The position numbers and the translations under genes are program-made. The notes beneath the pieces are model-generated. The model made no database searches. It was not told the origin of the DNA and saw only the letters and a list, made by a program, of their open reading frames with translations. From Nitrospiria bacterium (GTDB lineage: Bacteria > Nitrospirota > Nitrospiria > JACQBZ01): a stretch of DNA of 32,618 nucleotides. The stretch lies in NCBI GenBank assembly GCA_035498035.1, contig DATKAN010000019.1, positions 1 through 32,618 on the forward strand, written 5' to 3'. Of the stretch, positions 1-32,618 are shown one piece after another; the stretch's first letter is position 1, and the number at the start of each line of letters is the position of its first letter.

Positions 1-96
1 CTGATTGAGGAAGCCAAGAATAAACTCATGGTAGCAAACGGTGGAAGCAAAATACCTTTTGAGAATCCCGGAGATTCACAACTGCTTGAAAATAAA
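1..96. other. Unassigned left edge, next to tRNA-Thr 3' end
   Basis: This stretch lies downstream of the tRNA-Thr 3' end (the tRNA is on the minus strand). By eye it is less GC-rich than the gene block to its right. Plus-strand frame 1 is open from the window edge and runs on through the antisense of the tRNA to a stop near 252, so it could be the 3' end of a gene cut by the window, but I recognise no family in it. A tRNA 3' end beside a change in composition is a classic attachment-site position, but no integrase or duplicated tRNA end is visible here. Confidence 0.25.
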
Positions 97-171
97 TGGA
101 GCCGGCGAGTGGGATTGAACCACCGACCTGCTGATTACGAATCAGCTGCTCTACCACTGAGCTACGCCGGC
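97..171 (-). tRNA. tRNA-Thr (anticodon CGT)
   Basis: Read on the minus strand, it folds into a complete cloverleaf. The acceptor stem is GCCGGCG paired with CGCCGGC, the D stem is GCTC/GAGC, and the anticodon stem GCTGA/TCAGC encloses loop TTCGTAA, giving anticodon CGT, which reads the Thr codon ACG. The T stem is GGTGG/CCACT around TTCAATC. The CCA end is encoded (97-99) and the discriminator base is T. A TATGAT hexamer at 191-196 (minus) lies about 20 nt upstream and could be a -10 element, but no good -35 accompanies it, so the tRNA may be read through from rodZ. Confidence 0.95.
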
Positions 172-232
172 TTGATAAGAGAGGAAGTGTATCATAAAAA
201 ATGCGTGAGGAAAAGAGGGGGACGGATCCGCG

Positions 233-1243
233 TCACTCGCGGCCGATCTTGACGTCCTTGACGACGGCGCCTTTCGGGCCGAAGGGCGGGAGGTCTTTTC
301 CGTTGAACTGGATCTTCACCCCGCCCGCGTTCCCGAAGCTGACCAGGAAATAATCCGACGCCCTCCAGATGACCTTCTGGCCGGGCTGAAGGAAGACTTC
401 CTTGGTATCGCCGCCGTCGATCCGTGCCGAAACCCAGCTCGACTCCACGGCCTCGACCACCAGGACGAGGTCTCCCGCCGGGGCGGAGGATACGACCGGC
501 GGGGAAGTCGCGGGAGGAACGGGGCGCGCGGCCGGAGCGGAGGGCGCTTGCGGCGCGGGAGGCGCCCCGGGCGGGTTTACGGCCAAGGGCATTTTTTCAA
601 CCGGAGGCTTTCCGATCGTCCCGGGGGAGCTTGGAGACGAAAGCAGTTTGGGAATCACGGGGGCCTTGGGCGCCCCGGCCGGTGAAGATTCGGGGGGGAT
701 CGGAACGCCGGCCGGCTTCGACACGGCCTCATTGAGTGCGGGTTTGTTGACGGCCGGCTCGGTCAGATCCGGAGGCGGTTCCGACGGGCTCGGCGTCTCC
801 GGGACGGGCGAGGACGGCGCACGGGAACCGGACCCTTCCTCCTTATCGGTCGAACGCCGGGCGTTCATGCTGTAGACCGTCAGGATCGCCAGGCCCAGCA
901 CGACCACGACCGCCATCTGGGCGACGCGGCCCTGAAGCTTTCTCCGGCTGTTCTGGAGCTCCTGCGTTTGTTCGGAGTGCCGCTGGGTCTCGTCCCGCTG
1001 TTGAAAGAAGGCCTGTGCCGACTGGGAAAACCGGCCCATCGTGTCCTCGTCGTCCAGGCCCAGACAGCGACCATAGGCCCGGACGAAGCCCCGGGCGAAA
1101 ACTTCGCCCGGAAATTTCTCCAGGCGGTTCTCCTCCAGCGCCTGGATATGGTCCGGGCTGATCCGGGTCAACCGGGCCACCTCCCCGACCGAAAGCCCGT
1201 GTTCCTCGCGTATTCTTCGCAGGTATTCCCCGATGGATTCCAT
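233..1243 (-). CDS. rodZ: RodZ-like cell-shape protein (HTH, TM, DUF4115)
   Basis: RodZ family proteins link MreB filaments to the cell-elongation machinery at the inner membrane. The 336-residue product has the expected order. A Cro/CI-type helix-turn-helix occupies residues 1 to about 75 (GLSVGEVARLTRISPDHIQALE). A single transmembrane helix lies near 110-126 (MAVVVVLGLAILTVYSM). A long Pro/Ala/Ser-rich linker spans about 135-255, and a C-terminal DUF4115 beta domain carries SSWVSARIDGGDTKEVFLQPGQ. The HTH is probably a protein-interaction module rather than a DNA binder, as known for E. coli RodZ. The gene starts 17 bp after the TPR lipoprotein stop and is the last protein gene of the long minus-strand train. 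The low-complexity linker gives long spurious frames on the opposite strand. Confidence 0.88.
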   Translation of the reverse strand: MESIGEYLRRIREEHGLSVGEVARLTRISPDHIQALEENRLEKFPGEVFARGFVRAYGRCLGLDDEDTMGRFSQSAQAFFQQRDETQRHSEQTQELQNSRRKLQGRVAQMAVVVVLGLAILTVYSMNARRSTDKEEGSGSRAPSSPVPETPSPSEPPPDLTEPAVNKPALNEAVSKPAGVPIPPESSPAGAPKAPVIPKLLSSPSSPGTIGKPPVEKMPLAVNPPGAPPAPQAPSAPAARPVPPATSPPVVSSAPAGDLVLVVEAVESSWVSARIDGGDTKEVFLQPGQKVIWRASDYFLVSFGNAGGVKIQFNGKDLPPFGPKGAVVKDVKIGRE

Positions 1244-1260
1244 GGCGCTTCCCCCCCGGC

Positions 1261-2061
1261 TTAACGGATCAGCTCAAGGCTCTGTTTCGCTTTTTTCGCC
1301 AGTTCGCTGTCCGGCGCGAGGCGGATCACGTGTTGAAACTCCTGCTTGGCCAGGGGGTTGGAACCGGTCTTGAAATAGGCCTGTCCGAGAAAATAGTGCA
1401 CCTCGGTATAGTCCGGTGCGATCTTCAACGCCCCGTTGAAGGCGTCCACGGCCTCCTGATACTGCCCGTCCTTGTAATAGGCCTGACCCAGGCCGTTATA
1501 GACCAGCGCATTGAAGAGCGGATCGTCCGGCGGAGGCGGCAGGCTCAGCGCCTCCTTGAACTCCTTGATGGCGTCCTTGTATTCGTTCGTATTCAGATAG
1601 ACCATGGCCAGGTTGCGGTGGGGATATTGCGGCGTCATGTATTGCGGGTTCTCCAGGGCCTTTCGATACTCGGCCACCGCCTTTTCCCTTTCGTTCAGCC
1701 GTTCGTACACCGTCCCGAGATAATTATGGGCCTCGGAAAAATTCGGATCGGCACGGACCGCCCTGATGAAGGCTTCCTTGGACTCTTCGAATTTGCCCTG
1801 GGTGAAATAGATATGCCCCAGAGCGTACTGGGAATCCCGGTCCTCCGGATTCAATTCGATCGCCTTCTGGAATTCGACGAAGGCCGCCTGCGGCTGATTT
1901 TCATTCAAATAGGAGAGGCCCACCTTATAATGGGCCTGGGCGCCCTTCTCCCGCTGGGAATTGGACATCCCCGAGCAGCCGGACAAGGACAGACCGGCCA
2001 GGACGGCGAACGCCACGAATCGTCGCGTTTTAAACCGAAAGATTCCTCTCATGGATCCCAT
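1261..2061 (-). CDS. TPR-repeat lipoprotein (PilF/PilW-like)
   Basis: A predicted outer-membrane or periplasmic lipoprotein made almost wholly of tetratricopeptide repeats. The N-terminus is basic, then hydrophobic (FVAFAVLAGLSLSGC), ending in a lipobox with Cys at residue 29. About six TPR units follow, with the usual spacing and A/Y/G/P signatures (for example AFVEFQKAIELNPEDRDSQYALGHIYFTQG). I chose the ATG at 2061 because GAGGT sits 8 nt upstream; an in-frame ATG at 2088 exists but has no ribosome site and gives a less typical signal peptide. TPR lipoproteins of this size resemble PilF/PilW, which assist type IV pilus secretin assembly, but no pilus genes are in the window, so the specific role is inference. 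It lies 50 bp after the pfkB-family gene and 17 bp before rodZ. Confidence 0.8.
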   Translation of the reverse strand: MGSMRGIFRFKTRRFVAFAVLAGLSLSGCSGMSNSQREKGAQAHYKVGLSYLNENQPQAAFVEFQKAIELNPEDRDSQYALGHIYFTQGKFEESKEAFIRAVRADPNFSEAHNYLGTVYERLNEREKAVAEYRKALENPQYMTPQYPHRNLAMVYLNTNEYKDAIKEFKEALSLPPPPDDPLFNALVYNGLGQAYYKDGQYQEAVDAFNGALKIAPDYTEVHYFLGQAYFKTGSNPLAKQEFQHVIRLAPDSELAKKAKQSLELIR

Positions 2062-2111
2062 CGTTAAATACCTCGGTGGCGAAATCACGTAACGTGACGG
2101 TTCCGGACGCC

Positions 2112-3029
2112 TCAGAGCGCTTTCAGATCTTCAAAAGAAGTCAGCCGTCCGAACTCCCGGTAGCGGTCGTCGATCTCCCTCCGGGTCAATCCGCGCAGAC
2201 GGTCCAGGCTGAAGGACTCGACGTTGAACGACGCCATCACGCTGCCGAAGATGACCGCCCGTCGTATCCCGGCCTCGCTGAGATCCCCGCTCTGGGTCAA
2301 ATAGCCCATAAAACCGCCGGCGAAGCTGTCCCCCGCCCCGGTCGGGTCGAAGACCGCTTCGAGCGGATAGGCCGGGGCCGCAAACACCGTCTTTTCATTG
2401 AACATCAGCACGCCGTACTCGCCCCGTTTGATGATCAGCGTCTTCGGGCCGCGGGACAGGATCGCCTTCGCCGCCTTGACGAGATTCGCCTCGCCCGCCA
2501 ACTCCCGGGCCTCCCCGTCGTTGATGATCACGATATCGACCCGCTCGAGCGTGCGCTCCAGTTCCTCCCGTTTTCCCCCGATCCAAAAATTCATGGTGTC
2601 GCAGGCCACCAGGCGCGGTTTTTCGACCTGGCGCAGGACCTCGCGCTGCAGGACCGGATCGATGTTTCCCAGGAAGATCATTTCGGACGCCCGATAGGGC
2701 GAGGGAAGAACGGGCTGAAATCGCTCCAGCACGTTCAACCGGGTTTCCAGCGTTCGCGCCTCGTTGAGCTGAAACCCGTACTCTCCCCGCCACCGGAAGG
2801 TTTCCCCCTCCAAGGTCTGGAGACCGGTCAGATCGATCTCCTTCGTCTTAAGGAAGCGGAGATGGTCCTCCGGAAAATCCCGACCGACGACCGCGACCAG
2901 GCGGACCCGCGTGAAATAACTGGCGGCCGTCGCGAAATACGTCGCCGAGCCTCCGAGGACTTCCCGGGCCTCGCCGAAGGGGGTTTTCACCGAATCCAGC
3001 GCGACCGTTCCCACCACCAGCAGGCTCAT
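2112..3029 (-). CDS. PfkB/ribokinase-family carbohydrate or nucleoside kinase
   Basis: The 305-residue protein is a PfkB-family (ribokinase fold) kinase, which transfers the ATP gamma-phosphate to a hydroxymethyl group of a sugar or nucleoside. Signature 1 is near residues 28-60 (GGSATYFATAASYF, then VAVVGRDFPEDH). Signature 2 is DPTGAGDSFAGGF near residue 235, supplying the catalytic Asp and the anion hole. The NDGEAREL segment is also typical of the fold. Its ATG overlaps the mtnP stop by 4 bp (ATGA), so the two are probably translationally coupled. The substrate cannot be read from sequence. The context suggests a product of nucleoside salvage such as ribose, methylthioribose or adenosine, but this is inference. 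Confidence 0.85.
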   Translation of the reverse strand: MSLLVVGTVALDSVKTPFGEAREVLGGSATYFATAASYFTRVRLVAVVGRDFPEDHLRFLKTKEIDLTGLQTLEGETFRWRGEYGFQLNEARTLETRLNVLERFQPVLPSPYRASEMIFLGNIDPVLQREVLRQVEKPRLVACDTMNFWIGGKREELERTLERVDIVIINDGEARELAGEANLVKAAKAILSRGPKTLIIKRGEYGVLMFNEKTVFAAPAYPLEAVFDPTGAGDSFAGGFMGYLTQSGDLSEAGIRRAVIFGSVMASFNVESFSLDRLRGLTRREIDDRYREFGRLTSFEDLKAL

Positions 3030-3916
3030 TTAAATCCCGATTTTTTCATGGAGGACTTGAGATAATCTCCCAGGATCAGCTTCAGGTTTTCCTTGGTTTT
3101 TTTCGGAATCAATGCAGGCGGCGTCATCACGGCGTTCTTCAGCGCAAAACCGCAGGGGCAGCGTCGGGCTGCGGGAATATCGGGAACGGCCGCGCGGATG
3201 ATTTGCTGGGACAGGACCACATTTTTTTTCAAGGTCTCGATCACGGCCTCGACCGTGACGGCTTCCATGCTTTCATGCCAGCAGTCGTAATCCGTCACCA
3301 AGGCGAGCGTAGCATAACAGATTTCGGCCTCGCGCGCAAGCCTGGCCTCGGTCGCATTGGTCATCCCGATCACGTCCACGCCCCACCGCCGGTAGATCAG
3401 CGATTCGCCCCGCGTCGAGAACTGGGGGCCCTCGATGCAGAAGTAGACCCCGCCGTCGTGCAGAACGGCCCCCCGGCTCCGTCCGGCCTTGAGAAGGACG
3501 GCCCGCATCTCGGAGCAGACCGGATCGGCGAACGCGACATGGGCCACGACCCCGTTGCCGAAGAAGGTGCCGATCCGCCGCTTGGTGTGATCGTAGAACT
3601 GGTCGGGTAGGACGACCTGGCCCGGAGCGATCGACTCCTTCATGCTCCCGACCGCGCTGACCGAGATGATCCGCCGGACGCCCAGTTTTTTCATCCCCCA
3701 GATGTTGGCCCGGAAATTGATCTCGCCCGGGAGGATGCGATGGCCGCGCCCGTGCCGCGTCAGAAAAGCCACCCGCCGCCCTTCGAGATTTCCCGTCATG
3801 AAGACATCCGAGGGCGGCCCGAACGGCGTCTTGAGCCGAACCTCTTTCTTAGCGGTCAGGCCCTCCATCTCGTACAGGCCGCTCCCGCCGATGATCCCGA
3901 TCTCGATTTCACGCAT
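3026..3916 (-). CDS. mtnP: S-methyl-5'-thioadenosine phosphorylase
   Basis: This enzyme cleaves methylthioadenosine with phosphate to adenine and 5-methylthioribose-1-phosphate, recycling the by-product of polyamine synthesis and related reactions. Family marks are IGIIGGSGLYEMEGL at the N-terminus, FLTRHGRGHRILPGEINFRAN, EGPQFSTRGES, and IGMTNATEARLAREAE, which is characteristic of MTAP rather than ordinary purine nucleoside phosphorylase. The C-terminal CPCGFALKNAVMT is also typical. I favour the ATG at 3916, with AAAGGGGG five bases upstream. An adjacent ATG (3919) and a GTG at 3946 that overlaps the miaA stop as GTGA are alternatives. Downstream it overlaps the pfkB-family kinase by 4 bp. 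MTAP homologues can also act on other nucleosides, so strict specificity is not proven. Confidence 0.9.
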   Translation of the reverse strand: MREIEIGIIGGSGLYEMEGLTAKKEVRLKTPFGPPSDVFMTGNLEGRRVAFLTRHGRGHRILPGEINFRANIWGMKKLGVRRIISVSAVGSMKESIAPGQVVLPDQFYDHTKRRIGTFFGNGVVAHVAFADPVCSEMRAVLLKAGRSRGAVLHDGGVYFCIEGPQFSTRGESLIYRRWGVDVIGMTNATEARLAREAEICYATLALVTDYDCWHESMEAVTVEAVIETLKKNVVLSQQIIRAAVPDIPAARRCPCGFALKNAVMTPPALIPKKTKENLKLILGDYLKSSMKKSGFK

Positions 3917-3942
3917 CATCGCCCCCTTTCGGACTTGATGAA

Positions 3943-4983
3943 TCACACCCTTACAACGGCTTGCAATCTGATCTGTTCCCCGACGGCAGCCTCTACCTTT
4001 TCATACGTTTCCCCGTCGCCGTCCGCTTCGGACAGGTCGATCCACCGGATGGACGGATCCGCGTTAAACCAGGTGAACTGCCGTTTCGCGTACCGTTTGG
4101 TGTCGCGCTTGAGGCGCCGGACCGCCTCGTCCCGATCGTATTCCCCGTTGAGATATCCCGCGATCTGACGGTAGCCCAGCCCTTTCATCGACGGGAGATC
4201 CGCCGAATAGCCCCTCCCGATCAGTCCCCGGACCTCCTCGATCAGTCCGTCGGCCATCATCCGATCCACGCGCGACTCGATCCGCCGGTAGAGGTCGGGG
4301 CGGGGCCTTCTCAGACCGATCTGCACCGCCTCGTACGGCCGCTCGGAGAACCGATGCTCTCGGTGAAAATCGGACAGCGGGCGGCCCGTCTTCTCGTACA
4401 CCTCGATGGCGCGCACGATTTTCGACCGGTCCTGCGGCCGAATCGCCCGGGCCGACTCCGGATCGATTTCCGATAGCCTCCGGTGCAGATGGCCCGCGCC
4501 GTGCCGCCGCTCGGCATCGTAAAGCCGCTCCCGCAGCGGTCCGTCCGCCGCCGGGCCCTCCCACAAGCCGCGCAGAAGCAGTTTCACGTAAAGGCCCGTC
4601 CCGCCCACAACGATCGGGATTTTTCCTTCCCGCTTTATCCGTTCGATTTCGGCCGCGGCTAGGGTCCTAAACCGTCCCGCGCTGAAGGAGCGGTCGGGGT
4701 CCACGAGATCGATCAGGTGATGGACGACGCCGGCTCGTTCCTCCGGTCCGGGCTTGGCCGTCCCGATGTCCATGCCGCGGTAGACCATCCGGGAATCGGC
4801 GCTGATGATCTCGGAACGAAGCTTGAGCGCCAGCCGGATCGCCGCGGCGCTTTTCCCGGTCGCCGTCGGCCCGACCAGGACGATCAGGGGGTTCTTTATA
4901 ATAGGGGCTCGCGTCGCCCCCTCCACTGGCCGAGCCAGATGGAGCCTCCCCTTCTCGCTCGCGTTGCTCGCTGGGAAAATCAT
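3943..4983 (-). CDS. miaA: tRNA dimethylallyltransferase MiaA
   Basis: MiaA transfers a dimethylallyl group from DMAPP to N6 of A37 in tRNAs reading UNN codons. The P-loop GPTATGKS is at residues 38-45, followed by SADSRMVYRGMDIGTAKP, VVHHLIDLVDP, IPIVVGGTGLYVKLLLRGL and the C-terminal GLGYRQIAGYLNGEYDRDEAVRRLKRDTKRYAKRQ segments (quoted here only as landmarks), all conserved in MiaA. The ATG at 4983 overlaps the mutL stop as ATGA, which supports this start. That leaves about 30 residues before the P-loop domain that are unusual for the family. Residues 16-28 come from a dispersed repeat also found at the start of lysS. The only other start near the core is a GTG at 4926, inside the repeat. 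I see no frame disruption. Confidence 0.93.
   Translation of the reverse strand: MIFPASNASEKGRLHLARPVEGATRAPIIKNPLIVLVGPTATGKSAAAIRLALKLRSEIISADSRMVYRGMDIGTAKPGPEERAGVVHHLIDLVDPDRSFSAGRFRTLAAAEIERIKREGKIPIVVGGTGLYVKLLLRGLWEGPAADGPLRERLYDAERRHGAGHLHRRLSEIDPESARAIRPQDRSKIVRAIEVYEKTGRPLSDFHREHRFSERPYEAVQIGLRRPRPDLYRRIESRVDRMMADGLIEEVRGLIGRGYSADLPSMKGLGYRQIAGYLNGEYDRDEAVRRLKRDTKRYAKRQFTWFNADPSIRWIDLSEADGDGETYEKVEAAVGEQIRLQAVVRV
4901..4938 (-). repeat. Dispersed repeat copy inside the 5' end of miaA
   Basis: The 26 bases at 4926-4901 (minus) begin GTGGAGGGGGCGACG and end GAGCCCCTAT. They match 20437-20462 (plus) at 25 of 26 positions. Just upstream is a perfect small hairpin CTGGC-TCG-GCCAG (4926-4938). 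The repeat also contains an inner GGGGC...GCCCC stem. Translated in the miaA frame it gives VEGATRAPI, residues 20-28. The two hairpin-forming halves give it a REP-like character. Confidence 0.8.
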
Positions 4984-6776
4984 CTTCGCTGAAATAACTT
5001 TTCCAAATCGGCCAATTTGAACCGGACGCGGATCGGGCGGCCGTGGGGACAAGTGGGCGGAACCTCCTGGCGGTAGAGATCCTCCAGCAGTCGGGTCATC
5101 TGTTCCGGCTGCAACGGTTGATGGGCCTTGATCGCCGCGTGGCAGGCCATCGACGCGACGACCGTCTGAAGCGTGTCTTCCGGGGCCGGCGTTCCCCCGG
5201 CGCCCACATCGTCGAGGATATCCCTCATCAGGGTACGGCCGTCGACCGTCCCCAGGAGCGCCGGCACGGAACGAATTTGGTAACTCCGCTCGCCGAACTC
5301 CTCCACCTCCAGCCCGATCCGGGCGAACAGCGGCAGGATTTCCCGCACCCGCACGGCCTCGGCGGCCGGAAATTCCACGACCTCGGGGATCAGAAGCGGC
5401 TGAACCGCCACGCGGGCGGTCCGCTGCTGGGAGAGCAGGCGCTCGTATAAAAGCCGCTCGTGCGCCGCATGCTGGTCGATCAGATGCAGCTCCGTGCCGG
5501 AACCCCGTCCGAGGACCGCCACGATGTAGGTCTGATCCACCTGACCGAAAGGCTGGACGCGGATTGGAAGCAAGCCCCCTCCGGGATGGCCCGCCGATGT
5601 CCCGGCCTCAAAGGGGGCCTCCGTGGCATCCGGCGGCCGATAGACCGCCAGGGCCTCGCGAACCTCCGTCGCCGAACGGGGCGGGGAAGACGGCCGACCG
5701 GTCGACGGCGTCCCGGCGTAACCGATGGTGCGCGGCCGCGTCTCCTCCCCGGAGACCGCGTCCTCTCCCGCGGGCAGTCCCTCGCGCCGGAGCCGCTCCC
5801 GCAGCGCGGTTTTCACGAATTGATGGATGGCCTGGGTGTCGCGGAAGCGGACCTCACGCTTGGCCGGATGGACATTGACGTCCACCGCGGCCGGGTCCAT
5901 CTCGATGAACAGGAGGGCGATCGGATGCCGCCCCTTGGCCAGCAGCGTCCCGTACGCCTCGCTCACGGCATGGGACAGCGACGCGTTCCGCACGGCGCGG
6001 CGGTTTAAGAAAAACTCCTGCTGCTCCCGCGTGGCCCGGAAAACACCAGGCCGGGAAACAAGTCCCTTGAGCTTGAGACCGTCCGTCCCGGCCGAGACCT
6101 CCAGAAAATCCCGGCCGCCGTCCGCCCCCATCACTTGCGTCGCCCGCTCGATCTCGTCCCGGACGGCGGGGAGATCGAGAAGGACCTGGCCGTTGTGGGT
6201 CAGCCGGAAATGGATGCGGAAATGGGGAAGCGCCTGCTGTTGAACGGCATGGACGATGTGGGCCAGCTCGGTCGGATTGGATTTTAAAAACTTTCTCCGC
6301 GCCGGCGTATTAAAGAAAAGTTCCTCCACCTCGACGAGGGTTCCGGCCGGGGCCGCCGTTTCTTTCGTCCCGACCCGGGTCCCCCCCCGCACCCCGACCT
6401 CGGTTCCGGCCGACCCGCCCCTCGGGGCGGTCACCATCCTCACCCGCGCGACGGCCCCGATGCTCGGGAGGGCTTCCCCGCGAAAACCCATCGTCCGTAT
6501 CGCCGAGAGATCCGATTCGGTGCGGAGCTTGCTGGTGGCGTGACGTTCGAAGGACCGGAGGGCGTCCTCCGGCCCCATCCCTTCGCCGTCGTCCGAAACG
6601 CGAATCAGGCTTCGCCCGGCGTTTTCCACATCGATGAAGACCCGCGTCGCCCCGGCGTCGATCGCGTTTTCGACCAGCTCCTTGACGACCGAAGCGGGAC
6701 GCTCCACGATCTCGCCCGCGGCGATCTTGTTGCACACGTTTTCGGGAAGAATATGAATCCGCATAGTGAGCGCCAT
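4980..6776 (-). CDS. mutL: DNA mismatch repair protein MutL (endonuclease type)
   Basis: MutL couples mismatch recognition by MutS to strand incision and excision. The GHKL ATPase N-terminus is complete: IAAGEIVERPASVVKELVENAIDAG, then DDGEGM, and FRGEALPSIGAV near residues 95-110. The transducer domain includes FLNRRAVRN and NVHPAKREVRF. The C-terminal dimerisation domain carries DQHAAHERLLYE, the DQHA(X)2E(X)4E metal-binding nuclease motif, plus ACHAAIKAH and CPHGRP, so this is an endonuclease-proficient MutL as in bacteria lacking MutH. The ATG at 6776 has AAGG five bases upstream; the in-frame ATG at 6764 matches the usual N-terminus more closely but lacks a ribosome site. A Pro/Gly-rich linker of about 90 residues separates the two halves. 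No mutS is in the window. Confidence 0.96.
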   Translation of the reverse strand: MALTMRIHILPENVCNKIAAGEIVERPASVVKELVENAIDAGATRVFIDVENAGRSLIRVSDDGEGMGPEDALRSFERHATSKLRTESDLSAIRTMGFRGEALPSIGAVARVRMVTAPRGGSAGTEVGVRGGTRVGTKETAAPAGTLVEVEELFFNTPARRKFLKSNPTELAHIVHAVQQQALPHFRIHFRLTHNGQVLLDLPAVRDEIERATQVMGADGGRDFLEVSAGTDGLKLKGLVSRPGVFRATREQQEFFLNRRAVRNASLSHAVSEAYGTLLAKGRHPIALLFIEMDPAAVDVNVHPAKREVRFRDTQAIHQFVKTALRERLRREGLPAGEDAVSGEETRPRTIGYAGTPSTGRPSSPPRSATEVREALAVYRPPDATEAPFEAGTSAGHPGGGLLPIRVQPFGQVDQTYIVAVLGRGSGTELHLIDQHAAHERLLYERLLSQQRTARVAVQPLLIPEVVEFPAAEAVRVREILPLFARIGLEVEEFGERSYQIRSVPALLGTVDGRTLMRDILDDVGAGGTPAPEDTLQTVVASMACHAAIKAHQPLQPEQMTRLLEDLYRQEVPPTCPHGRPIRVRFKLADLEKLFQRR

Positions 6777-6940
6777 TCCCGCCTTCGCCCGAGGCGGACG
6801 AGGCGGGGTCAGCGAACGAATTTAAATCGGGACTTTCTCCGCCCGGATCGAAGAACCCGGGGCCGTGAAGCCGGTGTTTTTCAAACTCGGGCCTGTCGGT
6901 CCGGCACAGGGGGCGGTCACCGCGCCACGGAAAGGCCCGT

Positions 6941-7930
6941 TTATTTCAAATCGGCCAGCTTGTTCTTGGCCAGTTTTCCTTCGTTGGAAAGCGGGTAATT
7001 CTCGACCACCTTTTTGAGATAGGTCCTCGCCTTGGTCTTGTCCCCGATCTCGATGCAGGCATAGCCCGCTTTCAAAAGCGCCCCGGGCACCTTGTCGCTT
7101 TTCGGATAATCGGCGACCACCTTGTCGAAGGCCTCGATCGACTTCAGATAATCCTTCTTGCCGTAGTACGATTCCCCGATCCAGTACTGGGCGTTCGGGG
7201 CCAGGCTGGTCGCCTTGAACTGGGTCAGAAAGCTTTGGAACCCCAGCAGCGAGAGGTCGTAGTTGCCCTTGAGGTAGTCGTTGTAAGCCAGTCCGTAGGC
7301 CTCCGAAGGGGACATCCCCGTCGCCGTGTCTTTTTCGGTCGGTCGGCCGGGAAGAACGACCGTTTGATCGGGCGGAGCCGCCCCCGGAGGCCCCTTCCCT
7401 CCGGGAGTCCCGGACGCCTTCTGGTCCGGGGTTCCGGCGCCTCCTTTTCCGAGCGTCGGAGAGGCTTTTTCCAGGTCTTCCACCGACTTTTCCAGAACCG
7501 CGATCTGGCCGTCCAGCACATCCAGCCGGCTGGTCAGTTCCTTCGAACGGAAGGTCTGATCGTCGATCCTCTGGGAGAGATCGGCCAGGAGATGACTGTT
7601 CTCCTCCAGCTTCCCCTGGGCCGCCTGAAGATCCGTCGCGACCTGATCCAGTTTGATGACGATGTCGGCCTGGCTGCGCTGGACCGTCGTGGAACGCTCC
7701 TTGAAATAGCTTTCCACCACCCGGAGCCGGTTTTGAATCTCGTCCTGTTCCGCCCGGCTTTTTTCCGCCTCGGTTTGGAGGTCCACCACATCCGCCTGGG
7801 TCGCGCACCCGGCGATGCCGATGACGATGACACCGATGGCGAGAATGGCCGCGAAAACCGGGCTGCGTAAGGGCGCACGGCCGCGCGCCCTTACCGGACG
7901 GATGGACAAGCCAATCCTAACCTTTCTCAT
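6941..7930 (-). CDS. cpoB: Tol-Pal system protein CpoB (YbgF), lipoprotein form
   Basis: CpoB links peptidoglycan synthesis to outer-membrane constriction with the Tol-Pal complex. The 329-residue product has a hydrophobic signal segment ending in a lipobox (VIVIGIAGC, Cys42), a long coiled coil (about residues 45-175, heptads rich in Leu/Ile/Val with Glu/Lys/Gln), a Gly/Pro linker, then a C-terminal TPR domain (AYNDYLKGNYDLSLLGFQSF to the end, with APNAQYWIGESYY and YPKSDKVPGALLKAGY). This order matches the family; E. coli CpoB is periplasmic, so the lipobox is a variation. AGGAG lies 7 nt before the ATG. Residues 13-22 (VRARGRAPLR) are encoded by a 28-bp palindromic dispersed repeat, which makes the N-region unusually long and basic. 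It is the sixth gene of the Tol-Pal block. Confidence 0.92.
   Translation of the reverse strand: MRKVRIGLSIRPVRARGRAPLRSPVFAAILAIGVIVIGIAGCATQADVVDLQTEAEKSRAEQDEIQNRLRVVESYFKERSTTVQRSQADIVIKLDQVATDLQAAQGKLEENSHLLADLSQRIDDQTFRSKELTSRLDVLDGQIAVLEKSVEDLEKASPTLGKGGAGTPDQKASGTPGGKGPPGAAPPDQTVVLPGRPTEKDTATGMSPSEAYGLAYNDYLKGNYDLSLLGFQSFLTQFKATSLAPNAQYWIGESYYGKKDYLKSIEAFDKVVADYPKSDKVPGALLKAGYACIEIGDKTKARTYLKKVVENYPLSNEGKLAKNKLADLK
7867..7894 (-). repeat. 28-bp palindromic repeat inside cpoB
   Basis: Perfect 10-bp arms GTAAGGGCGC and GCGCCCTTAC enclose an 8-base centre that pairs further except for one mismatch, so nearly all 28 bases are self-complementary. A relative of equal length with GTAGGGG/CCCCTAC ends lies at 20278-20305; their centres share GCACGGCCG on the appropriate strand. 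The copy is in frame within the cpoB signal peptide. Confidence 0.85.
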
Positions 7931-7951
7931 ACCTTCTCTCCTGCCTTTTCC

Positions 7952-8497
7952 CTATTGCGCCACCAAGTGGCCGCGGCGGTTTTTCTGGTAGCAGGTCTCG
8001 TCATGCTGCGTGCAGACCGGTCGCTCCTCGCCGTAGCTGATGGTCGACAACCGGCCCTTCTCGATCCCCAGCGTGACCAGGTATTGCATCGTGGCCTTGG
8101 CGCGGCGCTCGCCCAGGGCCAGGTTGTACTCGTTGGTCCCCCGTTCATCGCAATGCCCTTCGATCTTGACCCTGGCCTTGGGATTGGCTTTTAGCCAGCG
8201 GGCATCGTTTTCCAGCGCCGCGCGCGCGTCGTCCCGGATATTGTACTTGTCGAAATCAAAATAGGCGTCGACCAGACCCTGCGCCGGGACCTCGGCCTCC
8301 CGGACCACGGGCGTTTCCTCGACCCTCGGAGCGGGCGCGGGTTCGGGGGGCGTCACTTCCGACGGGGGCGCGGGCTTCTCTTCCTGGACAGGCGCCGCGG
8401 CCTTGGTCGTCTCGACCTTCTTCGGGCAAGCCGAGAGTAATAGAACGGTTCCGATTCCACCGATGAGTGCGAGAAAAACGGAAGTGCGGTTATGCAT
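7952..8497 (-). CDS. pal: Peptidoglycan-associated lipoprotein Pal
   Basis: Pal anchors the outer membrane to peptidoglycan and is the outer-membrane partner of TolB. From the ATG at 8497 (AGGAG upstream) the product has 181 residues: a signal peptide ending in LLLSAC (lipobox Cys24), an Ala/Pro/Glu-rich linker to about residue 75, and an OmpA-like peptidoglycan-binding domain with YFDFDKYNIRDDARAAL, KIEGHCDERGTNEYNLALGE and RRAKATMQYLVTLGI. The conserved Asp and Arg that hold meso-DAP in the OmpA-like fold lie within the CDERG and LGERRA segments. A second upstream ATG (8530) would precede the ribosome site and is not preferred. tolB precedes it and cpoB follows 21 bp later, the common gene order. 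Confidence 0.96.
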   Translation of the reverse strand: MHNRTSVFLALIGGIGTVLLLSACPKKVETTKAAAPVQEEKPAPPSEVTPPEPAPAPRVEETPVVREAEVPAQGLVDAYFDFDKYNIRDDARAALENDARWLKANPKARVKIEGHCDERGTNEYNLALGERRAKATMQYLVTLGIEKGRLSTISYGEERPVCTQHDETCYQKNRRGHLVAQ

Positions 8498-8560
8498 AAT
8501 TCCTCTCCTTTCGTTGTTGGATGTGCGCATCGAATTCGAAGATTGAAAGGTTGTTCCGCT

Positions 8561-9871
8561 CTACGGCGACCAGGACGGCCCGTTGTTTTTGGCGCCGCTG
8601 AACGTCAGGCGCTCCACATCCATCCCGTCCGCATTCATCATGAAAAGGTCCCCCTCGCTCGCGCGGGTGGAACTGAAAATCAGGTGCCTGCCGTCGGGAG
8701 ACCAGGTCGGCGATTCGTCCTCGCCGGGACCGTCGGTCAACTGGGCCGTCTTCGACCCGTCGGGCGAGATCGCGCAGACCCGCAGCCGCCCGTCGATACG
8801 GCAGGCGTAGGCGATCGCCGTCCCCTTCGGGGACCAGACCGGCGAGGTGTTGTAATCGCCGTCGAACGTGAGCCGCCGGACATTGGTTCCGTCGGCGTTC
8901 ATCACATAAATCTGCGGGCCGCCCCCGCGATTGGAGGTGAACGCCATCTCGGTCCCGGTGGGAGACCAGGCGGGCGAGAGGTTGTCGCTCTGATCCATCG
9001 TCAGCCGGCGCAACCCCTTGCCTTCCTTGTCGACCCAGTAGATCTGCGCCGGCCCGTCCATCGTGCCGGCAAACACCATCCCCTTCCCCGACGGCGACCA
9101 CGCCGGCGAAATGTTCAGACCGGCATATCCGACCATCTTCCAGAGCCGGCCGCTCATGAGGTCCAGCGTGTAAATGAACGGCGACCCGCCCCGGTAGGAG
9201 GTGTACGTAAGCCAGTTCCCGTCGGGCGACCACCTCGGCGAAAGGTTCAGGCTGCGGTCGTTGGTAATTTTCCGGACATTATACCCGTCATAGTCCATCA
9301 AATACAACTCCTTGTTTCCGGTCAGCAGGGAAGTAAAGGCCACGCGGGTCTCGGCGATGCCCTTCTCGCCGGTATACTGGGAAACAATTTGATCCGAAAA
9401 ACGGTGGATGATGGATCGGAGATACTGGGTCTGCCCCAGATACCGCTTGCCCATCACCAACTGACCGGTCTTGCCGTCGTACACCCGTCCCTCCATCACC
9501 AGGTCCTCCCCATTTTGGGACAGGGTGATCCAGGCGGCGGCCTGAACGTCCTGCTTCCCGGCCTTTTGAATCACGTCGGCCGTGGGCTCCGCTCCGCCGG
9601 CCAATTCCGGAAACGGCGGCGGATGGACCATGCGGAAAATCTGCGAGCGGCGGAGATCGCTTTCGAGGACGGTCCGGATGTCGCTCGTATTCTTCGCCAG
9701 GGTCTCCGGAGCGACCACCTGAAGAAGGGCCAGCGGAATTTTCTCGGACTCCGACCGGGTGGCGCTCAGGAAAACCTCCGCCCCCAGGGCCGGACGGACC
9801 CCGGCCCACAGGACCATGAACAGGAGCGGCAGAACGGATCGTCGAATTCGCAAGATATCCCCGTGCATCAT
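8561..9871 (-). CDS. tolB: Tol-Pal system periplasmic protein TolB
   Basis: TolB is the periplasmic hub that binds Pal and is displaced by TolA. The 436-residue protein has a cleavable signal peptide (LPLLFMVLWAGVRPALGA), an N-terminal alpha/beta domain (residues about 30-165, SDIRTVLESDLRRSQIFRMV and ITLSQNGEDLVMEGRVYD), and a six-bladed propeller with repeated WSPDG/WSPSG/WSPTG/WSPKG signatures, one per blade, running to the last residues. The length is normal for TolB. Two adjacent ATGs (9871, 9868) are possible starts; the ribosome site is weak, and the gene starts only 6 bp after the preceding stop, so coupling with the TolA-like gene is likely. The next gene is pal. Confidence 0.95.
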   Translation of the reverse strand: MMHGDILRIRRSVLPLLFMVLWAGVRPALGAEVFLSATRSESEKIPLALLQVVAPETLAKNTSDIRTVLESDLRRSQIFRMVHPPPFPELAGGAEPTADVIQKAGKQDVQAAAWITLSQNGEDLVMEGRVYDGKTGQLVMGKRYLGQTQYLRSIIHRFSDQIVSQYTGEKGIAETRVAFTSLLTGNKELYLMDYDGYNVRKITNDRSLNLSPRWSPDGNWLTYTSYRGGSPFIYTLDLMSGRLWKMVGYAGLNISPAWSPSGKGMVFAGTMDGPAQIYWVDKEGKGLRRLTMDQSDNLSPAWSPTGTEMAFTSNRGGGPQIYVMNADGTNVRRLTFDGDYNTSPVWSPKGTAIAYACRIDGRLRVCAISPDGSKTAQLTDGPGEDESPTWSPDGRHLIFSSTRASEGDLFMMNADGMDVERLTFSGAKNNGPSWSP

Positions 9872-9877
9872 ACGCGG

Positions 9878-10624
9878 TCAGCTCTTCTTCGTCAGCGCAA
9901 AGCGGAAATGGACGGTCATGGAAGGGTCCCGAAACCCCTGGGGAAAAGGCGGCAAGGGATTGGCCAGATAAACCGCCCGAAGGGCGGCCTGATCAAAGTA
10001 GGCGTTCCCGGAGCTCTTTTCGATCCTCGGATCCCCGACCTTCCCCGTCGAGAACAAAACAAAACCCACGACGGCCTCGGTGGCATCGGCCGTCGTTTCG
10101 AGCGGCGGCGGGGACCAATACAATTCGATCTTCCGTTGGATCATATCCGTATAATACGGGAACTTGAAATCCGGGATCTCGATCTTCGTCTGGAGCTTGG
10201 CCGCCGGGGCGATCGCCGAAACATTCTCGGAAGCGGCGGCATTCGGCGCCGCCGGCGCGGTCTCTTTTTGCGGGGCCGCCTCCGGCGATTTCCGGGGAGC
10301 TCTGGCCGGGGGCGGAACCGTCGCCGCCGGCTTGATCGCCTTCGGGGGCGGTTGAACCGGCGATTTTTTGGCCGCCGGATTAACCCGCACGGACGGCGGT
10401 TTTTGGGCCGGAGGCGGAGGCGCGGCCGGAATCTCCTTGACCGGGGCCGGCGGCGCGGCGGAGGGCTGGGGAAGCGTCACCAGATCTACCTGATACGCAT
10501 GCGGACTGAAGGGGTGCGTCGACCGGCTGAGGGCGAAGGCCAGAAGAACCGCCGCCACCGTCGCATGGAACAGCGTCGACAGGATCAACATCTTTCGGAA
10601 GCCTATGTCCATGTCCTTTTCCAT
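9878..10624 (-). CDS. TolA/TonB-like energy-transducing protein
   Basis: This occupies the tolA slot between tolR and tolB. The protein has one N-terminal membrane anchor (about residues 12-32, MLILSTLFHATVAAVLLAFAL), a Pro/Ala/Lys-rich periplasm-spanning region (residues about 50-160), and a C-terminal TonB/TolA-type domain with GFVLFSTGKVGDPRIEKSSG, YFDQAALRAVYLANPLPPFPQGF and a final beta strand MTVHFRFAL. It should couple the TolQR proton channel to the outer membrane. At 248 residues it is shorter than enterobacterial TolA and lacks a long alpha-helical domain II, so by sequence it is TonB-like. Function as TolA is inferred from context. ATGs at 10624 and 10612 are both possible starts. 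Confidence 0.85.
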   Translation of the reverse strand: MEKDMDIGFRKMLILSTLFHATVAAVLLAFALSRSTHPFSPHAYQVDLVTLPQPSAAPPAPVKEIPAAPPPPAQKPPSVRVNPAAKKSPVQPPPKAIKPAATVPPPARAPRKSPEAAPQKETAPAAPNAAASENVSAIAPAAKLQTKIEIPDFKFPYYTDMIQRKIELYWSPPPLETTADATEAVVGFVLFSTGKVGDPRIEKSSGNAYFDQAALRAVYLANPLPPFPQGFRDPSMTVHFRFALTKKS

Positions 10625-10678
10625 TTCCGACCCCGCCTTCCCTGCGCCTCGTCGCTTCGCAGATCATCGGGGGAAAAC

Positions 10679-11104
10679 CTACCTTTGTCCATCGCGGCGG
10701 GTTTCCGCGGCGGGTTCGGTGACCATCCCCAGCCGTTCGATTCCCGCGCGCTTGACCGTATCCATCACCTGGACCACCACCCCGTAGGGCACCTGGCGAT
10801 CCGCGCGCAGATAAATCGAAACCTGCGGCGACCGTCCCTTCAAGGTCTCCAGGGCCCCCAGCAAGCGATCGAGCGAAACCGCGTCCTTATCCAGAAAGAT
10901 CTCCCGCTGCTTGTTCACGGTCAGGACGACCCGCTCTTCCGGCGCGATGGTGTTCGTGGCCGTACGGGGCAGATCGATGTCCAGCCCGCGATACAGAAGC
11001 GGCGCCGTGACCATGAAGATGACCAGCAGCACCAGGACCACGTCCACCAGCGGAACGACGTTGATTTCGGACATGAGCCGGCGGCCCTGCGTCCCGTTGG
11101 TCAT
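10679..11104 (-). CDS. tolR: TolR/ExbD-family biopolymer transport protein
   Basis: TolR is the small component of the TolQR proton-driven motor. The 141-residue product has a short cytoplasmic start, a single TM helix (SEINVVPLVDVVLVLLVIFMV) in which the conserved proton-carrying Asp sits (PLVDVVLVL), and a periplasmic domain with VNKQREIFLDKD and VSIYLRADRQVPYGVVVQVMDTVKRAG, typical of the family. Its ATG overlaps the tolQ stop by 4 bp. ExbD and TolR are close homologues; tolB, pal and cpoB downstream decide for TolR. Confidence 0.93.
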   Translation of the reverse strand: MTNGTQGRRLMSEINVVPLVDVVLVLLVIFMVTAPLLYRGLDIDLPRTATNTIAPEERVVLTVNKQREIFLDKDAVSLDRLLGALETLKGRSPQVSIYLRADRQVPYGVVVQVMDTVKRAGIERLGMVTEPAAETRRDGQR

Positions 11105-11868
11105 TTGGAACCGACCCGCCCCGCGCCGACCTTGTCGGCACCCGCGACCCGCGAGGCCCCGGACGAACCCGCCCGTTCCTCGACGAGGCTCAGGAACTCG
11201 GTCGAGAACGTTTCCATCCCGGAGGCCATCACCCGGATCCGGCTGACGTAATAATTGTAGGCGACGACGGCCGGGATGGCTGCGAGGAGGCCGGCCGCGG
11301 TGGCCACCAAGGCCTCCGAAACACCCGGGGCCACGGCCGTGATGCTGGCCGTACCCTGACGGCTGATGCCCTGAAAGGCCGAGATGATTCCCAGCACGGT
11401 TCCGAAAAGGCCGATGAAGGGGGAGACGTTTCCCGTCGTGGCCAGAAACGAAAGATAGGACTCGAGCCCCCCGACTTGCTCATCCACCGATCGTTTTAAG
11501 GTCCGTTCGAGTATTTTCAGACCGGCCGCCCCCCCCGGCCCCTCGACGGCACGCAGATCGTCCCCCGATTTCAAGGCGAAGCCGGGATCAAGGCGCTCCA
11601 TTCCGGCCAGGAATATCCGGGCGACCGGGGACCGGCGGAATCGCGAGGCGGTTTTTCGAAGCTCGACCAGGTTATCCACCTTCCAGTACAGCGCGAAGAA
11701 GCGTTTGTCCTCCGCCGCGGCCTTGCGAAATAAAAAGAATTTCTGGAAGATGATGGCCCACGAAACGAGAGAGAAGATCAGGAGGACGATCAAAACGGCC
11801 TGGGTGATGATGCTGGCGGAAAGAACGAGGTCGAAGACGCTGGTATCGATCGAATCCAGAAGCGGCAC
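11101..11868 (-). CDS. tolQ: TolQ/ExbB-family proton channel protein
   Basis: TolQ forms the proton channel with TolR. It has a first TM helix (AVLIVLLIFSLVSWAIIFQKFFLF), a cytoplasmic loop with GLESYLSFLATTGNVSPFIGLFGTVLGIISAFQGI, and a last TM hairpin (GVSEALVATAAGLLAAIPAVVAYNYY), all diagnostic of MotA/TolQ/ExbB. I place the start at the GTG at 11868, behind GAGGAG (11872-11877). The upstream in-frame ATG (11907) is only two bases from a TATAAT box, so a transcript from that promoter would begin downstream of it. The GTG form has 255 residues. The SD-to-GTG spacing (3 nt) is short, so this choice is probable rather than certain. Confidence 0.93.
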   Translation of the reverse strand: MPLLDSIDTSVFDLVLSASIITQAVLIVLLIFSLVSWAIIFQKFFLFRKAAAEDKRFFALYWKVDNLVELRKTASRFRRSPVARIFLAGMERLDPGFALKSGDDLRAVEGPGGAAGLKILERTLKRSVDEQVGGLESYLSFLATTGNVSPFIGLFGTVLGIISAFQGISRQGTASITAVAPGVSEALVATAAGLLAAIPAVVAYNYYVSRIRVMASGMETFSTEFLSLVEERAGSSGASRVAGADKVGAGRVGSK

Positions 11869-11884
11869 ATTCTCCTCAAAAGCG

Positions 11885-11903
11885 GCCGCTCCCGGGGAGC
11901 GGC
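11885..11903 (-). promoter_or_regulatory. Leader hairpin before tolQ
   Basis: A perfect 8-bp stem, GCCGCTCC and GGAGCGGC on a 3-base loop, sits between the predicted transcription start and the GAGGAG ribosome site of tolQ. It would form at the very 5' end of the transcript, where it could stabilise the long mRNA. The fold is visible; the role is inference. Confidence 0.5.
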
Positions 11904-11908
11904 GCATG

Positions 11909-11937
11909 ATTATAAGATATAATGACGACGATGAAAA
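11909..11937 (-). promoter_or_regulatory. Predicted sigma70 promoter of the tol-mutL-rodZ gene train
   Basis: On the minus strand, TTTTCA (11937-11932) is separated by 17 bases from a perfect TATAAT (11914-11909). The -35 box abuts the encoded CCA end of tRNA-Asp at 11938, so the promoter fills the whole space between the tRNA and tolQ. The predicted start is near 11902. Confidence 0.65.
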
Positions 11938-12014
11938 TGGCGGGGCCGGCGGGGCTCGAACCCGTGACCTCCGGCGTGACAGGCCGGCGTTCTAACCAGC
12001 TGAACTACGGCCCC
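11938..12014 (-). tRNA. tRNA-Asp (anticodon GTC)
   Basis: Read on the minus strand, the acceptor stem GGGGCCG pairs with CGGCCCC. The anticodon stem GCCGG/CCGGC holds loop CTGTCAC with anticodon GTC. The T stem contains CGGGTTCGAGCCCCG, the discriminator is G as expected for Asp, and CCA is encoded. It is 77 nt long. It lies 127 bp after tRNA-Val and immediately before the tolQ promoter. Confidence 0.96.
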
Positions 12015-12141
12015 GACATTAACTTCTTCCTAACGAACGGAGCGATGGCACAATAGAGGATTGGACCGCATTCTCGCCCGTGTTCTTCCAATGATCTGTG
12101 ACTCCACTGCTCCGATGCTCTGCTTCCCCGAAGAAGAAGCA

Positions 12142-12214
12142 TAGGCGGAAGGCGACTTGAACGCCTGACCTTCCCGGTGTAAGCGGGATGCTCTGCCAAC
12201 TGAGCTATCCGCCC
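12142..12214 (-). tRNA. tRNA-Val (anticodon TAC)
   Basis: Minus-strand cloverleaf: acceptor GGGCGGA with TCCGCCT (G1-U72 wobble), D stem GCTC/GAGC, anticodon stem TCCCG/CGGGA with loop CTTACAC giving anticodon TAC, and T stem AGGCG/CGCCT. The discriminator is A, and the following bases are TGC, so CCA is not encoded, unlike the Thr and Asp tRNAs in this window. It probably shares a transcript with tRNA-Asp. Confidence 0.95.
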
Positions 12215-12223
12215 TTATTATAA

Positions 12224-12320
12224 CTGGGGGCCCGTGCGGCAAAATCGGGAAAGGTCCTCCGATGCCCCCAGACCCCGCGCCTCTCACGGCACAGCCGTGA
12301 TCCAGATCATTTTATCTGGA
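12224..12320. repeat. Cluster of three inverted repeats between tRNA-Val and the propeller gene
   Basis: Three perfect inverted repeats follow one another. CTGGGGGC (12224-12231) pairs with GCCCCCAG (12264-12271). TCACGGC-ACA-GCCGTGA occupies 12284-12300. TCCAGAT and ATCTGGA flank a 6-base loop at 12301-12320, with no gap after the previous hairpin. No T-run follows on either strand, so they are not simple terminators. The last one lies roughly 50-70 bp before the predicted start of the propeller gene and is a candidate regulator site. Confidence 0.6.
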
Positions 12321-12337
12321 GCCAAATTAGTGCGGCA

Positions 12338-12366
12338 TTGCAATAAAAGGACGAGTCGCGTAAAAT
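12338..12366 (+). promoter_or_regulatory. Predicted sigma70 promoter of the propeller lipoprotein gene
   Basis: TTGCAA (12338-12343), a 17-base spacer and TAAAAT (12361-12366). The predicted start is near 12373, leaving a leader of about 75 nt before the ATG at 12449. Confidence 0.5.
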
Positions 12367-12448
12367 ATTAACAACTTTGCCCTAATTTGTCAACCCAAAT
12401 GATCGCCCGTTTTTCGACGGAGAGGCGGGTCTCGGGAGAAATATTGAA

Positions 12449-13630
12449 ATGGGTTATGCGCGTTTGGCCGCTTGGATCGTCCTGACCGCGCTGTCGGATT
12501 TCGTCCTCGTCGCGTGCGACGCGAAGACGCCGCCGGCCCCTCCCTCCGGGAATCCCGCCGCGGACTCCAAGGGCGCCGTCCCGCAAGAAGAGGCCTGGAC
12601 GAATTTCACCACCGGCGCGAACGTGAAGGCGATGGCGCTGGAGGGCGATCATCTCTGGATGGGCCTGCCCAATGGGATCATCCGCTACGACACGGGCACG
12701 CTCGACAGCCACGAGGTGTTCACGCCCGCCTCCACGCAGGGCGGGCTTTTGAGCAAGGGGATCTACACGCTGAAGGTGGATCGGCAGGGCCTCAAATGGA
12801 TCGGGACCTACGGCGGCGGGTTGACCCTGTTCGACGGGAAGACCTGGAAGACCTATACCGTCGCGGACGGCCTCGGGGACCAGTGGATCTACGACATCGT
12901 GTTCGACGGGGCCCAGGCCTGGATCGCCACCTGGAAGGGCGTCAGCGTCTTCGACGGAAAACGGTTCAAGAACTACACCGAGAAGGACGGCCTGATCGAT
13001 AAATGGGTCTACGCCATCGCGCTGGACCACGACCACGTGTTCTGGTTCGGCACCGAGTCGGGGGTGAACCGCTTCGACGGAAAAACCTGGTCCGCTTACA
13101 CGCACAAGGACGGCCTGGGCGCCGACGTTGAGGCGAGGACCCCGGGCGATCCGGTCCCGCCGGCGCCTTCCGAAGCGGCCGTCTCGGGCCTCCCCCCGTC
13201 CGAGTCGGCGGACTACGGCTCGACCGGCTCGCCGTCCATGCACCACCACATGGGTCCCGGCAAGAGGAACGTCGGCTCCAACCCGAACTTCGTCATCGCG
13301 GCGACGGTGGGGCCCGACAACGCCAAATGGTTCGGGACCTGGGGGACCGGCCTCTCGCGTTTCGATGGAAAGACCTGGACGACCTTCACGAAAAAAGACG
13401 GCCTGGGTGGAAATTTCATCCATACGCTGGCCGTGGATTCCGACGGCTTGATCTGGGCCGGCACCAACGGCGGCGCCAGCTGGTACGACGGAAAACGTTG
13501 GCGGAACTTTTCCCAGGCCGACGGGCTGGTGGACAACAACGTCTTCTCGATCGTCTTCGACGACAAGGGCGACCGCTGGTTCGGGACCTGGCGGGGACTG
13601 AGCCGCCACCATGGAAAATTGCCGTCCTGA
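12449..13630 (+). CDS. Two-component-regulator-type beta-propeller lipoprotein
   Basis: A predicted exported lipoprotein of 393 residues. The hydrophobic start ends in a lipobox-like FVLVAC (Cys23). The rest consists of repeated blades with signatures such as W-I-G-T-x-G-G-G-L-x-x-F-D-G-K-x-W and Y-T-x-x-D-G-L, as in the Reg_prop sensor propellers, but no kinase or output domain follows. The propeller therefore stands alone. Between blades, about residues 225-275, is a Pro/Ser-rich insertion with SMHHHMGPG, a His/Met cluster that could bind a metal. The ligand is unknown. A GGGAG ribosome site lies about 9 nt before the ATG. It has its own promoter, diverges from tRNA-Val, and is followed 9 bp later by the pseudouridine synthase gene. 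Confidence 0.75.
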   Translation: MGYARLAAWIVLTALSDFVLVACDAKTPPAPPSGNPAADSKGAVPQEEAWTNFTTGANVKAMALEGDHLWMGLPNGIIRYDTGTLDSHEVFTPASTQGGLLSKGIYTLKVDRQGLKWIGTYGGGLTLFDGKTWKTYTVADGLGDQWIYDIVFDGAQAWIATWKGVSVFDGKRFKNYTEKDGLIDKWVYAIALDHDHVFWFGTESGVNRFDGKTWSAYTHKDGLGADVEARTPGDPVPPAPSEAAVSGLPPSESADYGSTGSPSMHHHMGPGKRNVGSNPNFVIAATVGPDNAKWFGTWGTGLSRFDGKTWTTFTKKDGLGGNFIHTLAVDSDGLIWAGTNGGASWYDGKRWRNFSQADGLVDNNVFSIVFDDKGDRWFGTWRGLSRHHGKLPS

Positions 13631-13639
13631 TCAAAAAGA

Positions 13640-14407
13640 ATGAATCGGGCCCAGGGAATCAAACCGCAACGCTCTTCACAGCGACGCCGTCCCCTTCCCA
13701 ACGTCAGCCTCTCGCGCGCGCTGTCCAAGCTGGGATTCGCCTCCCGCACGCAGGCCCGCGACCTGATCCGGTCCGGCCGCGTCGCCGTCAACGGAAAAGT
13801 GCTCACCAATCCCGAGGTCCGGGTCCATCCCGAGCGCGAAATCATCGCCGTGGACGGGAAGACGGTCGCCCGCGGACGGCGCCTATATATAATGATGCAC
13901 AAACCGAGCGGTTACGTCACGACCCGCTCGGACGAGCGCGGCCGATCCACCGTCTACGATCTGCTCAAGGACCGGGACCGCTGGCTCTTCCCGGTCGGCC
14001 GGCTCGACCGGGACAGCCGCGGGCTTCTCCTCTTCACCAACGACACGAAATGGGCCGACGCGCTGATGGACCCGGCCTCGAAGGTCGCAAAGACCTACGA
14101 GCTTCGGCTCGACCGCGAGATGGAGGATCGGGACATGGACGGTTTTCGTGCCGGCGTGACTCTCGATGACGGCGAACGGACGCGTCCGGCGAAGATCCGG
14201 CGGCTCGACCGCGCGGACGGCCCGTGGGTCGAGGCCGCGATCACGGAGGGCAAAAACCGCCAGCTACGACGGATGATGGCCGCGCTCGGATACGACGTGA
14301 AGGCCCTCGTCCGGACCCGGATCGGACCGCTTTCACTCGAGGGTCTGAAAGAAGGTTCGATCCGTCCGCTGACCGATCGGGAAGTCCAGTCACTAAAACT
14401 CACCTGA
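13640..14407 (+). CDS. rRNA pseudouridine synthase, RsuA/RluB/RluE family
   Basis: It converts specific rRNA uridines to pseudouridine. After a basic N-terminus, residues 23-70 form an S4 RNA-binding domain (LSRALSKLGFASRTQARDLI, GRVAVNGKV). The catalytic domain carries KPSGYVTT, then GRLDRDSRGLLLFTND with the nucleophilic Asp in GRLD, and ITEGKNRQLRRM near the end, all hallmarks of the RsuA/RluB group. RluB (23S U2605) is the most common member with this layout, but the target cannot be fixed from sequence, so no symbol is assigned. The start codon has no strong ribosome site. The gene begins 9 bp after the propeller gene and is probably cotranscribed with it. Confidence 0.9.
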   Translation: MNRAQGIKPQRSSQRRRPLPNVSLSRALSKLGFASRTQARDLIRSGRVAVNGKVLTNPEVRVHPEREIIAVDGKTVARGRRLYIMMHKPSGYVTTRSDERGRSTVYDLLKDRDRWLFPVGRLDRDSRGLLLFTNDTKWADALMDPASKVAKTYELRLDREMEDRDMDGFRAGVTLDDGERTRPAKIRRLDRADGPWVEAAITEGKNRQLRRMMAALGYDVKALVRTRIGPLSLEGLKEGSIRPLTDREVQSLKLT

Positions 14408-14478
14408 ACGCCCGTTCATGCAGCCATATTGAGGCCCTTATTTCTCCCCGTCAGCCTATGCAACCGGCGATCCTCGGG

Positions 14479-14507
14479 TTGCCGGATACCCCGGTCTGAT
14501 CTATACT
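14479..14507 (+). promoter_or_regulatory. Predicted sigma70 promoter of the DUF2157 cassette
   Basis: TTGCCG (14479-14484), exactly 17 bases, then TATACT (14502-14507). The predicted start is near 14514, about 40 nt before the DUF2157 start codon. The intergenic segment 14408-14554 contains nothing else I can name apart from a weak CAACC/GGTTG inverted repeat that overlaps the -35 box. Confidence 0.6.
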
Positions 14508-14554
14508 GAAGTTGAGATGCGCTCCGGACCCGGAATATCCATTGTCCCAACGAT

Positions 14555-15247
14555 ATGATCGCCCCCAACCCAAAACTTGTCGAAAATCTAAAGACCTCAT
14601 TAGCCCAAGGAAAGTCAAAAGAGGATATTTATAAAGAACTCCTTGCCCAGGGATGGACGATTGAGGCGATCCAGGAAAGTTTTAATTCAATCGACGTCGA
14701 CCGGGAAAAAGAAGATACATCAAAAAACTTCATCCATACAGTTGTAATTATTGCTGCCTACCTTGTGGGGGCGGGTATTTTTTCCTTCATAGCGGCAAAT
14801 TGGCCGGCGATGCCCCGACCCATGAAAATTTCGACCATTCTTGTCTCAATGATCGTGTCTTACACCACGGGGTGGTTTCTGAAAGAAAAACTAAACTTCC
14901 CCAAAACCGGGCTGGGGTTGTTCCTGCTTGGCAACATCATTTACGGAGCGGGGATATTTTTAGTCGCACAAATGTTTAATATCCGGGCCAACTGGCCCGA
15001 TGGTTTTATATTATGGATGATCGGCACGATTGCGATGGCCTTTGCGGTCGAGGTCTATTCATTATTCTATCTGGCCATTCTACTAGGCATCATCGCATTA
15101 GTCGGACAACCCTCTCGAATTTATTTTGGCTTTGGATATTTCCTTCTCACCTCTTCCGTCTTGCTTCTTGTCGCAACCCTGATCACCTTTGTGACCGGAT
15201 TCCTCGTTCGCAAGAAAATGCCGCCGGAGCTTAACGAATTCTACTAG
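14555..15247 (+). CDS. DUF2157 domain integral membrane protein
   Basis: A 230-residue inner-membrane protein. Residues 1-45 form a soluble helical segment (LVENLKTSLAQGKSKEDIYKEL). About six hydrophobic helices follow, including HTVVIIAAYLVGAGIFSFIAANW, whose GAGIFSFIAANWPAMP stretch is typical of DUF2157. The biochemical function is unknown. It heads a three-gene cassette with the next two membrane genes (6 bp and 13 bp gaps). DUF2157, DUF4401 and GDYXXLXY proteins are known to occur together, which supports the assignment. Base composition falls visibly here compared with the genes on both sides, and codons end in A/T more often. Confidence 0.78.
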   Translation: MIAPNPKLVENLKTSLAQGKSKEDIYKELLAQGWTIEAIQESFNSIDVDREKEDTSKNFIHTVVIIAAYLVGAGIFSFIAANWPAMPRPMKISTILVSMIVSYTTGWFLKEKLNFPKTGLGLFLLGNIIYGAGIFLVAQMFNIRANWPDGFILWMIGTIAMAFAVEVYSLFYLAILLGIIALVGQPSRIYFGFGYFLLTSSVLLLVATLITFVTGFLVRKKMPPELNEFY

Positions 15248-15253
15248 ATCATT

Positions 15254-16369
15254 ATGTTTTACTATCTACTTATCATCATTGTAGCATTGGTTCTCAGCTT
15301 GTGGCCGGTTTGGCTCGTTCTTGGAATATTTTATCGGCTTCGAAAAAAGAAATCGGCCGGTCCGGCCTCCGATAAAACATGGTATCTGCAGATCGCGCTT
15401 TCAAAGGAAGATGCCGTAGGCCAACTCTTCCTGGTCCTGTCTTTTTTCTTTCTTGGTTTAACATTGCTCGCTTTAAATAGAGATTTGGGCCATCCGGTTT
15501 CATGGCGGACGATTTTATTGGTTGCCTCTGTTGCCGGTTTGGTCAATGCCTATTTTTTGAAAGTACACTACTCGCTCGCCGTCGGCCTTGTCGGATTTAG
15601 TTGTTGGTGGGGGGCGCAGGCCGCGGAATGGATTCAAGGAAAGGGCATTCAACCTTCCGCGGGAATCGCCGGATGGGCTTTCGTCGTGTTAATATTTTAC
15701 GCCTTGGGACGTCTCCATGAAAATGAGAGGCGGTGGAGACGATTCGTTCTGGTGTATTTGGTTCTGGGGATTTTCCCGATGACCGTTGCATTATTCATTT
15801 TCTCCACAAAAACCGGCCTCGATATTCTCGGAGAAATGACCAAGGGCGCTCCGTTCCTGGACTCGCTGCAGATCACATTATCTCTCCTCTTATTGTCAAT
15901 TTTTCTTGCCGGGGTGATGCTGTATGCCATCGGCAATAAATTAATATCCCCGTTTGAGTTTTTCGCGGTCTTGATTCTTACAGTTTTATTCGGTGCGATG
16001 GCTCTACTTCCGCAACAAACCATGTTTCCTCAAGCGCCTTCTTCCTATTTTACCAATGGGGGTTCAGAATTATCGAGCCGCGGGGTTTTATGGGCCTTGA
16101 TATTTAATCTTGTGACATTCCTTGAGATTATCGGATTGATTTTTTTGGGATATGTCCGACGAGAAATTTGGTTGATAAACCTGGGCACGATTTTTATGGT
16201 TCTTCTTATCTTCTTTAAATATCTCGATTGGTCCTACCCTTTTCTCGACAAAAGCATCTTCTTCATCGTGGCGGGATTGCTTCTGTTTGCCGTGGGGTGG
16301 TTTATGGAAAAAGGGAGGCGTTACATGATTTCAAATATCAAGGGACAAACGCAACAGGTATCGAAATAA
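15254..16369 (+). CDS. Polytopic membrane protein, DUF4401-like
   Basis: A 371-residue membrane protein with about ten to eleven hydrophobic helices in succession (for example YYLLIIIVALVLSLWPVWLVL at the start and SIFFIVAGLLLFAVGWFM near the end), short basic loops, and a conserved-looking end (GWFMEKGRRYMI) shared by DUF4401/DUF2157 proteins. Assignment rests mainly on position between a DUF2157 and a GDYXXLXY gene, the usual arrangement; I see no catalytic motif. It starts 6 bp after the preceding stop. GC is low (line 15901-15960 has 26 G/C in 60). It could be the partner half of a split DUF2157 protein. Confidence 0.65.
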   Translation: MFYYLLIIIVALVLSLWPVWLVLGIFYRLRKKKSAGPASDKTWYLQIALSKEDAVGQLFLVLSFFFLGLTLLALNRDLGHPVSWRTILLVASVAGLVNAYFLKVHYSLAVGLVGFSCWWGAQAAEWIQGKGIQPSAGIAGWAFVVLIFYALGRLHENERRWRRFVLVYLVLGIFPMTVALFIFSTKTGLDILGEMTKGAPFLDSLQITLSLLLLSIFLAGVMLYAIGNKLISPFEFFAVLILTVLFGAMALLPQQTMFPQAPSSYFTNGGSELSSRGVLWALIFNLVTFLEIIGLIFLGYVRREIWLINLGTIFMVLLIFFKYLDWSYPFLDKSIFFIVAGLLLFAVGWFMEKGRRYMISNIKGQTQQVSK

Positions 16370-16382
16370 TACAGATCATCGG

Positions 16383-16937
16383 ATGACAAAACAGACAAAA
16401 TTTATTTTGGCGATAACCCTCCAAGCCGTAATAATTTTTGGCATCATTATTTATAAAATCTCCATCCTCGCCGCCGGGACGGAGATTTTATTGAAAATCG
16501 TACCGGCGGATCCGCGAGATGTGTTGCGCGGGGATTTTGCCACATTTCAATACAGCGCCATATCTCATCTTGATGAATATGTTCTCAACGGGCAACCATT
16601 TGGAAATGGCGATACCGTTTACGTGGTCCTTCGGCAAATTGGAACGTATTGGTCCCCCCAAAAAGTTCAAAAGAACAGACCATCGGACGAAGCGATATTT
16701 CTCAAAGGCAAGGTGGAAAGCGGGGGGACTGAAACCGGTTCGAGTCTTTTACCCCGTCGACGATTCGGGGATTCTCGTCTTCATGTGGTCTACGGCATCG
16801 AGGATTATTTTATTCCCGAAGGAAAAGGACAAGGGGTTCGTTTACAAAACAAAGAGGCCGCCGCGTTGGTCGTCGTGGATGAAAACGGCGACGCTTTTCT
16901 CGAACAGGTTTATGTAGACGATAAAACTTGGCCATGA
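16383..16937 (+). CDS. GDYXXLXY domain protein
   Basis: A 184-residue protein with one N-terminal membrane helix (FILAITLQAVIIFGIIIYKI) and an exported domain. The family signature appears as RGDFATFQYS near residue 50, preceded by the usual VPADPRDVL. The C-terminal half has YGIEDYFIPEGKGQ followed by AALVVVDENGDAFL, also typical. The role is unknown; the pattern is a membrane-anchored periplasmic partner of the two polytopic proteins encoded upstream. No strong ribosome site is seen before the ATG, so coupling to the preceding gene (13 bp gap) is possible. The low-GC composition of the cassette ends with this gene. Confidence 0.8.
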   Translation: MTKQTKFILAITLQAVIIFGIIIYKISILAAGTEILLKIVPADPRDVLRGDFATFQYSAISHLDEYVLNGQPFGNGDTVYVVLRQIGTYWSPQKVQKNRPSDEAIFLKGKVESGGTETGSSLLPRRRFGDSRLHVVYGIEDYFIPEGKGQGVRLQNKEAAALVVVDENGDAFLEQVYVDDKTWP

Positions 16938-17058
16938 ATCTTTCCGCAAACAACTGGACACCTCTGCGCGCCGACCTGACCCCGTCCGTCGCCGGGAGGC
17001 CGCGGACCCGAAATTCCTCCTTTACATCGATGGCGCGCTTGTGGTATTTATACATCCC

Positions 17059-17574
17059 ATGCGTTCACTGTTTCGATCGATCGCGGCCGCGTGGCTCCTC
17101 CTCGGCATGATCGCGGGATCCGTTGAATTTTCACCGGCACGGGCCGAGGAAACCAAGGCTTTTGTCCCCCCCGGCAAAGAGGTTCCCAGCCTCGGAAACA
17201 ATCACATCCAGTCCCCCGGCGATCCTCACATTCCCTACAACAGCGTTCCGCCCACCTCCGGTCCCCACCTTCCCTACATCGCGAAGTGGGGCGTTTCGAA
17301 GACGCCGATCGCCGACGAGCTTCAGGTGCACAACCTGGAGGACGGCGGCGTGATGATTCAATACAACTGCCAGGACTGCGACGTCCTGGTGGCCCTGCTT
17401 GAAAAATTCGCGGTGAAATACAACAAGGTGATCGTCGCGCCGTATCCCAAGATGAAGACGCCCATCGCGCTGACGGCCTGGGGCCGGATCGACACGATGG
17501 ACCAGCCCGACGAGGCCCGCATCGAGCGGTTCATCAAGGCCTACATGGGCATCGATCATCACGTCAGAGAATAG
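17059..17574 (+). CDS. Exported DUF3105 domain protein
   Basis: From the ATG at 17059 the protein has 171 residues and a clear Sec signal peptide (RSIAAAWLLLGMIAGSVEF, cleaved after ARA). The mature part carries the DUF3105 signature YNSVPPTSGPHLPYIAKWG and VHNLEDGGVMIQYNCQDC; the CxxC and the His of SGPH and VHN could bind a metal or form a disulphide. The family function is unknown. The GTG at 17041 is an alternative start but would put six extra residues before the signal peptide. Nothing is recognisable in 16938-17058, where GC rises sharply again. The stop overlaps the AGGAGG that precedes lnt. Confidence 0.8.
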   Translation: MRSLFRSIAAAWLLLGMIAGSVEFSPARAEETKAFVPPGKEVPSLGNNHIQSPGDPHIPYNSVPPTSGPHLPYIAKWGVSKTPIADELQVHNLEDGGVMIQYNCQDCDVLVALLEKFAVKYNKVIVAPYPKMKTPIALTAWGRIDTMDQPDEARIERFIKAYMGIDHHVRE

Positions 17575-17577
17575 GAG

Positions 17578-19161
17578 GTGAAGGCGCATCCATTGATCCT
17601 GGCCTCCCTGAGCGGCGTCCTGTGCTTCCTGAGCTTCCCGCGCTACGACTTCGAAGCCCTCGCCTGGATCGCGCTCGTTCCCCTCTTCCTCGCGCTCGAA
17701 AATCAGACGGTTCGAAAATCCTTCTGGCTGGGCTGGTCGGCCGGCACGGTCTACTTTCTCGGAACGGTCCACTGGGTCACGAACACGATGATCCGTTACG
17801 GAAAGCTCCCGGCCGTCGTGAGCTATCCGATCATGCTGCTGTTCGTCGTCTATCTCGGGCTGTACGTCGCCGCCTTCGCCGCGCTGTTTGTTTTCTTGAG
17901 ACGGCGGACGACCTTCCCGGCGACGCTGTCGGCGCCGGTGCTCTGGGTTTCCCTGGAGCTCCTGCGGACCTACGCCCTCACGGGCTTCCCGTGGGCGGCG
18001 CTGGGCTATTCGCAATACCTCGCGTTGCCCGTGATTCAGGTTGCGGACACCACGGGCGTCTACGGGGTTTCCTTCCTGGTCGTGCTCGTCAACGTCGCCG
18101 TCGCGGAGGGGGGGCTGGCGCTTCGCGTCCCGCGATTCCGCCCGGCCGCCTGGAAACCCGTCGCCACGGCGCTCGTCGCGGTCGCCCTGGTCCTTGGGTA
18201 CGGGGCCTGGCGACTGTCGCAGGATCGTCTCTCCCAACCGCCGACCCTCCGGGTGGGCGTGGTCCAGGCCAACATCCCCCAGGACCGGAAATGGGACGCC
18301 CGATTCCGCCAGGAGACGATCGACCGCTACGAACGGCTTTCCAACGACCTCTCGTCCCGATCGATCCGGCTCCTCGTCTGGCCGGAGGCGGCCATGCCGT
18401 TTTTCTTCGAGGAGGACGAGGCCTTCCGTCAGCAGGTGGTGGATACGGTCCGCGGAGATCGCGTCCCGCTGCTTTTCGGAAGCCCGGCCGTGACGACCGT
18501 CGGGAATCAGCTCCGCTTGTTCAACAGCGCCTATTTCCTGTCGGCCGACGGACGCCTGCTGGGACGCTACGACAAGATGCACCTCGTCCCCTTCGGGGAG
18601 TACGTTCCCCTGGAGCGGCTTCTTTTCTTCGTCAACAAGATGGCGGAGGGCATCGGCGATTTTCTCCCTGGGGAGGACTACACGGTGATGACGCTGCCGT
18701 CCGTGGATGAATCGCAACAGACGGCGCAGGCGGGCCCTTCCCCCAAGATCGCCACGGTGATCTGTTTCGAGGTGATCTTCCCGGACCTCGTCCGGCGCTT
18801 CGTCAAACACGGGGCGCAACTGATGATCACGATCACGAACGACGCCTGGTTCGGCGACTCCTCCGCGCCCTACCAGCATTTCTCGATGGTCGTCCTCCGG
18901 GCCGTCGAGAACCGCGTCCCCTTCGCGCGCGCGGCCAACACCGGGGTCTCCGGCTTCATCGACCGGAGCGGGCGGATCCAGAAGACCAGCCCGATCTTCG
19001 TCGAGGCGGCGCAGGCCGACGCCCTCCGGCTGCGCACCCAGACCACGTTCTACACCCGGCACGGTGACATTTTCGCCTATGTCTGTGCTATAATGGCGTC
19101 GTTCATGATTTATACGGCGGTCCGAACCCGGCCGCAAGGAGAGGAGTTTTCCTATGCTTGA
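17578..19161 (+). CDS. lnt: Apolipoprotein N-acyltransferase Lnt
   Basis: Lnt adds the third acyl chain to the N-terminal Cys of lipoproteins in the inner membrane. The N-terminal half has multiple TM helices (SGVLCFLSFPRYDFEALAWIALVPLF and following). The periplasmic nitrilase-like domain (from about residue 220, GVVQANIPQDRKWD) has the catalytic triad: Glu in WPEAAMPFF, Lys in YDKMHLVPFGEYVP, and Cys in VICFEVIFPDLVR. NDAWFGDSSAPYQH and a final TM helix complete it. The GTG at 17578 sits on the AGGAGG (17573-17578), so a TTG at 17593 may be the true start. The stop overlaps the prfB start by 8 bp. Its lipoprotein substrates (Pal, CpoB, the TPR protein) are encoded nearby. Confidence 0.94.
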   Translation: MKAHPLILASLSGVLCFLSFPRYDFEALAWIALVPLFLALENQTVRKSFWLGWSAGTVYFLGTVHWVTNTMIRYGKLPAVVSYPIMLLFVVYLGLYVAAFAALFVFLRRRTTFPATLSAPVLWVSLELLRTYALTGFPWAALGYSQYLALPVIQVADTTGVYGVSFLVVLVNVAVAEGGLALRVPRFRPAAWKPVATALVAVALVLGYGAWRLSQDRLSQPPTLRVGVVQANIPQDRKWDARFRQETIDRYERLSNDLSSRSIRLLVWPEAAMPFFFEEDEAFRQQVVDTVRGDRVPLLFGSPAVTTVGNQLRLFNSAYFLSADGRLLGRYDKMHLVPFGEYVPLERLLFFVNKMAEGIGDFLPGEDYTVMTLPSVDESQQTAQAGPSPKIATVICFEVIFPDLVRRFVKHGAQLMITITNDAWFGDSSAPYQHFSMVVLRAVENRVPFARAANTGVSGFIDRSGRIQKTSPIFVEAAQADALRLRTQTTFYTRHGDIFAYVCAIMASFMIYTAVRTRPQGEEFSYA

Positions 19162-20270
19162 AGAAGAGAAATCCCAGTTGAACCTGCTCGAGAACCGACT
19201 GAGCGAACTTCGGGGGCATCTTTGACTTCCCGAACCTTCACAAACGGCTCCGTGAGATCGAATCCCGGATGGCCGCGCCCGATTTCTGGAACGACGCGGC
19301 GGCCGCGCGTCATCTCGTCCAGGAGAAGACCCGCCTCGAAAAGACCCTGAAGAAATGGGACGAGCTGGAGCGGTCGCGGGAGGATCTCTCGGTGCTGCTC
19401 CAACTCGCCGAAGAACAGGCCGACGCCTCCGTCCATTCCGAGATCCAGCAGTCGCTTAAATCCCTCCAGGAAGCGATCCGCCACCGGGAGATCGAGATGC
19501 TCCTGTCCGGCGAGAAGGATCCGAACAACGCCATCGTCACGATTCATCCGGGCGCGGGGGGGACCGAATCCCAGGATTGGGCCCAGATGCTCTTCCGGAT
19601 GTACACCCGCTGGGCCGAGCGCAGCGGCTTTCAGACCGAGTTGATCGACCTGCAACCCGGCGAGGAGGCCGGGATCAAGAGCGCCTCCTTCTCGGTGATC
19701 GGCGACTACGCCTACGGCCAGCTCAAGGCCGAGGCCGGGGTGCACCGTCTGGTGCGGATCTCGCCCTTCGACGCCAACAAGCGCCGCCACACGTCGTTCG
19801 CCTCCGTCTTCGTCTATCCCGAGATCGAGGACGACGCCGAGCTCGAGCTGGACGAGCAGGAGATCAAGATGGATGCCTTCCGGTCGAGCGGTCCGGGCGG
19901 CCAGAACGTGAACAAGGTCTCCTCGGCCGTACGGCTGACGCACATCCCCACCGGCATCGTGGTCGCCTGCCAGACCGAACGCTCGCAGCACAAGAACCGC
20001 TCGATGGCGATGAAGCTTCTTCGCGCGAAGCTCTACGAGCTGGAGCAGGAAAAAAAGAAAAAGGAGATGAGCTCGATCGTGGGCGAAAAAAAGGAGATCG
20101 CCTGGGGCAGCCAGATCCGCTCCTACGTCTTCCAGCCCTATCAGATGGTCAAGGATCACCGGACGAACACCGAGGTCGGAAACGTCTCGGCCGTGATGGA
20201 CGGCGACCTCGACGTCTTCATCAACGCCTACCTCGTCCAGTCGATGAAGGCGGCAAAGACGACCGGGTAG
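19154..20270 (+). CDS. prfB: Peptide chain release factor 2, with programmed +1 frameshift
   Basis: RF2 releases the nascent chain at UGA and UAA. The ATG at 19154 (AGAGGAG upstream) opens a 23-codon frame ending in CTT TGA (19220-19225). Shifting +1 at this point (skipping base 19223) enters the long frame at 19224, giving about 371 residues. The downstream part has the stop-recognition tripeptide SPF (RISPFDANKRRH) and the GGQ loop (RSSGPGGQNVNKVSSAVRLTH) that catalyses hydrolysis, so it is RF2 and not RF1. A gene call starting at the ATG at 19269 would miss the N-terminus. It overlaps lnt at its start. The next gene, lysS, has its own promoter. Confidence 0.95.
19211..19226 (+). promoter_or_regulatory. 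Programmed +1 frameshift site of prfB
   Basis: CGG GGG CAT CTT TGA C matches the classical RF2 site (AGG GGG TAT CTT TGA C in E. coli) at 14 of 16 bases. The G-run serves as an internal Shine-Dalgarno sequence placed three bases before CTT, which is the slippery codon, and TGA-C is the poor terminator. When RF2 is scarce, ribosomes shift to the +1 frame, giving autoregulation. Confidence 0.95.
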
Positions 20271-20277
20271 CATCCCC

Positions 20278-20305
20278 GTAGGGGGGAACGGCCGTGCGCC
20301 CCTAC
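20278..20305 (+). repeat. 28-bp palindromic repeat between prfB and lysS
   Basis: Begins GTAGGGGGGA and ends TGCGCCCCTAC, with a centre ACGGCCGT. It has the same length and half-sequence as the palindrome in cpoB (7867-7894). It lies 7 bp after the prfB stop and may act as an mRNA-stabilising hairpin; no T-run follows. Confidence 0.8.
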
Positions 20306-20322
20306 AAAACCAATGCATCGAA

Positions 20323-20352
20323 TTGACGTCTTCATCGGAAAATCAGTATAAT
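20323..20352 (+). promoter_or_regulatory. Predicted sigma70 promoter of lysS-lolC-lolD
   Basis: TTGACG (20323-20328), an 18-base spacer and a perfect TATAAT (20347-20352). The start would be near 20359, giving a leader of about 100 nt before lysS. This is the closest match to the consensus in the window. Confidence 0.75.
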
Positions 20353-20388
20353 CCGACGACCTGAAACGAAAGCGATTTTTAATCGGCG

Positions 20389-20462
20389 GGCAAAGCGGGG
20401 GAGGACTTCGGCGAGCTCATTGGAGCCGCTTTGCCGGTGGAGGGGGCGACGTGAGCCCCTAT
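20389..20462 (+). repeat. Hairpin and dispersed repeat forming the lysS leader
   Basis: GGCAAAGCGG (20389-20398) pairs perfectly with CCGCTTTGCC (20426-20435). The 26-base repeat at 20437-20462 follows, beginning GTGGAGGGGGCGACG and ending GAGCCCCTAT, 25 of 26 identical to the copy inside miaA. Its last AT is the first two bases of the lysS ATG. The inner GGGGC/GCCCC stem would cover the only G-rich ribosome-site candidate. Confidence 0.7.
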
Positions 20463-21969
20463 GAAAATGGAAGAACAAAACGACCAGTATCTCCAGCGGC
20501 TCAAGAAATCGGACGAGCTCAAGGCCTCCGGCATCGCCCCGTACGGCCGCCGCTTCGAGGCGACCGACACCGCCCTCGCGTTGTCTGAAAAATACGCCGC
20601 CGCAACCAAAGAGGCGTTGGAGAGCCGGTCCGTCCCCTGCCGGCTGGCCGGACGCGTCGTAGCGCTGCGGCGCTTCGGCAAGGCGGCCTTCGCCCATATT
20701 CAGGACGGGACGGGACGCATCCAGGTCTATTTTAAAAAAGAACAATTGGATGCCCCGGGCGTCGCGGTCTTCGAACAGATGGACCTCGGCGACATCCTCG
20801 GCGTCTCCGGCCGGCTGTTCCGGACGAAGACGGAGGAGTTGACCGTCCAGGTCGAGACCCTTACGCTGCTCGCCAAGTCGCTCCGTCCCCTGCCCGAGAA
20901 ATGGCACGGACTGACGGACGTGGAGATCCGCTACCGCCAGCGTTATCTCGACCTGATCAGCAATCCCGACGTCCGCCGGGTTTTCCTCCAGCGCAGCCGG
21001 ATCATCGCGGCCGTCCGGGAGTTTTTGAACGAACGGGGCTTCCTCGAGGTCGAGACGCCGATGATGCAGCCGATCCCCGGCGGCGCGGCCGCGCGGCCCT
21101 TCATCACGCACCACAACACGCTGGGGATCGATCTTTATCTGCGCATCGCCCCGGAGCTCTACCTGAAGCGGCTGATCGTGGGCGGCCTGGAGCGGGTCTA
21201 CGAGATCAACCGGAACTTCCGGAACGAGGGGATCTCGACCGTTCACAATCCGGAATTCACGATGCTCGAGTTCTACCAGGCCTACGCCGATTACCAGGAC
21301 CTGATGGCGATGACGGAGGCGCTGTTCGGCTTCGTGGCGGGGCGGGTGCTGGGCGGCTTGACGTTTGCTTATCAGGATCACACGATCGACCTGACGCCCC
21401 CGTGGAAGCGGATCCCGTTTCGGGAAGCGATCCGGGCGATCGTCCCCGACCGGTCCGTATTGGAAAACCGTCAAAAACTTCTCGACTTCCTCGCTCAGAA
21501 CAAGATTCCGGCGAAGGGAAACGAGCCGATGGGAAAGCTTCAACAGGCGCTGTTCGAGGCCCGCGTGGAACCCTCGCTGATCCAGCCGACCTTTATCACG
21601 GACTACCCGACCGAGATCTCGCCGCTGGCCAAGCGGAAGGAGTCCGATCCGGAGCTGACCGACCGCTTCGAGCTGTTCGTCACCGGGCTGGAGCTCGCCA
21701 ACGCCTTCTCGGAGCTGAACGACCCCCTGGATCAGCGCCGGCGCTTCGAGGACCAGGTGAAAAGCCGCGCGGCCGGGGATCTCGAGGCGCATCAAATGGA
21801 TGAAGACTACCTGCGCGCGCTGGAGCACGCGATGCCCCCGACCGCCGGAGAGGGCGTGGGGATCGACCGCCTCGTGATGCTCCTGACCAACCAGACCTCG
21901 ATACGGGACGTGATCTTCTTCCCCCAGCTCCGTCCGGCCCGCCTTCCGGACGCGCAGGAGAAACCGTGA
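20461..21969 (+). CDS. lysS: Lysyl-tRNA synthetase, class II
   Basis: This enzyme charges tRNA-Lys. The 502-residue protein has an N-terminal OB-fold anticodon-binding domain (residues about 60-165, [27 protein letters not shown]) and a class II catalytic core: motif 1 around [27 protein letters not shown], motif 2 in RNFRNEGIS, motif 3 in [11 protein letters not shown]. The length is normal. ATGs at 20461 and 20467 are both possible; the first overlaps the end of a dispersed repeat, and neither has a conventional Shine-Dalgarno sequence at good spacing. The stop overlaps the lolC/E start (TGATG). Confidence 0.96.
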
Positions 21970-23216
21970 TGCTGCCCTACGAATTATTCATCGGCCTGCG
22001 CTACCTCAAGGGCAAGCGGCGGCACCGGTCGATCTCGCTCAACACCTTCATCTCGATCGGCGGGGTGACGCTGGGCGTGGCCGCGCTGATCGCCACGCTG
22101 GCCGTCATGACCGGGTTCAAGGAGGACCTCCGGGACAAGATCCTCGGAACGAATTCGCACATCGTGATCTCCGACCGCACGCGCGACACGATGAAGGACT
22201 ACCGCGCCGCGCTCGACCGGGTCAAGAAGGTCCCGCACGTTCTCGCGGCGACCCCGTTCATCTACAACCAGGTCCTGCTCACCGCCGGGGGCAGCGTCTC
22301 GGGCGTCGTCCTAAGGGGGATCGATCCGGCGCTGGAGCCGACCGTCACCGACATCCAGAAGAATCTGGTTCAGGGCGCGCTGTCGGACATCGCCAAGCCG
22401 CCGGGGAAGTCCGCCGACGGACAGCCGATTCCCCCCGGGATCATCGTGGGCAAGGAGCTGGCCGCGCGGCTCGGGACCTTTTCAGGCGACATGATCAACG
22501 TCGTCTCCCCCACCGGAACGCCGGGGCCGCTGGGCATCATCCCGAAGATCCGGAAGTTCGAGGTGGTCGGGATCTTCGACTCCGGCATGTACGAATACGA
22601 CTCGTCGCTGGCCTACATCTCGATCGGGACGGCCCAGGACTTCTTCAACCTGGGCGACACCGTGACGGGCATCGAGGTCAAGGTGGACGACATCTTCCGG
22701 GCCGACCGGATCGCGAAGACGATCGAGGACGCGCTGGGATTTCCCTACTGGGCCCGCGACTGGATGCGGCTCAATAAAAATCTGTTCTCGGCCCTTCAGC
22801 TCGAAAAGATGATGATGTTCGTCATCCTGATCCTGATCATCCTCGTGGCCTCCTTCAACATCGTCGGGACGCTCACGATGATCGTGGTCGAGAAGAGCCG
22901 CGAGATCGCGATCCTCAAGGCGATGGGCGCCACGCGGCGGGAGGTGATGCGGATCTTCATGGTGGACGGGCTGGTGATCGGGGGCATCGGGACGATCATC
23001 GGGATCCCGCTGGGCTATTTCGTCTGCTACCTCCTGCACGCCTTCTACACGTTGCCCAGCGACGTCTATTACATCAGCCACCTCCCGGTCACGATCCGGG
23101 CGGTCGACGTGACCCTCGTCTCGCTCTCGGCCGTCACGATCAGCTTCATCGCGACGCTCTTCCCGTCCTGGCAGGCCGCGCGCCTGAACCCGTCGGAGGC
23201 GCTGAGGTACGAATGA
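21969..23216 (+). CDS. lolC: Lipoprotein-releasing ABC transporter permease LolC/LolE family
   Basis: This permease extracts mature lipoproteins from the inner membrane for transfer to the outer membrane. The 415-residue protein begins with the family segment [20 protein letters not shown] and a first TM helix ([20 protein letters not shown]). A large periplasmic domain follows (residues about 45-265), then the FtsX-type core of three TM helices ([42 protein letters not shown] and the last), with [22 protein letters not shown] and the ending [17 protein letters not shown]. The ATG at 21969 is chosen (AGGAG 8 nt upstream); a GTG immediately before it is in frame. Only one permease gene is present, so it probably works as a homodimer with LolD. 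Confidence 0.93.
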
Positions 23217-23878
23217 TCAAGGTCACCAACCTCACCAAGACGTTCCTCATGCCCCAGCCGCTGCCGATCCTCAAAGGGATCAATCTGGAGGTTTCGAAGG
23301 GCGAGATGCTCTGCATCGTCGGGGCGTCGGGCGTCGGAAAGAGCACGCTGCTTCACCTGCTCGGCGGGCTGGACCGGCCGACCTCGGGCACGGTCGCCTT
23401 CGAGGGGGAGGACCTGTTCGCGCTCACCGACAACCAGCTCGCCGCGTTCCGGAACCGGCGGATTGGATTCGTCTTCCAGTTCCATCATCTTCTCCCGGAA
23501 TTCACGGCGCTCGAGAACACGATGATGCCGGGCCTGATCCAGGGCTGGAAATGGCCGGCGGCCGCGAAGGAGGCCGGCGCGCTGTTGAACGCGGTCGGCC
23601 TCGGAGAACGGCTCCACCACCGGCCGGGCGAGCTCTCCGGCGGCGAGCAGCAGCGGGTCGCCGTCGCGCGCGCGCTGATCCTGAAACCCGGCCTCGTCCT
23701 GGCCGACGAGCCCACCGGAAACCTCGACAGCCACACCTCGGACGAGGTCTTCGCCCTGATGCGGGGGCTCAACAAACAGCTCGGCCACACCTTCGTCCTC
23801 GTCACCCACAACGAGAAGCTCTCGGCCCAGGCCGACCGGCTCGTCCACATGGTCGACGGAAGGATTGTGGAAGAATAA
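23213..23878 (+). CDS. lolD: Lipoprotein-releasing ABC transporter ATPase LolD
   Basis: ATP-binding subunit of the Lol complex; it drives lipoprotein release. The 221-residue protein has Walker [11 protein letters not shown]-loop region [17 protein letters not shown], signature [15 protein letters not shown], Walker [13 protein letters not shown] and the switch His in [20 protein letters not shown] is typical of LolD and distinguishes it from FtsE and MacB. Its ATG overlaps the permease stop by 4 bp. A perfect 12-bp palindrome CCCGGATCCGGG starts 1 bp after the stop codon (23880-23891). Confidence 0.95.
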
Positions 23879-23920
23879 TCCCGGATCCGGGGACTCCCTG
23901 CCTGAGCGCTTAGTCATGTG

Positions 23921-24119
23921 AACAGACAAGGCGCGGCTGTTGACCGGACGGCGACCTCGGCTTTTATTTGGGCACCCGACTTGGCGTAGGGCGCGGCCTC
24001 GATAAACATCGAGGTAAATTTCGGCTGCCTCACCTTGCCGGAATTTAGCGGCCGAGCCTTAGTCGGGTCAAATAAAAGCCGCAGGAGCAGGGAGGTCTCA
24101 GCCGTGTCTTGTCTGCTCC
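23921..24119. repeat. Long imperfect inverted-repeat element between lolD and the flavoprotein gene
   Basis: The left arm (23921 to about 23986) and the reverse complement of the right arm (about 24053-24119) share CAGACAAG(G/A)C(G/A)CGGCTG, then after 17-18 diverged bases CGGCTTTTATTTG followed by ACCCGACT. Between the arms are two smaller hairpins: CTCGAT-AAAC-ATCGAG (23998-24013) and an AAATTTCGGC/GCCGGAATTT pair (around 24017-24047). The whole could fold into a multi-branched structure. It lies in a convergent intergenic region of 478 bp. No gene is supported in 23879-24356. It may be a MITE-like element or a structured RNA. Confidence 0.6.
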
Positions 24120-24191
24120 GGCCGACGGCCCGAAGCCGGGGGGTGGAGGAAGGGACCCGGCGCTTGAGGACGTCGCAATACTCAAACCACC

Positions 24192-24223
24192 GCCGGGGAT
24201 GCGGTAACGGCCGCTTCCCCGGC
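24192..24223. repeat. Strong intergenic hairpin
   Basis: GCCGGGGA and TCCCCGGC (8 bp) flank GCGG and CCGC (4 bp) around a 6-base loop TAACGG, with one T-T mismatch between the two stems. There is no T-run, so it is not an obvious intrinsic terminator, but between convergent genes it could block transcription or stabilise 3' ends. Confidence 0.55.
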
Positions 24224-24356
24224 CAATCCCAAACCGATTCACGAGCCGATCTCCCTCGAACGCATTGGGTCGGTTTCGGAATCCCCCGGCGAGGGCTGGA
24301 GGCCGGAGCATGATGGATCAAACCAGAAGGGATTTAATACAACAGAGGCAACGGCA

Positions 24357-25541
24357 TCATACTGTCGGAAGCGGCGCCACGCCCAGCATCGAGCGGACGG
24401 CCGCGCCGAGAAAACCGTCGTTCAGGACCGAGCGGATGACCGGGCCGTGCCAGTCAAAATGGACCTTGCGCTCGATCAGGGGAAGCACGCCCTCGAGGCC
24501 GGCGAGGTCGAAGAGGCGGTCCACCTGCCGGTCCGATAGCCCCGAATAGAACTCCCGAAGCAGGAGGCCCAGCCGCAGCTCGGCCCCGAGGCGGGCCCGC
24601 CAGCTCCGGTCGTAGGGCGAGAGCGCCGCGCGCGAGAGGTCGCCCGCGCGGAAGGCCCCGACCGCCGCCCGGGCCGCCGTCTCGGCGCAGAGCAGCCCGT
24701 AGTAAATCCCCCCCTGCGTCGTGGTCTTCACCTGGCCCGCCGCCTCCCCCACGACCATCAAGCGGTCCGCGACCGTTTCGTCGAGCGTGCCCACCGGAAT
24801 GGGGCAGGCCTGGATCCGTACGGCGCCGCCGGTGTCCGCCGTGCGAAGCGACCGGACTTCCGTCCGCCGGAGGATCCGCCGAAGGTATTGCGCCGCCAGG
24901 CGGTCCGTGACGACCCCGATCCGGGCGAGGCCGCCGCCGATCGGGACCGACCAGCCGAAGCCCCGGGGCGCGAAGCGGGCGCCGAGATAGATCCCGGCCT
25001 CCTTCCGATCCCGGAACGGAATCACGGCCTGCGCGGCCTGGACGCGGTGCCGGGGGCCCGGGAAACCGCAGCGCCGGATCAGGCCGGACCCGAAGCCGGT
25101 CGCGAGCACGCACAGCCGCGCGCGAAGCTCGTGCGGCTCGCCGTCCCGGAGCCACTCCACCCGCACGCCCTCCGTCCCGACGGCGATATTCCGGACCCGG
25201 CTTCCGGTCCGGAGCTCGGCCCCGGCCTCCACCGCCCGGCGGGCCAGCGCGGAATCGAATTTCTTGCGGCAGACGATCATCGCCAGCGGCGAACCCGCCC
25301 GGTAATCGACCGTTTTTCCCGACGGGGAATGAAAACGGACCCGATCGATACGGCCGAGGATCGCCCCGTTCGGAAGGTCGAAGCGCTCAAAGGCCTCCCG
25401 CCCGATCACCCCGGTGCAGATCACGCCGTCGCCCGCCTCGGCATGCTCCTCAAACAATAAAACGTCCAGCCCCTCTTCGGCCAGGGATCGGGCCATGGCG
25501 GAACCGGCCGGCCCGGCCCCGACGATCACGACATCGCGCAT
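24357..25541 (-). CDS. Geranylgeranyl reductase family FAD-dependent oxidoreductase
   Basis: A 394-residue flavoprotein. The Rossmann FAD motif is at the N-terminus (VIVGAGPAGSAMARSLAEEG). The family-specific DGVICTGVIG near residue 38 and the second FAD segment LMVVGEAAGQVKTTTQGGIYYGLLCA near residue 265 place it in the geranylgeranyl-reductase-like group, which reduces prenyl chains of lipids, quinones or polyprenyl carriers. The exact substrate is unknown. GGAGG lies 6 nt before the ATG. It is downstream of a polyprenyl-phosphate-dependent polysaccharide locus, so saturation of a polyprenyl carrier is a possible but unproven role. Confidence 0.82.
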   Translation of the reverse strand: MRDVVIVGAGPAGSAMARSLAEEGLDVLLFEEHAEAGDGVICTGVIGREAFERFDLPNGAILGRIDRVRFHSPSGKTVDYRAGSPLAMIVCRKKFDSALARRAVEAGAELRTGSRVRNIAVGTEGVRVEWLRDGEPHELRARLCVLATGFGSGLIRRCGFPGPRHRVQAAQAVIPFRDRKEAGIYLGARFAPRGFGWSVPIGGGLARIGVVTDRLAAQYLRRILRRTEVRSLRTADTGGAVRIQACPIPVGTLDETVADRLMVVGEAAGQVKTTTQGGIYYGLLCAETAARAAVGAFRAGDLSRAALSPYDRSWRARLGAELRLGLLLREFYSGLSDRQVDRLFDLAGLEGVLPLIERKVHFDWHGPVIRSVLNDGFLGAAVRSMLGVAPLPTV

Positions 25542-25619
25542 CCGCTTCCTCCGCTTGATGGGCCGCTATCTTAACTGTCCCCGCGCGCGGCGTCAATGAT
25601 TTTTCGAACCATAGAACAC

Positions 25620-25665
25620 GTAGGGGTTGCCCCTGATCAGGGCAGGCACACGGGTCTGCCCCTAC
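25620..25665. repeat. 46-bp GTAGGGG...CCCCTAC interspersed repeat
   Basis: Ends GTAGGGG and CCCCTAC are inverted repeats, with an inner GCCCCTGATCAGGGC palindrome (CCCTGATCAGGG, 25631-25642). It shares the terminal heptamers with the 28-bp palindromes at 7867 and 20278. It sits in the 132-bp gap between the flavoprotein and glycosyltransferase genes, 8 bp beyond the end of the latter; nothing else is seen there. Confidence 0.7.
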
Positions 25666-25673
25666 CTCCGCAC

Positions 25674-27623
25674 CTAAACCTTTTTCCCCCGTGCTTCCCA
25701 TTTGCCGCGGAAGGTGATCCGGAAGGAGAGCGCGATCAGTCGGAGGTCGAGCCAGAATGAACGGGACCGTACGTAAAGCAGGTCGTAGCGAAGCTTTTGC
25801 CGACGCGTCGCGTCCCGCGGCGCGTAGATCTGGGCCAGCCCGGTTAGGCCGGGCAGAACGCGGTGGCGGAGATGAAAATTGGGAATAACGCTGTTTAGAC
25901 GATTTATCCCACTCTGTTCTTTGAATTCATCCATTTCTTTATGGACTAACCCACTTACTTCAAATATTTCATCCTTCTTAGCATCAACAATACCACTTTT
26001 TAAATTGCGGACGGCTCTTTCCCGCTCCATCCTTAGGCCTTTTACCTCGATCTCGACCCGCCTCAGCGCCCTCGGTCCCACGAAACTCATGTCGCCCCGG
26101 AAGATATTCCAGAGCTGGGGAAGCTCGTCCATCGCGGTGGCCCGAAGCCACCGGCCGACCCGCGTAACCCTGGGATCGTCATAGGCCGCCTGGACCGGCC
26201 CGCGCCCCGCCTCGGCATTCGGGACCATCGAGCGGAATTTCAAGGCCTGAAAAATCTTTCCATTTTTGCCGACCCGCTCCTGTCGGTAGAAAACCGGCCC
26301 GCCGTCCTCCAGCTTGACCAACGCGGCGAAGAGCGCCCAGAGCGGCGAGGAGCCGATCAGACCGATCCCGGAGAGACCGATGTCGAGTGCACGTTTCAAT
26401 CTTGAGGCCGGACGGGCTTTTTCGATGAGGCCTTGCAGCGTGAGCCCGAACCGCCGCGTCGCGTCCGAACGGTCGAACCGCGTCTCAAAAACCTTGCGGG
26501 CCCTTTCGCCGAAAAGCCGGCGCCTTTCCGGTTCCCCGTACAGTTCCATAACGGCCCGGCGGAACCCCCCGACATCTCCCGGCTCGATTACAAACCCGCA
26601 CTTTCCCTCCTCGACCACGCGGGCCGTCTCGCTCTCCGCGGGACCGATATAAAGGATAGGCCGCCCGGCCGCCAGCGCGCCGTACAGCTTGCTGGGAACG
26701 ATCAACCCTTCCAGGCCCGGCCGGAGCGTAATCAGATGGAGGTCGCCGCTGCTCAAACTGAAGGCCAGATCGTCCTCGGCCTGGAAGGGAAGAAATTTCA
26801 TATTCGACCCTCCGCGCGATCGCTCTTCCACCTCTTTTTGTTTCTTCCCGCCGCCGATGAAGAGGAACACGATGTCATCATGGGCTTTCAGCCGTTCGGC
26901 CGCGTTCAGTACGGTTTCGAAGGGATGGGCCAGTCCCATATTGCCCGAATAGAGAACGATGAATTTGTTCCGCAGGCCGTGCCCGTCCAGGAATGGATTG
27001 GTCTCGGGCAGGACGGGGCGGACCCGCTCCCCGTCGGCCCAGTTGTGAACGACCCGGATTTTTTCGGGATCGACCCCCCGGACTTGAAGAAGATCCGACA
27101 TGAACTCGCCGACGGCGATCACCCCGTCCGACGCCCGGAGCGCCCGGAGGGACAGAAACTTTAAAAACATGGCGACAGCGGATCGCTCGCGGAGGATCCC
27201 GAGACGGACCGCGACCTCCGGATAGACGTCCTGGCACCAGCAGACGTACGCGGAGCCCTTCAAAAGACGGAGAATCGGCCCGAGGGCGAAGAGGAGCGGG
27301 GGATCGCTCAGAAAAACGACGACGTCCTGTCTCGGAAGCCGGAGGGCCTCGATCAAGGCCCGCGGATAAAAGGAAATACTGTTGAGGACCCAACGCCACA
27401 CCGCACGGCGGTCGAGCCGCAAGGCCCGAACGCGGCGGACCCGGATGCCCCCGCGCATTTCCCTTTCGGGATACCGCGCGGCCGCGTCGTCGGAGGCGGC
27501 ATCGCCCGCGATCACGGTGACGCGATGGCCGGCGCGGGAGAGATCGGTCGCGAGATCCGTCAGCATCCGGCTCGTCCCGGAGGGATCGGGATAAAAGTAG
27601 CGATTGACGAAAAGGATCTTCAT
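25674..27623 (-). CDS. Fused GT4 glycosyltransferase and polyprenyl-phosphate sugar phosphotransferase
   Basis: A 649-residue two-domain enzyme for surface polysaccharide synthesis. Residues 1-395 are a GT-B, GT4-family (WbuB-like) glycosyltransferase: MKILFVNRYFYPDPSGTSRM, VVHNWADGERVRP, LYSGNMGLAHPFETVL and LIVPSKLYGALAAGRPILYIGP. Residues about 410-649 are a bacterial sugar transferase that starts the lipid-linked repeat unit: membrane re-entrant helix LKRALDIGLSGIGLIGSSPLW, then FYRQERVGKNGKIFQALKFRSM, DELPQLWNIFRGDMSFVGPRAL, and GLTGLAQIYAPRD. The two are normally separate proteins acting in succession. Residues about 531-581 form an extra Lys/Glu-rich insertion encoded by markedly AT-rich DNA (18 G/C in 60 at 25921-25980, against 39 in 60 at 26041-26100). 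The ribosome site is weak. Confidence 0.88.
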   Translation of the reverse strand: MKILFVNRYFYPDPSGTSRMLTDLATDLSRAGHRVTVIAGDAASDDAAARYPEREMRGGIRVRRVRALRLDRRAVWRWVLNSISFYPRALIEALRLPRQDVVVFLSDPPLLFALGPILRLLKGSAYVCWCQDVYPEVAVRLGILRERSAVAMFLKFLSLRALRASDGVIAVGEFMSDLLQVRGVDPEKIRVVHNWADGERVRPVLPETNPFLDGHGLRNKFIVLYSGNMGLAHPFETVLNAAERLKAHDDIVFLFIGGGKKQKEVEERSRGGSNMKFLPFQAEDDLAFSLSSGDLHLITLRPGLEGLIVPSKLYGALAAGRPILYIGPAESETARVVEEGKCGFVIEPGDVGGFRRAVMELYGEPERRRLFGERARKVFETRFDRSDATRRFGLTLQGLIEKARPASRLKRALDIGLSGIGLIGSSPLWALFAALVKLEDGGPVFYRQERVGKNGKIFQALKFRSMVPNAEAGRGPVQAAYDDPRVTRVGRWLRATAMDELPQLWNIFRGDMSFVGPRALRRVEIEVKGLRMERERAVRNLKSGIVDAKKDEIFEVSGLVHKEMDEFKEQSGINRLNSVIPNFHLRHRVLPGLTGLAQIYAPRDATRRQKLRYDLLYVRSRSFWLDLRLIALSFRITFRGKWEARGKKV

Positions 27624-27636
27624 GGGCTAAAACATG

Positions 27637-27706
27637 TCAGGAGTAAGGAGAACGTATACGCCCCGTTGCTTTCTCTCCTCACTCCTCACTATTTACTCCT
27701 TACGCC
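27637..27706. repeat. Facing heptamer repeats at the carbamoyltransferase 3' end
   Basis: On the plus strand 27675-27702 reads CTCCTCA, CTCCTCA, CTATTTA, CTCCTTA and is followed by CGCC. The opposite-orientation copy TCAGGAG, TAAGGAG occupies 27637-27650. The two can pair as an imperfect hairpin. The last heptamer includes the carbamoyltransferase stop codon (TAA at 27702-27700 on the minus strand). Confidence 0.75.
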
Positions 27707-29451
27707 TTTTCAATCCAGAAATTCCCCATCACCAGCCGGTCCATCTTCGTCCGGAGAAAACAGTCCACCGCCTCTTCCGGGCGGGCGACGATCGGCTCGT
27801 TTTCGTTGAACGAGGTGTTCAGCAGGACCGGGACGCCGGTGAGTTTTTCAAAGGCCTTGATCAGCTTCCAGTACCCCGGATGGGTCGCGCGGTCCACCGT
27901 CTGGAACCGTCCGGTGCCGTCCGCGTGGGTCACGGCCGGGATGACGGACCGTTTCTCTTTTTTGACCGGGTAGACCTTGAGCATGAAGGGGTCGGGGGTG
28001 CTCTTCTCGAAATAATCGCCGGCCGCCTCCGCAAGGATCGACGGCGCGAAGGGACGGAAGGCCTCGCGCCGCTTGATGCGCGCATTGAGGACGTCCTTCA
28101 TGTCGGCGCGACGGGGATCGGCCAGGATGCTGCGGTTTCCGAGCGCCCGCGGCCCCCATTCCATGCGGCCCTGAAACCAGCCGACGACCTTCCCGTCCGC
28201 GATCGCCCGCGCCGTCCTCCGGCAGAGCTCGTCTTCGTCGCCGATTTCGGTCACGATGCATCCCCGCTCTTTCATCTCCTCACTCCTCACTCCTAACTCC
28301 TTGCTCAAATCGGCTTCGCCGAATTGCGGGCCCCAGAAGGCATGGTCCATCACGAAGGAGCGGGGAAGGCCGGGGACGCGATGATGGACGTCGTAGGCGG
28401 ACCCGACCGCTGTGCCGGCATCGCCCGGCGCGGGCGGAATATAAATCTTCTCGAACGGCGTCCGGTCGGAGATCTTGCCGTTGGCGACGCTGTTCATCGC
28501 GCAGCCGCCGGAAAGACAGAGCGATCGGAGTTTGGTGCGTTCATAGAGTTTGTTGAGAATGGAAAAGTAGGTCTCTTCGAATACGACCTGCAATGAGGAC
28601 GCGATGTTCTGATGGCGTGATGTAACTTCCTCGTCCGGCTTCCGGGCCGGGCCGAGCAGGCATTCCCACCGGTCCGAATAGATCGGCCCGACCGCGGGCT
28701 CGCCGCGCTCCCAGGTCATGGGGACGCCCCCGGTGTGATGGCGGAAGAAGCGCAGATCGAGCTCGAAGGTCCCGTCTTTTTTTAAACGGATGATCCTCCG
28801 GAAGGCGTCCGGGTACTCCGGCTCCCCGTACGCCGCCAGGCCCATCACCTTGTACTCGTCGCCGTATTTCGGAAATCCCAAATATTGCGTCGCGGCGGTG
28901 TAGAGAAATCCGAGCGAATGCGGGAACAATATGTTGCCTTTTACATCAATCCTGTTGCCTTCCCCGATCCCCCACATCGTGCTGGTATAATCCCCCAGTG
29001 CATCCACCGAGACGACCGCGGCCCGGTCGAACGGCGAGACGAAAAATCCCGAGGCCATATGCGCCCGGTGATGTTCGATATGATGTACCCGGGCCTTTAT
29101 CTCCTCACCCCTCGCTCCCAACTCATTACTCATTACGCCCTTTATATTCCCGACGCGCGAGCGGTTGCGCATCCGGTCGGCCAGATACGACCATTTCGGC
29201 CGATGGCCCAGGGCGAAAAGGACCTTTCTCCAGAAATGGGCCTTCGGGTCGCGCGAGACCGCGACATGATCCACGTCATGGATCGAGACGCCGGCCTCGG
29301 AAAGACAGTACCGGATCGCCTCGGCCGGAAACCCGGCCCAGTGCTTGATCCGCCGGAACCGCTCCTCCTCCGCCGCCGCGATCAGCTTTCCGTCCACGAC
29401 AATCGCCGCAGCCGCATCGGCGTGGTATGCGTTTATACCGAGTATGATCAA
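27700..29451 (-). CDS. NodU/TobZ-family carbamoyltransferase
   Basis: A 583-residue O-carbamoyltransferase using carbamoyl phosphate and ATP, here probably decorating a sugar of the surface polysaccharide. The N-terminal Kae1-like domain has ILGINAYHADAAAAIV, EEERFRRIKHW, and the metal-binding HHIEHHRAH near residue 122; SVDALGDYTSTMWG, LYTAATQYLGF and LCLSGGCAMNSVANGK follow. The C-terminal YrdC-like domain carries WFQGRMEWGPRALGNRSILADPR and VLLNTSFNENEPIV. The start is TTG at 29451, with AGGGA 7 nt upstream. Two short peptides of the same pattern, near residues 104-119 and 381-393, come from an in-frame heptamer DNA repeat, and a third copy supplies the stop codon. Both inserts fall in variable loops outside the catalytic motifs, so the enzyme may still work. 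Confidence 0.93.
   Translation of the reverse strand: MIILGINAYHADAAAAIVVDGKLIAAAEEERFRRIKHWAGFPAEAIRYCLSEAGVSIHDVDHVAVSRDPKAHFWRKVLFALGHRPKWSYLADRMRNRSRVGNIKGVMSNELGARGEEIKARVHHIEHHRAHMASGFFVSPFDRAAVVSVDALGDYTSTMWGIGEGNRIDVKGNILFPHSLGFLYTAATQYLGFPKYGDEYKVMGLAAYGEPEYPDAFRRIIRLKKDGTFELDLRFFRHHTGGVPMTWERGEPAVGPIYSDRWECLLGPARKPDEEVTSRHQNIASSLQVVFEETYFSILNKLYERTKLRSLCLSGGCAMNSVANGKISDRTPFEKIYIPPAPGDAGTAVGSAYDVHHRVPGLPRSFVMDHAFWGPQFGEADLSKELGVRSEEMKERGCIVTEIGDEDELCRRTARAIADGKVVGWFQGRMEWGPRALGNRSILADPRRADMKDVLNARIKRREAFRPFAPSILAEAAGDYFEKSTPDPFMLKVYPVKKEKRSVIPAVTHADGTGRFQTVDRATHPGYWKLIKAFEKLTGVPVLLNTSFNENEPIVARPEEAVDCFLRTKMDRLVMGNFWIEKA
28276..28306. repeat. Heptamer repeat array inside the carbamoyltransferase (copy A)
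   Basis: Plus strand: CTCCTCA, CTCCTCA, CTCCTAA, CTCCTTG, CTC. In the gene frame it encodes SKELGVRSEE, near residues 382-392. Confidence 0.85.
29101..29138. repeat. Heptamer repeat array inside the carbamoyltransferase (copy B)
   Basis: Plus strand: CTCCTCA, CCCCTCG, CTCCCAA, CTCATTA, CTCATTA, then CGCCC. In the gene frame it encodes VMSNELGARGEE, near residues 105-116. It is in the same frame and orientation as copy A, and more diverged. Confidence 0.8.
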
Positions 29452-29539
29452 TTTTAATTCCCTTTTAGCTCATGACGGCAGGCCCGGCCGTGACGGCATC
29501 CACGACACCGCCACGCCGGCCGCCGCATCTCCGCATGTT

Positions 29540-29620
29540 CTACCTTCTGGTCCTTTTCTTGGCCTTTTTTTTCTTGGCCGTGGCCTTCTTCTTCTTTGCG
29601 GCCGCTTTCTTCTTAGGCAA
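29540..29620 (-). CDS. Tiny lysine/alanine-rich basic protein (26 residues)
   Basis: A short frame beginning with TTG at 29620 and ending TAG at 29540. The peptide starts MPKKKAAAKKKK, continues with Ala-Thr-Ala and more Lys runs, and ends KKRTRR; every residue after Pro2 is Lys, Ala, Arg or Thr. GGGGGTGG lies a few bases upstream as a ribosome site. The composition is like the C-terminal tail of histone H1-like bacterial DNA-binding proteins, so nucleic-acid or polyanion binding is a reasonable guess. It lies 88 bp upstream of the carbamoyltransferase start, in the same direction. Low complexity could also arise by repeat expansion without coding; the ribosome site and clean stop favour a gene. 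Confidence 0.5.
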   Translation of the reverse strand: MPKKKAAAKKKKATAKKKKAKKRTRR

Positions 29621-29918
29621 ATGACCACCCCCTTTCAAGCCCCGAAGTTTGTTTCGAGGTCAATCCTCCCTGTGAACTCCTACCCATTCCCAGACCCGAT
29701 TCCCTCCCACCGAACCCACCAGCCGTACTTGTTTTGGCCCCCTCGCAGACGACACTATATATAATGATGCAACCCCCATTATATTGCTTCCCAGCCAAAA
29801 GGAACGATACAACGAATCCGTGAGCCTAAAATCAACCCTGGTCGTTCTTTCCTCAAAATCCGACGGGCCTCAAATAGAATGACCAAAAACAGCCTGTCCC
29901 GCTACGAACAAGGGATGA
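29621..29918. other. Intergenic stretch without a supported gene
   Basis: About 300 bp between the Alg13-like gene and the lysine-rich gene. It contains AT-rich runs, TATATA and TATAAT-like boxes near 29755-29780 on the minus strand that could be -10 elements for the small gene, but no matching -35 box. The short minus-strand frame ending at 29613 has no ribosome site or recognisable family. No intrinsic terminator is clear. Confidence 0.4.
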
Positions 29919-30419
29919 TCATTGTTTTTGATTCGTCAACTCTTCGATTGCCCGAGCGACCAGTTCCAACATTCTTGAGGGCGGAGGCGGCACCGGCTGT
30001 TTATTCCGCCACCGTGCCTCAGCAATTGCAGCGGGTAGATCTTCAGCCTCATACGCCGGAATCACCCGCCCCTCCGCCGCAAGCGCCTTGACCAGTCCGA
30101 TCTGATTATCATCTAAAATCTCGCCGTACTTTACCCGACGTGGCATCACAACTGGCACTTTACCCGCCGCAAAACAATGATGGAGCGTACCGGCTCCTCC
30201 ATGGCAGATGATAAGGTCGGCATCACGAACCGCATGAGGGAATTGTTCCAATGGGAAAAAATCCACCTGTTTACATTGCGACGCCCGAAAACTTGAGTCG
30301 TTTCCGGACTGAATAATGACAACATCATCTCCGAACGCACCTTCGCTCGAAAGCTTATCGACAGCTTCAAATAGACGCCTGAATCCCTGGGTCGCATTGC
30401 CCGCAGTAACAAGGATCAT
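29919..30419 (-). CDS. Alg13-like glycosyltransferase catalytic subunit (PssE/EpsF type)
   Basis: A 166-residue protein matching the C-terminal half of GT28 (MurG-like) enzymes. It starts MILVTAGNATQGFRRLFEAVD and has the sugar-nucleotide-binding segment DADLIICHGGAGTLHHCFAAGKVPVVMPR, followed by HGGAG-distal Asp/Asn-Gln (LDDNQIGLVKAL). In split enzymes this subunit binds the donor, while the Alg14-like partner anchors it to the membrane and binds the acceptor. The ATG at 30419 overlaps the partner's stop by 4 bp, giving coupled equimolar synthesis. The upstream in-frame ATG (30473) would lie inside the partner gene and is rejected. By family analogy it adds the second sugar of the repeat unit. 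Confidence 0.88.
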   Translation of the reverse strand: MILVTAGNATQGFRRLFEAVDKLSSEGAFGDDVVIIQSGNDSSFRASQCKQVDFFPLEQFPHAVRDADLIICHGGAGTLHHCFAAGKVPVVMPRRVKYGEILDDNQIGLVKALAAEGRVIPAYEAEDLPAAIAEARWRNKQPVPPPPSRMLELVARAIEELTNQKQ

Positions 30420-30871
30420 ACTAGCGGCCCTCCGTAAATCCCGTTCGGGAAAATCTTTTTCAACGACGGCCATTGATAGAAGAACCGGTCGGCCAATCGA
30501 TGCATTATCCGTCCCGAAAGGGACGGTTCTGTTACCCTATTGAACGTTTCGATAAATATCGTACGGATACCAAAAAATTTCCCCGCAATAGAAAACGGCA
30601 CTACAGGCCCTGCGCCAGTGCTCAGTATAATTCTCGGACGTTCTTTACTAAGGATGCGCCAGGCCTCCCACAAATTCACCCAAAATAGCCAATCACGTTC
30701 CGAGTGCCGAATGAAATAAGTTTTCCCCTCCATATCCTTCGGTAGCAAAACACGGTCGTTCAAGACATAAAAATGTTCATAACGATCATAGACCGGTTTC
30801 AGCGCACGAACTTCGGTCAGATGTCCGCCACAAGAAGATACGATGCAGATTTTTGGTTTTGGAAATTCCAT
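30416..30871 (-). CDS. Alg14-like glycosyltransferase membrane subunit (PssD/EpsE type)
   Basis: A 151-residue protein equivalent to the N-terminal half of MurG-type enzymes: ICIVSSCGGHLTEVRALKPVY at the start, a central helix LFWVNLWEAWRILSKERPRIILSTGAG with the conserved STGAGP, and FIETFNRVTEPSLSGRIMHRLADRFFYQW, typical of Alg14. It docks the Alg13-like subunit encoded immediately downstream. It is 13 bp after the GT4 gene, in the same transcription unit. GC is lower here than in the left two-thirds of the window, as is common for O-antigen loci. Confidence 0.9.
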   Translation of the reverse strand: MEFPKPKICIVSSCGGHLTEVRALKPVYDRYEHFYVLNDRVLLPKDMEGKTYFIRHSERDWLFWVNLWEAWRILSKERPRIILSTGAGPVVPFSIAGKFFGIRTIFIETFNRVTEPSLSGRIMHRLADRFFYQWPSLKKIFPNGIYGGPLV

Positions 30872-30884
30872 GACTGGCTTTCAG

Positions 30885-32015
30885 CTAACCTACAAGGCTC
30901 CGGAAGAGTTTAATCATACTCTTTGCCTTGGAATCCCAAGTGAAATCATTTTGCATCCACTTTCGGCCTCGTTCCCCCATCTCGCGCAAGGGCATTCTGG
31001 TCATGCGTTCGATTGCTTTTGCCAGGCTTTCCGGATCATTTTCCACCCAAAGACCGCACCCTATTTCTTCCACCCGTTTCCACGGCGTTCCTTTGCTAGC
31101 GACCACCGGCACGCCGTGTGCCAGGGCTTCGGCTATCACCATTCCGAAGTTCTCGGTATGGGAAGGAACTATAACAATATCTGTATTCTCAAAAAGACTT
31201 TGCTTAATTTCTCCTTCCACTGCTCCAACCATCTGTACCTGCCGTGCCAACATAAGGTCTTCTATTCGGACTCGGAGAGACTCGACATAATCAAGATCGC
31301 CGGACCCTGCAATCGTGAGCGACCAGGTGACACTTGAAAAACTGTTCAGAAGCTTGCAGGATGCCAAAATGTTTTCAATGCCTTTTATGGGATGAAGTCG
31401 ACCCAGGTAAAGCAGACGGAGCGCTCCGCTTCTAGGAACGCGGGTTAGTTGGTCCGGAATTTCTATGCCGTTAGGGATGACAGCTATTTCGACATCGGGA
31501 AGCCGTTCCAGGCTATCCTTTGCCTCTTTTTTCGAAGTAACATGCAGTGTTAATTTTTTAGGAGCCGCCATCCGACACACCCATTCCCATACAGCCTTCA
31601 ACATTGGGTGCGTGGAACCTTTCCACCGCTGCAACGCCCCATGTGGCGACCAGACTAACGGCTTACCCGAGATTTTGCAGAGAAATAGAGTTGGGATGGT
31701 CGGAAAAGAGTACACTGCCGACAAATAAACCACATCGGCCCAATGAATATAGGAAGGCAATAATCGTAATAGGGTGGGCGTAACCGAATTGCCTATCCAT
31801 CTGTGGCAATATCGAACACGTACACCTGTGGCTATCTGTACCTCATGATCCGTCTTCACATCCAAGACCGCTTTGGGGCCATTTGCGTCCGTTGTCAGAA
31901 CACGGACATCACAACCATTAACCGCCAAGTAACGACACAGATAAAAGGTTGATTCTACCGGTCCGCCGTAAACATGTGCAGGTTTATAAGCAGGTATTAT
32001 ATGAAGGATTCTCAT
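30885..32015 (-). CDS. GT4-family glycosyltransferase
   Basis: A 376-residue GT-B fold glycosyltransferase. The start MRILHIIPAYKPAHVYGGPVES is typical of the N-terminal acceptor domain. The C-terminal donor domain contains LRLLYLGRLHPIKGIENIL, and the E-x7-E region VPSHTENFGMVIAEALAHGVPVVAS, the hallmark of GT4. I chose the ATG at 32015 because it opens the conserved strand; the frame extends to 32090 but would overlap the upstream gene by 68 bp. It starts 7 bp after the polymerase-like gene stop. The sugar and linkage cannot be deduced. Confidence 0.9.
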   Translation of the reverse strand: MRILHIIPAYKPAHVYGGPVESTFYLCRYLAVNGCDVRVLTTDANGPKAVLDVKTDHEVQIATGVRVRYCHRWIGNSVTPTLLRLLPSYIHWADVVYLSAVYSFPTIPTLFLCKISGKPLVWSPHGALQRWKGSTHPMLKAVWEWVCRMAAPKKLTLHVTSKKEAKDSLERLPDVEIAVIPNGIEIPDQLTRVPRSGALRLLYLGRLHPIKGIENILASCKLLNSFSSVTWSLTIAGSGDLDYVESLRVRIEDLMLARQVQMVGAVEGEIKQSLFENTDIVIVPSHTENFGMVIAEALAHGVPVVASKGTPWKRVEEIGCGLWVENDPESLAKAIERMTRMPLREMGERGRKWMQNDFTWDSKAKSMIKLFRSLVG

Positions 32016-32022
32016 TAGACGA

Positions 32023-32618
32023 TTAAATTTTCGAATGTAACTCGACCTTGTCCGAAATATTCGGATACAATCGAGCCAGTGCTGCAGCAATACCGACAGT
32101 CAGCCAGAAATAATCATCTATTGCTCGTCCAGCATGAATTATTGAGACAAATAGAACAATGGCTACCGAGCTGATCAAGATTCTACGTTTCCAAGAAGGT
32201 TGGTATTGGATTCCAGACAAATGCATGCGCATTAATTTCCATAAAATTAATCCAATAATACAAACGCCGACTATCCCATAAGACCCTATTATCTTAAGTA
32301 GGCCAGCTTTAGCATCCCATGTAGGGTTCATCATATATCCCAGCAAAGAGGGATCATTCGGAAGGAAAGAAAATCCATAGCGTGGCAGATTTCCTCCCCC
32401 CACGCCAATTAATGCCCATTGTGGCTCATTCTTCAGAAACTCTATCACGACCATATCATACTCTTCTAAATTTCCCACACGATCAACAACACGCTGTGAC
32501 CAGATACCTGATATACTTTCCATCGCTGCCATAGGAACTTGGGGTTCTATGAGTAAAATTGTCGTGCAGCTTATTGCTATCACAAAAAATACAACGGCTA
32601 ATTTCAACATTCTATTCT
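32023..32618 (-). CDS. O-antigen polymerase/ligase-like membrane protein (partial, 5' end outside window)
   Basis: The C-terminal part of an integral membrane protein; the frame is open to the window edge, so the ATG at 32610 is probably internal. Visible are an N-terminal hydrophobic helix (LAVVFFVIAISCTTILLI), an extracytoplasmic loop with VGNLEEYDMVVIEFLKNEPQW and GVGGGNLPRYG, and three more helices (IIGSYGIVGVCIIGLILWKL, ILISSVAIVLFVSIIHAG, YFWLTVGIAAALARLY). The large loop ending in a G-x-G-x-G-N motif before the late helices resembles Wzy/WaaL-type proteins, which polymerise or ligate repeat units. The neighbouring glycosyltransferases support this. The symbol is left blank because the family call is by pattern only. 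Confidence 0.65.
   Translation of the reverse strand, partial: NRMLKLAVVFFVIAISCTTILLIEPQVPMAAMESISGIWSQRVVDRVGNLEEYDMVVIEFLKNEPQWALIGVGGGNLPRYGFSFLPNDPSLLGYMMNPTWDAKAGLLKIIGSYGIVGVCIIGLILWKLMRMHLSGIQYQPSWKRRILISSVAIVLFVSIIHAGRAIDDYFWLTVGIAAALARLYPNISDKVELHSKI

Follow-up and report, generated by a model that had tools for sequence, protein, structure and literature searches.

Length-neutral occupation of two variable segments of a carbamoyltransferase by a dispersed heptanucleotide repeat in Nitrospiria

In many bacteria heptanucleotide units are reported to be over-represented among long simple repeats; there is little explanation for them, and most accounts treat them as intergenic. Direct repeats of the heptamer TAACTGA occur in Beggiatoaceae, cyanobacteria and Bacteroidetes, mostly between genes, according to the accessible part of the report on them (MacGregor 2015, PMC4679880). 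Like the GGAGTNA repeat described here, they place stops in all frames of one strand and overlap the stop codons of upstream genes, and the few copies within ORFs lie mostly at protein ends. The unit is a different one, however, and the accessible part of that report does not describe homologous internal segments that are occupied repeatedly without change of length. Xanthomonas and Nostoc carry GGGAATC and GGGGA(C/T)T heptamers, which form inverted pairs in Xanthomonas (PMC4692102). These are also dispersed with period 7, lying directly after stop codons when on the coding strand and directly before start codons when on the opposite one, and their places are conserved while the arrays change fast (PMC4692102). 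They are distinguished by GGG runs and G-quadruplexes, whereas GGAGTNA units hold only GG. The STRR heptanucleotide repeats of cyanobacteria and the long simple-sequence repeats (LSSR) with 7-nt units (Calothrix; Mrazek 2007), both cited in PMC4692102 and PMC4679880, share with GGAGTNA an over-represented 7-nt class and species-specific units, and the two citing papers describe them mainly as intergenic. Heptamer arrays that overlap stop codons and occasionally lie inside ORFs are thus already known (PMC4679880, PMC4692102). A literature search of partial coverage found no report of recurrent in-frame, length-neutral heptamer occupation of homologous internal segments. The moderate interest of the present case lies in this recurrence and not in a new system. 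Recurrent occupation of the same two enzyme segments, by differing units and mostly at unchanged length, provides a countable test of repeat spread, by insertion or by overwriting, and of how repeat DNA turns into protein.

Heptamer arrays in a carbamoyltransferase gene

The window is the whole stretch of DNA that was analysed, 32,618 nucleotides from a Nitrospiria bacterium. It contains an O-carbamoyltransferase CDS of the NodU/TobZ/GdmN/VtdB type (27700..29451, minus strand; 583 aa), an ORF called mechanically with a TTG start and the stop TAA at 27702-27700. PF02543 and PF16861 (Carbam_trans_N and Carbam_trans_C) are both complete and span the whole length of the protein. The nearest solved structures are VtdB, NovN and GdmN (VtdB 7xb6, E=5e-93), and the fold comparison gave Foldseek TM values of 0.8-0.87. 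The domain content places the protein in the NodU/TobZ family, and O-carbamoylation is predicted. It shares domain architecture and fold with VtdB, GdmN, NovN and TobZ but differs from them in two variable segments. The gene adjoins glycosyltransferase genes, the next in the cluster being a glycosyltransferase fused to a bacterial sugar transferase (25674..27623, minus strand). A short Lys/Ala-rich reading frame (PKKKAAAKKKKATAKKKKAKK-like; 29540-29625, minus strand) lies immediately upstream of the carbamoyltransferase, and a second, 45% identical paralogue is present in the same genome (G000:C65:12975-14732).

The initial annotation had reported CTCCTCA-like heptamer arrays at 29101..29138, 28276..28306 and 27675..27706 and a facing partial copy at 27637..27650. 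All were detected again, by sequence reading, TRF and pattern search, and all are on the minus strand. The array at 29101..29138 (site 1) is degenerate and in frame, and encodes approximately residues 106-117 (VMSNELGARGEE); its sense strand reads AAT GAG TTG GGA GCG AGG GGT GAG GAG. In the AlphaFold2 model it falls on a helix end and bend ahead of the conserved HHIEHH motif. The array at 28276..28306 (site 2; GAGCAAGGAGTTAGGAGTGAGGAGTGAGGAG), also in frame, encodes approximately residues 383-392 (SKELGVRSEE) at the beginning of the C-terminal, YrdC-like part, and its sense strand reads AAG GAG TTA GGA GTG AGG AGT GAG GAG. Across the window, pattern matches with at most 3 mismatches number 7 against 2.5 expected, which is mildly over chance.

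The GGAGTNA units of both coding arrays lie on the sense strand of the gene in one common frame, and the related peptides that had been predicted from them, NELGARGEE (residues 109-117) and KELGVRSEE (residues 384-392), are indeed part of the 583-aa ORF. The common frame is less telling than it seems. From 3 units onwards a GGAGTNA array is closed by stops in all frames, except where the TNA that falls in frame reads TTA or the like, so the shared frame is partly forced because the other frames run into TGA or TAA. ELG occurs in both arrays for the same reason, since the in-frame TNA, here TTA or TTG, cannot be TGA or TAA. Significance was assessed by shuffling synonymous codons with the protein sequence unchanged. 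For period 7, site 2 scored 18/21 (p=0.0005), and its score for the GGAGTNA template was 23/24 (p=0.003). The corresponding scores of site 1 were 14/21 (p=0.036) and 20/24 (p=0.003), and site 1 is therefore a weaker, degenerate array, marginal if taken alone.

Length, recurrence and origin of the occupied segments

Homologues were collected by one scan of genome contigs (80 loci) and one phylum search, and most of their genomes are drafts. The two arrays had been interpreted as independent or old insertions, and an alignment with homologues was proposed to see whether both segments are absent there. The outcome was the opposite. Site 1 (N96-H128) has 33 residues and site 2 (G374-R411) has 38 residues in the window protein, in both cases the mode of 84 array-free homologues, and relative to homologues the window protein has no added residues that would support insertion. 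Array-free homologues, for example L106 (ADELGIDKSDIKAK) and L078 (GLLGVKNEEIQGRGC), carry in-register peptides similar to those of the arrays. In two sister pairs, L086/L079 of Mariprofundus and L136/L135, the member that has an array and the one that lacks it are equally long at the site. The idea that repeat-derived peptides are tolerated in variable segments thus holds, whereas the idea that they were added does not, and array peptides of this type should not be annotated as lineage-specific insertions. Occupancy is not length-neutral everywhere. L046, from the same genus, has 8 and 15 additional residues at the two sites with degenerate or different heptamers, and L058 has 3 additional residues. 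Insertion therefore occurs at these sites, but it does not account for the window gene.

Among non-overlapping 11-residue windows of the protein these two sites have the highest entropy, and an ideal array peptide, EELGVRSEE, placed on the array-free profile ranked first at residue 384 and second at residue 109 among 575 positions; the alignment behind both tests includes the query rows. Each segment runs from the end of a helix through a bend into a short helix (residues 103-117 and 379-395; AlphaFold2, mean pLDDT 92). Different heptamers occupy the same two stretches in unrelated bacteria, apparently because these stretches vary most and the repeat peptide fits there.

Recurrence was examined by comparing period-7 self-similarity with synonymous-codon shuffles along 108 genes (p<=0.005). 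In 7 genes a period-7 window was significant, and for six of these genes it fell on one of the two sites; the control periods 4, 5, 8, 10, 11 and 13 gave 0, 0, 0, 1, 0 and 0 genes. Local shuffle tests added L056 at both sites. Heptamer arrays thus occur at site 1 or 2 in 7 of the 108 homologous genes, with ten occupancies, differing heptamers and four phyla represented, figures that cover carbamoyltransferases only, starting from a gene picked because it has arrays. Both sites are occupied in the window gene, L046 and L056 (Methylomirabilota), site 1 in L058 (Nitrospiraceae) and L136 (Nitrospirota), and site 2 in L063 (Omnitrophota) and L086 (Mariprofundus). When the tree is built with both segments left out, the array label requires at least 6 changes, and its clustering is not significant (56 of 500 shuffles were equally low), so the occupancies appear as independent events. 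The genomes that host L063, L056 and L058 have RGRRTNA arrays elsewhere (reversed control, 0). A weak gene-wide signal in L104 at nt 1538 lies off both sites and was not counted as an array. The high period-7 scores that several genes show around nt 470, at a WGVGRG motif rich in GC, are mostly an amino-acid effect (shuffle p 0.1-0.45 in most of them) and were set aside; in L088 this motif gave 0/60 shuffles in a first run, yet it failed p<=0.005 with 200 shuffles.

Palindromic elements of Rickettsia are in-frame insertions in genes, and they illustrate that repetitive, partly palindromic DNA can be tolerated in coding sequence. That the present arrays likewise added peptides to surface loops is very unlikely. 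Arrays are dispersed in the genome, and the extra residues of L046 coincide with period-7 DNA at both sites, as insertion would predict. This is already contradicted for the window gene, because neither its protein nor those of L056, L136 and L086 have extra residues at the sites and because array-free homologues hold similar peptides in register. Rickettsia palindromic elements are also longer and add residues, whereas the window arrays span 30-40 bp with no net change of length; residues added relative to orthologues are absent from the window gene and partly seen in L046. The coding arrays are moreover single G arms, and a facing arm that could complete a hairpin is present only at the 3' junction copy. 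Inheritance or transfer between phyla of one ancestral array per site, rewritten locally by concerted evolution, is unlikely. GGAGTNA arrays at both sites are common to the window gene and L056 of another phylum, and orthologous intergenic junctions can retain an array while its unit changes, but the number of changes on the tree, the non-significant clustering and the array-free sisters L079 and L135 argue against common descent.

The similar peptides of array-free homologues and the marginal period-7 value of site 1 (p=0.036) might also suggest that helix-bend-helix peptides of the ELGVRSEE type simply use codons resembling heptamers. Such a coincidence is highly improbable, because it is rejected by peptide-preserving shuffles for site 2 as well as for six further genes, the signal is confined to period 7, the heptamers differ, and related arrays occur elsewhere in the three genomes tested. 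An even lower probability is given to retention of the coding arrays for a DNA or RNA function of their own, such as variation of the enzyme by slippage or a binding site for a regulator of the surface-polysaccharide cluster. Recurrence within one enzyme family and stable junction hairpins (z -4 to -8) are compatible with it. However, adding or losing a single 7-bp unit would put the gene out of frame, the arrays are short and degenerate, and the two sites simply coincide with the greatest variability of the protein.

We consider it probable (about 0.68) that the arrays represent a dispersed heptanucleotide repeat of an already known kind whose coding copies are kept only where the peptide resembles the native one, occupation being length-neutral. 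The main niche of the GGAGTNA repeat is intergenic gaps, in which opposed arrays of the G and C strands make up a hairpin; the G strand carries stops in all frames and a Shine-Dalgarno-like GGAG, with putative roles. Coding copies would persist only where the open-frame peptide resembles the existing protein, that is, in the variable segments here and in probable signal peptides elsewhere. The two helix-bend-helix segments are occupied in place with no net change of length, and in other lineages different heptamers have independently come to lie in the same segments, in several cases heptamers of a kind that the host genome also has elsewhere. Native sequence was probably overwritten at short matches to the array, such as GAGTTAGG, through template switching at the locus, slippage or gene conversion, after which purifying selection would retain in-frame, well-fitting outcomes only. 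No donor-acceptor conversion tract or intermediate state was seen in the sequences compared. This explanation does not assign the array peptides a function in the enzyme. It is doubtful, though conceivable, that genomes repeatedly rewrite variable segments with their own heptamers in a templated, length-conserving way, so that unrelated heptamers recode identical loops of one enzyme over and over in different phyla. The repeat would then act as a portable peptide patch, yielding a hydrophilic bend from the G strand and a signal-peptide core from the C strand.

Arrays at gene junctions and elsewhere in the genome

The third array is a G arm, read from 27706 to 27675, and the facing partial copy is the C arm that pairs with it. 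Together they can form an 83-nt hairpin (-28 kcal/mol; z = -4.6 versus shuffles) that occupies the junction ahead of the ATG of the glycosyltransferase-fusion gene. The initial annotation had noted that a repeat copy provides the stop codon of the carbamoyltransferase; the TAA indeed lies in the first unit, but this is not peculiar to the enzyme. Arrays supply or abut the stop also in genes for a LuxC-type reductase, a PilO homologue, a GatB homologue, the NADH dehydrogenase 49-kDa subunit and others. They do so because the G strand places TNA, mostly TGA or TAA, in all three frames. Arrays between genes often form facing pairs foldable into hairpins, and all 7 facing pairs that a stricter scan detected in this genome and its relatives had the G arm first. 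In G001 and G002, two genomes of the same genus, the orthologous junctions carry different heptamer arrays, palindromes of unrelated sequence or no array at all, and thus the contents of junctions turn over fast and their length is free to change. At the G002 junction that matches the third array, the array is absent. A different array (CCTCCAACCTCCAACC) at positions 1468-1504 of L046, which belongs to G002, reaches into the start codon of the carbamoyltransferase, unlike in the window gene, which has no array at its start.

A search for further arrays, suggested with the initial annotation, revealed a dispersed GGAGTNA-type family at about 20 places in the genome (2.67 Mb, 67 contigs). A 25-base GGAGTNA pattern gave 23 matches genome-wide (G000) versus 2 for the reversed control. 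RGRRTNA arrays were found in 58 of 198 genomes of the phylum, the reversed control also matching in some of those. In 514 kb of DNA flanking the homologues, 22 arrays had period 7 versus 0-2 for periods 5, 8, 10 and 11, and this excess indicates that the class of heptamer arrays is broad. With their 7-bp units, dispersal and intergenic or gene-end positions, the arrays are dispersed heptanucleotide tandem repeats of the STRR/LSSR type. An Rfam search with arrays and hairpins gave no match. According to mechanical ORF calls most array places are gene junctions, and the clear coding ones are the two described here and two in probable signal peptides. The arrays at C23:43703, C42:5034 and C42:6271 (L031, L035) have a common upstream sequence (GCCCGCGCCGGAGGAATK...GGATTATA), and GTAGGGGCTGACC-type sequence lies downstream of two of them; these shared flanks suggest composite repeats.

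The two coding arrays in probable signal peptides are C-strand arrays in frame, which encode LLLTPYSLLLTPASLGAQ and VTSHAVLLTPMSANA as hydrophobic N-termini. The LLLTPYSLLLTPASLGAQ array (L037:2646-2677 = G000:C58:23145-23175) belongs to a small secretion-cluster protein, whose start codon lies within the loop of a facing pair. It is present also in another genus (G005), weak in G002 and absent in the genus-mate G001, where the site is nevertheless of equal length. The other array (L042:2660-2690 = G000:C43:68159-68189) belongs to a periplasmic binding protein (PF01497), whose gene is preceded by a cobalamin riboswitch (L042:2993-3157). Between this riboswitch and the gene lies a dispersed repeat of ~96 bp (L042:about 2787-2882), several copies of which, with 78-90% identity, occur in G001 and G002.
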